Below, piece after piece: positions 1-47,390 of a stretch of DNA of 47,390 nt (position 1 is the stretch's first letter; the number at the start of each line of letters is the position of its first letter). The notes under the pieces are model-generated. The model ran no database searches and was not told the DNA's origin. It saw only the letters and a list, made by a program, of their open reading frames with translations. Source of the stretch: an uncultured Clostridia bacterium. Its GTDB lineage: Bacteria > Bacillota > Clostridia > Christensenellales > Borkfalkiaceae. The stretch spans positions 1-47,390 of the forward strand of contig CALVPY010000017.1 in the NCBI GenBank assembly GCA_944354535.1. Direction: 5' to 3'. A program made the position numbers and the translations under genes.

Positions 1-1292
1 TTGGGCTCCACGTCGCCGTGGTGCGCCATGATGGCGTTGACGATCATCGCGTTTTCCTTGTACTTCTTGGCAAGGTCTGCGCCGATCTGGATGTGCGTGC
101 CTTCCTGCTCCCTGTCGACTGCCTTGCCGATGTCGTGCAGAAGGCCCGCGCGCTTGGCAAAGTTGACGTCGAGGCCGAGCTCCTGCGCCATGAGGCCCGC
201 GAGCTGCGCGACTTCGATGGAGTGGCGGTAGACGTTCTGGCCATAGCTCGTGCGGAATTTGAGGCGGCCGATGAGCTTGATGAGCTCGGGGTGCAGCCCG
301 AAGATGCCCACTTCGAACATGGCGTTCTCGCCCGCGGCCTTGATCTGCTGATCGATCTCTTTGGTGACCTTTTCCACCGTCTCCTCGATGCGGGCGGGGT
401 GGATGCGGCCGTCCGAAATGAGGCGCTCGAGCGTGAGGCGAGCGATCTCCCGTCTTACGGGATCGAAGCCCGAAAGGATGACGACCTCGGGCGTATCGTC
501 GATGATGAGTTCGATGCCGGTCGCGTTCTCGATGGCGCGGATGTTGCGCCCCTCGCGGCCGATGATGCGCGCCTTCATGTCGTCGTTGGGCAGCGGCACG
601 ACGGAGACCGTCGTCTCCGAAGCGTGGTCGGATGCGCAGCGCTGGATGGCGAGCGTGATGATGTTCTTGGCGTTGAGGTCCGCCTCGTCCTTTGCCTGCT
701 GTTCGAGGTTCCTCACCTGCACCGCACAGTCGCGGCGAGTCTCGTCCAAAATTTCATCGGTGAGCTGCGCTTTTGCTTCCTCTTTGGTGAGCTGGGCGAC
801 GCGCTCGAGCTCCTGCACCATGAGTTCATGCTGATGCGAGAGCTCCTCCCTCGTCTTTTCCGCCTCTTCAAGGCGGCGATTCAAGTTGTTTTTCTGCTGT
901 TCGACGCTTTCGAGCTTCTTGGAAAGTTCCTGATCTTTCCGCTCGAGGGCGTCCTCCTGCTTGTTGAGGCGCGCTTCGATACGCTGCTGCTCGGCGCGCT
1001 TCTCTTTCATTTCCTGCTCAAACTCGTTTCTTCTCTTGAGTTCCTGCTCCTTGGCCTCGAGGACCGCTTCTTTTTTTAATTGCTTGCATTCCGCCTTCGC
1101 ACTTGCGAGCATCTTCTCGACCTGCTGCGAGGTCTCATCGAGCTTCTGCTCCGACTTCTTTTTGGCAATTTTCTGAAGGATGACGTAGGCCGCCGCACCG
1201 CCGATCAAAAGCCCGACAATGGGAAGGACGACAAAGAGCGCGACTGCAAGCCCCGTCGATACATCAAGGAGCAGGCTGCTTAAAACCATCAT
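1..1292 (-). CDS. rny: Ribonuclease Y, 5' part (gene runs off the left edge)
   Basis: Membrane-anchored endoribonuclease that starts mRNA decay in Firmicutes. The 430 visible codons show an N-terminal membrane helix (about residues 9-32), a long Lys/Glu-rich coiled coil (about 35-200), a KH RNA-binding domain with GREGRN at 245-250, and the start of the HD phosphohydrolase domain with HDIGK at 386-390. The family is usually about 520 residues, so roughly 90 C-terminal residues lie outside the window. Two adjacent ATG codons (1292 and 1289) follow AGGAGG; the first is 6 nt from it, so the exact start is uncertain by one codon. A near-consensus promoter lies about 90 bp upstream. Identification is firm from domain order and motifs. 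Confidence 0.96.
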
Positions 1293-1378
1293 TTTCAGCC
1301 TCCTGCTTGGGATATTTTTTTGACATTTATCCGTATATCGCCCTGAAATAAGGCGTATAGTTAGGCATTGTCTTAATG

Positions 1379-1407
1379 ATTATACAATACTCTATGCAGA
1401 TTGTCAA
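1379..1407 (-). promoter_or_regulatory. rny promoter
   Basis: On the minus strand TTGACA (1407-1402) and TATAAT (1384-1379) are separated by 17 bp, a full sigma-A consensus match. This predicts a leader of about 80 nt before rny. Confidence 0.85.
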
Positions 1408-1487
1408 CCGGTTAAGCGCAACTCCTCTCCCCCGCCGTCCATTTTTTTTGCCGAAAGAGGGAAAATCGCCCTTGCGCGCGCCGTACG

Positions 1488-2034
1488 GCCCACCGGGCTC
1501 TTCGCAAAAAAGCACTTGCTCACCCCAGAAGAGGAGGCTATAATAAGGAATCTTCCCAAAATTATTTCCGCGAGCAAAACCGCGCTTTTGCGCTGCGGGA
1601 CACAATTTGTACCCGCAGGGCACTTATTGTCCAATCGAGACATTCAAGCTCGTGGGCGACGACGTCTGTTGAAATCAACAAACTTTACCCCTCGCCGCAA
1701 AGATTTCCCAAAGGGGAAGATTTGCGGCGAAATCTCCTCACGGAATTTGTTTTGCGCAGCAAAAGAAATTCGTGAACTAAATCACTTCCACGAGGAGGGT
1801 CTCCCTCCGCTGCTTCTCAAATGAAATGAGCCGAGCAGGGTTCCCCTGCGCTGGCTCACTCAATTTGTCCTATGCTTAGGACTTATTATCAGATAAGGAC
1901 GAAAAAAAGCGCGGGCAAAAAAGCAATTTAGATGCACAACGCGCACCCCTCGCCGCAAAGATTTCCCAAAGGGGAAGATTTGCGGCGAAATCTCCTCACG
2001 GAATTTGTTTTGCGCAGCAAAAGAAATTCGTGAT
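1488..2034. repeat. Mosaic intergenic repeat, locus 1
   Basis: The 747-bp gap between rny and the ABC exporter has no credible gene and is filled with modules that recur elsewhere in the window. These are: a GCCCACCGGGC hairpin followed by GCACTTGCTCACC and GAGGAGGCT (1488-1551); a module starting GCGAGCAAAACC (1570); a self-complementary block with GCCGCAAAGATT...GCGGCGAAAT present twice (about 1690-1730 and 1949-1989); a hairpin CACGGAATTT...AAATTCGTG, also twice, ending at 1774 and 2033; a GAGCC...GGCTC hairpin (about 1826-1858); and GTCCTATGCTTAGGAC at 1867-1882. The last hairpin ends 6 bp from the exporter stop codon. Confidence 0.8.
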
Positions 2035-2039
2035 TTTTT

Positions 2040-3800
2040 TCATCCTGCAAACTGCGCCTTATAGAGCTCCGAATAGAAGCCGCCCTTTTGAAGGAGCTCC
2101 TTGTGCGTGCCCTGCTCGATGATGGTGCCCGCCTTCATCACGAGGATGAGATCGGCGTTCTCGATGGTCGAAAGGCGGTGCGCCACGATGAAGCAGGTGC
2201 GCCCCTGCATAAGCTTCGAAAAGGCGTCCTGTACGCGCATTTCGGTGCGGGTATCGATAGAGCTCGTCGCCTCGTCCAGAATGAGCATGGGCGGGCGGGT
2301 GAGCATGATGCGCGCGATGCAAAGTAGCTGCCGCTGCCCCTGCGAGAGCGCGCCCTCGTCGCCGATGACGGTATCGTAGCCTTCGGGCAGGCGGGAGATG
2401 AAGCCGTGCGCATGCGCCGCGCGGGCTGCCTCGATCATCTCCTCTTCGGTCGCTTCGGGATTGCCCATCAGAAGGTTCTCGCGCACGGTCGCCTTTTTCA
2501 GCCACGTCTCCTGCAATACCATGCCGTAGTGGCTGCGGAGCGACTTGCGCGTGATCTCTCTTATATCGTGCCCGTCCACCGAGACGCTCCCCTTGTCCAC
2601 GTCGTAAAAGCGCATCAGAAGATTGATGAGCGTCGTCTTGCCGCAGCCCGTGGGGCCGACGATGGCGACACGCTTGCCCGCGGGCGCGAGCACGTTGAGA
2701 TGCTCGATGAGCGGCTTTTCGGGATCGTAGGAAAAACTGACGTCCGACAAGCGCACTTCGCCCCTGACATTGGCGAGCTCTTCCTTGCCTTCGTCGGAGG
2801 GCTGTTCCTCCTCGCCGATAAGGGCAAAGAGGCGCGCCGCACATGCAAGAGCGTTCTGGAACTCGGTGATGACTTCGGTGATCTCGTTGAAGGGCTTGGT
2901 GTACTGCGTCGCGTAGGAGAGGACGGAGCTCAGATTGCCCACCGTAAAGGGGACGGCGGCGCCCGCCGTCGCGATGACGAGGAAGGCGCCCACGAGCGCC
3001 ACGAGGGCATAGACGATGTTGTTGACGAGGCGGGTGCCCGGGTTGGTCGTCGAGGAATAGAAGATGGCGCGCAGCGAGCACGCGCGGAGGCGTTCGTTGA
3101 TCTCGTCGAACTTTTCTTCGTTCTCCCCCTCGTGCGAGAACGCCTTGACGATCTTCAAATTCCCGATCATTTCGTCGATGAAGCCCGTCTGCTCGGCGCG
3201 CGTCGCCGCCTGCTTCTTGAACATGGAGTAGGTGCGCTTGGAGATAAAGCGGGCGAGGAAGAGGGAGAGCGGCGTCACGCAGAGCACGACGAGCGCGATC
3301 TCCCAGCGCAGCACAAAGAGGATAACGAGCACGCCCAAAATGGTCGCCGCGCCCGTAAAGAGCTGCGTGAAGCCGAGAAGAAGGCCATCGGAAAACTGCT
3401 CGGCGTCCGTGATGACGACGGAAGCCGTCTTGCCGTAGGAGCGGCCGTCGAGATATTTCAAGGGGAGCACGCCGAGTTTGCGGAAGGCGTCGCGGCGGAT
3501 ATCCGCGAGCACGCGGTAGGCGATGTGGTTGTTGGAAAGGCTCATGAGCCACTGCGAGAGCGCCGTTAACGCGATGCTCACGCCGATCGCCGCAAAGAGC
3601 GCATAGAGGCGGGAATAGGCCACTTCGTTTGCGCCCGCCATGCAGTCGATGGCAAGCCCCGCAAGATAGGGTACGGTGAGCGTGGACGCGACATAGACGA
3701 CGGCGCACACCACCGTGCAGACGAGGAAGAGCGAATAGGGCTTCAGATAGCCGAGGATGCCGCGGAAGGTGCCTTCGGGGCGTTTTTTGATACGTTTCAT
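2040..3800 (-). CDS. ABC exporter half-transporter, catalytically intact subunit (BmrD/YheH-like)
   Basis: ATP-driven export subunit of 586 residues: a six-helix transmembrane domain (about 1-330) followed by a nucleotide-binding domain. Walker A is GPTGCGKT with Lys388, Walker B ends LILDEATSS with the catalytic Glu510, and the H-loop reads VAHRLS. The signature is LSQGQ instead of LSGGQ. The ATG overlaps the stop of the upstream partner by 4 bp (ATGA), so the two are translationally coupled. Together with the partner's degenerate Walker B this is the pattern of asymmetric heterodimeric exporters (BmrCD, LmrCD, TM287/288 families). The substrate cannot be read from sequence; multidrug or lipid export is typical of the family. 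Confidence 0.9.
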   Translation of the reverse strand: MKRIKKRPEGTFRGILGYLKPYSLFLVCTVVCAVVYVASTLTVPYLAGLAIDCMAGANEVAYSRLYALFAAIGVSIALTALSQWLMSLSNNHIAYRVLADIRRDAFRKLGVLPLKYLDGRSYGKTASVVITDAEQFSDGLLLGFTQLFTGAATILGVLVILFVLRWEIALVVLCVTPLSLFLARFISKRTYSMFKKQAATRAEQTGFIDEMIGNLKIVKAFSHEGENEEKFDEINERLRACSLRAIFYSSTTNPGTRLVNNIVYALVALVGAFLVIATAGAAVPFTVGNLSSVLSYATQYTKPFNEITEVITEFQNALACAARLFALIGEEEQPSDEGKEELANVRGEVRLSDVSFSYDPEKPLIEHLNVLAPAGKRVAIVGPTGCGKTTLINLLMRFYDVDKGSVSVDGHDIREITRKSLRSHYGMVLQETWLKKATVRENLLMGNPEATEEEMIEAARAAHAHGFISRLPEGYDTVIGDEGALSQGQRQLLCIARIMLTRPPMLILDEATSSIDTRTEMRVQDAFSKLMQGRTCFIVAHRLSTIENADLILVMKAGTIIEQGTHKELLQKGGFYSELYKAQFAG

Positions 3801-5518
3801 GCCTGTACCCCCTCGTCACGGAATTGCGTATGATAAATTTCCTTATAAATTTCGCAAATTTTCAGAAGCTCCTCGTGCCTGCCCATGCCGGCGACCTTGC
3901 CGCCGTCGAGGACGAGGATGAGATCGGCGTGCAGCACGGACGCCGCACGCTGGGAGACGAGGAAGACGGTGCTGTCGAGCGTCCTCAGCGCGACCCTGAG
4001 GCGCGCGTCCGTCGCGTAATCGAGCGCCGAAGCGGAGTCGTCCAGAATGAGGATCTCCGGCTTTTTGACGAGGGCGCGGGCGATGGTGAGGCGCTGCCGC
4101 TGCCCGCCCGAGAGGTTCTTGCCCTCCTGCTCGACGGGGGCGTCCAGCCCGCCCTTGGACGCAACGACGTCCTCCGCCTGGGCGAGGCGCACGGCCTCCA
4201 TCAGCTCTTCGTCGGTGGCGTTTTCGTTGCCCCACAGAAGGTTGCTGCGGATGGTGCCTTCGAAGAGCACCGCCTTCTGCGGCACGATGCCGACGCGCTC
4301 GCGCACCTCTTCGACGGGGATGCCGCGCACGTCGCGCCCTTTTAAGAGCACCCGCCCCTGCGTCGCCGCATAGAAGCGGGGCAGGAGGTTTACAAGCGTA
4401 CTCTTGCCCGCGCCCGTGCCGCCGATGATGCCGATCGTCTCGCCGGGGCGCGCCATGAAAGTGACGTCGGAAAGCGCGCTGCCGCCGCCCCCGTAGGCGA
4501 AGGAGACGTGCTCGAAGCGCACAGCGGCGTTATCGGCATGGCCCGCGGAAAGCGTCGGTTCGAGGACGGAGGGCTCCCCCTCCCTGTCGAGCACCTTGCC
4601 CACGCGCTGCTGGCAGGAGACCGCCTTCGTCATGGTGACGATGAGGTTGGCGAGCTTGATGAGCTCGACGAGGATCTGCGAAAGATAGCTGTAAAGCGCG
4701 ATGACGTCGCCCTTCAAGAGGATGCCGTCATCGACGCGCCCCGCGCTCAGGTAGAGGAGCGCGATGAGAGCCAAATTGATGAGGATGTAAGTAATGGGCC
4801 CCGTGAGCGCCGAGATGCGCCCCACCTTCTTTTGCGCGCGTTCGAGTTCGCGCGTGTGTTCGTCGAAGGCGAGGCGCTCCTTTTCTTCCATCGAGAAGGC
4901 GCGGATGACGCGCACGCCCGCCAGATTTTCGCGCACGGACAGGAACACCCTGTCGAGCTTTGCCTGCACCTTCTTATAGAGAGGGATGCAGGCGCCCATC
5001 ACCGAATAGACGGCGACGGCAAGGAGCGGGATGACGGCGACAAAGACGAGCGCGACCTTCGCATCGACGGTGAACGCCATCGCCATCGCCCCGAAGACGA
5101 TGAAGGGCGAACGCAGAAAGAGGCGCAGCGTCATGTTGACGCCCGTCTGCACCTGGTTGATGTCGCTCGTCATGCGGGTGATCATCGTGGAGGTGCCCAT
5201 CTCGTCGATCTGAGAAAACGAGAAGGACTGCAATTTGCGGAAGAGGCGGGAGCGAAGCTCTGCCGAGCAGCCCACGGCGGCGCGCGCCGCGAAGAACTGC
5301 CCCGCGATGGAGAAGGCGCACCCGACGATCCCCATGCCCACGAGCACGAGGCACATGAGGGCGATGAACTGTTTATCCCCCTCCGCGATGCCCTTATCGA
5401 CGATGAGGGCGACGATAAGCGGGGTGACAAGTTCGAGGCTCGCCTCCAACAGCTTGAAAAGGGGCGCTAAGATGCATTCCGCCCTGAAGCGTTTCAGACA
5501 GGAGAAAAGATGTTTCAA
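3797..5518 (-). CDS. ABC exporter half-transporter, degenerate-site subunit (BmrC/YheI-like)
   Basis: First gene of the two-gene exporter operon, 573 residues with TTG start at 5518. It has six predicted membrane helices and a nucleotide-binding domain with Walker A GGTGAGKS (Lys372) and an intact LSGGQ. Walker B reads ILDDSAS, so the catalytic Glu is Asp494. An in-frame ATG exists at 5596, but a strong promoter has its -10 at 5578-5583, so that ATG would not be transcribed; the TTG has GGAG 7 nt upstream and the protein then begins like relatives (KHLFSCLKRF). Asp at this position marks the non-hydrolysing site of heterodimeric exporters. Confidence 0.88.
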   Translation of the reverse strand: MKHLFSCLKRFRAECILAPLFKLLEASLELVTPLIVALIVDKGIAEGDKQFIALMCLVLVGMGIVGCAFSIAGQFFAARAAVGCSAELRSRLFRKLQSFSFSQIDEMGTSTMITRMTSDINQVQTGVNMTLRLFLRSPFIVFGAMAMAFTVDAKVALVFVAVIPLLAVAVYSVMGACIPLYKKVQAKLDRVFLSVRENLAGVRVIRAFSMEEKERLAFDEHTRELERAQKKVGRISALTGPITYILINLALIALLYLSAGRVDDGILLKGDVIALYSYLSQILVELIKLANLIVTMTKAVSCQQRVGKVLDREGEPSVLEPTLSAGHADNAAVRFEHVSFAYGGGGSALSDVTFMARPGETIGIIGGTGAGKSTLVNLLPRFYAATQGRVLLKGRDVRGIPVEEVRERVGIVPQKAVLFEGTIRSNLLWGNENATDEELMEAVRLAQAEDVVASKGGLDAPVEQEGKNLSGGQRQRLTIARALVKKPEILILDDSASALDYATDARLRVALRTLDSTVFLVSQRAASVLHADLILVLDGGKVAGMGRHEELLKICEIYKEIYHTQFRDEGVQA

Positions 5519-5577
5519 AACTCTGCTCCGAAAAAGTATTTTTACAAAATTTTTGCGGCAAAACGCCGCTTTTTCAA

Positions 5578-5606
5578 ATTGTAACTTGTTGCACAAAAAA
5601 AGTCAA
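5578..5606 (-). promoter_or_regulatory. Promoter of the ABC exporter operon
   Basis: Minus-strand TTGACT (5606-5601), 17 bp, TACAAT (5583-5578). The -35 box lies inside the T-rich tail of the terminator of the preceding gene. Confidence 0.75.
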
Positions 5607-5622
5607 GCGCCTTTCAAGGCGC
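5594..5622 (-). terminator. Intrinsic terminator after the acyltransferase gene
   Basis: Minus-strand hairpin with arms GCGCCT and AGGCGC (5607-5622), followed by a T-rich run (5601-5594). It overlaps the promoter of the next operon. Confidence 0.75.
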
Positions 5623-5700
5623 CCGACTGTCGGTTTGCAAATAAGTATCGGCGACAAAGTATTCATCCGATGAATACTTTTCAATGCCGATGAATGCTTT

Positions 5701-7002
5701 TCAATTTTGCTTGGCAGAATGCTCGCGTTTCACCCTCTCCTGCGCCAAACGGAAAATTTCCTCCGTCGCAAAGGAGAATTTAGAAAGCTGCGTGCGGTTC
5801 GAAACGGGATGCAGCCAATAACTGTCGTCGTGCACCGAGATGTCGATGCAGTCGCCGAAGATGTTCTTCTTGTATTTATCCTTGCGGAAGGGATAGTCGT
5901 ATTCGACGTGCACGCTTTCGAGCTCGTTGCCCGCCCAGAAGAGATCGACGGGCTTGCCGTAGGCGGTGCAGGTCAAATGCGTGCCCTCGACGGTCTGCAC
6001 GAGCCTGCCCATGCCCTGATCGTAAAAGCGCTTGGCGTTGGGCAGGGTATGCACGGTGACCTCGTCTTCGAAGCGGTATTTGCCGCTCTCCACTTCCTCG
6101 CGCACGTTCTGCCTCTCCCACGCCATCCAGTCGGGGATGTGCGAAAACTCCGTCTCCCCCTCTTCGGCATGCAGTTCGCCCAGCTCGCTCATCTCCCACA
6201 CCTTCTTGCAGGCATTGCACCACAGCTTGGTACCCTTCGAATACATTTCGAATTCCTTCTTGCAGTGCGGGCACTGATAGAGGATGTGATGCAGCCCTTC
6301 GGCGCGCTTTTCGTAAGTGTTGCGGATGCCCTCCTCCTTCTGCCAAGCGTACTCGTCGCGCTGCAATTCCTTATGGATGCGCGCGTTGAGTTCGGCGGCG
6401 GAGAGCGTTTTGACTTCCTCCGCGTTCGCGACGCAGACGAGGTCGGCGCGCATGGGAAGATACTGCTCCACCTTGTTCCACTGCGGCGCGGAGATGAAGG
6501 GGCCGTACATCCTGAGGACGACGACGGGGACCTTCATGAGCTTGCCCGACTTACCCAACGAATCGGGCAGAAAGGAAGTCGTGCCGTCGAAGGAGTAGCG
6601 CGCCTCGGGATAGACGCAGACGATATCCCCGAGGGTATCGATGCAGTACTTCATGTTCTTGATGAGGTGCAGGTCTTTGACGAATTTGCGCTTGCAGATG
6701 CACCCCAGCTGCCGCATGAGCCAGTCGCCCACGTCGCGGATGGCGTCGATAGCGACGACGTTGTTGGCGCCGTAGGGCGCCACGGCCTTGTACATGAGGG
6801 GGAAATCGAGCATACTCGCATGAGTCGCAAGCAGAAGATAGGGCGGCTCGATGCCCTCCATATTGATTTTGTTGATGGTGACGGGCCGCCCCTTGAGGCG
6901 GGGGTCGATGGCAAACTTGTTGGCGATCCACATCCAAAGCTTACTTGGCTTCTTTGGTTTGCGCGCAAAATCGTAGCGCTTGGGTTCCCTGTTTTGTTTC
7001 AT
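5701..7002 (-). CDS. PlsC-type glycerolipid acyltransferase with C-terminal zinc ribbon
   Basis: Predicted 433-residue acyltransferase, probably acting on lysophosphatidic acid or a related lipid at the membrane. The N-terminal half carries the PlsC/LPLAT signatures: catalytic HASMLD (H-X4-D) near residue 60 and a YPEA block near 131 matching the substrate-binding motif. Behind it lies a two-CXXC zinc ribbon (CPHC...CNAC, about 243-266) and a C-terminal domain of about 160 residues I do not recognise. Typical PlsC enzymes are 200-250 residues, so this is a long variant. It has its own promoter and terminator and so stands alone. Acyltransferase class is well supported; the substrate is not. 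Confidence 0.85.
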   Translation of the reverse strand: MKQNREPKRYDFARKPKKPSKLWMWIANKFAIDPRLKGRPVTINKINMEGIEPPYLLLATHASMLDFPLMYKAVAPYGANNVVAIDAIRDVGDWLMRQLGCICKRKFVKDLHLIKNMKYCIDTLGDIVCVYPEARYSFDGTTSFLPDSLGKSGKLMKVPVVVLRMYGPFISAPQWNKVEQYLPMRADLVCVANAEEVKTLSAAELNARIHKELQRDEYAWQKEEGIRNTYEKRAEGLHHILYQCPHCKKEFEMYSKGTKLWCNACKKVWEMSELGELHAEEGETEFSHIPDWMAWERQNVREEVESGKYRFEDEVTVHTLPNAKRFYDQGMGRLVQTVEGTHLTCTAYGKPVDLFWAGNELESVHVEYDYPFRKDKYKKNIFGDCIDISVHDDSYWLHPVSNRTQLSKFSFATEEIFRLAQERVKREHSAKQN

Positions 7003-7029
7003 TTGTTTTTTCTCCCTCTACTCTCTCGT

Positions 7030-7080
7030 ACGGGACATATATCCCGTCTATAGTATAACAGCGGGGAGGCATTTTGTCAA
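7030..7080 (-). promoter_or_regulatory. Promoter of the acyltransferase gene, with leader palindrome
   Basis: Minus-strand TTGACA (7080-7075), 17 bp, TATACT (7057-7052). Just downstream, ACGGGA and TCCCGT (7030-7047) form an inverted repeat around a 6-nt centre, which could be an operator or a leader hairpin. Confidence 0.75.
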
Positions 7081-7100
7081 GGCGTGCAGACCAAACGCCC

Positions 7101-7679
7101 TCAAAATGCTTCAAAAAGCAGCTTGATGCCGATGAGAACGAGCACGAGCCCGCCTATCTTCTGCGCCCCGCCCGAAAGTTTATCGCCCGCAAGTTTCCCC
7201 ACCTGCACGGCGGCAAGCGATAAAAGGAAGGTGGTCGCGGCGATGATGAGGGCGCAGAGCGGCACGCCGAGCGAAAGAGACCCCGCCGCCTCCTGCGCCA
7301 TGAACGAAACGCCGACGGCGAGCGCGTCGATAGAAGTTGCGACGGCCTGCGCGGTGAGCGCGGGAAGGCGCAGCCCCTCCCGCCTCACAAGGAAGCGTTC
7401 CTCCTCTTCCGAAGCCGCGTCGAGGAGCATCTTCCCGCCCAGAAAGAGGAGCAGAAGAAAGGAAAGATAGGGTGCGATGCGCCCGACGAGAGAGGAAAAG
7501 ACAGAACTCCCAAAGTACCCCAAAAGGGGCATCCCGCCCTGAAAGACACCGAAAAAGAGGGCGATGAGGAAGGTCTTTTTTCGGCTCATGCGAGGCTCCG
7601 CCATGCCGTTCGCCATGCCGACCGCCGCCGCGTCCATCGAAAGCGCCGCGCCCAATAAGACGATATCGAAAATGCTCAT
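7101..7679 (-). CDS. mntP: Manganese efflux pump MntP
   Basis: Six-helix membrane protein of 192 residues, the usual size for the family, that exports Mn2+. It is an internal duplication, visible as two helices with acidic motifs ALSMDAAAVG (about residue 11) and ATSIDALAVG (about residue 113); the Asp residues are those needed for transport in the family. A GGGAG ribosome site precedes the ATG. The leader carries a yybP-ykoY type riboswitch and a terminator, which fits activation by Mn2+ and supports the assignment. It is transcribed alone; its 3' end abuts the next promoter. Confidence 0.94.
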   Translation of the reverse strand: MSIFDIVLLGAALSMDAAAVGMANGMAEPRMSRKKTFLIALFFGVFQGGMPLLGYFGSSVFSSLVGRIAPYLSFLLLLFLGGKMLLDAASEEEERFLVRREGLRLPALTAQAVATSIDALAVGVSFMAQEAAGSLSLGVPLCALIIAATTFLLSLAAVQVGKLAGDKLSGGAQKIGGLVLVLIGIKLLFEAF

Positions 7680-7696
7680 GAAAAGTTTTCTCCCGT

Positions 7697-7748
7697 AAAA
7701 AGAAAGACCCGCGCACGGCGCGCCGAAAAAGCGTTCCGTGCACAGGTC
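7697..7748 (-). terminator. Terminator forming the expression platform of the mntP riboswitch
   Basis: On the minus strand a 13-bp stem (7748-7736 with 7718-7706, including G-U pairs) is followed by TTTCTTTTT (7705-7697). Its 5' arm begins with GACC, which is also the conserved 3' end of the aptamer (GAGACC). Metal binding that keeps GACC in the aptamer would prevent terminator folding and allow mntP transcription, an ON switch. Confidence 0.8.
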
Positions 7749-7890
7749 TCAAAATTTCAGGTATCACCCGCGGCGCATCGCCGCAATATGTGGATGAGCA
7801 CCGCCCCAATGTTCAGGTATCCCCGCGGCGCATCGCCGCAGTATGTGGAAGAATACCGCCCGAGGGGGCCTTCTACTCCCCTATGCCTCT
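7742..7890 (-). promoter_or_regulatory. yybP-ykoY family Mn2+ riboswitch upstream of mntP
   Basis: Read on the minus strand, the leader has the family hallmarks in order: GGGGAGTAG (7881-7873), ACATAC in a loop (about 7837-7832) and closing GAGACC (7750-7745). It lies between a strong promoter and a terminator in front of a Mn exporter gene, the classic genomic context. The middle of the aptamer is duplicated (see separate repeat entry), so the exact fold and which ACATAC-like loop docks with the GGGGAGTAG region are uncertain. Confidence 0.82.
7756..7861 (-). repeat. Internal tandem duplication inside the mntP riboswitch
   Basis: Two copies of about 50 nt (7756-7807 and 7812-7861; offset 56) share the stretch TTCAGGTAT, the core GCGGCGCATCGCCGC and TGTGGA on the plus strand. 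Each folds as a hairpin with GCGGCGATGCGCCGC on the transcript. The ACATAC loop of the distal copy reads ACATAT in the proximal one. Confidence 0.85.
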
Positions 7891-7892
7891 CA

Positions 7893-7921
7893 ATAATAGC
7901 AAAAGAAGCATGTTCTGTCAA
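7893..7921 (-). promoter_or_regulatory. Promoter of the mntP riboswitch transcript
   Basis: Minus-strand TTGACA (7921-7916), 17 bp, TATTAT (7898-7893). The stop codon TGA of the upstream small gene (7920-7918) is part of this -35 box. Confidence 0.8.
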
Positions 7922-8175
7922 CCGTTTTGTACGAGCCCCGCGATCTCTTTGACGCGGTTCATGGGGACGGGCGCCGTCTGCCGCGTGCAGCGTTCGAGCT
8001 TTTCCACGACGCCCTCGCGCGTGAGATGCCCTTCGGGCACGAGCACCCTGTCGCCCTCCTTCACGAAGACGAGCTCGGGCACGAGATACCACCCGGCCTC
8101 TTCCCCCGCCCTGACTTTGGCAAAGGTATAAATTTCTCCGTCCGCGAGCACCCCGCCCGCCAAAGAATGGATCAT
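7918..8175 (-). CDS. Small protein of unknown function
   Basis: An 85-residue soluble protein beginning MIHSLAGGVL; ATG at 8175 has AGGAGG 7 nt upstream, which favours it over an in-frame ATG at 8211. It starts 19 bp after cls on the same strand and so is probably its operon partner. I do not recognise the family; the sequence is mixed beta-like with a basic C-terminal helix (about 60-82), no membrane segment, and a single Cys. Its stop codon sits inside the mntP promoter. Confidence 0.75.
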   Translation of the reverse strand: MIHSLAGGVLADGEIYTFAKVRAGEEAGWYLVPELVFVKEGDRVLVPEGHLTREGVVEKLERCTRQTAPVPMNRVKEIAGLVQNG

Positions 8176-8194
8176 AGCAAAGCCTCCTTTTCGG

Positions 8195-9772
8195 TTAAAA
8201 GAGTGGTGCAAATGCTTTCAATATCTCGCAGATCCCTCTCCACACGACGCTCTTTTTCGCGTCCTCTTCCGTCTGAAGGGCGCACTTTTTGAAGGTCGCC
8301 TCGTAGTCCGCTTTGAGCTCCGCGTTCGCCGCCGTGCGGTACATGAAGACGGCGTTTTCGTAGTGGTGCATGAGCGAGCGGTAGTCGAGGTTGATGGTGC
8401 CCACGACGCTCACGTCGTCATCGGAGAGAAAGCTCTTGGCATGGACGAAGCCGGGGAGATATTCGTAAATTTTCACGCCGCCCTTGATGAGCGCCATGTA
8501 GTTGGAGCGGGTGAGCGCGAACGCCGTCTTCTTATCGGGGATGTGCGGCACGACGATGCGCACATCTACCCCGCGCGCCGCCGCCGAAACGAGCGCCTCG
8601 CGCATACGGTAGTCCAAGATGAGATAGGGCGTCATGATCCACACATACTTTTGCGCAACGCTCAAAATGTTGATGTAGAGATCTTCGCCCAAATGCCGCC
8701 CGTAGAGGGGGATGGGGCCGTCGCTGTACGGCTGGACGAAGCCTTCGCCCTGCACGCCGCTCTCTTCGGGCAGAAAGCGGGAGAAGTCCTCCGTCTCGCC
8801 GCTGCAAAGGCCCCAGAAGCGCAGGAACATGAAGAGCAAGCTCTTGGCGCCCTCGCCTTCGAGGCGCACCGCCGTATCCTTCCAGTTGCCGTAGGGCTGT
8901 TTGACGTTGATATACTCGTCGGCGAGGTTGATGCCGCCCGTGTAGGCGACCTGCCCGTCGATGACGGCGATCTTGCGGTGATCGCGGTTGTTGTGGAAGT
9001 TGGAGACGACGGGCACGAAGGGGTTGAATTTATAGCACTTGATGCCCTGTTTGCGCAGATATTTATAGTACCCCGCGCGCACATATCCCATGCTGCCGAT
9101 GTCGTCGTAGAGAACGCGCACCTCGACGCCCTCCGCCGCCTTGGCTTTGAGGATATCGAGGACCGCCCCCCACATGACGCCGTATTCGATGATGAAGTAT
9201 TCGAGGAAGATGTACTTCTTCGCGCGCTGCAAGTCGAAGAGGAAGTGGCGGAAGAAGTCTTCGCCCGTGGGATAATACGTTGTATCGGTGCCGCGGTAGA
9301 CGACGGCGTGCTCGTTCTTCGTATAGAGCGCGCGCGACACCGCCGCCCAGCGCCCCATGCCCGAGACGAGCTCCTCTTTGGAGAGCGTCGGACGGGTGAA
9401 CTTGTGCGCTTCCTCTTTGAGCGCCAAAAACTTCTTCCTCTGCCTGCGCGAGGGGCGGTTGTAGGAAAAGACGGCGTAGATGGCGACGCCGAAGGCGTTG
9501 AAGGCGACGATGCACAGGAGCCACAGGACTTTTGCCTCTGGCATCATGTTGCGGTTGATGATATGGATGGCGGTCGCGACGACAACGATCCACCCCACGG
9601 CACGGAAGATGAGGTCGATCCACTCCGCCCCGTTCACGAAGACCGCCTCTAAAATGAGTTTTAAAAGATAGAACGCGCCCGCCACGACCAAAAACCCTGC
9701 AAGGAACAGGGCGATGATCGTGAGTGCCACCAACGTAAAGCGGCTGAGTAAAATGCGCAGTCTTCTCTTCAT
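8195..9772 (-). CDS. cls: Cardiolipin synthase (phospholipase D family)
   Basis: Membrane enzyme that condenses two phosphatidylglycerol molecules to cardiolipin and glycerol. The 525 residues show two N-terminal membrane helices (about 14-38 and 47-68), then two HKD catalytic motifs, HRKIAVID in the middle and HAKSFLSD near the C-terminus, each followed by a glycine/asparagine-rich block (GGINLAD, GTINLD). Length and order match bacterial Cls. ATG at 9772. No clear promoter is visible directly upstream, where a repeat begins; transcription may come from the trmL side. Confidence 0.94.
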   Translation of the reverse strand: MKRRLRILLSRFTLVALTIIALFLAGFLVVAGAFYLLKLILEAVFVNGAEWIDLIFRAVGWIVVVATAIHIINRNMMPEAKVLWLLCIVAFNAFGVAIYAVFSYNRPSRRQRKKFLALKEEAHKFTRPTLSKEELVSGMGRWAAVSRALYTKNEHAVVYRGTDTTYYPTGEDFFRHFLFDLQRAKKYIFLEYFIIEYGVMWGAVLDILKAKAAEGVEVRVLYDDIGSMGYVRAGYYKYLRKQGIKCYKFNPFVPVVSNFHNNRDHRKIAVIDGQVAYTGGINLADEYINVKQPYGNWKDTAVRLEGEGAKSLLFMFLRFWGLCSGETEDFSRFLPEESGVQGEGFVQPYSDGPIPLYGRHLGEDLYINILSVAQKYVWIMTPYLILDYRMREALVSAAARGVDVRIVVPHIPDKKTAFALTRSNYMALIKGGVKIYEYLPGFVHAKSFLSDDDVSVVGTINLDYRSLMHHYENAVFMYRTAANAELKADYEATFKKCALQTEEDAKKSVVWRGICEILKAFAPLF

Positions 9773-9827
9773 AAGTAAATTCCTATCGGTTTTGCCGCCC
9801 GTTCAGTCCTCGGGAACAGCGTTCTCC

Positions 9828-10016
9828 TCAAACGTACACCCCGGAGGGAGGTTTCGCCGCAAATCTTTTCCTGCGGAAAATCTTTGCGGCGAGGAACGAA
9901 CCGCCCTGATTTTAATCGAGTATTTTGCCCGCGAACCCTTTTGTCATTCTAAGAACAATAAGTCCTAAGCATAGGACAAATTGTGTCCCGCAGCGGAGGG
10001 AAACCCTCCTCGCGGA
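9828..10016. repeat. Mosaic intergenic repeat, locus 2, with duplicated flanks
   Basis: Contains GCCGCAAATCTTTTCC...GCGGCGAGGAACGA (9855-9898), GTCCTAAGCATAGGAC (9962-9977) and an imperfect hairpin with GAGGG-AAACCCTC (about 9985-10016), all related to modules at 1.5-2.0, 41 and 45 kb. A sequence GTACACCCCGGAGGGAGG occurs at 9834-9851 and again at 10063-10080 inside the 3' end of the neighbouring gene, so the element lies between two copies of that gene's end. Confidence 0.75.
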
Positions 10017-10019
10017 AGT

Positions 10020-10739
10020 TTATTCGGAAACTTCCACCTCGGAAGCGGGTACTTCCTCATATGTACACCCCGGAGGGAGGGCGGAGACATAGCGTTCTAT
10101 GCCGTACCTCTCTTTCCACAGCGCACCGCCGCGGAAAAAGTAGGGCGCTTCGGCGATGACGCGGGAAAGCGCGGTGTACAAGAGCCCGTCCGCTTCCACC
10201 TCGCCCTCGGCGCGGAGATAGAGCGTCTTCACGCCGCTTTCGAGCAAAAAATCGCCCTCAAAGCTCCCTTGCAGCAGCACGGCTTCGGAAAAGTTTTGCT
10301 TTTCCGTGCGCCGCACGCGCGTGCCGTCCCAGGCGAAGGGCTCTCCGTCGTAGTATGCCCGATCGCCGTAAAAAGTCTGCACGGCGTACGATTCGAGGGG
10401 CGCGAGCGCGCTGCCGTCGAGCGACAAAAGCTCCGCAAGCGTGCCGCCTTCCAAGACGGGAACGACCGTTCTCAACGCCTCGGAGGCGGGCACGGTGCCC
10501 GTGTTTCCCTCCCGTTCAAGCAGAACGCCCTCCTGCGACACGCCCGCAAGGGAAGCAAGGGCGGAAGAAAACGTCTCTTCGCTCGTTGCGCCGTCCGCCC
10601 AAAGGCAGGAAAAGCTCTCCGCCCTGCCCGCCTGCTTCGGGCGGGGGAGCAGCAATAAAACGGCCGCCGCCAAAAGGACGAGCGCAAAAGCGCCCGCAAG
10701 CAGCCCTTTTATAAGCCGCGCCCGCGAAAAAGCGTTCAC
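10020..10739 (-). CDS. Membrane-anchored protein of unknown function
   Basis: A 239-residue protein from a GTG start at 10739 that overlaps the trmL stop codon by 4 bp (GTGA), so it is coupled to trmL. A short basic N-terminus is followed by one hydrophobic helix (about 11-32); the rest is an extracytoplasmic domain rich in Glu, Ala and Leu with no motif I recognise. An in-frame ATG further upstream would lie deep inside trmL and is unlikely. The final residues PPGCTYEE reappear downstream of the repeat in a second, untranslated copy. Confidence 0.7.
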   Translation of the reverse strand: MNAFSRARLIKGLLAGAFALVLLAAAVLLLLPRPKQAGRAESFSCLWADGATSEETFSSALASLAGVSQEGVLLEREGNTGTVPASEALRTVVPVLEGGTLAELLSLDGSALAPLESYAVQTFYGDRAYYDGEPFAWDGTRVRRTEKQNFSEAVLLQGSFEGDFLLESGVKTLYLRAEGEVEADGLLYTALSRVIAEAPYFFRGGALWKERYGIERYVSALPPGCTYEEVPASEVEVSE

Positions 10740-11230
10740 GAGAGGTCGAGGCGGTGCTCGGCGTCCCGAGTAGAGAGCGCGCCGAACCCGTTCTGCCTGA
10801 GCCCTTCGTAGACGGCGATGGCGACCGAGTTGCTTAAGTTGAGCGAGCGCGCTTCCTCCCGCATGGGGATGCGCACGCACGCCGCGGGATGCGCGAGCAG
10901 AAGCTCATCGGGGAGCCCCTTCGTCTCCTTGCCGAAGACGAGATAGTCGCCTTCGCAAAAGCTTGCCTCGGAATAGACGCGGGAAGATTTGGTCGTGAAA
11001 AAGTGCAGTTTTTCTTCGGGCACGCCGAAGAGCGCTTCTTCCACACTCTCGTGCAGTTCGACTTTGACGAGGTGCCAGTAGTCGAGCCCCGCACGCTTCA
11101 AGTATTTATCGGAAATATCAAAGCCGAGGGGTTTAATTAGGTGCAGAACGCACCCCGTGGCGGCGCAGGTGCGCGCGATATTGCCCGCGTTCTGCGGGAT
11201 CTCGGGTTCGACGAGCACGACATGAAACAT
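10736..11230 (-). CDS. trmL: tRNA (cytidine(34)-2'-O)-methyltransferase TrmL
   Basis: SpoU/TrmH-class knotted methyltransferase that modifies the wobble base of leucine tRNAs using S-adenosylmethionine. The 164 residues start MFHVVLVEPEIPQNAGN and carry the family blocks FGKETKGLP and SLNLSNSVAIAVYE that form the knot. ATG at 11230 has AAGGAGG 6 nt upstream; a longer in-frame reading to 11410 has no support and would cross the promoter. Length is normal for TrmL. Confidence 0.94.
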   Translation of the reverse strand: MFHVVLVEPEIPQNAGNIARTCAATGCVLHLIKPLGFDISDKYLKRAGLDYWHLVKVELHESVEEALFGVPEEKLHFFTTKSSRVYSEASFCEGDYLVFGKETKGLPDELLLAHPAACVRIPMREEARSLNLSNSVAIAVYEGLRQNGFGALSTRDAEHRLDLS

Positions 11231-11264
11231 AGTGCGCCTCCTTTCCCCATAAATATACCCCATT

Positions 11265-11293
11265 ATTGTACACCCTTCGCGCGCGGTTGGCAA
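11265..11293 (-). promoter_or_regulatory. trmL promoter
   Basis: Minus-strand TTGCCA (11293-11288), 17 bp, TACAAT (11270-11265), about 35 bp from the trmL start. Confidence 0.7.
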
Positions 11294-11340
11294 GTTCTTA
11301 CATATGAAATTTTTTTCACAAGGCGGAACGCCCGAAAACA

Positions 11341-11398
11341 AAAAGAGGCCGCCCCGCAGGACGGCCCGAAAGCATCTTCCGCCGCCCCGAAGGACGGC
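11341..11398 (-). terminator. Terminator region after the Spo0A-like gene
   Basis: Minus-strand GGCCGTCC-TGCG-GGGCGGCC (11367-11348) followed by TCTTTTTG is a good intrinsic terminator. A second similar hairpin, CCGTCC-TTCG-GGGCGG (11398-11383), lies just before it. Confidence 0.8.
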
Positions 11399-11438
11399 TT
11401 TCCCGGCCAAAGGCGGCGCCCATGCGGCAGCCCCGGCT

Positions 11439-12197
11439 TCAGCCCATGTTCTCTAAAATGAGTTTATCGGCGACGAGAGCGATGAACTCGCTGTTGGTCG
11501 GCTTTTCGGTGCCGATATAGACGCGTGCGCCGAAGATGGCGTTGACGGCATCGATGCGCCCGCGGTTCCACGCGACCTCGATGGCATGGCGGATGGCGCG
11601 CTCCACCTTGCTCGCCGTCGTCTGAAACTTTTCGCCGATAACGGGATACAGCCCCTTCGTGACGTTGTTGATGACGTGCGGATCTTCGACCGCCATCTTG
11701 ATGCCCTCGCGGAGATACGCATACCCCTTGATGTGCGGCGGGATGCCGATGGAGATAAAGATGTTGCTGATGCGTTCATCCAGGGAGTTGGCGCGGCGGC
11801 GTTCGAGGCTCTCCCTGCGCACGGGCATCTCGCCCGCCACTTCCGCCGCACGGTCGACGACGACGGACGCCTCGACGGGCTTCATCAGATAATACCTTGC
11901 CCCGAGCGCGATGGCGCGGTTGATGATCTTATCGTCCGAAAAATTACCCATGACGATGAACGCGCACTTCTTTTCGCTCCGCTTTGCCTCCTCCATCACC
12001 GTGAACCCGTCAAAGCCCTTCAGAAAGAGGCTCAGGATGACGATGTCGGGATCTTCGTTCTTCAGAAGATTTATCCCCTCTTCGCCGCTGCCCGTCGCGC
12101 CGCAGACTTCCCAGCCCGCACGCGAGGCGATCTGTTCTTTGAGTTCATTTGCAAATGCTTCGTTGCTTTCCAGGATCAAGACCCTTTCCGCCTTCAT
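11439..12197 (-). CDS. spo0A: Spo0A-like response regulator lacking the phosphoacceptor Asp
   Basis: Sporulation-type transcription factor of 252 residues. The C-terminal DNA-binding domain (about 138-250) is classical Spo0A, with HIKGYAYLREGI and the recognition helix around TTASKVERAIRHAIEVAW (193-210). The receiver domain keeps its fold and the Lys106 of LMKP but has lost the phosphorylation chemistry: position 56, the phosphorylated Asp of Bacillus subtilis Spo0A, is Ser (codon AGC at 12032-12030); the acidic pair Asp10-Asp11 is Glu10-Ser11; and the switch Thr is Gly84. Phosphorelay activation as in Bacillus therefore looks impossible. It may be constitutive, controlled by level or ligand, or a divergent paralogue; an orthodox Spo0A elsewhere in the genome cannot be excluded. 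Confidence 0.93.
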   Translation of the reverse strand: MKAERVLILESNEAFANELKEQIASRAGWEVCGATGSGEEGINLLKNEDPDIVILSLFLKGFDGFTVMEEAKRSEKKCAFIVMGNFSDDKIINRAIALGARYYLMKPVEASVVVDRAAEVAGEMPVRRESLERRRANSLDERISNIFISIGIPPHIKGYAYLREGIKMAVEDPHVINNVTKGLYPVIGEKFQTTASKVERAIRHAIEVAWNRGRIDAVNAIFGARVYIGTEKPTNSEFIALVADKLILENMG

Positions 12198-12226
12198 TTT
12201 CTGCCCCCAGATGAGTTGATACCTGT

Positions 12227-12255
12227 ATTATAATTCAGCATTTTGCCGTTGTAAA
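12227..12255 (-). promoter_or_regulatory. Promoter of the Spo0A-like gene
   Basis: Minus-strand TTTACA (12255-12250), 17 bp, TATAAT (12232-12227), about 30 bp before the ATG. Confidence 0.8.
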
Positions 12256-12260
12256 GCTAT

Positions 12261-12317
12261 TTTTGTAAAAAAGTCATTGATTTTTTTACAAAAGTCGTCG
12301 AATTGTGTAAAAAAGTC
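12261..12317. promoter_or_regulatory. AT-rich inverted and direct repeats upstream of the Spo0A-like promoter
   Basis: TTTTGTAAAAAA (12261-12272) and TTTTTTACAAAA (12282-12293) form a 12-bp perfect inverted repeat, and TGTAAAAAAGTC occurs at 12264-12275 and 12306-12317. Between them CGTCGAA (12296-12302) matches the Spo0A box TGTCGAA at six of seven bases. The position just upstream of the -35 suits a regulator site; autoregulation is an inference. Confidence 0.5.
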
Positions 12318-12390
12318 GGGGATCGTGACGACGACCACGCCGAAGCGGCAGATCGGGCCCTTTCCGCCCGCCGGAGAGAGGGAAAATGCG

Positions 12391-12424
12391 GCGCCGCGCG
12401 GCAGAAAAATCTGCCGCGCGGCGC
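12391..12424 (-). terminator. Strong hairpin after the ABC-F gene
   Basis: Perfect 14-bp stem GCGCCGCGCGGCAG with a 6-nt loop, 22 bp beyond the stop codon. There is no proper T-run on the minus strand, so it may act as a weak terminator or mRNA 3'-end stabiliser. Confidence 0.55.
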
Positions 12425-12445
12425 AACGAGAAAAATTCAGACCGA

Positions 12446-14023
12446 TCAGCCTTCCGCGCTGTCGAGATACTCGTCGAAGGTGATGCTCTTATCGTACACT
12501 TTGGTGCCGTCCAAAACAATGATACGGTTCGCGACGGTGTTCATGAGCTCCTGGTCGTGCGACGTCAAAAGCATACAGCCCTTGAAGGCGGTGAGCCCGT
12601 TGTTGAGCGAGGTGATGGACTCGAGGTCGAGGTGGTTGGTGGGCTCGTCGAAGATGAGGAAGTTTCCGCCCTCGAGCATCATCTTGGCGAGCATACAGCG
12701 CACCTTCTCGCCGCCCGAGAGCACCTTCGCTTCTTTCAAAGCCTCCTCGCCCGAGAAGAGCATACGCCCCAGCCAGCCGCGCAGGTACTCCTCATAGTGA
12801 TCTTTGGAGAACTGCGAGAGCCACTGCACGAGCGTTAAAGAGCAGCCGTCGAAGTATTCGGAATTGTTCTGCGGGAAGTAGGAGTAAGAGATGGTCTTGC
12901 CCCACTTGACGGTACCCTCGTCGGGCTCTTCCTTGCCCGTCAGGATGTCGTAGAGCATGGTGACGGAGGTGGACTTATCGCACAGAATGCCGATCTTATC
13001 CCCCTTCTGCACGGTGAAGGAGACGTTCTCGAAATACCCCTTCTTGGTAAGCCCTTCGACGGCGAGGATGTCGTTGCCGATCTCGCGCTCGTACTTGAAG
13101 TCGATGAAGGGATACTTGCGAAGGGAGGGCTTGAAGTCGGAGATGGTGAGCTTTTCGAGCTCCTTCTTTCTGGAAGTCGCCTGGCGGGACTTGCTCGCGT
13201 TCGCCGCAAAGCGGGCGATGAACTCCTTGAGCTCGGCGGCGCGCTGCTCCGCCTTCTTGTTGGCGTCCTTCTGCTGGCGCGCCATGAGCTGGGAAGTCTG
13301 GTACCAGAAATCGTAGTTGCCGAGGAAGAGGTTGATCTTGCCGTAGTCGACGTCGCAGATGTGCGTACAGACCTTGTTGAGGAAGTGGCGGTTGTGCGAG
13401 ACGATGATGATGGTGTTCTCGAAATCGAGGAGATAGTTTTCCAGCCAGCGCACCGTCTTTAAGTCGAGGTTGTTGGTAGGCTCGTCCAGAAGCAGCACGT
13501 CGGGGTTGCCGAAGAGCGCCTGCGCGAGGAGCACCTTGACCTTCTGCTTGGCATCCAGCTCGCCCATTTGGAGATAGTGATATTCGGAGGGAATATCGAG
13601 CTCATTCAAAAGCGTTTCCGCCTCGCTCTCCGCTTCCCAGCCGCCGAGCTCGGCAAACTCGCTCTCGAGCTCCGCCGCCCTGACGCCGTCCTCTTCGGTG
13701 AACTCGGCGTGCGCGTAGAGCGCGTCCTTTTCGTCCATCACTTCGATGAGGCGCTTGTGCCCCAGCATGACCGTGCGCAGCACCGTCTCGAAATCGTACT
13801 TGTTCTGATCCTGTGCAAGGACGGACATACGCTCGTTTTTGCCGAGCGTCACTTCGCCCTTGTTGGGCTCGATCTCGCCCGAGAGCACCTTCAAAAAGGT
13901 GGACTTGCCCGCGCCGTTGGCGCCGATGATGCCGTAGCAGTTGCCGCTCGTGAATTTGAGATTGACGTCCTCGAACAGCTTCTTGCTGCCGTACTGCAGG
14001 CTGACGCCCGTGACCTGTAACAT
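12446..14023 (-). CDS. ABC-F family ATPase, YbiT-like, with degenerate second ATP site
   Basis: Soluble twin-ABC protein of 525 residues; the family acts on ribosomes (translation factors or antibiotic-target protection). NBD1 has Walker A GANGAGKST and Walker B LLLDEPTNN, with a divergent signature (GELDAKQ). The linker contains ANASKSRQATSR, a hallmark of the YbiT/YkpA group. NBD2 has an intact LSGGE signature and FDEPTNHLD, but its Walker A has become CDKSTSVTM: by alignment to YbiT the Lys is Val354 and all its glycines are gone. ATG at 14023 has AGAGG upstream. It is transcribed alone and divergent from the oxidoreductase gene. Not a known resistance type as far as I can tell. Confidence 0.9.
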   Translation of the reverse strand: MLQVTGVSLQYGSKKLFEDVNLKFTSGNCYGIIGANGAGKSTFLKVLSGEIEPNKGEVTLGKNERMSVLAQDQNKYDFETVLRTVMLGHKRLIEVMDEKDALYAHAEFTEEDGVRAAELESEFAELGGWEAESEAETLLNELDIPSEYHYLQMGELDAKQKVKVLLAQALFGNPDVLLLDEPTNNLDLKTVRWLENYLLDFENTIIIVSHNRHFLNKVCTHICDVDYGKINLFLGNYDFWYQTSQLMARQQKDANKKAEQRAAELKEFIARFAANASKSRQATSRKKELEKLTISDFKPSLRKYPFIDFKYEREIGNDILAVEGLTKKGYFENVSFTVQKGDKIGILCDKSTSVTMLYDILTGKEEPDEGTVKWGKTISYSYFPQNNSEYFDGCSLTLVQWLSQFSKDHYEEYLRGWLGRMLFSGEEALKEAKVLSGGEKVRCMLAKMMLEGGNFLIFDEPTNHLDLESITSLNNGLTAFKGCMLLTSHDQELMNTVANRIIVLDGTKVYDKSITFDEYLDSAEG

Positions 14024-14063
14024 ACTCTTACCTCTTGCCCGTGTTTTTCCAAAAGATACCATG

Positions 14064-14092
14064 ATTATACCATAAGCAGGGAAAATGCACAA
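14064..14092 (-). promoter_or_regulatory. ABC-F gene promoter
   Basis: Minus-strand TTGTGC (14092-14087), 17 bp, TATAAT (14069-14064). Confidence 0.7.
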
Positions 14093-14184
14093 CCGAAAGC
14101 GCGCGCGAAACGCAAAATACCGCACGATGAAGCGATCGGACAAAGAAATCTGTGTTTTATTGTCCTTTTTTTGAAATTGAGCCC

Positions 14185-14213
14185 TTGACTTCGGACGGGA
14201 AAAAAGCTATAAT
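14185..14213 (+). promoter_or_regulatory. Promoter of the pyruvate:ferredoxin oxidoreductase gene
   Basis: TTGACT (14185-14190), 17 bp, TATAAT (14208-14213), giving a leader of about 70 nt that ends with GGAGG before the ATG. Confidence 0.85.
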
Positions 14214-14291
14214 AAAGGCGGTGACGGAAAGGCACCTGCTTTTTCCGCGCGCCGAAACGATGAATTCTTTAATATTTATGGAGGTTTTAGG

Positions 14292-17200
14292 ATGACTAAA
14301 ATGACAATCGACGGCAATACCGCCGCCTCCCACGTCGCTTACGCCTTCTCGGAAGTGGCAGCCATCTACCCCATCACGCCTTCCTCGCCCATGGCGGAGT
14401 CCGCGGATGAGTGGGCTACCCAGGGCAGAGTGAATATGTGGGGACAGAAGCTCCGCATCGCCGAGATGCAGTCGGAGGGCGGCGCTGCGGGCGCCGTACA
14501 CGGCTCGCTCTCCGCAGGCGCGCTGACGACGACTTACACCGCTTCTCAGGGGCTTCTTCTCATGATCCCCAATATGTACAAGATCTCGGGCGAACTTCTC
14601 CCTATGGTCATGCACGTTTCGGCGCGCGCGCTCGCCGCACACTCTCTGAACATCTTCGGCGACCATGCCGACGTCATGGCGTGCCGTCAGACGGGCTTTG
14701 CCATGATCTCCTCCTGCTCGGTGCAGGAAGTCATGGACCTCGCCCTCGTCGCGCACCTTTCCACCCTTCGTGCGCGCGTTCCCTTCATCTCCTTCTTCGA
14801 CGGCTTCCGCACCTCGCACGAAGTAAGTAAGATCGACGTCATCTCCTATGAGGAAATGAAGGCGATCGTCGACAAGAAGGGCCTTGAAAAGGACATTGCC
14901 GACTTCCGCGCAAGGGCGCTCAACCCCGAACACCCCATCCAGAAGGGTACCGCGCAGAACGGCGACACCTACTTCCAGAACCGCGAGACCGCGAACAGCT
15001 ACTACCTCGCCGCTCCCGCCATCGTGCAGGAGATGATGGACGAAGTCTCCGCGCTCACGGGCAGGAGCTACCACCTCTTCGACTATGTCGGCGCTCCCGA
15101 TGCCGAGGAAGTCATCGTCATCATGGGTTCGGGCGCTGAGACGGTGGAAGAGTCCATCAACAAGCTCAACGCAACGGGCAAGAAGTACGGCCTCATCAAG
15201 GTCCGTTTGTATCGCCCCTTCGTCTCCGAAGCCTTCGTGAAGGCCATCCCCGCAAGCTGCAGGAAGATGGCTGTCCTCGACCGCACCAAGGAGCCCGGCT
15301 CCCTCGGCGAGCCCCTCTATCTCGACGTCTGCACCGCGCTCCTCGAGCACGGCATGAAGGACATCACCGTCGTCGGCGGCAGATACGGCCTCGGCTCCAA
15401 GGAGTTCAACCCCTCGATGGTGCTCTCCGTCTACAAGAACCTCGAAAAGGACGAGCCTAAGAACCACTTCACCGTCGGTATCTACGAGGATGTGACGAAC
15501 ACCTCGCTCGACTTCTCCGAAAAGTTCGACGCGGCGCCCGCAGGCTCCACCTCGTGCAAGTTCTACGGCCTCGGCTCGGACGGCACGGTCGGCGCGAACA
15601 AGAACTCCATCAAGATCATCGGCGACCACACCGATATGTACGCGCAGGCATACTTCTTCTACGATTCCAAGAAGTCGGGCGGCATCACCGTCTCCCACCT
15701 CCGTTTCGGCAAGACGCCCATCCAGAGCGAGTACCTCATCGACGCGGCGGACTTCATCGCCTGCCACAACCCCTCCTACATCATCCGCTACGACATGGTC
15801 AGCGATCTCAAGGACGGCGGTTCCTTCCTCCTCAACGCTCCCTGGACGAGCATCGAAGAGCTCGAAGCCAACCTGCCTGCCAAGGTCAAGAACACCCTCG
15901 CAAAGAAGCACGCGAAGCTGTATGTCATCGACGCGATCTCCATTGCGGCGAAGCTCGGCCTCCGCGGCAGGACGAACACCATTTTGCAGTCGGCGTTCTT
16001 CCTCATCAACGAGCAGATCATGCCCTATACCGAGGCGGTCGACCTCATGAAGAAGATGGCGTACAAGTCCTTCGCAAGAAAGGGCGACGCCGTCGTGCAG
16101 ATGAACTACAACGCGATCGACTCCGCAAAAGAGCACCTCGTCCAGATCGACATCCCCGAATCGTGGGCAACGACGACGGAAGGCGCAGAGATGATCAAGC
16201 TTGCGGACAACGACTACTTCAAGAACGTCATCGCGCCCATCCTCGCGCTCGAAGGCGATAAGCTGCCTTCCTCCGCCTTCAATGCGGACGGTTCCGTCCC
16301 CACCGGCACGACCAAGTTCGAAAAGCGCGGCGTCGCCGTCATGGTGCCCAAGTGGGTCAAGGAAAACTGCGTGCAGTGCAACCAGTGCTCCTTCGTCTGC
16401 CCGCACGCCTGCATCCGTCCCGCACTCGTTGCGGAAGGCGCAGCAAAGCCCGCAGACTTCGACACCAAGCCCGCGACCGGCATCAAGGGCTATGAGTTCC
16501 GTATGCAGGTCTCCCCGCTCGACTGCATGGGCTGCGGCGTGTGCGCAGAGGTCTGCCCCGGCATGAAGGGCAACAAGGCGCTCGTCATGACCCCGTTTGC
16601 AGAGCTCGAAGTCAAGGAAGCCGCAAATTGGGAGTACGCCGTCGATCTGCCCGAAGTCGACCTCTCCGAAGTCAAGATGGCAGACGTCAAGAAGAGCCAG
16701 TTCACCCCTTCGCTCTTCGAGTTCTCCGGCGCGTGCGCAGGCTGCGGCGAGACGCCTTACGTCAAGGTCGTCACCCAGCTCTTCGGCGACAGGATGATCA
16801 TCGCGAACGCGACGGGCTGCTCGTCCATTTACGGCGGCTCCTCCCCTACCTGCCCCTACACCGTCAACAAGCAGGGCCACGGCCCCGCATGGGCAAACTC
16901 CCTCTTCGAAGACAACGCAGAGTTTGGCTACGGCATGAACCTCGCTTACAAGGCAAGAAGAGAGACCCTCAAGGATAAGGTCGCAAAGCTTGCAGAAGCT
17001 TGGGCGGGCTATGAAGAGGGCAAGGCTGCCTGCGAGGCGTGGATCGGGAACATGAACGACGCCGAAGGCAGCAAGAAGGCTGCGGCAGCGCTTATCAAGG
17101 CTTGCGAAGGCTGCAAGGACTGCGGCTGCGAAGCGGATGCGCTCGTCAAGGAAGTGCTCGCAGATAAGGACTGCCTCGTCAAAAAGTCCTTCTGGATCAT

Positions 17201-17828
17201 CGGCGGCGACGGCTGGGCTTACGATATCGGTTACGGCGGCCTCGACCACGTCCTTGCCTCCGGCGAAGACGTCAACGTGCTCGTCCTCGATACCGAGGTC
17301 TACTCCAACACGGGCGGCCAGGCTTCTAAGTCCACCCCCATCGGTGCGGTCGCGAAGTTCGCTTCGAGCGGCAAGCGCGTGAAGAAGAAGGACCTCGGCA
17401 TGATCGCTGCGACCTACGGCTATGTGTATGTTGCTCAGTGCGCGATGGGCTCGGATAAGGCACAGCTCGTCAAGGCCCTCAAGGAAGCGGAAGCTTACCA
17501 CGGCCCTTCGCTCATCATCTGCTACGCGCCCTGCATCAACCACGGCATCAACATGACGAAGTCGCAGGCAGAGGAGAAGGCGGCAGTCGACTGCGGTTAC
17601 TGGCAGCTCTTCCGCTACAACCCCGAACTTGCCAAGGAAGGCAAGAACCCCTTCGTCCTCGATTCCAAGGATCCCACGGGCGATTACCAGGCGTTCATCC
17701 TCGGCGAGACGCGCTACGCTTCCCTCAAGAAGACGCAGCCCGCCGTTGCAGAGGAGCTCTTCAAGGAGACCGAAGAGGCTTCCAAGGAGCGCCTTGCAGG
17801 CTACAAGCACTTCGCTGCAAGAGAGTAA
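14292..17828 (+). CDS. nifJ: Pyruvate:ferredoxin (flavodoxin) oxidoreductase
   Basis: Oxygen-sensitive cytoplasmic enzyme converting pyruvate and CoA to acetyl-CoA, CO2 and reduced ferredoxin. The single 1178-residue chain has the full domain set: N-terminal pyruvate/thiamine-pyrimidine domain (AAIYPITPSSPM at about 24), CoA/transketolase-like domains, a two-cluster ferredoxin insert (CVQCNQC from Cys693, CMGCGVC from Cys745), then the thiamine-diphosphate domain with CAGCGETPY (Cys815, Cys818) and GGDGWAYDIGYGG plus SNTGGQASKSTP. GGAGG lies 7 nt before the ATG. Codon use is strongly biased to C/G third positions, typical of a highly expressed gene. With Pta and AckA at 41-43 kb it makes the acetate and ATP-forming branch of fermentation. 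Confidence 0.97.
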   Translation: MTKMTIDGNTAASHVAYAFSEVAAIYPITPSSPMAESADEWATQGRVNMWGQKLRIAEMQSEGGAAGAVHGSLSAGALTTTYTASQGLLLMIPNMYKISGELLPMVMHVSARALAAHSLNIFGDHADVMACRQTGFAMISSCSVQEVMDLALVAHLSTLRARVPFISFFDGFRTSHEVSKIDVISYEEMKAIVDKKGLEKDIADFRARALNPEHPIQKGTAQNGDTYFQNRETANSYYLAAPAIVQEMMDEVSALTGRSYHLFDYVGAPDAEEVIVIMGSGAETVEESINKLNATGKKYGLIKVRLYRPFVSEAFVKAIPASCRKMAVLDRTKEPGSLGEPLYLDVCTALLEHGMKDITVVGGRYGLGSKEFNPSMVLSVYKNLEKDEPKNHFTVGIYEDVTNTSLDFSEKFDAAPAGSTSCKFYGLGSDGTVGANKNSIKIIGDHTDMYAQAYFFYDSKKSGGITVSHLRFGKTPIQSEYLIDAADFIACHNPSYIIRYDMVSDLKDGGSFLLNAPWTSIEELEANLPAKVKNTLAKKHAKLYVIDAISIAAKLGLRGRTNTILQSAFFLINEQIMPYTEAVDLMKKMAYKSFARKGDAVVQMNYNAIDSAKEHLVQIDIPESWATTTEGAEMIKLADNDYFKNVIAPILALEGDKLPSSAFNADGSVPTGTTKFEKRGVAVMVPKWVKENCVQCNQCSFVCPHACIRPALVAEGAAKPADFDTKPATGIKGYEFRMQVSPLDCMGCGVCAEVCPGMKGNKALVMTPFAELEVKEAANWEYAVDLPEVDLSEVKMADVKKSQFTPSLFEFSGACAGCGETPYVKVVTQLFGDRMIIANATGCSSIYGGSSPTCPYTVNKQGHGPAWANSLFEDNAEFGYGMNLAYKARRETLKDKVAKLAEAWAGYEEGKAACEAWIGNMNDAEGSKKAAAALIKACEGCKDCGCEADALVKEVLADKDCLVKKSFWIIGGDGWAYDIGYGGLDHVLASGEDVNVLVLDTEVYSNTGGQASKSTPIGAVAKFASSGKRVKKKDLGMIAATYGYVYVAQCAMGSDKAQLVKALKEAEAYHGPSLIICYAPCINHGINMTKSQAEEKAAVDCGYWQLFRYNPELAKEGKNPFVLDSKDPTGDYQAFILGETRYASLKKTQPAVAEELFKETEEASKERLAGYKHFAARE

Positions 17829-17854
17829 AACCTAAGCGGCTCTTGCCGCTGACC

Positions 17855-17896
17855 AAAAAAGACCTCCGTCGGCCCGTCCGACGGAGGTCTTTTTTT
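17855..17896. terminator. Bidirectional terminator between oxidoreductase and Xre regulator genes
   Basis: GACCTCCGTCGG and CCGACGGAGGTC (17861-17889) pair over 12 bp, with A6 on the left (17855-17860) and T7 on the right (17890-17896), so it can stop transcription from both converging genes. Confidence 0.9.
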
Positions 17897-18098
17897 AATA
17901 ATCGTCGCTCATCCCCAAGAGATAATCTGCCGAAACCTCAAAAAAGCGGCTGATCTTTACCACAAGCTCCGTGCTCAGATCGAGCTGCTCCAGCTCGTAT
18001 TTGCTCACGCTCTTCTGCGTCAACCCGAGCTGTTCCGCAAGCTGCGTCTGCGTCAGCCCTTTCTCGATGCGCAATTCTCTGATCCTCTGCCCGTACAT
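17895..18098 (-). CDS. Xre-family helix-turn-helix regulator
   Basis: Small DNA-binding repressor of 67 residues from ATG 18098 (MYGQRIRELR), almost only a Cro/CI helix-turn-helix: QTQLAEQLGLTQKSVSKYE is the HTH core, followed by a C-terminal cap. A longer in-frame reading to 18149 would run through the divergent operator and is unlikely. It is divergent from the zinc-ribbon membrane protein gene, and inverted repeats lie in the shared control region, so it probably regulates both. AT-richer than surrounding genes on its 5' side. Confidence 0.85.
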   Translation of the reverse strand: MYGQRIRELRIEKGLTQTQLAEQLGLTQKSVSKYELEQLDLSTELVVKISRFFEVSADYLLGMSDDY

Positions 18099-18119
18099 TT
18101 TATCACCCCGCCTACAATT

Positions 18120-18171
18120 TACTCCAAAACGGGGTGAAATACTTGACATACTCTATTTTGGAGTATATAAT
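18120..18171 (+). promoter_or_regulatory. Divergent promoter with palindromic operator
   Basis: TTGACA (18143-18148), 17 bp, TATAAT (18166-18171) is a perfect consensus for the rightward gene. TACTCCAAAA (18120-18129) and TTTTGGAGTA (18156-18165) are exact inverted repeats, and ATACTC/GAGTAT (18148-18153, 18161-18166) is a tighter palindrome lying between -35 and -10, so a bound repressor would block RNA polymerase. Confidence 0.8.
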
Positions 18172-18193
18172 GTTGATATTCAGGAGGGAACCA

Positions 18194-18991
18194 ATGAAAC
18201 CGCTTACAGATTTACAAAAGAAATCACAAGAACTATGGGACGAAAGTTTCGACAAATACGTTAAAAGCATGACGAAACGCAAAATCATTTATTACTTTGT
18301 GCTGATCATCATAACCACCGCCGTCACTATACTCGGATATATCATAGACCAGGATCTGATCCTCCACATGGCAGAAAAAGATGGAGTCTACCGTTCTCCT
18401 CTCTTTATTGTCGTATTGCTCCTTGATTGTGTGCTGTTAGGTTTTTTGTATGGTATCGCATCATATCTGACTTCCGGCGTCAACAAGCCTTTTCCGTATA
18501 CGCGCATGAAGAATCAGATAAATCAACACCTCAATGCTTTCGACAGAGCTTTCCATGTCATCTGCATTATTCTCGGTGTTCTTGCGATCCCCGGTTGGAT
18601 CCTTGTCAGCTTTGTGCCGGCGCTTCAGCTTGAGAGCGCCTCTTTGGCACACGTTGTATGTACGGCCCTATATGCGTTCTTAACGGCGGGGATCATTTCG
18701 CTTTTATTTTTCCCGGCCTCTAATTTATATGAAGATCGCTGCCCGAATTGTGATATGTGCCATGCCTTTACATCAAAAGACACAGCGGATAGAATAGTTG
18801 ATACCAAATGGCTCGGAACAGGCGAATACTCTGCCGCCGATATCTATGTGGACGGCAATAATGTCGGAAGCATTCGAAAGACTTACGATCGAGGAAACGT
18901 AGAAAAGCATGAAGTGACAACTTTGCACACCTGCAGATTTTGCGGCTATACTTATAACTCGACCAGTAATTATCGTAAGAACACATATTGA
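18194..18991 (+). CDS. Membrane protein with zinc-ribbon-like Cys pairs, unknown function
   Basis: A 265-residue protein from ATG 18194 (AGGAGG 6 nt upstream). Four predicted membrane helices (about 31-52, 72-95, 119-143, 156-181) are followed by a cytoplasmic tail with CPNCDMC and, about 60 residues on, CRFCGY, which could bind zinc as a split ribbon. I do not recognise the family. The gene is clearly AT-richer than its neighbours and uses different codons, and it is paired with a divergent Xre regulator, so it looks horizontally acquired. Function could be stress- or phage-related, but nothing in the sequence proves this. Confidence 0.8.
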   Translation: MKPLTDLQKKSQELWDESFDKYVKSMTKRKIIYYFVLIIITTAVTILGYIIDQDLILHMAEKDGVYRSPLFIVVLLLDCVLLGFLYGIASYLTSGVNKPFPYTRMKNQINQHLNAFDRAFHVICIILGVLAIPGWILVSFVPALQLESASLAHVVCTALYAFLTAGIISLLFFPASNLYEDRCPNCDMCHAFTSKDTADRIVDTKWLGTGEYSAADIYVDGNNVGSIRKTYDRGNVEKHEVTTLHTCRFCGYTYNSTSNYRKNTY

Positions 18992-18998
18992 CAAGGAG

Positions 18999-19027
18999 TT
19001 GACATCTCCCCCGCCCTGTACCACAAT
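18999..19027 (+). promoter_or_regulatory. Probable promoter of the truncated membrane-protein gene
   Basis: TTGACA (18999-19004), 17 bp, CACAAT (19022-19027). Confidence 0.45.
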
Positions 19028-19028
19028 G

Positions 19029-19055
19029 AAAAAGCGCGGGCGCACCTGCCCGCGC
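19029..19055 (-). terminator. Minus-strand terminator-like hairpin
   Basis: GCGCGGGC-N6-GCCCGCGC (19034-19055) followed on the minus strand by TTTTTC (19033-19028). It would stop leftward transcription arriving from the repeat and tRNA. Confidence 0.6.
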
Positions 19056-19080
19056 AAGATCGCAAGAAGGAAACCCGATC

Positions 19081-19254
19081 ATGTGTTTTGGGGGAAAGAC
19101 CGCAAGCAGCATCGGCGCCTTCCGGGAGCAGTTCGTGGACAATACGGGGCTCACCATCGTCCGCATGCTCGTCTTTCTCGTTTTGGGGCTCGTCGTCATC
19201 CGCATCGTGCAGTTCATCGCCCGCGCCGTCTCGCTCAAGAGCAAGCCGCGCGAA
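19081..19254 (+). pseudogene. N-terminal fragment of a small-conductance mechanosensitive-channel-like protein
   Basis: From ATG 19081 the reading frame gives about 55 residues with a good membrane helix (MLVFLVLGLVVIRIVQFIAR) followed by SLKSK, which resembles the first helices of MscS-family proteins. At 19252 the frame enters a 141-bp tandem repeat and loses any sense. No continuation is found after the repeats, so the 3' part has been lost. The family call rests on one helix and is tentative; the truncation at the repeat boundary is plain. Confidence 0.5.
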
Positions 19255-19545
19255 CCGCCGCCTTTTCTCTTCTGCCCGGCAAGGCGCCACACACAAAAAA
19301 ATGAGCAGGCACACCGCGTAGCCTGTGCCGGGAATCAACCGACACCCCTGAAGGGGTCCCCTCGGTTGAGCTTCGGCGGAAACGCCTCGCACGAACCGCC
19401 GCCTTTTCTCTTCTGCCCGGCAAGGCCGCTACACACAAAAAAATGAGCAGGCACACCGCGTAGCCTGTGCCGGGAATCAACCGACACCCCTGAAGGGGTC
19501 CCCTCGGTTGGGCTTCGGCGGAAACGCCTCGCACGAACCGCCGGG
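19252..19545. repeat. Tandem 141/142-bp repeat next to tRNA-Glu
   Basis: Two nearly identical units begin at 19252 and 19393, and the first bases of a third at 19535, each starting GAACCGCCG. Each unit contains an inverted repeat GGCACA...TGTGCC and a hairpin CAACCGA...TCGGTTG. On the minus strand each has GGTTGATTCCCGGCA, one base short of the T-arm of the neighbouring tRNA (GGTTCGATTCCCGGCA). Open frames read through the units are products of the repetition, not genes. Confidence 0.9.
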
Positions 19546-19566
19546 TTCGACGCTCTGAAAGAGCGC

Positions 19567-19610
19567 CAACACAAAAACAGCACCTGAAATCAGGTGCTGT
19601 TTTTGTGTTG
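19567..19610. terminator. Terminator of tRNA-Glu, likely bidirectional
   Basis: A perfect 20-bp inverted repeat (19567-19586 with 19591-19610, loop AAAT) containing A5 and T5 runs. Its right edge touches the tRNA CCA end, so it acts directly after the tRNA. Confidence 0.85.
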
Positions 19611-19683
19611 GTGACCTTGCCGGGAATCGAACCCGGGATTGCGCCGTGAGAGGGCGCCGTCTTAACCGCTTGACCACAAGGCC
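19609..19683 (-). tRNA. tRNA-Glu, anticodon CTC
   Basis: Full cloverleaf on the minus strand: acceptor arms GGCCTTG and CAAGGTC (one G-U), D-arm with TGGTCAAGCGGTTAAGAC, anticodon stem GCGCC/GGCGC with loop CTCTCAC (anticodon CTC, reads GAG), T-arm CCGGG-TTCGATT-CCCGG, discriminator A and an encoded CCA (19611-19609). Confidence 0.95.
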
Positions 19684-19824
19684 ATATGATCTTGTAATAT
19701 GCTCCGAACCGCCTCGCCGAGCAGATTTCCCCGCCCGAGGTGCGATTACTTGGTGATTATAGCATATTCTCGTTCATCTTGCAACCGTTTTTACGCACGA
19801 AAGCGCAAAAATTTTTATGAAATA

Positions 19825-20004
19825 AAATGACATCCGCCTGTGCCGCAAACCGATGAAGGTAGACCCGCTTCTCGCAGGTGGGTGCGCGGCGGCACGGCAT
19901 CTGACTTTCCGTAACAACAGACCTTGCATAGCCGCGCCGACAAGCGCTCCCGAATAAAAAATGTGGATCACGCATTTACCGGCTTCCGTACACCGCAGGT
20001 GTCA
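19825..20004 (-). ncRNA. ssrS: Probable 6S RNA (RNA polymerase-binding regulatory RNA)
   Basis: The 390-bp gap between tRNA-Glu and the transferase gene has no gene-like frame but has a promoter followed by about 180 nt whose ends pair: GATGACACCTG at the 5' end with CAGG...ATGTCAT at the 3' end, followed by TTTTATTT. The interior is GC-rich and folds into a long rod, with features I associate with clostridial 6S RNAs (CACCCACCTG...GGGTCTACCTTC in the 3' part). Length fits 6S RNA. The identity is from memory of the family and structure, so it stays probable; an independently transcribed structured RNA is better supported than its name. Confidence 0.55.
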
Positions 20005-20009
20005 TCTAT

Positions 20010-20038
20010 ATTATAGCAAAAGATGCCCCGCAATGCAA
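20010..20038 (-). promoter_or_regulatory. Promoter of the structured RNA
   Basis: Minus-strand TTGCAT (20038-20033), 17 bp, TATAAT (20015-20010). Transcription would begin at about 20003, right at the 5' end of the closing stem. Confidence 0.65.
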
Positions 20039-20074
20039 CCTTCTTGAACAAATTTCCGCAAAGAAATATTTTCC

Positions 20075-20689
20075 TTACGGCGCGGCCTTGAAAAACGCGG
20101 CTTCTTCCCGCCCGCATACGGCAAGCAGACGCTCCCCCGCCTCCTTCCACACGATGCGGACGGGCTGCTCCCTTCCCGCGCGCACAACGCGCCCCGTCGG
20201 GGAGATCTCAACCTCATTCCACGCCGAAAGCCCCTCGCCCGTCATTTTGAGATAGCTCTCCTTGCCCGTCCAGATGCGGTAAAACGCCCGCGCCCGTTCT
20301 GCCCCGCCCGCCGCCTCAACGAACGCGCGCTCCTCCTTTGAAAAGCGCCGCACGACCCCTTCCCGCACGCGGGAAAGCTTTTCGACGTCGCAGCCGACGG
20401 GGCGATCCCCCACCGCGAGCACCGCCATCCCCCCGCCGTGCGCAAGGCTCAGAAAGAGGCGCGGATGCAAGAGCTTCCCACGCGCATCCGCATAAACTTC
20501 CTCGTCGCTTGCAAAATAGCGCGGCAAAATGCGGGCAAGCAGCAGCCCCGCCCCCGCGCTCTCCTTCCGCTTCTCTAAAGACAATAGCCGTACCGCCTTT
20601 ATAAGCCGCGCCGCGGACAGCTCGGAAGAAAGACCGCCCTCCCGCGGGTCGGGCAGGAGAGCGGTATCCATGTAAAATACGTTCGTCAA
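20075..20689 (-). CDS. 4'-phosphopantetheinyl transferase, Sfp family
   Basis: Transfers phosphopantetheine from CoA to a carrier-protein serine. The 204 residues show the family's Mg-binding residues GCDVE (Asp101, Glu103) and WTGKESYLK (Glu144). The start is TTG at 20689, one base after the upstream stop, with AAGGTG about 6-7 nt upstream; an ATG at 20671 has no ribosome site. It is the last gene of the STAS/phosphatase operon. Acyl carrier protein is encoded 2.4 kb away (23.1 kb) and is a plausible substrate, though AcpS normally does this job, so another carrier is possible. Confidence 0.88.
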   Translation of the reverse strand: MTNVFYMDTALLPDPREGGLSSELSAARLIKAVRLLSLEKRKESAGAGLLLARILPRYFASDEEVYADARGKLLHPRLFLSLAHGGGMAVLAVGDRPVGCDVEKLSRVREGVVRRFSKEERAFVEAAGGAERARAFYRIWTGKESYLKMTGEGLSAWNEVEISPTGRVVRAGREQPVRIVWKEAGERLLAVCGREEAAFFKAAP

Positions 20690-20690
20690 T

Positions 20691-22208
20691 TCAGTTCACC
20701 TTGATAACGGGGAAACGGATGGTGAGCACGTTGCGGTTTTCCTGCGTACGGTAATAGATCTCGCCCGCGATCTGGCGGATGATCGCCATGCCCATGCCGC
20801 CCTCCGTATAATTGCTGTTGTAATACCCGCCCTCGGGGCGCACCTGCAGAGGATTGAATGGCTCGCCGTCGTCCGTAAAGCGCACGACGAAGCTGTTGCC
20901 CTCTACCTGACAGCTCAGGTGGATGGTATTTGCCCCCGAATGATTGACGATATTGGTAAAGATCTCCTCGCACGCCAAAAAGATCTTGTTCTTGCGGGGG
21001 TCGTCTTTGAGCCAGTCGAGGATGGTATCGCGCAGGCGCTCGAGTTCGCTCGTCTTGGGGCTGAGCTCGGTCTGGATGCCGTTGGGATAGTAGAGGGCGT
21101 AGACGGCAAGATCGTCCCGAAGGGCGGCGCCCCCGACAAAGCCCTTGACGGCCTCGGTGACGGCAGAGACGATGCGCTCCGCCCCCAAAGAGCGTTCCCA
21201 ACCGTCCTTGACGGCATCGAAGAGACGGTCGTAGCCGAACGCCTCGCCCTTTGCGCTGCGCGCTTCCACCGCGCCGTTCGTATAGGTGACGAGGCAGCGC
21301 CCCGGCTTGAAGATGAGATATTCCTCGGTGAGTTCGGGCTGACGGTAGAGCCCGAGCGGGCAGCCCGGCTGCACGCGCAGGAAGGCGCGCTCCTTGCCCA
21401 CGAGGACGGGCGGATTGGCGCCCGCATTGACATAGCGCAGCTCCCCCGTGCCGGGCATGAAGACCGCAAAGAAGCCCGTCAGGGCAAGGCGGTCGGGATT
21501 GTTTTCGACAAGCGCCTGATTGAGGCGCAGGACGGCTTCGGCCAGCGTATCGGAAGTGTGCGCGGCGTCGCGGAAGAGTTCTTTGGCGCGGGAAGCAAAG
21601 CGCGCTGCCGCAAAGCCGCTGCCCCAGACGTCCGCCGTCATGAAGCAGAGCGTGCGGCGGCCGAGATAGAACCCGTCAAAGAAGTCGGCTGAAATGAGGG
21701 AGGCGCGCTCCGCCCCGCCCGCGCCGCTGAAATCGAGCTCGATGCAGGGCAGCGACGTCGACGAAAGGGCGGCCTCCATATCGCGGGCGATGCCTTCCTC
21801 GGCCTTCCTCCGAGCGTCGAGGGCGATGGCGCCCTCGCGGTCTTTGACGGACTGTTCCACGGAAGCGCCGAGCTTTTGGATGGCGCTCTCCACGGGAGCC
21901 CATTCTCCGCCGAGTCCGGCCTGCCTGTGCGCGGCGGCCTCTTCGACGGCGCGCGCCGCACGGGAGATAGAGGATGCGATGCGGATGAAGTAAAAGACGA
22001 GCGCCGCAGCGTACATGATGAGCAGCACTGCGAGCGCGGGAACGACCTCCCACAGCACGCGGTGCAAAACCTCGGCATCGCTGCCCGCGCCGTCGGGAAG
22101 CAGGACAAAGTAGCGGATCGCGCCGTACACGACCGCCGCCAGGACAAGCCCCGCGAAGAACAGGGTGAGGATCTTGGGGAACGTGAGCCCCATGCGCCGT
22201 TTGCTCAT
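20691..22208 (-). CDS. Fused SpoIIE/RsbU-type phosphatase and HATPase (RsbW-like) kinase, membrane bound
   Basis: A 505-residue partner-switching protein. Two membrane helices (about 13-36 and 52-76) precede a short coiled coil, a PP2C-like SpoIIE domain (about 150-370: SADFFDGF, ADVWGSG and RDDLAVY hold the metal-binding Asp residues), and a C-terminal GHKL ATPase (about 385-505: EEIFTNIVNHS N-box, DDGEPF, GGMGMAII). So both the enzyme that would dephosphorylate an anti-sigma antagonist and the one that would phosphorylate it lie in one chain. The ATG overlaps the stop of the STAS gene (ATGA). No sigma factor gene is nearby; the output is unknown. Confidence 0.92.
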   Translation of the reverse strand: MSKRRMGLTFPKILTLFFAGLVLAAVVYGAIRYFVLLPDGAGSDAEVLHRVLWEVVPALAVLLIMYAAALVFYFIRIASSISRAARAVEEAAAHRQAGLGGEWAPVESAIQKLGASVEQSVKDREGAIALDARRKAEEGIARDMEAALSSTSLPCIELDFSGAGGAERASLISADFFDGFYLGRRTLCFMTADVWGSGFAAARFASRAKELFRDAAHTSDTLAEAVLRLNQALVENNPDRLALTGFFAVFMPGTGELRYVNAGANPPVLVGKERAFLRVQPGCPLGLYRQPELTEEYLIFKPGRCLVTYTNGAVEARSAKGEAFGYDRLFDAVKDGWERSLGAERIVSAVTEAVKGFVGGAALRDDLAVYALYYPNGIQTELSPKTSELERLRDTILDWLKDDPRKNKIFLACEEIFTNIVNHSGANTIHLSCQVEGNSFVVRFTDDGEPFNPLQVRPEGGYYNSNYTEGGMGMAIIRQIAGEIYYRTQENRNVLTIRFPVIKVN

Positions 22209-22507
22209 CCCAGCACCTCCATGTGGCCGATGAGGCCGGTCATCGTGAGGACTTCCCTGACGAAGGCGGGCACGCGCACGAGAGAAAAACTGCCGCCCCT
22301 TTCCTCCATCGCCTTCTGGGCGAGGGCGAACTGCCTCAGCCCCGCAGAAGAGACATACTCCAGCTTCTGGAGGTCTAAAACGAGGTCGGTGACGTCCTTC
22401 CCCAGCGCCGCGACCGCCGCGCCGAGCTCATCCGCCGTCATCGCGTCCAGGCTTCCCGTGAGCGAGAGCATCGCCGCGGTGCCGTCCGTTGTCTTTTCGA
22501 TCTTCAT
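22205..22507 (-). CDS. STAS-domain anti-sigma factor antagonist (SpoIIAA/RsbV-like)
   Basis: A 100-residue single STAS domain starting MKIEKTTDG; AGGAGG is 7 nt before ATG 22507. The phosphorylation loop reads YVSSAGLRQ; by alignment with SpoIIAA the phosphorylated residue is Ser54. It overlaps the kinase/phosphatase gene by 4 bp, so it is almost certainly the substrate of both activities. The in-frame extension upstream of 22507 runs into the inverted-repeat element and is not supported. Confidence 0.92.
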   Translation of the reverse strand: MKIEKTTDGTAAMLSLTGSLDAMTADELGAAVAALGKDVTDLVLDLQKLEYVSSAGLRQFALAQKAMEERGGSFSLVRVPAFVREVLTMTGLIGHMEVLG

Positions 22508-22567
22508 CCTTTGTCCTCCTTGCGTATTTCCCGCCGCCGAGGCGGCGTTTGGCAGCATTTTTATCAT

Positions 22568-22956
22568 TATACTGTAAGGGAACAGTACGAACCACGCTTT
22601 TTCGTCGCGGCAAGACGCGTCTTGCGGGCATTCGGCAAAGCCGACCGCCGCGCCTTTTTCGTCTGCCGCTCCTCTTCGCAAAATTTTACATCGTAAAATT
22701 TTGCGAGGGCTGTGGTATGAATTGGACGCCTTGCCGTTCATCGTCTTTGCAATACGGCGGTATTGCTGCATCCTCTTCACGGCAAAGCATCTCAAAATCT
22801 ACTCGCCAAAAGTGCGAAGCAATCAAAAGCTGCGGTTTTGCCCCCAGACAAGGCAAGGGCCGCAGCCCGTGCCGAGCGCACGGTCAAGGGCCTTAACGCA
22901 GTATCGGGGCAAAACACGCGCTTTTGATCGGGTTCCTATTATTCCCTTACAGTATA
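22568..22956. mobile_element. 389-bp non-coding element with 15-bp terminal inverted repeats (MITE-like)
   Basis: TATACTGTAAGGGAA (22568-22582) is exactly repeated in inverse as TTCCCTTACAGTATA (22942-22956). Between them lie no credible gene, a 13-bp perfect hairpin (22677-22705, CGCAAAATTTTAC) and several GC-rich inverted stretches. No transposase, and no clear target duplication. The left end supplies a TATAAT (minus strand, 22571-22566) that could serve as -10 for the STAS operon. The remainder of the 565-bp gap (22957-23034) shows nothing else. Confidence 0.6.
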
Positions 22957-23034
22957 CCATATCGCAGGGCAAAAGAAAAGCCCCGCCGCGAAATTTCTCC
23001 GCCTGCGGGAAAAAAAAGAACGCTGCGTCCAAAC

Positions 23035-23063
23035 AAAAAAGCGCAGCTTTTCCTGCCGCGCTT
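23035..23063 (-). terminator. acpP terminator
   Basis: Minus-strand hairpin AAGCGCGGC...GCTGCGCTT (23063-23039) followed by a T6 run that the stem partly overlaps (23040-23035), 10 bp after the stop codon. Confidence 0.85.
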
Positions 23064-23072
23064 TCCTGTTTG

Positions 23073-23300
23073 TTACTTCTGAAGCTTGTTCATCATATCG
23101 ACGATATCCTGCACCGTCTTGATGTTCTCCACATCGGTCTCGGGAAGGGTGATGCCGTACTCGTCTTCAAGCGCCATCATGAGCTCCACGACGTCGAGGG
23201 AATCGGCGCCGAGGTCTTTGACGACCTCCTGCTCGGGGCGGATGCTGTCCGCCGGGATCCCCAGCTGCTCGCCGAGCATATTGCAAACTTTCTCAAACAT
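23073..23300 (-). CDS. acpP: Acyl carrier protein
   Basis: Carries acyl chains on phosphopantetheine in fatty acid synthesis. The 75 residues match the family in length, acidity and the attachment motif GADSLDVVEL (Ser34). ATG 23300 follows GGAGG by 8 nt. It has its own promoter and terminator, and is not in a fab cluster here. Confidence 0.95.
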   Translation of the reverse strand: MFEKVCNMLGEQLGIPADSIRPEQEVVKDLGADSLDVVELMMALEDEYGITLPETDVENIKTVQDIVDMMNKLQK

Positions 23301-23356
23301 AAGAATATCCTCCGTAACTCGCCGCACGCGGCGGCTTGTCATATCTCTGTGTGACT

Positions 23357-23385
23357 ATCATACAACAAGAATATGGGTTTGTCAA
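23357..23385 (-). promoter_or_regulatory. acpP promoter
   Basis: Minus-strand TTGACA (23385-23380), 17 bp, TATGAT (23362-23357). The -35 overlaps the stop codon of the upstream gene. Confidence 0.8.
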
Positions 23386-24083
23386 CCCTTTTCGGGAATT
23401 TTGCCCCCATTCGTTGCCTTTTTGAACGATCTGAGCTCCTCTTTCTGCTCTTTGGTGAGGCGAAAGCTCTCGCACGCCTTCCGGATCGCCATATTGTGGA
23501 CGAAGGGGAGGAGCCGCCCCTCTTTAAGATATGTAAGTCCCGAAGCGTAACACTTTATAAGCACTTCCGCCATCAGCCACGCCGCGCCCATGCCCGTATA
23601 GTAACGGCTCCCGTCCGCTTCTTCGAGCGCCGCGAAAATTTCAGGCAGATACTTCTCTTCCACATAATCGTGAAGGAGAGAGACGAGGGCATAGCGCTCC
23701 ACGAACTCCCTGCCGTCGCGCGAAAAGGCGCGGATGTATGGCAAAAACTCCTCTTTATGTTTTGCAATGCAGGGAGCATGGAAACCGTCCACCGTCGCCC
23801 AGTTATCGAGAAGCCCCACCATTTCTGAAAGCCCCTCGCAAAAGCGATCAAAGGGCAGGAGCGCATAGAGGGAAAACTTCAGAAAGGTCACCTCGTAATA
23901 CTCGTCGGGGAAGGTGAGAAAGCGTTCCGTCTCCCCCTTCCACGCGCGCGCCAGCCGCCTTAAAACAGGCATCCTCACGCCGATGACCTCGATATTCTCG
24001 TTCTTCAAGAGCTTTTTATGAAATTCCCGGTACCCCTCGTCGCGCTCCGAAAAGAGGCGGGAGAGCACTTCCTCGTACGTCAT
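23382..24083 (-). CDS. AlkD-like DNA alkylation repair protein
   Basis: A 233-residue all-helical HEAT-repeat protein of the AlkC/AlkD glycosylase superfamily, which removes N3- and N7-alkylpurines. Recognisable blocks are LLDNWATVDGF in the middle and FVHNMAIRKACESFRLTKEQ near the end. Length is normal. The ATG overlaps the stop of the preceding glycosylase gene (ATGA), so two DNA-repair glycosylases are co-translated. Confidence 0.88.
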   Translation of the reverse strand: MTYEEVLSRLFSERDEGYREFHKKLLKNENIEVIGVRMPVLRRLARAWKGETERFLTFPDEYYEVTFLKFSLYALLPFDRFCEGLSEMVGLLDNWATVDGFHAPCIAKHKEEFLPYIRAFSRDGREFVERYALVSLLHDYVEEKYLPEIFAALEEADGSRYYTGMGAAWLMAEVLIKCYASGLTYLKEGRLLPFVHNMAIRKACESFRLTKEQKEELRSFKKATNGGKIPEKG

Positions 24084-24607
24084 ACCTTCTCCTTTTCGCC
24101 CGCACAGGCTTCTTCACCGACCACTCCCGAAAATGCTTCAGAAAGCGCCTCTGACCACGCTTCCGGGCAAAAGCGCGGGTTGGCGGGTGACGTCGAGGGG
24201 AGCTTTTTCGCAATGGGAACAAGTTCGGGGAAATGCCTTTGAAACAAATTGTAAGCCGTCGTGCCGTTGCAGAGGATGCGGCGAATGTTGCTCCCCTTCA
24301 CGAGCGAAGCGACGTCTGCGACCGTTTCGCCCTGAATGGAAGCGTCGGAAGAGCCCTCGATGGTGCAGCTTATCACAACGTCCCACAGCGCCGTGCCGTG
24401 CTTCAAGACATACGCCCGCCTGCCCTCCGCATCCTTCGGGGGCTCCTCGTGAAAGAACGCCCCGAGCGTGCGCCAGAACTTATTCTGCGGGTTGCCGTAA
24501 TAAAAGCCCTGCGCGCGGCTCCTGACGGAGGGAAAGCTCCCTAAAATGAGCACGCGGCTGTTTTCGTCAAAGACGGGCGCAAAGCCCTCGCAAAAGGCGG
24601 CTTTCAC
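24080..24607 (-). CDS. DNA-deoxyinosine glycosylase (uracil-DNA glycosylase superfamily, family 6)
   Basis: Predicted to remove hypoxanthine (deaminated adenine) from DNA. The 175 residues carry the family block ILGSFPSVRSRAQGFYYG near the start, NKFWR, and the C-terminal STSPANPR. GTG start at 24607 overlaps the stop of the M16 gene (GTGA); the 11 in-frame codons before it are part of the M16 gene. Uracil activity is less likely in this subfamily. Confidence 0.87.
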   Translation of the reverse strand: MKAAFCEGFAPVFDENSRVLILGSFPSVRSRAQGFYYGNPQNKFWRTLGAFFHEEPPKDAEGRRAYVLKHGTALWDVVISCTIEGSSDASIQGETVADVASLVKGSNIRRILCNGTTAYNLFQRHFPELVPIAKKLPSTSPANPRFCPEAWSEALSEAFSGVVGEEACAGEKEKV

Positions 24608-25842
24608 AGGGTAAGAGGGGCTTTGAGGTTGCCCACGCACGCCGAAGCGGCGGCAGAGAAGTCGAGATTTTCTGCGATGACGCGCAGGATGTCCTCGCGG
24701 GTGAGCGCGGAAATTTCCGCCATGCGCTGCTCGAAGTCGTACACCTCGTTCTTATAGAGCAGCTGCTTGCCGTAGACGAGCATCTGCGAAGAGGTGTTCT
24801 CCTGCGAAAAGATATTGCTCGCTTTGAGCGTCTCGCGCCCGCGCAAAAATTCCTCCTCGGTGACGCCCTTCTCTTTGAATTCGTTCAAAACGGCGGAAAC
24901 CGCCTTTGCGGCGTCCTCCGCCTTCTTGGGGTTGACGCCCGCATACACGGTGAGCATACCCGTCTCCTTATAGTGAGAGGTGTAGGAATAGACGGAATAC
25001 GCGAGCCCCAGCTCCTCGCGCACCCGCTTGAAAAGGCGCGAGCTCATCCCGCCGCCTAAGATAGCGTTCATCACCTGCACGGCTGCTAAGTTTTCGCTGT
25101 CGCGCGAAACGGTGGGGAAGCCGAAGGCAAAGTGCGCCTGCTCGATGGACTTCTGGCGGAAGATGCTCTCCGTGCGGCGGACGATGTGCTTTTCGCGCTC
25201 TATGAACTTTTCGCCCGCAAGCGCGCCGAACTCCCGTTCCGCCAATTCCTCGGCAAGGGCGGGCTCGATGTTGCCCGCAAAGGAGATGACGATGTTTTCG
25301 GGGCAGTAGCGCTCCTTCTTATAGGCAAAGAGCTGCTCCCTCGTGAAGCCCTCCACGTTTTCCCGCGGGCCTAAGATGTTGCGCCCGTAGTTGTCGTTCC
25401 CGAACGCCGCCCGCGAGAGAAGGTCGAGGCACAGGTCCTCGGGCGAATCTTCGTCCATGCCGATCTCTTCGATCACGACGCCCTTCTCGCGCGCCATCTC
25501 GTCCTCGGGGAAGGTGGAGCGCAGAAAGAGCTCGGAAAGAAGGGAAAACGCCTCTTTGGCGTGGTCGCTCGTCGATTTTGCATAGTAGCAGGTGAGATCT
25601 TTCCCCGTGAAGGCGTTCACCTGCGCGCCGATCGCATCGAAGGCGTCGGAAAGTTCAAAGGCGGTATATTTTTCCGTGCCCTTGAACTGCATATGTTCGA
25701 TGAAGTGGGAGATGCCGTCCTCCTCGTCCCGCTCGAAGGCGGCGCCCGTGCCCACGAGCACGCCCATCGTGACGGACAGCAGCCCCTCCATGCGCTTGGT
25801 GATGACGCGCACGCCGTTTGAAAGTGTCTTTGTCGTTACCAT
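24604..25842 (-). CDS. M16-family zinc peptidase (MlpA/YmxG-like)
   Basis: Insulinase/mitochondrial-processing-like peptidase of 412 residues. The inverted zinc motif HFIEH (His46, Glu49, His50) lies in the N-terminal half, with the downstream acidic ligand region EKGVVIEEI; the second half is the usual inactive repeat. A weak ribosome site precedes ATG 25842. It follows ylxY by 53 bp, the same pairing as ylxY-mlpA in Bacillus subtilis. Physiological substrate not known. Confidence 0.92.
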   Translation of the reverse strand: MVTTKTLSNGVRVITKRMEGLLSVTMGVLVGTGAAFERDEEDGISHFIEHMQFKGTEKYTAFELSDAFDAIGAQVNAFTGKDLTCYYAKSTSDHAKEAFSLLSELFLRSTFPEDEMAREKGVVIEEIGMDEDSPEDLCLDLLSRAAFGNDNYGRNILGPRENVEGFTREQLFAYKKERYCPENIVISFAGNIEPALAEELAEREFGALAGEKFIEREKHIVRRTESIFRQKSIEQAHFAFGFPTVSRDSENLAAVQVMNAILGGGMSSRLFKRVREELGLAYSVYSYTSHYKETGMLTVYAGVNPKKAEDAAKAVSAVLNEFKEKGVTEEEFLRGRETLKASNIFSQENTSSQMLVYGKQLLYKNEVYDFEQRMAEISALTREDILRVIAENLDFSAAASACVGNLKAPLTL

Positions 25843-25895
25843 ATCGTTCAGTATCCTTCTCCTTGGTGAGTTTTATCCGCCATACGGCGCAGGGC

Positions 25896-26621
25896 TCAGC
25901 CGATGTTCTCCCCCGCGGGGATGACCGCAAGCCCCTGTTCTTCGTAGTACTGCAGCATTTTCGGGAGCGCCTTTAAGGTGTGCTCCATGGGGTGCATCAG
26001 AATGAGCTCCCCGCCCGAAACATCCTTCGTCGCCCGCGTGTAGCAGAGCGAAACGTCTTTATCGCGCCAATCGATCGTATCGCGGCTCCAGAGGACGGTC
26101 TTTAAGCCCAGACTTTCGGCGGCGCGAAGGGTATCTTCCGAATACGCCCCCGAAGGCGGCGCAAAGAGGGAGATCTGCTTCCCCGTCACGAGCGACAAAA
26201 ACTCGACGCTCGTTCCGATCTCCTCCGTATTCTCGCGGAGGGAGAGCTTGTCGTGCTCGCGGTGAAAATACCCGTGCGAACCCACCTCATGCCCCTCCTC
26301 CGCCATGCGCCTGACCGTCGGCACGTTGTCGTCTGCCCAGCAGCCGCCCACGAAGAAGGTGACGCGCACCCCCTTCTCCCGAAAGAGATCGAGCATTTTA
26401 TTGACGATGTCCGTCCCCCAATAGACGTTGATCGTGAGAGAGACGGCGGGCTTTATGCCGCGGTCGTACACCTTGCCCGCGGGCGCGGAGACGGCGGCAG
26501 AAGAGGGCAGAAAGCAGACCGCCCCGATGACGAACACGATGAAAGCGAGCGCCAGGTTGCAAAGCGCCGTCAGGGCGCGCGGAGAGAGCTTTTTCACGCT
26601 CCTATTGTATGCGCGCGGCAA
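25896..26621 (-). CDS. YlxY-type polysaccharide deacetylase-like protein, catalytic Asp pair missing
   Basis: NodB-fold protein of about 240 residues with an N-terminal membrane anchor (about 17-37), so the domain is outside the cell. The motif that should read TFDDG reads TINVYWG, so the catalytic base and one metal ligand are absent; GSHGYFHREH, FAPPSG and LMHP remain. The same change is a trait of YlxY proteins next to the M16 peptidase gene, and here the two are adjacent. Start uncertain: TTG 26621 is used here; GTG 26597 has AGGAG too close. Role unknown; possibly wall binding rather than deacetylation. Confidence 0.85.
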   Translation of the reverse strand: MPRAYNRSVKKLSPRALTALCNLALAFIVFVIGAVCFLPSSAAVSAPAGKVYDRGIKPAVSLTINVYWGTDIVNKMLDLFREKGVRVTFFVGGCWADDNVPTVRRMAEEGHEVGSHGYFHREHDKLSLRENTEEIGTSVEFLSLVTGKQISLFAPPSGAYSEDTLRAAESLGLKTVLWSRDTIDWRDKDVSLCYTRATKDVSGGELILMHPMEHTLKALPKMLQYYEEQGLAVIPAGENIG

Positions 26622-26731
26622 CAGCTGTTATGCCCTTTGCGCCCGCCCGCGCCGCCCTGCGTTCTGCGCCCGTCTTTCGGGCAACCCGCCTCTTATACCG
26701 CTGCGCCTATATCAGCGCCGCACGCCGCCCT

Positions 26732-29079
<2,348 letters not shown>

Positions 29080-29083
<4 letters not shown>

Positions 29084-31260
29084 AGCATGCTCCTTTCCGT
29101 ATGCCCCTTCGTCGCCCCGTTAAGCGCCTCTTCGGGCATATGCGCACGGCTCACAAGCTCCTTCCCGTCCGTGCGGCAGGAGGCGTCGACAAGCGCCCCC
29201 GCCCCCACATCCGTTCCTGCGAGCGGCACGCAGTTGTAAACTTCAAAACGGCAGAATTTGCCCACCGTGCGGTAGCGGCGGAGAGGGAAGCTCCGCCCCG
29301 CTTCGTCGGTGAGGCGGTACTCCCCGCGCTTGTCGCACGATTTGCACGTCCTTCCGAAGGGGCAGTAGCAAAGGTCCATCACCTTGACGCTGCCGAGCGT
29401 CAGCACGAACGCCCCCTCGGCGGCAAGCGCGCCCTGTTCACGCGCGGAAAGCTCCTTGGAAAGGGCGAAATACTCCGCTCCCGCCCCCTTTGCGCCCATG
29501 ACCGCAAAGCGGTTGGTGAGGTTGAACCCCGTGCCCGCGAACAGCTTTTTATGGTATTTTTCGGCGAACTTCACGCCCCAGCTGCCCTCGGCATATACGC
29601 CGTCGAAGAGGGCAAGCGCGGACGCAGCGGCCTTCTCGTCCTCCGCCGTGAAGAAGGGCGGGAGATACAAGTACTTCTCCCCCTCCCCCTTTCGGACTTC
29701 CGCAGGGTCGACGGCGGCATAGTCGCGCGGCTTATAGATGAGGACGTCCGCTCGGAGCCCCGTAAAGTATTCGGCAATGACCGCCGTCTTTTGAGATGGT
29801 ACGGGGGAAACTTCCGCCGCCCCGCCGACGGGCGCAAGCTCCTCCCTTGCGGGCGCAAGATACTGTGCAAGCCTCTGAAAGAAGGTGCGCCTGAGCGCGT
29901 TGAGCGCCGATTTTGGGAGGAACGCCCCCTCCGTTTCCACGTTTTCAAAACGCACCGAAAAGGGCAGCGTGTCCGTCTTCCGGAAGCAGGCTTTGAGTTC
30001 TTCTTCGGAAAGCGGCGCGCGCTCCGCCCGAGCAAGCGGCTCGCCCGTCATTTCGAATGCGCCGCAGCGCATCTCGGGCGGCTCCCCCGCGACAAAGCGC
30101 AGAAAAAGCTTGACTTCCCGCCGCCGCTCTTTTTTGAGGAGCACCTCTTTGAGCGCGGTGTCCGTCGTGATGCGCACCTCGTCGCCCGCGCGCAGCCTGC
30201 TCTCGGACGAGAGGTAAAATCCCCGCTCGTCTGCCGCGACGCACACGGCGCCGCCCGCTTCCTTCCCGCCGCGCAAAATTTTGAAGCCGTCCCCCTTTCG
30301 GGCGCTCCCGCGACAAAAATATCTGCCGCCCTTCACTTCGAGGACGCCCACCTTCTCGCCGATATGCCCCTGCACATTGCGGGAGAGCAAATTCTCCTGC
30401 CCGAACGCAAGACCTTCGGTGTAATCTCCGCGGTCGAAGGTGCGGGCAAGGGCAGAGCGCGCCGCCGAAAGTTCGCTTTTCTCCGCCCCGTCCAATATGG
30501 CGCGGTAATAGCCGACCGCCGCCGAAACATACTCCTCCCGCCGCATCCTGCCCTCTATTTTCAGCGAGGTGACGCCCGCTTGAAGCAGTTCTTTGACGCG
30601 TTCGCCGACGCTGAGATCGGACAAAGAGAGCGCATAAGCGCGCTCTTCGAAGCCTTTGCGGTCGATGGAATACAATTTGCGGCAGGGCTGTTTGCATCTG
30701 CCGCGGTTGCCGCTGTTGTTGCCCGCGAAGGAGGAAAAATAGCACTGCCCCGAAAAACAGGAACAAAGCGCCCCCTGCACGAACGCCTCCGTCTCGATGA
30801 CTGAGGAGATGGCGGCAATGTCATTGAGCGGCGTCTCCCGCGCGAGCACGGCGCGCGAAAAGCCGTACTCCTTGACAAGCTCCGCGCCGTACACGTTGCA
30901 GCAGCCCGCCTGCGTCGAAAGGTGCAGCATCATGGAAGGATACCGCCTTTTGAGCTCCTTCCCCAGGAAAATATCCTGGATAAGGAGGGCGTCCGCTCCC
31001 AGATTCCAGGCGGTGAGCGCGCTTTCAAAGAAGGCGTCCGTTTCGCCGTCTTTGACGAGCGTATTCAGACAGACGTACACCTTCGCCCCGAGAAGATGAG
31101 AAAGGCGCACCGTTTCGGAAAATTCGGACAGCGCAAAATTTCCCGCACCCGCGCGCGCGGAAAATGCGGGAAGTCCCAGATAGATGGCGTCTGCGCCCGC
31201 CGCCAAAGCGGCCTTTGCGCAGGCGATGTCCCCCGCGGGGGCTAAAAGTTCTTGTTTCAT
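29080..31260 (-). CDS. U32-family peptidase-like protein (RlhA-type, long form)
   Basis: A 726-residue protein with an N-terminal TIM-barrel-like U32 domain (starting LLAPAGD, then LKIEGRMRR) and conserved cysteines CSCFSGQC and NRGRCKQPC that in RlhA/TrhP relatives are thought to bind an Fe-S cluster for tRNA or rRNA hydroxylation. The C-terminal half matches the additional domain of long U32 proteins, with CXX...C pairs near residues 630-660. Overlaps hprK by 4 bp. RNA hydroxylation is more likely than peptidase activity, but the substrate is not deducible. Confidence 0.88.
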
Positions 31261-32183
31261 CTGCCGATGGTGCGTTGAATGAGTTCCTGCGCCGCGTCAT
31301 AGCCCATGTTCTTGAGGCGCTGGTTGCGGGCGGCGACTTCGATGAGGATGGAAAGATTGCGCCCGGGGCTGACGGGCACGACGAGCTTGGGCACTTTGAC
31401 GCCCAAAATTTCTTCGGTGAGCTTTTCGCCGCCGATGCGGTCGTACTGCTTATCGCGCTGCCAATGCTCGAGCTCCATGATGACTTCGACCTGCTTTTCG
31501 TCGAGGATGGAACCCGAACCGTACATATTTTTGACGTTGATGATGCCGATGCCTCTAAGCTCCATGAAATAGCGGATGCGCTCGGGCGCGGTGCCGACGA
31601 GCCCGCTCGAAACGCGCTTGATGAGCACGGAATCGTCCGCGACGAGGCGGTGTCCGCGCTTGATGAGCTCCATCGACGTCTCGCTCTTGCCGACGCCCGA
31701 ATTTCCCGTGATGAGGATGCCGACGCCGAAGACGTCCATCAGAACGCCGTGAACGGTGGTCGTGGGCGCAAGGAGCCGCGCGAGATAGGCGACGAGGTCT
31801 GCCATGACCATCGTCGTGAGGCGCGAGGAGCGGAAGATGGGCGTCCCCGAAGCGCGGGCGCACTCCATGAACTCCGGGAGAACGGGTAGATCGCGCGAAA
31901 AGACGACGCAGGGGATCTCGCCGCAGTCGAAGAGCTTTTGGATCTTTTCCTTGCGCTCTTCCGACGAGAAGGAGCGCAGGTACTCGTGCTCGGTGAGCCC
32001 GATGACGAGGATGCGCTGCGTATCGAAATAGCTGAAAAAGCCCGCAAGGCGCAGGCCGGGGCGGTCGACGCTGATGCTGCTGAGCTTGACGATGCCGCGC
32101 CCGGCATAGAGCATCTCCACGCCAAGATCGTTTGCGAACTTGTCGAGCATCACCGTAACGGTCGGGAAAAAGTGTTCGTTCAT
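31257..32183 (-). CDS. hprK: HPr kinase/phosphorylase
   Basis: Bifunctional enzyme that phosphorylates or dephosphorylates Ser46 of HPr in carbon catabolite control. The 308 residues match the family length; Walker A GNSGVGKS, catalytic VHGVL region just before it, and the signature LRGIGIINVKNMYG are present. It lies between the HAD phosphatase and U32 genes with 4-bp overlaps on both sides. HPr itself is not in the window. Confidence 0.96.
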   Translation of the reverse strand: MNEHFFPTVTVMLDKFANDLGVEMLYAGRGIVKLSSISVDRPGLRLAGFFSYFDTQRILVIGLTEHEYLRSFSSEERKEKIQKLFDCGEIPCVVFSRDLPVLPEFMECARASGTPIFRSSRLTTMVMADLVAYLARLLAPTTTVHGVLMDVFGVGILITGNSGVGKSETSMELIKRGHRLVADDSVLIKRVSSGLVGTAPERIRYFMELRGIGIINVKNMYGSGSILDEKQVEVIMELEHWQRDKQYDRIGGEKLTEEILGVKVPKLVVPVSPGRNLSILIEVAARNQRLKNMGYDAAQELIQRTIGR

Positions 32184-33022
32184 TCCTGTTCTCCTTCGGG
32201 CGCTTGCGCGTCCCCCTTCATCACATATCGTTCAAGTGCGTAGGCAACGCCGTCCTCCTCGTTGGAGGGGATGACCGTCGCCGTGCGCTTCAGTGCTTCC
32301 ACGCCGTTCAAAACAGTAAACTTTCCGCCTGCCGCTTCGAGCATGGGGAGATCGTTGAGCTGATCGCCCGCCGCCGCGATGCGTTCTTGGGGGATATGAT
32401 AGTATTCGGAAAGAAAGGAGACCGCCTTCCCCTTGTTCTCGCCCGCGGGCATGACTTCGACGAGCCAATCGGAAGAACTCGTCACATAGTACTCCTCCCC
32501 GAGGCGCTCGGAGAGCCGCTCGCGCAAAGCCTCCCGTTTTTCGGGCTCCACCATGACGAGCACCTTGACGATGTCGAGCTTCTCCCTTGCCGCAAACTCC
32601 GAAAGCGAGCATTGGGGCACTTCGCCCTTCACCCCGCACACTTTTTCGTAAAGGGCGAGCATCTCGTCGCGGAGGTTGGTATAGAGATGCCACACCGTGT
32701 AAATGTGGATGTGCAGCCCCTCCTCTTCGAGGAGACGGATGAGCGGGAGCGCCGCTTGCAAAGGAAAATGCCCCGAGGAAAGTACTTTCTCTTCGCCCAT
32801 ATCGTAGACGACGGAACCCTGAAAGGCGATGACGGGCCCCGAAGCGATGCCGAGCTCTCTGGCGCGCGGCAAAATGGACGGGACCATGCGCCCCGTGCAG
32901 ATGGTAAAAATTCCGCCCCGTTCGCGGTATTCAGCGATGACTTGTTTGGTGTGCTCCGAGATGGTGCCGTCCGCCTTGACGAGGGTGCCGTCGAAGTCGG
33001 AAAGAAAGAGATCGTACTTCAT
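32180..33022 (-). CDS. Cof-type HAD-family sugar-phosphate phosphatase
   Basis: A 280-residue hydrolase with the HAD motifs DFDGTL (nucleophile region at residue 9), TGR near 43, Lys199 in the NKGKAVSFL block and GDQLNDLPML, plus the large C2 cap domain typical of the Cof/YbiV group. Substrates of this group are phosphorylated sugars and cofactors; the exact one cannot be told. It starts 3 bp after uvrC. Confidence 0.92.
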   Translation of the reverse strand: MKYDLFLSDFDGTLVKADGTISEHTKQVIAEYRERGGIFTICTGRMVPSILPRARELGIASGPVIAFQGSVVYDMGEEKVLSSGHFPLQAALPLIRLLEEEGLHIHIYTVWHLYTNLRDEMLALYEKVCGVKGEVPQCSLSEFAAREKLDIVKVLVMVEPEKREALRERLSERLGEEYYVTSSSDWLVEVMPAGENKGKAVSFLSEYYHIPQERIAAAGDQLNDLPMLEAAGGKFTVLNGVEALKRTATVIPSNEEDGVAYALERYVMKGDAQAPEGEQE

Positions 33023-33025
33023 AAG

Positions 33026-34828
33026 TTATAATGTCTCGAAATATTCGCGGATGGTATGCGCGAGCTTTTTCCCGATGCCGGGTGCTTGAGAGAGTTCTTC
33101 CTCCGAAGCGCGCATGATCTTATCGATGGTGCCGAACTTTTCCATGAGCGCCTTACGCTTTTCCTTGCCGACGCCTTCGATCTCGTCGAGGACGGAGGAA
33201 AGGTTGCGCTTGCTGTGCAGGCTCCTAAAATAAGTGATCGCAAAGCGGTGCGCCTCGTCGCGGATGCGCTGCAGCGTGCGGAGCGCGTAGTCGCGGCGGG
33301 CAAGACGGACGGGCTCGGGGGAAGCGAGCGTAAAGATCTCCTCTTCCTGCTTGGCGAGCGCGATGAGGTCGATGCCTTCGACGCCCAACTCTTCGAAGAT
33401 CGCCTGGACTGCGGAAAGCTGCCCCCTGCCGCCGTCGATGACGATGAGCTGGGGCTTCGGGAAGCGCTCCTCTTCGTCCGTTCCGAGCTTTGAAAGGCGG
33501 CGGGAGAGCACTTCTTTTAAGGAAGCGAAGTCGTCCGCGCCCTCCACCGTCTTTATTTTGAAGCGGCGGTAGGCGTTTTTATCCGCTTCGCCGTCCGTAA
33601 AGACGACCATGCTGCCCACCTTATCGACGCCCGAGATGTTGGAAATATCGTAGCACTCCATGCGCTTGGGGTAATGCGAAAGCCCGAGCACTTCTTGGAG
33701 CCGCTTGCAGGCGTTGACCGTCATGTCGTTCTTGTGTTCGATGGCGGAGACGGACTTATCGAGGTATTCCCGCGCGTTGCGGGCAGCCATATCGAGAAGG
33801 TCGCGCTTGACGCCCTGCTTGGGGCGCACGATCTCCGTCTTTCTGCCCGTCTTTTCGCGCGCATATGCCGAAAAGAGTTCGTCGTCCATCTCCTCGTCGA
33901 TGACGAGCTCGTGCGGCAGCTCGTGCGAGGAATAATATTGGGTGAGAAAGCTCAGAAAGCTCTCGCCGCCCTCGCCCGCGCCCTCTTCGAGGGGGAAGGT
34001 GCGGCTCCCTTGCATGATGCCCCGCCGCGTAACGAGCACGCAGATGGCGCCGTAGATGCCGTTCGTCGCCCGCGCCCAAATGTCCGCCTCCACGTCCTTG
34101 GGCATGGCGGTGATGCGGCGGAGCTTCAGGCGCGAGAGCATTTCGATGCGGTCGCGGTACTCAAGGGCGAGCTCAAATTCCTCGTTTTCGGCGAATTTCT
34201 GCATCTTTTCACGGAGAAGTTCTTCCGCTTCCTCGTAATTGCCCGCAAGAAAGGACGCCGCGCCCGCAACGCGCGAGGAGTAGTCCTCTTGCGAGATGTA
34301 GCCCGCGCAGGGGGCGGGGCACCGCCCGAGATGATAGTTGAGGCAGGGCCGCTGCATTTTCCCGAGCGTCTTTTTGCAGGTGCGCACGCCGTAGACGCGC
34401 GCGGCGATGTCGACGATGTCTTTACAGCTGATGCCGCCCATGAAGGGACCGAAGTATTTGCCGTCCTTCTGGATGCGGCGGGTGATGGAAATATGCGGGA
34501 AGGGCTCCTTCGTGTGCAGTTTGATGTAGGGGTAAGTTTTATCGTCCTTGAGAAGGATGTTGTATTTTGGCTTATACTTCTTGATGAAGGTATTTTCGAG
34601 GGAGAGCGCGTCCACCTCGCTCGGGGTGACGACGTAGGAAAAATCGGCGATGTTTTCGACCATCGCCTGCACCTTGGGGGGCTTGGGCGAGGAATGAAAG
34701 TACTGCCGCACGCGGTTTTTGAGCACCCGCGCCTTGCCCACATAGATGATGACGCCGCCGCTGTCCATCATCAGATAGACGCCGGGCGCATCGGGCAGCA
34801 GTTTGAGTTTTTCCTGTATGACACTCAT
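33026..34828 (-). CDS. uvrC: Excinuclease ABC subunit C
   Basis: Makes both incisions in nucleotide excision repair. The 600 residues contain the GIY-YIG nuclease (PGVYLMMD...IIYVGKA, first 90 residues), a Cys-rich segment (CPAPC), the UVR helix that binds UvrB (about 200-235), the RNase H-like nuclease (YDISNISG onward), and C-terminal helix-hairpin-helix pairs (IEGVGKEKR, APGIGKKLA). The promoter's -10 ends only 8 nt before the ATG, so the mRNA should have almost no leader. First gene of a five-gene operon. Confidence 0.97.
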   Translation of the reverse strand: MSVIQEKLKLLPDAPGVYLMMDSGGVIIYVGKARVLKNRVRQYFHSSPKPPKVQAMVENIADFSYVVTPSEVDALSLENTFIKKYKPKYNILLKDDKTYPYIKLHTKEPFPHISITRRIQKDGKYFGPFMGGISCKDIVDIAARVYGVRTCKKTLGKMQRPCLNYHLGRCPAPCAGYISQEDYSSRVAGAASFLAGNYEEAEELLREKMQKFAENEEFELALEYRDRIEMLSRLKLRRITAMPKDVEADIWARATNGIYGAICVLVTRRGIMQGSRTFPLEEGAGEGGESFLSFLTQYYSSHELPHELVIDEEMDDELFSAYAREKTGRKTEIVRPKQGVKRDLLDMAARNAREYLDKSVSAIEHKNDMTVNACKRLQEVLGLSHYPKRMECYDISNISGVDKVGSMVVFTDGEADKNAYRRFKIKTVEGADDFASLKEVLSRRLSKLGTDEEERFPKPQLIVIDGGRGQLSAVQAIFEELGVEGIDLIALAKQEEEIFTLASPEPVRLARRDYALRTLQRIRDEAHRFAITYFRSLHSKRNLSSVLDEIEGVGKEKRKALMEKFGTIDKIMRASEEELSQAPGIGKKLAHTIREYFETL

Positions 34829-34836
34829 CCAAGTCT

Positions 34837-34865
34837 ATTATACACGCCTTCGCGCGATTTTTCAA
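34837..34865 (-). promoter_or_regulatory. uvrC operon promoter (predicts leaderless mRNA)
   Basis: Minus-strand TTGAAA (34865-34860), 17 bp, TATAAT (34842-34837), then AGACTTGG and the ATG. The expected start of transcription is within 1-2 nt of the ATG, and no ribosome-binding sequence is present. Confidence 0.75.
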
Positions 34866-34938
34866 GGGCTTGCGGCATGATTCCGCACTTTTTCGCAAAA
34901 TACCTCCCTTTTGCGCCGCTTTAGTCAGAAAAATGCCC

Positions 34939-35274
34939 TCAAAAGCCCAAAAATTCCACGCCCTTCAATAAAATGTCGTTGACGATCTCGTTCGCAAGCG
35001 CATAAAAGATGACTTTGCCGTGGCGCTCGCAGCGCACGAGCCCGCTGTCTTTCAGATAGCGGAGCTGATGGGAGACCGTCGTCTGATTGAGCGAGAGGAC
35101 GCGGGAAAGATCGGTGACGCACAGTTCGGAGATGGCGAGCGCCGACAACAGTTTCAATCTCGTCGCATCCGAAAAGACGGAGAAAAAGCGCACGAGGGAG
35201 GAGAGCGTTTCCCCTTTCGGGACGCCCTCCGAGATGATGCCGCTCGTGCGGCGGTCCAAAAGCAGCGTTTGCAT
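34939..35274 (-). CDS. ArsR/SmtB-family metalloregulator-like repressor
   Basis: A 111-residue winged-helix protein with the family core FSDATRLKLLSAL and recognition helix LNQTTVSHQLRYLK. The metal motif ELCVCDL of CadC/ArsR reads ELCVTDL, retaining one Cys, and no other Cys cluster exists, so metal sensing is uncertain. ATG 35274 has AAGGGGG 6 nt upstream. It is divergent from the DUF1294 gene; target genes are not evident. Confidence 0.85.
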   Translation of the reverse strand: MQTLLLDRRTSGIISEGVPKGETLSSLVRFFSVFSDATRLKLLSALAISELCVTDLSRVLSLNQTTVSHQLRYLKDSGLVRCERHGKVIFYALANEIVNDILLKGVEFLGF

Positions 35275-35404
35275 ACATTGCCCCCTTTGCCGAAGCATTC
35301 GGCTCTTTTTGATCATACCGCCTGCGCATATGATAAAATGCGGCTTCTTTGTCGAAAAACCGCCTCCTTTGCCCCAAAGTTTTGTGAAAATTTGCCCCTC
35401 CCCC

Positions 35405-35433
35405 TTGACGAAGGGCGCTTGCAGGTGTAAAAT
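35405..35433 (+). promoter_or_regulatory. Promoter of the DUF1294 gene (predicts leaderless mRNA)
   Basis: TTGACG (35405-35410), 17 bp, TAAAAT (35428-35433); the ATG begins 6 nt after the -10, where transcription itself should start. Confidence 0.65.
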
Positions 35434-35439
35434 GAGGAT

Positions 35440-35715
35440 ATGGAGCCTGTTTTTTATCTTCTCATCGCGTGTGCCGCCGTGAGCCTTGCTGCCTTTGTTT
35501 TTTACGGCGCGGACAAGCTGAAAGCCAAACAAGGGGCGTGGAGAGTGCCCGAAAAGGTGCTCTTGAGCCTTTCCTTCTTCGGCGGCGCCCCGGGCGGCAT
35601 TTTAGGGATGCTCCTCTTCCACCATAAGACCAAACATTGGTACTTCTGGCTCTGTAATTTTTTGGGCCTTGCGCTCATTGCAGGGCTCTCAGCCGCCCTT
35701 ATCTTCCTCTTTTAA
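35440..35715 (+). CDS. DUF1294 small membrane protein
   Basis: A 91-residue protein with three hydrophobic segments and the family pattern: FYGADKLKAKQGAWRVPE, then FFGGAPGGILGM and HHKTKHWYF. Function is not established for the family. Short GAGG only 2 nt before the ATG cannot be a normal ribosome site; the gene seems leaderless. Followed by a bidirectional terminator shared with copA. Confidence 0.88.
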   Translation: MEPVFYLLIACAAVSLAAFVFYGADKLKAKQGAWRVPEKVLLSLSFFGGAPGGILGMLLFHHKTKHWYFWLCNFLGLALIAGLSAALIFLF

Positions 35716-35751
35716 GCTGCGAATACACACCTCCTTTTTACTATTATATTG

Positions 35752-35780
35752 AAAAAGAGCCCTGTTTCGGGGCTCTTTTT
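35752..35780. terminator. Bidirectional terminator between DUF1294 and copA
   Basis: AAAAAGAGCCC and GGGCTCTTTTT form an 11-bp stem with a 7-nt loop, with T5 on either strand. Confidence 0.9.
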
Positions 35781-35870
35781 CACACTATTTAGTGCGCATT
35801 TTCACTTTATTTTTGCCGATTTCTGCACGGTTTTCACCGTTTTTCACACAATTGAGCGCCTGTTTTCCGC

Positions 35871-38288
35871 TCAGATCTCCTTCGCGGAGTAGCCCGCTTC
35901 GGCGACTGCCGCAATCAGCGTTTCGGAAGGGACGTCCTCGCTCAGGGTGACGAGGGCGGTCTTCTTTTTGAGGTCGACTTCCGCCTCCCCGACGCCCGCG
36001 ACGCCTTCGAGCGCCGCCTTGACGTGCGCGACGCAGTGCATGCACATCATGCCTTCTACTTTGAATTTTTTCGTCATAACTTGTTCTCCTTGTTCGGGCG
36101 CTCTGCCCGTTTTTTTGCGTTGGAAGCGCACGAGGCGCAATGCGTTGGTGACGACGAAGAGCGAGGAAAGGCTCATCGCCGCCGACGCGATCATGGGGTT
36201 TAAGGTGACGCCCGCGAAGGCGAACACGCCCGCAGCGAGCGGGATGCCGATGCAGTTATAAAAGAACGCCCAGAAGAGATTTTCTTTGACGATGCGCATC
36301 GTCCTGCGGGAGAGGGCGACCGCCTTCTGAGCCGCCCTCAGATCGCTCCCCACGAGCACCACGTCCGCGCTCTCGATGGCGATGTCGGTGCCGCCGCCCA
36401 TCGCAAAGCCGACGTCGGCTGCCTTTAAGGCGGGGGAATCGTTGATGCCGTCGCCCACCATCGCAACGCCCTTCTTCGTGCGCCCCGAAAGTTTCGCGTT
36501 CTCTTCGCGGCACGCCTGCACAGCGCGGAGCTTATCTTCGGGCAGCACTTCGGCGTAGACATCCTCTTTCGCGATACCCGCCTCGCCCGCGATATGCGCG
36601 GCGACCTTTTTGTTGTCGCCCGTGAGCATGCGCACCGTGCAGCCCATCGCTTGGAGCGAAGCGACCGCCTCGCGGCTGCCCTCCTTCAGCGTGTCGGCAA
36701 GGGCGAAGAGGGCGAGGATGCGCTCGCCGTCTGCAAGGAAGAGGACGGTGCTGCCCGCTTCGGAGAGGGCGTCGAAGCGCTCCTGCCATGCCCCGAAGGG
36801 AAGGCCTTTCTCCTTCATGAGGCGGTCGTTGCCGAGGAAGTACTCCTTCCCGTTCACGAAGCCGTGCGCGCCGAGCCCCGTGAGGTATTCGACCTCTTCG
36901 GCGTTCTCTCCCTCGCCGCAATACTCGGCGATGCAGCGGGAGAGCGGGTGATCGAGCTTTCTTTCAAGGGCGTAGGCGATGCGCTTTGCCCCCTCCTCCC
37001 CTTCGAAGGCGACGACTTTGGGTTTGCCTTCGGTGAGCGTCGCCGTCTTATCGAGGAGCACCGTTCTGATGTCGGCGGCGCGCTGCAATGCTTCGGCGTT
37101 CTTATAGAGCACGCCCATCGAGGCGCCCCTGCCCGTGGCCGCCATGATGGCGACGGGCGTTGCGAGCCCCAACGCGCAGGGGCAGGAGATGACGAGCACG
37201 CTGACGCCGAAATTGACGGCTTGCGCCGCATCGTGCGTGACGATGAGCCAGACCACGAAGGTGATGAGGGCAAGGGTGACGACGACGGGCACAAAGATGG
37301 ACGCGACTTTATCTGCAAGCTTCTGGATGGGGGCTTTGGACGCGCCCGCTTCGCGCACCATGCGGATGACGCCCGAAAGAAGGGTGTCTTCCCCCACCTG
37401 CTCGGCGCGGATGACAAGATAGCCGCTCGTGACGATGGAGGCGCTGACCGCGCGGCCGCCCTCTGCAAGTTCGACGGGCAGGCTTTCGCCCGTGATCGCC
37501 GCCTGATCGACAAAGGCGTGGCCTTCCATGATAGTGCCGTCTACCGCGACGGAGCCCCCCTGCTTGACGACGACGAGATCGCCCGCCTTGACTTCGGAAA
37601 GCGGTACGCGCACCTCTTTGCCGTCCTTCCAAAGGGTGACGGTGTCGGGCGCGAGGGAGAGGAGCTTTTCGACTTCCTTCCCCGTCCGCGCCTTGCTCCT
37701 GTCTTCCAGCCATTTGCCCAAGGTGACGAGCGTGACGATCATTGCCGCCGATTCGAAGAAGAGATGCCCCCCGCTCCCCGAAATGGCGACGGCGAGGCTG
37801 TATAAAAAGGAAGCCGCCGCGCCTAAGGTGACGAGGGTATCCATATTGGGGACGAGCTTGACCGCCGCCATGACGCCGCTTGCAAAGAAGCGGTAGTTGA
37901 TGCCAAGCACGGCGAGCGTGAGGGCGATCTGAAAGCCGTAGTTGAACCAGCCCGAAGGCACGGGGAGCCCCGCCATGCCGCCCATCGCAAGATAGAGCTC
38001 GGGAAGGAGCAGCACGAGCGAGAGGAAAAAGCGCAGTCTGAGCGTGAGGCCCTTCTGCTTCTTTTCGGGCGCTTTGCCGTAGTCGAACGCGCCGTAGCCG
38101 AGCGACGTGACCGCCGCGCGGATGTCGCCGTCCGAGAGCTTGCTCTCGTCGAAGGTGACGTCCATGCTCTCCCCCATCAGCGAGACGGAGCAGGAAGAGA
38201 CGCCGTCGAGTTTGGAGACGGTGCGTTCGATGCCCGAGGAGCACGCCGCGCACGTCATGCCTGTGACCGAATATTTCTTTTTTTCCAT
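35871..38288 (-). CDS. copA: Copper-exporting P1B-type ATPase, with HMA domains at both ends
   Basis: Cu+ efflux pump of 805 residues. N-terminal metal-binding domain (GMTCAAC, Cys13/Cys16), eight expected membrane helices with the ion-site SCPCAL (Cys369, Cys371), actuator domain (TGES), P-domain with phosphorylated Asp413, MLTGDN and GDGINDSPA. Two oddities: the near-invariant DKTGT reads DKTAT (Ala416, codon GCG at 37043-37041), and a second HMA domain (GMMCMHC, Cys749/Cys752) is fused to the C-terminus after KKFKV, as if a CopZ-like chaperone gene had been joined. ATG 38288 follows AAGGA. CsoR is encoded upstream on the same strand, so copper-dependent read-through is likely. Confidence 0.94.
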   Translation of the reverse strand: MEKKKYSVTGMTCAACSSGIERTVSKLDGVSSCSVSLMGESMDVTFDESKLSDGDIRAAVTSLGYGAFDYGKAPEKKQKGLTLRLRFFLSLVLLLPELYLAMGGMAGLPVPSGWFNYGFQIALTLAVLGINYRFFASGVMAAVKLVPNMDTLVTLGAAASFLYSLAVAISGSGGHLFFESAAMIVTLVTLGKWLEDRSKARTGKEVEKLLSLAPDTVTLWKDGKEVRVPLSEVKAGDLVVVKQGGSVAVDGTIMEGHAFVDQAAITGESLPVELAEGGRAVSASIVTSGYLVIRAEQVGEDTLLSGVIRMVREAGASKAPIQKLADKVASIFVPVVVTLALITFVVWLIVTHDAAQAVNFGVSVLVISCPCALGLATPVAIMAATGRGASMGVLYKNAEALQRAADIRTVLLDKTATLTEGKPKVVAFEGEEGAKRIAYALERKLDHPLSRCIAEYCGEGENAEEVEYLTGLGAHGFVNGKEYFLGNDRLMKEKGLPFGAWQERFDALSEAGSTVLFLADGERILALFALADTLKEGSREAVASLQAMGCTVRMLTGDNKKVAAHIAGEAGIAKEDVYAEVLPEDKLRAVQACREENAKLSGRTKKGVAMVGDGINDSPALKAADVGFAMGGGTDIAIESADVVLVGSDLRAAQKAVALSRRTMRIVKENLFWAFFYNCIGIPLAAGVFAFAGVTLNPMIASAAMSLSSLFVVTNALRLVRFQRKKTGRAPEQGEQVMTKKFKVEGMMCMHCVAHVKAALEGVAGVGEAEVDLKKKTALVTLSEDVPSETLIAAVAEAGYSAKEI

Positions 38289-38462
38289 GGTTGATCCTTT
38301 TTTTGCGTGTTGTAGTGCGGGGTGTTGTGGCGGCGGGGAAAGCATAGGGGTGACGGCAAGCGGGCTTAACAACCCTCCCGCCTCGCTTTGCTCAGCACCC
38401 TCCCTTACACAGGGAGGGCTATATTATGAGAAACTCCCTCCGCCTCGCGTTCGTTCGACACC

Positions 38463-38709
38463 GTCTCGCGCGGTAGAGAGTAAATAGAATTTACTCCCTC
38501 CGTCGCGTCGTCGGGCTTAACAACCCCTCCGTCTTGCCGCCTCGGTAAACCTTCGGACGGCAAGCCACCTTCTCGCGCGGTAGAGACCGCGCTCGGTCAG
38601 GAAATTTCCCCACAATGGGAAATTTCTAAGTTCGCAAGTGGGCAAAGCCACACCGTGGCTTTGCCAAGAATGCACTTGCTCACCCTTACACAGGGGAGGC
38701 TGAAATGAG
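38463..38709. repeat. Mosaic intergenic repeat, locus 3 (between csoR and copA)
   Basis: A 247-bp unit, about 85-90% like 39852-40096. It is a series of hairpins: GCGCGGT-AGAG-ACCGCGC, CTTGCCG...CGGCAAG, GAAATTTCCC...GGGAAATTTC, and a long stem GCAAGTG...CACTTGC with inner arms GGCAAAGCCAC/GTGGCTTTGCC. It ends GGGGAGGCTGAAATGAGG, 10 bp from the csoR stop. The remaining gap to copA (38289-38462) holds smaller CCCTCCC-rich inverted pieces and no gene. Confidence 0.85.
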
Positions 38710-38719
38710 GAAATTGCGT

Positions 38720-39019
38720 TTATTGGAAGCGCTTGAAGAGGTCGACGAGTTCGTCGACGACCTCCGTCTTGCCCGCGCGGATGTCGCGGATGAGACAGGT
38801 GTGGACATGCGCATCCAAAATGTAGGACGCGAGGCTCCTGATCGCCTTGTCCGCCGCAGAGAGCTGGATGAGGATGTCGTCGCAGTAGCGGTCCTCCTCC
38901 ACCATGCGCCCGATGCCCTGAAGCTGCCCCGTGATGCGGTTGAGCCGCGACGCGATCGCCTTCTTTTCTTCCTCGCTCCGCACCGTCGTGCGCGTTTCCT
39001 TGCTGCAGCAGTCTGCCAT
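38720..39019 (-). CDS. csoR: Copper-sensing repressor CsoR
   Basis: A 99-residue all-helical repressor that releases DNA on binding Cu+. The Cu ligands have the family spacing: Cys46, His71, Cys75 (in RYC and HVHTC). Text ASRLNRITGQLQGIGRMV is the diagnostic helix. ATG 39019. A perfect promoter with an ATACCC-N5-GGGTAT palindrome at its start site lies upstream, so it represses itself; copA lies downstream across a repeat. Confidence 0.95.
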   Translation of the reverse strand: MADCCSKETRTTVRSEEEKKAIASRLNRITGQLQGIGRMVEEDRYCDDILIQLSAADKAIRSLASYILDAHVHTCLIRDIRAGKTEVVDELVDLFKRFQ

Positions 39020-39043
39020 ATTTGTTCCTTCCTGTATCTTGAT

Positions 39044-39093
39044 ATACCCCCTATGGGTATGTCTATTATATACCCCTCCCCCGTATTTGTCAA
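39044..39093 (-). promoter_or_regulatory. csoR promoter and CsoR operator
   Basis: Minus-strand TTGACA (39093-39088), 17 bp, TATAAT (39070-39065). The palindrome ATACCC-CCTAT-GGGTAT (39044-39060) covers the expected transcription start and matches known Gram-positive CsoR sites; the spacer carries further C-rich half-site-like sequence. Confidence 0.9.
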
Positions 39094-39105
39094 GCGTTTG
39101 GGGGC

Positions 39106-39131
39106 AAAAAAAGCTCCCCTTTCCGGGGAGC
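39106..39131 (-). terminator. Terminator of the flavoprotein-rubredoxin gene
   Basis: GCTCCCC-GGAAA-GGGGAGC (39131-39113) followed by T7 on the minus strand. It separates this gene from csoR. Confidence 0.9.
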
Positions 39132-39146
39132 GGGCGTTGTCGCTTT

Positions 39147-39800
39147 TTACTGCTTTTTGAAGAATTCCTTGCCGACGCCGCAGCGGGGGCACGTCCAGCT
39201 ATCGGGAAGCTCCTCAAAGGGCGTCTCGCCGTCGTAGACGTAGCCGCACACCGAGCACACCCACTTGGCTTCGGCGGGCACGGGAGCGGCGGGGGCGGGC
39301 TCTTCCGCCTGATAGGTAGGCGCGTTCTTCGCCGTCTTGCCCTTTAAGACCTTGTGGTAGTAGCTGTATGTCATGGGCGTATCCTTTGCGAGCTTGCCGC
39401 AGTCGAGGACCTCGCCTAAAAAGACGGTGTGGGTGGACGTATCCATCGTGGAGACGACTTTGCACGAGAACCACGCGACGCCGCCGTCGGGCACGGGGAG
39501 CTTGCCGCGCACCTCGTAAGGGGTCTGAGCGAATTTATCGAACTCCCGGGACGTGCGGAAGCCGAAGGTGCCGATGAGGGCGGGATCGGCGCTCTCGCCG
39601 AGGACGGTGAGGGCGAAGTGACCGCTCTCTGAAACCGCCTTGTGCGTGTAGTTGTTCTTGTTGAGGCTGACGGCGATCGTCGCGGGCTGCGAGGTGATCT
39701 GCATCGCGCTGTTGGCGACGCAGCCGACGGGCTTGCCTTCATCCCAGCTCGTGCACAGGTACACGCCGTAAGAAAGATCGTAAAATGCAGTCTTATCCAT
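39147..39800 (-). CDS. Flavin reductase-like protein fused to rubredoxin (high-molecular-weight rubredoxin)
   Basis: A 217-residue cytoplasmic electron carrier. The N-terminal 150 residues form an FMN-binding flavin reductase-like domain ([24 protein letters not shown]), joined by an Ala/Pro linker to a C-terminal rubredoxin with CSVCGY and CPRCGVG (iron ligands). In clostridia and methanogens-related acetogens, such proteins pass electrons to oxygen- or NO-reducing flavodiiron proteins. ATG 39800 follows AAGGGAG. No partner gene lies nearby. Confidence 0.9.
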
Positions 39801-39851
39801 GATTTTCTCCCTTATGATTTGTTTTTGCGTCAGATAAATGGGATGGCGCCC

Positions 39852-40096
39852 TCTCGCGCGGTAGAGAGCAAATAGAATTTACTCCCTCCGTCACGTCGTC
39901 GGGCTCAACAACCCCTCCGTCTTGCCGCCTCGGTAAACCTTCGGACGGCAAGGCACCGTCTCGCGCGGTAGAGACCGCGCTCGGTCAGGAAATGGCACGC
40001 TCCATGTGCCATTTCCAAGTTCGCAAGTGGCAAAGAGCCCACCGGGCTCTTCGCAAGAAAGCACTTGCTCACCCCTCAGGGGAGGCTAAAATGAAG
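39852..40096. repeat. Mosaic intergenic repeat, locus 4
   Basis: Close homologue of locus 3. Matching hairpins have changed sequence but still pair: GAAATGGCAC...GTGCCATTTC replaces the AT-rich stem, and inner arms AAGAGCCC/GGGCTCTT replace GCCAC/GTGGC around the same ACC loop. Ends GGGGAGGCTAAAATGAAG beside the rpmF terminator. The 352-bp gap has no gene. Confidence 0.85.
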
Positions 40097-40097
40097 A

Positions 40098-40138
40098 AAA
40101 AAGACAAAAAGCGGAGCACCTTTTCGGAGTTCCGCTTT
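40098..40138 (-). terminator. Terminator of the yceD-rpmF operon
   Basis: Minus-strand AAAGCGGA...TCCGCTTT (40138-40108) followed by TTGTCTTTTTTC, 15 bp after the rpmF stop. Confidence 0.8.
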
Positions 40139-40152
40139 CGATCGTTGCTTGC

Positions 40153-40341
40153 TCAGTCCTTGGCTTCTTTCTGCGCGACGACTTCCTTCCCGTCGTAATA
40201 ACCGCAGTTCTTGCAGACGCGGTGCGCAACCTTCAGCTCGTGGCAGTGCGGGCACTCGACAAGCGTCGGAGCCGTTGCCTTATAGTTTGCAAAACGCTTG
40301 TTCGTTCTGCTCTTGGACTGTTTTCCCTTGGGGACTGCCAT
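40153..40341 (-). CDS. rpmF: 50S ribosomal protein L32
   Basis: 62-residue ribosomal protein beginning MAVPKGKQSKSRTNKR, with the zinc-binding form of the family (CPHC and CKNC). Second gene of the common yceD-rpmF pair; 21 bp separates them. Confidence 0.97.
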   Translation of the reverse strand: MAVPKGKQSKSRTNKRFANYKATAPTLVECPHCHELKVAHRVCKNCGYYDGKEVVAQKEAKD

Positions 40342-40362
40342 AATATCACCTCTCTTCCTGTT

Positions 40363-40779
40363 TTACTCTTCGTTGTATTCGGGCGCCGAGCAGCCCTCCG
40401 CACAAAATAGCGCCGAAGGGAGCGCAAACAGCACCGTATCGCGCAAAAATTCGCCTAAGTCGACGATGCCGTTCCGGTAGGTGTAATCCTCTTCCTCTGC
40501 CTTGCTGCCCTGCGGAACAAAGAACGCTTCCGCTTCGTAGGAGATATGTTCCTTCGTCTGCTTTAAGCAACGCGAACACGCGCCTTCTAACGTGAAGGAG
40601 AGCTCCCCTTTGACTTCCACGCTGTTGTCTTCGAAGATCTCATAGTCGAGGACGGCATGGACGGGCGTCGAGAAGGAGACGAACGGGATGTCGATGAGGC
40701 TTGCATCGCCTTCGAACTCGAAATCGAGCGTTCCCGTGTACTTCCGCTCTGCATTGCATTTCCGAACGTCGATCATCAT
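40363..40779 (-). CDS. yceD: YceD/DUF177 family protein
   Basis: A 138-residue protein of the family usually encoded before rpmF and implicated in 23S rRNA processing or stability. The family block CSRCLK in the middle and Cys-containing FCAEGC at the end are present. Two adjacent ATG codons (40779, 40776) follow the promoter's -10 by only 11 nt without a ribosome site, so the leader is at most a few nucleotides. Confidence 0.9.
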   Translation of the reverse strand: MMIDVRKCNAERKYTGTLDFEFEGDASLIDIPFVSFSTPVHAVLDYEIFEDNSVEVKGELSFTLEGACSRCLKQTKEHISYEAEAFFVPQGSKAEEEDYTYRNGIVDLGEFLRDTVLFALPSALFCAEGCSAPEYNEE

Positions 40780-40790
40780 TAGACTTTACG

Positions 40791-40819
40791 AGTATAGTAT
40801 TTTTTCCGCGGTTTGTCAA
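40791..40819 (-). promoter_or_regulatory. yceD-rpmF promoter
   Basis: Minus-strand TTGACA (40819-40814), 17 bp, TATACT (40796-40791). Confidence 0.8.
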
Positions 40820-40872
40820 TCGGTTTTTATGCCCATTTGCAAAAATAAGGGGAAAATTGATGAGCGGGGCGG

Positions 40873-41186
40873 ACGGGATGACTCCCTCAGTCGCGTACGG
40901 TGAAAAGAAGCGCCTTTGCTGCATGTCTCGCTTTTTATAATAAGGCGACTCCCTCAGTCTCGCTGCGCTCGACAGCTCCCCCACGGGAGGAGCCAAGGGA
41001 ATTGTTGCTTCATAAATTATTACCGCGAGCAAAACCACGCTTTTGCGCTGCGGGACTCAATTTGCCTCATACTTGAGGCTTGCTGTCAAATAAGGACAAA
41101 ATAGCGGGTGGGCGAAAAGGCAAGTTAAAATCACCAAACCTCACTCCTCACGGAATTTGTTTCGCGCAGCGAAAGAAATTCGTGAA
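40873..41186. repeat. Mosaic intergenic repeat, locus 5
   Basis: Contains two ACTCCCTCAGTC modules (40880, 40951), GCGAGCAAAACC (41030), the hairpin GCCTCATACTTGAGGC (41064-41079; corresponding to GTCCTATGCTTAGGAC in locus 1) and the final hairpin CACGGAATTT...AAATTCGTG (about 41149-41184). It ends 7 bp from the ackA stop, just as locus 1 ends at the exporter stop. No gene in the 413-bp gap. Confidence 0.8.
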
Positions 41187-41192
41187 CTTTTT

Positions 41193-42386
41193 TCAAAGGA
41201 GGGCTGCCGTTTCGCGGGCGATGACCAGCTCCTCATTCGTCGGGATGACGAGCACCTTGACGCGGGAATCTGCCGCGGAGATCTCGTGGATCTGACCGTC
41301 GTTTTTATAGTTGTTGCGCGCTTCGTCGAGCTTGACGCCGAAGAATTCGAGGCCGCCCGCGACTGCCGAACGGATCGTGGGCGTGTTCTCGCCGACGCCC
41401 GCCGTGAAGACGATGCAGTCGAGCCCGCCCATCACCGCCATGTAGGCGCCGACGTACTTCTTGCAGGAATAGGTGAACATATCGAGCGCGAGGCGCGCGC
41501 GGTCGTTGCCCGCATCTTTGGCGGCTTTGAGATCGCGGAAGTCGCTCGAGACGCCCGAAACGCCCAGCATACCGCACTTCTTGTTGAGATACACAAGGCC
41601 TTCGTCCATCGTCATGCCCTTCTTCTTGCACAAGAAGTCGATGGCTGCGACGTCGATGTCGCCGCTGCGCGTGCCCATGGGAACGCCCGCAAGGGGGGTG
41701 AAGCCCATCGAGGTATCGACGCACTTGCCGCCGTCCACCGCAGAGATGGAAGAACCGTTGCCCAAGTGGCAGGTGACGATCTTGAGCTCTTCGGGCTTTT
41801 TGCCGAGATACTCCGCGGCAGCGCCCGCGACGTACTTGTGCGACGTGCCGTGCGCGCCGTAGCGGCGCACCTTATACTGCTTGTAGTCGTCGTAGTCGAT
41901 GGCGTAGAGGTACGCGTAGTCGGGCATGGTCGCGTGGAAGGACGTATCGAAGACGAGCGCCATCTTCTTTTCGGGCATGACGGCGCGGCAGGCGTTGATG
42001 CCGAGGATGGCCGCGGGATTGTGGAGAGGCGCGAGTTCGGCGATCTCGTCCATCGTCTTCATGACTTCGTCGGTGACGAGCGTCGTCTTGGTGAACGCCT
42101 CGCCCGAGGCGACGACGCGGTGACCGACGGCGTCGATCTCGTCCATCGAGGAGATGACGCCCGCCTCGCCGTCGACGAGCTCTTTGAGCACGAGGGAGAT
42201 GGCTTCGGTGTGATTGGGAAGGTCCTTTTCGATGACGAACTCCTGCCCCTTCGCCTTGTGGGTGAGCTTGCCGCCCGCAATGCCGATGCGTTCGCAGGTA
42301 CCCTTGGCGATGACGCCCTCCGTCTCCATATCGATGAGCTGGTATTTGAGCGAGGAACTCCCCGCGTTGATGACTAAGATCTTCAT
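41193..42386 (-). CDS. ackA: Acetate kinase
   Basis: Converts acetyl phosphate and ADP to acetate and ATP. The 397 residues match AckA in length; NAGSSSLKYQ at the start and GTRSGDIDV, FDTSFH and HLGNGSS are the family signatures. It follows pta by 32 bp, the usual order for the acetate branch. Confidence 0.97.
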   Translation of the reverse strand: MKILVINAGSSSLKYQLIDMETEGVIAKGTCERIGIAGGKLTHKAKGQEFVIEKDLPNHTEAISLVLKELVDGEAGVISSMDEIDAVGHRVVASGEAFTKTTLVTDEVMKTMDEIAELAPLHNPAAILGINACRAVMPEKKMALVFDTSFHATMPDYAYLYAIDYDDYKQYKVRRYGAHGTSHKYVAGAAAEYLGKKPEELKIVTCHLGNGSSISAVDGGKCVDTSMGFTPLAGVPMGTRSGDIDVAAIDFLCKKKGMTMDEGLVYLNKKCGMLGVSGVSSDFRDLKAAKDAGNDRARLALDMFTYSCKKYVGAYMAVMGGLDCIVFTAGVGENTPTIRSAVAGGLEFFGVKLDEARNNYKNDGQIHEISAADSRVKVLVIPTNEELVIARETAALL

Positions 42387-42418
42387 ATTCTTAATGACCC
42401 CTTATACTGCGTTTTCCC

Positions 42419-43462
42419 TTATCTCGCCTGCAATGCGGTGATAGCGACGGCGCAGACGATGTCGCTCGCCTTGCAGCCGCGCGAAAGATCGTTCAAAGGC
42501 TTTGCAAAGCCCTGGCAGATGGGGCCGATCGCCTGGAAGCCGCCGAGACGTTCTGCGATCTTGTAGCCGATGTTCGCCGCCTGAAGATCGGGGAAGATGA
42601 ACACGTTGGCGTGCCCTGCGACTTCGGAGCCCGGCGCCTTGAATTCGCCCACGGAGGGAACGATGGCGGCGTCGAACTGGAGCTCGCCGTCGATCTTGAG
42701 ATCGGGCGCCTTCTCCTTGGCGATGCGGACTGCCTCCTGCACGAGGGTGACGTTGTCGTGCTTGGCGCTGCCCTTCGTCGAGAAGGAGAGCATGGCGACC
42801 TTAGGATCGAGGCCCGCGATCTCGCGCGCGCTCTGGGCGGTCGCGATCGCCATATCGGCAAGGCCTTCCGCCGTGTAGGTGGGATTTAAGCCGCAGTCGG
42901 CAAAGATGAGCTTGCCGTCGGGCACATACTCGTTGCCCGTGACGGGCGCGACCATGAGGTTGAAGCTGGAGACAGACTTGACGCCCTCTGCCGTCTTGAT
43001 GATCTGAAGCCCGGGGCGCAGCGTGTTCGCCGTCGAATGGCAGGCGCCCGAGACAAGGCCGTCCACATCGCCGTTCTTGAGCATGAGCGCGCCGAAGAAG
43101 GTGGGATCTTTCGCCTGCTCCTTCGCCTGTTCTTCCGTCATGCCCTTCGCCTTGCGCAGTTCGTATAAGAGCGCCGCGTACTGTTCGAGCTTGGGGGAGG
43201 TGGCGGGATCGATGATCTCGATATAGCTGAGATCGACGTTAGGATTGTTCTTTGCGATCTCTTCGCGGCTGCCGAGCAGCACGATGTGCGCAAGCTTTTC
43301 CTGCGTGCAGATGGAAGCCGCCTCGACGACGCGCTTATCTTCGCCTTCGCACAGCACGATGCGCTTGTTGAGCGCCTGCGCCTTCTTCTTGATCTCTTCG
43401 ACGATGGTGCCGCTCTCGACGATCTTTCTGCCGAGCTCTTTGACCTTGTCCAAAAAAGCCAT
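42419..43462 (-). CDS. pta: Phosphate acetyltransferase
   Basis: Makes acetyl phosphate from acetyl-CoA. The 347-residue short form has GACHSTANTLRPGLQ, FADCGLNP and STKGSAKHD, typical of Pta. GGAGGG precedes ATG 43462. First gene of the pta-ackA operon. Confidence 0.97.
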   Translation of the reverse strand: MAFLDKVKELGRKIVESGTIVEEIKKKAQALNKRIVLCEGEDKRVVEAASICTQEKLAHIVLLGSREEIAKNNPNVDLSYIEIIDPATSPKLEQYAALLYELRKAKGMTEEQAKEQAKDPTFFGALMLKNGDVDGLVSGACHSTANTLRPGLQIIKTAEGVKSVSSFNLMVAPVTGNEYVPDGKLIFADCGLNPTYTAEGLADMAIATAQSAREIAGLDPKVAMLSFSTKGSAKHDNVTLVQEAVRIAKEKAPDLKIDGELQFDAAIVPSVGEFKAPGSEVAGHANVFIFPDLQAANIGYKIAERLGGFQAIGPICQGFAKPLNDLSRGCKASDIVCAVAITALQAR

Positions 43463-43547
43463 AGTGTTTCCCTCCGAATTTTACTTTCTTTTTCCCGCCT
43501 CTTCGTGTATAATGGATGCGGGGCCCTATCCGGGCTCATTCCCCATT

Positions 43548-43576
43548 ATTATACACTATCACATGAAAATTGTAAA
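43548..43576 (-). promoter_or_regulatory. pta-ackA promoter
   Basis: Minus-strand TTTACA (43576-43571), 17 bp, TATAAT (43553-43548). Lies in the 164-bp divergent region shared with tmcAL, for which no equally clear promoter is seen. Confidence 0.8.
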
Positions 43577-43626
43577 GTACTCTCTTTGCAAGTTTTTGTG
43601 ATTTGGCGAAATTTCGGAGGCCGCAT

Positions 43627-44811
43627 ATGCGCATCGCAGCAGTTGTATGTGAGTACAACCCCTTCCATAACGGACACAAATACCAGCTCGAACGCATCCG
43701 CGAAGAGAGCGGGTGCGACAAGATCCTGTGCCTGATGAGCGGGTGCTTCACCCAGCGCGGGGATATGGCACTCTTTGATAAATATACGCGCGCCCGCCAT
43801 GCCGTGGAGAACGGCGCGGACCTCGTTTTAGAGCTCCCCACCGCCTTTGCCGTGGGCTCTGCCGAACAGTTCGCGCGCGGGGCGGTGCATATCCTCGCCT
43901 CTCTCCCTGCGGTGAAGGTGCTGTGCTTCGGCTGCGAGAGCGGCACAAAGGAGGAATTCTCGGCGGCGGCAAGGGCGACGCTCTCCGAGGACAAGCAGTT
44001 CAAGGCGCTACTAAAAGACAACATGAAGGACGGCACGAGCTATGTGAAAGCCCGTACCGAGACGGTGCTCGCCCTCCACAAGGAGCTGGACGAGAAGCTC
44101 TTTACGCTGCCCAACAATATCCTCGGCATCGAATACTGCCGCGCCCTCTTGCAGGAAGGGAAGGGCATCGAACCCCTCCCCCTGGCGCGCGTGGGCGGGG
44201 GCTTCCGCGACGAGGGGCTTCTAAAGAACTTCTCTTCGGCGACCGCCATCCGCAGGGCAGTCGCGCGGGGCGAGAAGAAGGAGAAGAAGCTCTTGAAGGC
44301 GAACGTGCCGCCGAATGTGTTCCGCGAGCTGGAAGAGGCGGTGCAGGCGCCCTACCCCGAGGCGGCGATGTGTGCGCTGCTCTCTGCCGCCCCCGAAGAG
44401 GTGTGCCGCTGCCCCGACTGTTCGGAAGGCCTCGAAAACAGGCTGCGCACGATGGCAAAGAGCAATTCGGGCTATGAGGAAGTGCTCGAAAAATGCATCT
44501 CCAAGCGGTACACGCGCTCGCGGCTCAAACGCATCTTTTTGCAGAACTTTCTGGGGCTCGATCGAAAAGACGTGCGGCTGTACCTCGAAAACCCCCTCTA
44601 CTATAAAGTGCTTGCCGTAAAAAAGAAGGACGCCGAGAGCTTGCTTGCGGCGCTTTCGGGGGGCGCCTTCCGCCCGCTGACGCGCAAGAGCGACGTGCAG
44701 GGGCTCAAAAGAGAGGCGCTCGCCTGCTTCGGGCTGGACACCCACGCCTTAGAGCTCTACAACGTGCTCTCGCACGGGAACAGAAATGAGTTTGAGATGA
44801 TACAAGTGTAA
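43627..44811 (+). CDS. tmcAL: tRNA(Met) cytidine acetate ligase TmcAL
   Basis: Uses acetate and ATP to make N4-acetylcytidine at the wobble base of elongator tRNA-Met. The 394 residues start MRIAAVVCEYNPFHNGH, holding the nucleotidyl-transferase HXGH-like motif; LMSGCFTQRGDMALFDKYTR and NNILGIEYCRAL are further family blocks. ATG 43627 has GGAGG 6 nt upstream, better than an in-frame ATG at 43603. Divergent from pta-ackA, the cell's acetate producers. Confidence 0.93.
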   Translation: MRIAAVVCEYNPFHNGHKYQLERIREESGCDKILCLMSGCFTQRGDMALFDKYTRARHAVENGADLVLELPTAFAVGSAEQFARGAVHILASLPAVKVLCFGCESGTKEEFSAAARATLSEDKQFKALLKDNMKDGTSYVKARTETVLALHKELDEKLFTLPNNILGIEYCRALLQEGKGIEPLPLARVGGGFRDEGLLKNFSSATAIRRAVARGEKKEKKLLKANVPPNVFRELEEAVQAPYPEAAMCALLSAAPEEVCRCPDCSEGLENRLRTMAKSNSGYEEVLEKCISKRYTRSRLKRIFLQNFLGLDRKDVRLYLENPLYYKVLAVKKKDAESLLAALSGGAFRPLTRKSDVQGLKREALACFGLDTHALELYNVLSHGNRNEFEMIQV

Positions 44812-44817
44812 GAACTT

Positions 44818-45300
44818 CGCCGCGAATCTTTTCCTTCGGAAAATCTTCGCGGCGAGGAACGAGCGTAGTTGATCTTAACAAGCGCCGTCGCCCACGAGCC
44901 ATGATGTCATTCTAAGAACAATAAGCCCTAAGCATAGGGCTAATTGAGTGAGCCAGCGCAGGGGAACCCTGCTCGGCTCATTTTATTTTTAGTTCACACT
45001 TTTTTGCGTGCCGCAAAAAAGTCGTGAGAAAGTTTCGCCGCAAATCTTTTCCTTCGGAAAATCTTCGCGGCGAGGAACGAGCGTAGTTGATCTTAACAAG
45101 CGCCGTCGCCCGCGAGCCATGATGTCATTCTAAGAACAATAAGCCCTAAGCATAGGGTGTATGCCCTGCGGGTACTAATTGAGTGAGCCAGCGCAGGGGA
45201 ACCCTGCTCGGCTCATTTTATTTTTAGTTCACACTTTTTTGCGTGCCGCAAAAAAGTCGTGAGAAAGTTTCGCCGCGAATCTTTTCCTTCGGAAAATTTT
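44818..45300 (+). repeat. Mosaic intergenic repeat, locus 6: tandem 218/235-bp units
   Basis: Two units begin at 44818 and 45036 and a third is cut short from 45271. Each starts CGCCGC(G/A)AATCTTTTCC, and carries GCCCTAAGCATAGGG, a GAGCC...GGCTC hairpin, and CACTTTTTTGC...GCAAAAAAGTCGTG. The second unit differs by an 18-bp insert (45158-45175, containing GCCCTGCGGG) at the tip of one hairpin. It begins directly after the tmcAL stop codon. Confidence 0.9.
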
Positions 45301-45372
45301 AGCGGTGTTTTTTACTCCTTCCGTCTGCTTCGCTCGACAGCTCCCTCGGAGAGGGAGGAAAAAGAGAACAGA

Positions 45373-45401
45373 CAAAACCTCTCCGCATGGGAGAGGTTTT
45401 G
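45373..45401. terminator. Bidirectional terminator-like hairpin
   Basis: CAAAACCTCTCC-GCATG-GGAGAGGTTTTG, with T4/A4 on each side. It lies between convergent tmcAL and the FAD dehydrogenase. The stretch 45402-45550 after it shows nothing recognisable. Confidence 0.65.
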
Positions 45402-45550
45402 CCTAAGTGAGAGAATATGAAAAAATTATGGAGTGTAAGCTGCTTCCTGCGCTTGCACCTATACTATAACCCATATCCGTGTATTCTGCGTGAAAACCGC
45501 ATTAAAAGAGGGAGAATTTCGGGGGAAATACGGTGAAATGCGGGGGCGGA

Positions 45551-45860
45551 AGGAGCGGGATTTACTCCCTCAGTCCTGTTGCCGACATTCGTCGGACAGC
45601 GCGCCACCGTCTCACGCGGTAGTACCCGCGCTTCGGTCAGGAAATGGCGCGAACAATGCGCCATTTCCAAGTTCGCAGGCGGCAAAAAGCCCACCGGGCT
45701 CTTTGCAAGAAAACGCCTGCTCACCCCTCAAGAAGGCGCCTAAAATAAGGAATTTACAAATCAAGAAAGCATTTGCTCACCCCCGAAGAGGAGGCTATAG
45801 TGAGGAAAACTCCTTCCGTCTGCTTCGCAGACACCTCCCTCGGAGAGGGAGGCTGAAATA
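45551..45860. repeat. Mosaic intergenic repeat, locus 7
   Basis: Contains ACTCCCTCAGTC (45563), a CGCGG-TAGTAC-CCGCG hairpin, GAAATGGCGC...GCGCCATTTC (45651-45670), and GCAGGCG...CGCCTGC enclosing AAGCCC-ACC-GGGCTC, the counterparts of loci 3 and 4 with matched changes. Two shorter modules follow (CATTTGCTCACC...GAGGAGGCT, and ACTCCTTCCGTCTGC...GGAGGCTGAAATAAGG), the last one reaching the stop codon of the FAD dehydrogenase gene. Confidence 0.85.
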
Positions 45861-45865
45861 AGGAA

Positions 45866-47383
45866 TTACAAATACTTTGAGGCGATGGTTTGGGCGATGC
45901 GGAGGCCGTCGGCGGCGGCAGAGGTGATGCCGCCCGCATACCCGCAGCCCTCGCCGCAGGGGTACACTCCCGAAATGCCCTCCGCCTCGAAATTTTCGCC
46001 GCGCAGGATGCGGACGGGTGAGCTCGTGCGCGATTCGACGCCCGTCAACACGCCCTCATACGAGGAAAAGCCCGAAAGGCGCAGCGCCATATCGGGGATG
46101 GCGGCGCGGAGAGACGCGCACACGGCGGGGGGAAGGTAGGCGTCGGCGGGCGCAAAGGCGGTGCCGCGCGCATACGAGGGCCTGACCTCGCCGAAGTAGT
46201 AGCTCTCTTTCCTTGCGAGAAAGTCGCCCACGAGCTGCGCAGGCGCAAGGTACCCGCCGCCCGCCGCAAGGTACGCGGCGCGCTCGATCTTGCGCTGGAA
46301 GGCGACGCCCGCCAAAGCGCCCTCGCCGAAGTCTTCCTTCTTCACCTGCACGACGAGCGCGGAATTGGCGTTCTTTTCGTCGCGGGCGAAGTTGCTCATG
46401 CCGTTGACGACGACGCCCCCCTCTTCGGACGCGGCAGGGATGACGACGCCGCCGGGGCACATACAGAAGGTGAATACGGCGCGCTCTGCGGCGTGCGAGA
46501 CGAGCTTGTAGTCGGCGGGCGGGAGCGCCGCGTAGCCTTCGCCGTACTGAGCCCGCGAGATGCGCGATTGCAGATGCTCGATGCGCACCCCCACCGCGAA
46601 GTCCTTCGCCTCCATCAAAAAGCCCCTGTTTTGCAGCAGCTCGAAGGTGTCGCGCGCGCTGTGGCCGACGGCGAGGACGAGGAGAGAGGCTTCCTCCCAC
46701 GCGCCGTTCACGGAGATGGCGGTGAGTGCGCCGTCTTTTATACGCACGTCGTCGAGCTTGCTGCCATATCGGATGGCGCCGCCGTGCTCCAGAATATAGC
46801 GGCGCATATTGGCGATGACGAGGCGGAGCTTGTCGCTGCCGATGTGCGGGCGGCCGAGATAGGCGATCTCTTCGGGCGCGCCGAATTCCACGAACGTTTC
46901 TAAAATTTCGCGGTGGAAGGCGCTATTGGTCTGCGTGTAGAGCTTGCCGTCCGAAAAGGTGCCCGCGCCCCCTTCGCCGAACTGCACGTTGCTGTCGGGA
47001 GCAAGCACGCCCGTCTGAAAGAAGTTTGCGATGTCCTCGGTGCGCTCTTCGACGGGTTTGCCGCGTTCGAGGAGGACGGGCTCCATGCCGTGGCGGATGA
47101 GGCGCAGGGCGCAGAAGAGCCCCGCGGGGCCCGCGCCCGCGATGAACACTTTGGGCGCGGGGCGCGTGATGCGGGGGTAGGTGCGCGCGGACGGCTGTTC
47201 GGGGCGCGAGGAGCACTCCACCGAATACACCCACTTGATGTTGGATTTGTCGCGCGCGTCGAGCGATTTTTTGAGGATGCGGAAGTAGCGGACGGGCGCG
47301 TGCAGCTTGCGTTCGCACAGTTTGAGAAGTTCCGCCTCCTTCTTGCCGGGGCGCAGGGTGAGGTTGTGATAAATTACAGGCAT
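45866..47383 (-). CDS. FAD-dependent dehydrogenase (COG2509 family)
   Basis: A 505-residue flavoprotein. A short N-terminal domain (about 1-75) precedes an FAD-binding Rossmann fold (FIAGAGPAGLFCALRL, then VLLERG), GGAGTFSDGKL, and a C-terminal GEGCGYAGGITSAAADG block closing the FAD site. The family is widespread in anaerobes but its substrate is not established. The ATG at 47383 is 8 bp from the window edge, so its ribosome site and promoter are not visible. Confidence 0.9.
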   Translation of the reverse strand: MPVIYHNLTLRPGKKEAELLKLCERKLHAPVRYFRILKKSLDARDKSNIKWVYSVECSSRPEQPSARTYPRITRPAPKVFIAGAGPAGLFCALRLIRHGMEPVLLERGKPVEERTEDIANFFQTGVLAPDSNVQFGEGGAGTFSDGKLYTQTNSAFHREILETFVEFGAPEEIAYLGRPHIGSDKLRLVIANMRRYILEHGGAIRYGSKLDDVRIKDGALTAISVNGAWEEASLLVLAVGHSARDTFELLQNRGFLMEAKDFAVGVRIEHLQSRISRAQYGEGYAALPPADYKLVSHAAERAVFTFCMCPGGVVIPAASEEGGVVVNGMSNFARDEKNANSALVVQVKKEDFGEGALAGVAFQRKIERAAYLAAGGGYLAPAQLVGDFLARKESYYFGEVRPSYARGTAFAPADAYLPPAVCASLRAAIPDMALRLSGFSSYEGVLTGVESRTSSPVRILRGENFEAEGISGVYPCGEGCGYAGGITSAAADGLRIAQTIASKYL

Positions 47384-47390
47384 AAAAGCG

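Follow-up and report, generated by a model that had tools for sequence, protein, structure and literature searches.

The stretch of DNA analysed here (the window) comprises 47,390 nucleotides from an uncultured Clostridia bacterium of the gut, with a Candidatus Gallimonas genome of 1.93 Mb in 53 contigs that is 92.8% complete. The window and nearly all of the relatives compared with it are metagenome-assembled genomes (MAGs) by their records, and we take Gallimonas to be a member of the Borkfalkiaceae, in the order Christensenellales. The gene of interest is spo0A, whose frame is open throughout on translation (Table 1) and whose product matches the whole-protein model TIGR02875 (spore_0_A) with 243.5 bits, over a cut-off of 200. 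Specifically, Pfam places a receiver (Response_reg, PF00072) at residues 6–116 with 57.9 bits and the Spo0A DNA-binding domain (Spo0A_C, PF08769) at residues 143–246 with 135.5 bits. The latter is 55–60% identical to the Spo0A structures 1fc3 and 1lq1 (Foldseek) and includes the recognition helix, and the consensus of the recognition-helix region is the same in Spo0As of the order with and without Asp56, apart from one variable position; an earlier note on this DNA had called this domain classical. The nearest species-named record among the best 80 of 88 related loci is Candidatus Gallimonas gallistercoris (L044), which is 94% identical.

Table 1. Features of the spo0A locus, in window coordinates.
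Feature	Position	Strand	Basis
spo0A, 252 aa	11439..12197	-	sole Spo0A found in the genome
receiver domain, residues 4-121, aspartate-less	11835..12188	-	Pfam, AF2, Foldseek
codons 10-11, Glu-Ser where the acidic pair is expected	12165..12170	-	translation, alignment
codon 56, AGC (Ser) where the phosphoacceptor Asp is expected	12030..12032	-	translation, alignment
codon 84, Gly where the switch Thr/Ser is expected	11946..11948	-	translation, alignment
codon 106, Lys kept (38/38 Gallimonas-type sequences)	11880..11882	-	alignment
Spo0A_C DNA-binding domain, residues 139-250	11448..11783	-	Pfam, alignment
sigma-A-type promoter of spo0A, TTTACA-17-TATAAT, 11/12 consensus	12227..12255	-	sequence match
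phased palindrome 1, 1 mismatch to TTTTGTACAAAA, closest to the -35	12261..12272	.	motif scan
phased palindrome 2, 1 mismatch to TTTTGTACAAAA, 21 bp farther upstream	12282..12293	.	motif scan
phased palindrome 3, 2 mismatches to TTTTGTACAAAA, another 21 bp upstream	12303..12314	.	motif scan

The earlier note, made from the letters alone, had described this protein as a Spo0A with four of five receiver active-site positions changed. On re-reading, every residue was as it had said: E10 and S11, S56 (codon AGC, 12032-12030), G84 and, alone kept, K106, a set with which the receiver does not qualify as phosphorylatable. The four changes are not of equal weight, S11, S56 and G84 being strong departures and E10 a mild one, since Glu10 is also found in 27 of the 112 Asp56-bearing Spo0As of the order. 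In the AlphaFold2 (AF2) model of the protein (mean pLDDT 85.6, pTM 0.52) the strands and helices of the receiver still follow the (beta-alpha)5 order, and Foldseek matches the modelled receiver to those of Spo0A (5wq0, 1qmp). Its PF00072 score, the receiver fold in the model and Ser56 together place it among the pseudo-receivers as delimited by Bourret et al. 2025 (PMC12632262). Aspartate-less receivers are a known kind; ChxR, HP1043, GlnR and RitR likewise retain a folded receiver without the Asp, and pseudo-receiver regulators are described as able to work without phosphorylation in the available parts of two papers (PMC12632262, PMC4395418).

The altered residues are fixed in the genus. An alignment of 38 Gallimonas-type proteins (identity to the window Spo0A of 70% or more) shows no variation at E10, N12, S56, L57, L59, D63, G64, G84, D88, D89, Y102, Y103, K106 and P107; S11 is shared by 35 of them. 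Codon 56 is AGC in five other MAG records that are 92–96% identical (L002-L005, L044) and AGC or AGT in all 28 Gallimonas-type genes compared, on which ground a sequencing error at this codon was rejected; decay to a pseudogene was rejected on the open frame and purifying selection. Error or decay of the window gene is unlikely because E10, S56, G84 and K106 are kept in 38/38 sequences and the gene is under purifying selection. The earlier note had named, as signs that would count against its reading, relatives with Asp56 alongside an error at this codon, or a second, intact spo0A. Relatives with Asp56 do exist, in 9 of 11 rows of the sister genus g2, but neither a codon error nor a second spo0A was seen. 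A profile search of the MAG (92.8% complete) gave a single Spo0A_C match and no second one, so that a canonical spo0A elsewhere in the genome was rejected and the suggestion of a paralogue beside a canonical copy found no support.

Canonical receivers meet their kinases with the face formed by alpha1. The window clade (6 sequences) has a dN/dS of 0.017 in the DNA-binding domain and 0.095 over the receiver; within the receiver the value is 0.033 for the alpha4-beta5-alpha5 segment and rises to 0.365 in alpha1. Across four Gallimonas groups the receiver value is 0.06–0.10, with dS high in three of them; alpha1 in those other three gives 0.10–0.13 at high receiver dS (means of about 1.3), so that a clear alpha1 contrast is confined to the window clade.

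One explanation of an invariant Ser56 (38/38) is that phosphorylation has persisted in another form, either on this serine through a Ser/Thr kinase or on a different residue, and the atypical regulator GlnR does undergo Ser/Thr phosphorylation (PMC12632262, in the part available). We consider this very improbable. Other genera of the family carry Gly, Asn, Ala or Trp at position 56, so a Ser-specific route is not general, and Ser56 was rejected as a general Ser/Thr phosphosite for the same reason. Moreover, no new conserved Asp taking the place of D56 was seen among these receivers, D63 matching an Asp of the solved Spo0A receivers.

Loss of the acceptor extends well beyond this genus. At the best 80 of the 88 related loci, position 56 was readable in 78 and was Ser in 48, Gly in 22, Asn in 4, Glu in 3 and Asp in 1. 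For a wider view we used an even sample of 151 genomes from 27 family codes of the order and a family sample of 121 genomes from 18 genera, for which 60 of 80 further places were added. These gave 229 aligned rows, from which 21 second or receiver-less copies and 3 rows gapped at position 56 were removed (208, then 205). Of the resulting 205 primary Spo0As, 112 have Asp56 and 93 do not, the replacements being Glu (39), Gly (22), Ser (21), Asn (6), Tyr (3), Trp (1) and Ala (1). Gallimonas (g1) is Ser in 12/12, and Glu56 is found in genera g81 (2/2), g83 (5/5) and g82 (4/5). Genus g3 has Glu, Gly and one Asp; g91 has Gly, Ser and Glu; and g80, g84, g85, g86, g87, g88 and g89 have Gly, Ser or Asn, with one Ala and one Trp. 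Asp56 is kept in the readable rows of g79, g90, g92 and g93.

A gene tree was built without the active-site columns, using a quick search, and branches with SH-aLRT of at least 95 were starred; it is a single-gene tree with long branches. On it the presence or absence of Asp56 changes 15 times, and at least 6 of the changes are forced by starred branches. Collapsing weak branches gave an equal count at every threshold and was not used; the six forced changes rest on the starred branches. Some of the changes may represent a regained Asp. A broken acidic pair is found in 89 of the 93 Asp-less rows and in 35 of the 112 Asp rows, and in g2, where Asp56 is mostly present, it is already broken; across these alignments the pattern is consistent with metal binding having been lost ahead of the acceptor. 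The residue two places after the conserved Lys (Lys+2) is said to bias receivers toward active states (PMC12632262, available part); it is Ala, Ile, Leu or Val in 53/93 Asp-less and 48/112 Asp rows, a difference that is suggestive only.

Some genomes carry additional or unusual copies. Two Spo0A-type proteins are encoded in several genomes of the order (among them G001, G015, G027, G070, G072, G134 and G144), and in some cases the active site of the second one is changed. One Gallimonas genome (G106) has, besides a normal spo0A, two near-identical 119-aa proteins consisting of the Spo0A DNA-binding domain only (L318 and L319, 2986-3345, reverse strand), which are possible competitors for 0A boxes. 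In a g3 genome (G220, L256) the spo0A match contains one in-frame TAA, which may reflect a broken gene or a misassembly.

If phosphate is not the signal, the receiver might instead be another kind of sensor, in which a ligand, a partner protein or redox chemistry at Cys32 switches dimerisation and DNA binding, with spo0A transcription secondary. The receiver is folded in the AF2 model and under purifying selection, its conservation in Gallimonas peaks at alpha4 (0.88) and beta5 (0.93), and ligand- and redox-controlled pseudo-receivers exist (PMC12632262, as far as available). At least 80% of the 38 Gallimonas-type sequences have Cys32, which leaves room for redox control; however, this residue lies two or three residues away from DD+19, the place named in the accessible part of the same paper. 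There are also relatives whose receiver is missing or unrecognisable. In f21 the active site is unrecognisable in three of six rows, and in a g79 genome (G166) the sole Spo0A match is a 134-aa protein with no receiver (L276, 2258-2662, forward strand). On its 43 kb contig this short gene is separated from the end by 2.3 kb, and an entire gene precedes it.

Nor is there an obvious partner gene beside spo0A, where short flanks weaken the test. Only the upstream neighbour, presumably an ABC-F type ATPase, recurs past the closest relatives (37 of the best 80 of 88 loci), and no conserved partner stands out clearly, many flanks being short and window genes at 23-26 kb turning up near spo0A in as many as 20 other loci. 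Taken together, we regard control through such a sensor as rather unlikely.

Genes of the window at 23076-25872 (reverse strand), 11-14 kb from spo0A, include one for an M16 peptidase. In 10-20 of the 80 related loci they are found again near spo0A, and the loci sharing them form a group without the window's other neighbours. At 20691-22208 (reverse strand) lies a 505-aa protein in which a SpoIIE-type PP2C phosphatase domain is fused to an RsbW-type HATPase_c_2 domain, that is, opposing phosphatase and kinase folds in a single chain. A 6S RNA (19827-20004, reverse strand; 58 bits, cut-off 46.4) has a tRNA-Glu alongside (19609-19683, reverse strand). An 84-aa XRE-type HTH protein is encoded at 17895-18149 (reverse strand), about 6 kb from spo0A, and the loci compared have flanks of at most 6 kb.

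In Clostridia, Spo0A is described as usually receiving its phosphate from orphan kinases (PMC11210211, available part). In seven Gallimonas genomes, 14 of the 15 HisKA kinases adjoin a response-regulator gene, and for the fifteenth (L373, a 303-aa frame) the 1.2 kb examined upstream contains no such gene; none is a hybrid, and at most one is a possible orphan. In three genomes of the mostly Asp56-bearing g2, 5 of 12 HisKA proteins are hybrids with their own receiver, one of them encoded 0.3-0.4 kb upstream of spo0A. Across the order, Asp-less genomes have a median of 2 HisKA proteins (n=33) and Asp genomes 5.5 (n=94), with p 1.4e-7 raw and p 2e-4 without family f23, kinship and genome size being removed in neither; when kinase number was compared with Asp loss in pairs drawn from the tree, the pairs were too few for a decision. 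The residues, their fixation throughout the genus, the forced changes in the order and the scarcity of free HisKA kinases all support the earlier note's view that phosphorelay control is very unlikely.

Family f23 is the extreme case. None of its ten genomes (G023, G044, G061, G075, G087, G099, G111, G123, G133, G143; 0.8-1.2 Mb, 98-100% complete) has a HisKA match, and all ten have SpoIVA and a Spo0A, with Glu at position 56 in nine and Asp in one. Judging from frame length, their HATPase_c matches are probably mostly of gyrase/MutL type, plus an anti-sigma factor; exceptions include a 116-aa frame with a kinase-like score in G111 and a 722-aa frame in G044. Glu56 forms such as these, also seen in f10, f17 and others, could be built-in phosphomimics that are always on, with Gallimonas a later derivative, and it may be in keeping with this that Glu is the commonest replacement overall and that f23, with Glu56 in nine of ten, has no HisKA match. 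However, an Asp-to-Glu change alone is often insufficient, with Spo0A among the examples (PMC4395418, available part), Gallimonas has Ser rather than Glu, and the changes on the tree are unpolarised; we think this explanation unlikely.

Loss of Asp56 is not accompanied by loss of sporulation genes. SpoIVA is over its cut-off in 128 of the 151 genomes of the order sample, that of the window included, with two genomes (G124, G147) counted as lacking it by elimination. A SpoIVA match is present in 33/33 Asp-less and 85/94 Asp genomes; we claim no difference between the two because Fisher's p is 0.11. The idea that Asp56 was lost as sporulation genes were lost was rejected on the 33/33. No Spo0A row was obtained from ten of the 151 genomes, although they have SpoIVA; three of these (G086, G098, G142) do have matches to the Spo0A model, at about 1e-38 to 1e-42, outside the aligned rows.

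In the genome of the window SpoIVA and SpoIIAB exceed their cut-offs and SigG exceeds one of its two, and there are SigF-, SpoIIAA- and SpoIIE-like proteins that all fall under their equivalog cut-offs (274 bits against a curated cut-off of 490.8 for the SpoIIE-like one). The sporulation genes that the earlier note had listed for checking are thus present in part: SigG and the SigF- and SpoIIE-like proteins are found, but apart from a 193-bit paralogue no SigE-type gene is seen in this 92.8% complete MAG. Such a gene is present in 11 of 12 family genomes and, at about 340 bits or more, in 54 of 61 genomes of the genus, and in 16 of these it passes the curated cut-off. The six further genomes of the genus without it are 63-79% complete, and we read the gap in the window's genome, short of proof, as assembly loss. 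A SpoIIE match occurs in 118 of the 121 family-sample genomes, none over the curated cut-off, and G106 gave no SpoIIE match.

These gaps may be consistent with Spo0A having been repurposed outside sporulation in a lineage where sporulation is decaying, as SigE is absent from this assembly, no SpoIIE passes the curated cut-off in the 121 family genomes, and no report of Gallimonas spores was found among the open-access papers listed. Against this stand SpoIVA throughout the Asp-less genomes, the SigE-type gene in most of the genus, with its other misses in incomplete assemblies, the SigF-like, SigG, SpoIIAB and SpoIIAA-like proteins of the genome itself, and a near-invariant DNA-binding domain together with 0A-box cores enriched before spo0A in the genus. 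We therefore hold repurposing to be decidedly improbable. Because Asp56 is lost while sporulation genes stay, the Asp56-less lineages probably start sporulation through another input, and of the earlier note's two alternatives a different mode of control in this lineage is favoured, without being proved.

A place where such an input could act lies upstream of spo0A. A sigma-A-type promoter was recognised in 32 of 35 Gallimonas spo0A upstream regions, and these 32 loci were scanned, anchored on the -35, for TTTTGTACAAAA-like palindromes with up to 3 mismatches. Their centres lie at -11 relative to the -35 in 32/32 loci, at -32/-33 in 30 and at -53/-54 in 29, a spacing of 21 bp or two helical turns. 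All three are in phase in 28/32 loci and two or more in 30/32, where base shuffles lead one to expect 0.0 and 0.1, expectations that overstate independence because the 32 promoters are related by descent. Conservation is about 1-1.6 bits per column over the palindromes and about 0.2 farther upstream, a drop that argues for selection. Relative to the probable transcription start, the palindromes appear to occupy activator-like positions.

The window has two further sites with 2 mismatches (5538, 5587), where whole-window shuffles expect 0.6. No pairs 19-24 bp apart were seen in 25 sporulation-gene loci (L229, L328-L351), and where the other loci examined have such pairs beyond the catalogued stretches 5' of spo0A, the coordinates again put them directly 5' of that gene, except in L107, L114 and L139. 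A wider survey counted a row as positive if it had at least two elements, each with no more than 2 mismatches, within 250 bp upstream of spo0A. Of the 17 genera of the family surveyed, 14 have at least one positive row, and the three without (g79, g90, g93) all keep Asp. Elsewhere, positive rows were found in f16 (2/2), f21 (4/6), f14 (2/8), f17 (1/8), f7 (1/1), f8 (1/1) and f9 (1/2), and none in f3, f4, f6, f10, f15, f19, f20, f23, f25 and f26. As f10 (Glu56 in 5/10) and f23 (Glu56 in 9/10) have none and f16, with Asp56, has them in 2/2, this family-by-family distribution makes the element a feature of wider relatives and no simple correlate of Asp loss. Literature searched for the TTTTGTACAAAA operator string gave nothing relevant among the matches listed.

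The regulator's own boxes were also sought. In 33 Gallimonas spo0A upstream regions there are 25 0A-box cores (TGNCGAA), where base shuffles give 3.4 and random windows of the same loci about 7, an excess that suggests autoregulation; the window's own spo0A has no exact core upstream. Cores occur upstream of spoIIA in 2 of 7 loci, with three in the window's genome, and upstream of spoIIE in 3 of 5 loci, with none in that genome.

We hypothesise that this single-copy Spo0A has become phosphorylation-independent with the loss of its aspartate, and that its activity is set mainly by regulated synthesis, a reading that we favour with some confidence. The receiver would not undergo the usual Asp phosphorylation in the cell and may persist as a conserved module that keeps its fold and serves dimerisation or regulation, while the DNA-binding domain would still read 0A boxes without phosphate and so continue to control sporulation. 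Output would then follow Spo0A concentration, as set by transcription from the strong sigma-A-type promoter, with a candidate factor binding the three phased TTTTGTACAAAA-like palindromes as the main input and feedback perhaps exerted via 0A boxes. For constitutively active pseudo-receivers, control by availability, for example synthesis, has been described, with ligand or redox control as alternatives (PMC12632262, available part). A broader proposal, which we put forward tentatively and hold at somewhat less than even, is that several lineages of the order have uncoupled the start of sporulation from two-component phosphotransfer, through repeated loss of the acceptor and of HisKA kinases (wholly in f23), and that in the Gallimonas family a regulator acting on phased TTTTGTACAAAA decides via Spo0A dosage.

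Measured against canonical Spo0A (TIGR02875), the window protein is alike in domain order, DNA-binding domain and recognition-helix region, in being single copy in a genome with sporulation genes, and in the enrichment of 0A-box cores upstream of spo0A in its genus. It differs in having no Asp56, no second acidic residue and no switch Thr/Ser, in a genus where hybrid HisKA kinases are absent from the seven genomes and possible orphans number at most one. The described input of Spo0A is phosphorylation (PMC6136694), at a conserved Asp (PMC11210211), in the parts of these papers available. Clostridia with directly phosphorylated Spo0A likewise need no Bacillus-type phosphorelay, but there orphan kinases phosphorylate the conserved Asp (PMC11210211, PMC6136694, same parts), whereas in Gallimonas the acceptor is lost and 14/15 HisKA kinases sit beside another regulator. 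The pseudo-receivers named in the available parts of PMC12632262 and PMC4395418 are regulators other than an Asp-less Spo0A; the string 'sporulat' has no occurrence in the former, and both mentions of Spo0A in the available part of the latter concern Spo0A mutants. We found no report of an Asp-less or phosphorylation-independent Spo0A in lineages with sporulation genes in the open-access literature, outside which most subscription journals lie.

These results bear on how sporulation is read from genomes. A gut MAG survey takes the presence of spo0A as the first criterion for sporulation potential in Borkfalkiaceae MAGs (PMC11536998, as far as available; the string 'phosphoryl' has no occurrence in its main text), and presence of spo0A as a marker does not imply phosphorelay or kinase control. 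With an order in which many genomes combine an Asp-less Spo0A with sporulation genes, and one family in it lacks any HisKA match, the minimal input to sporulation becomes testable, and the phased operator offers a practical route to the replacement input.
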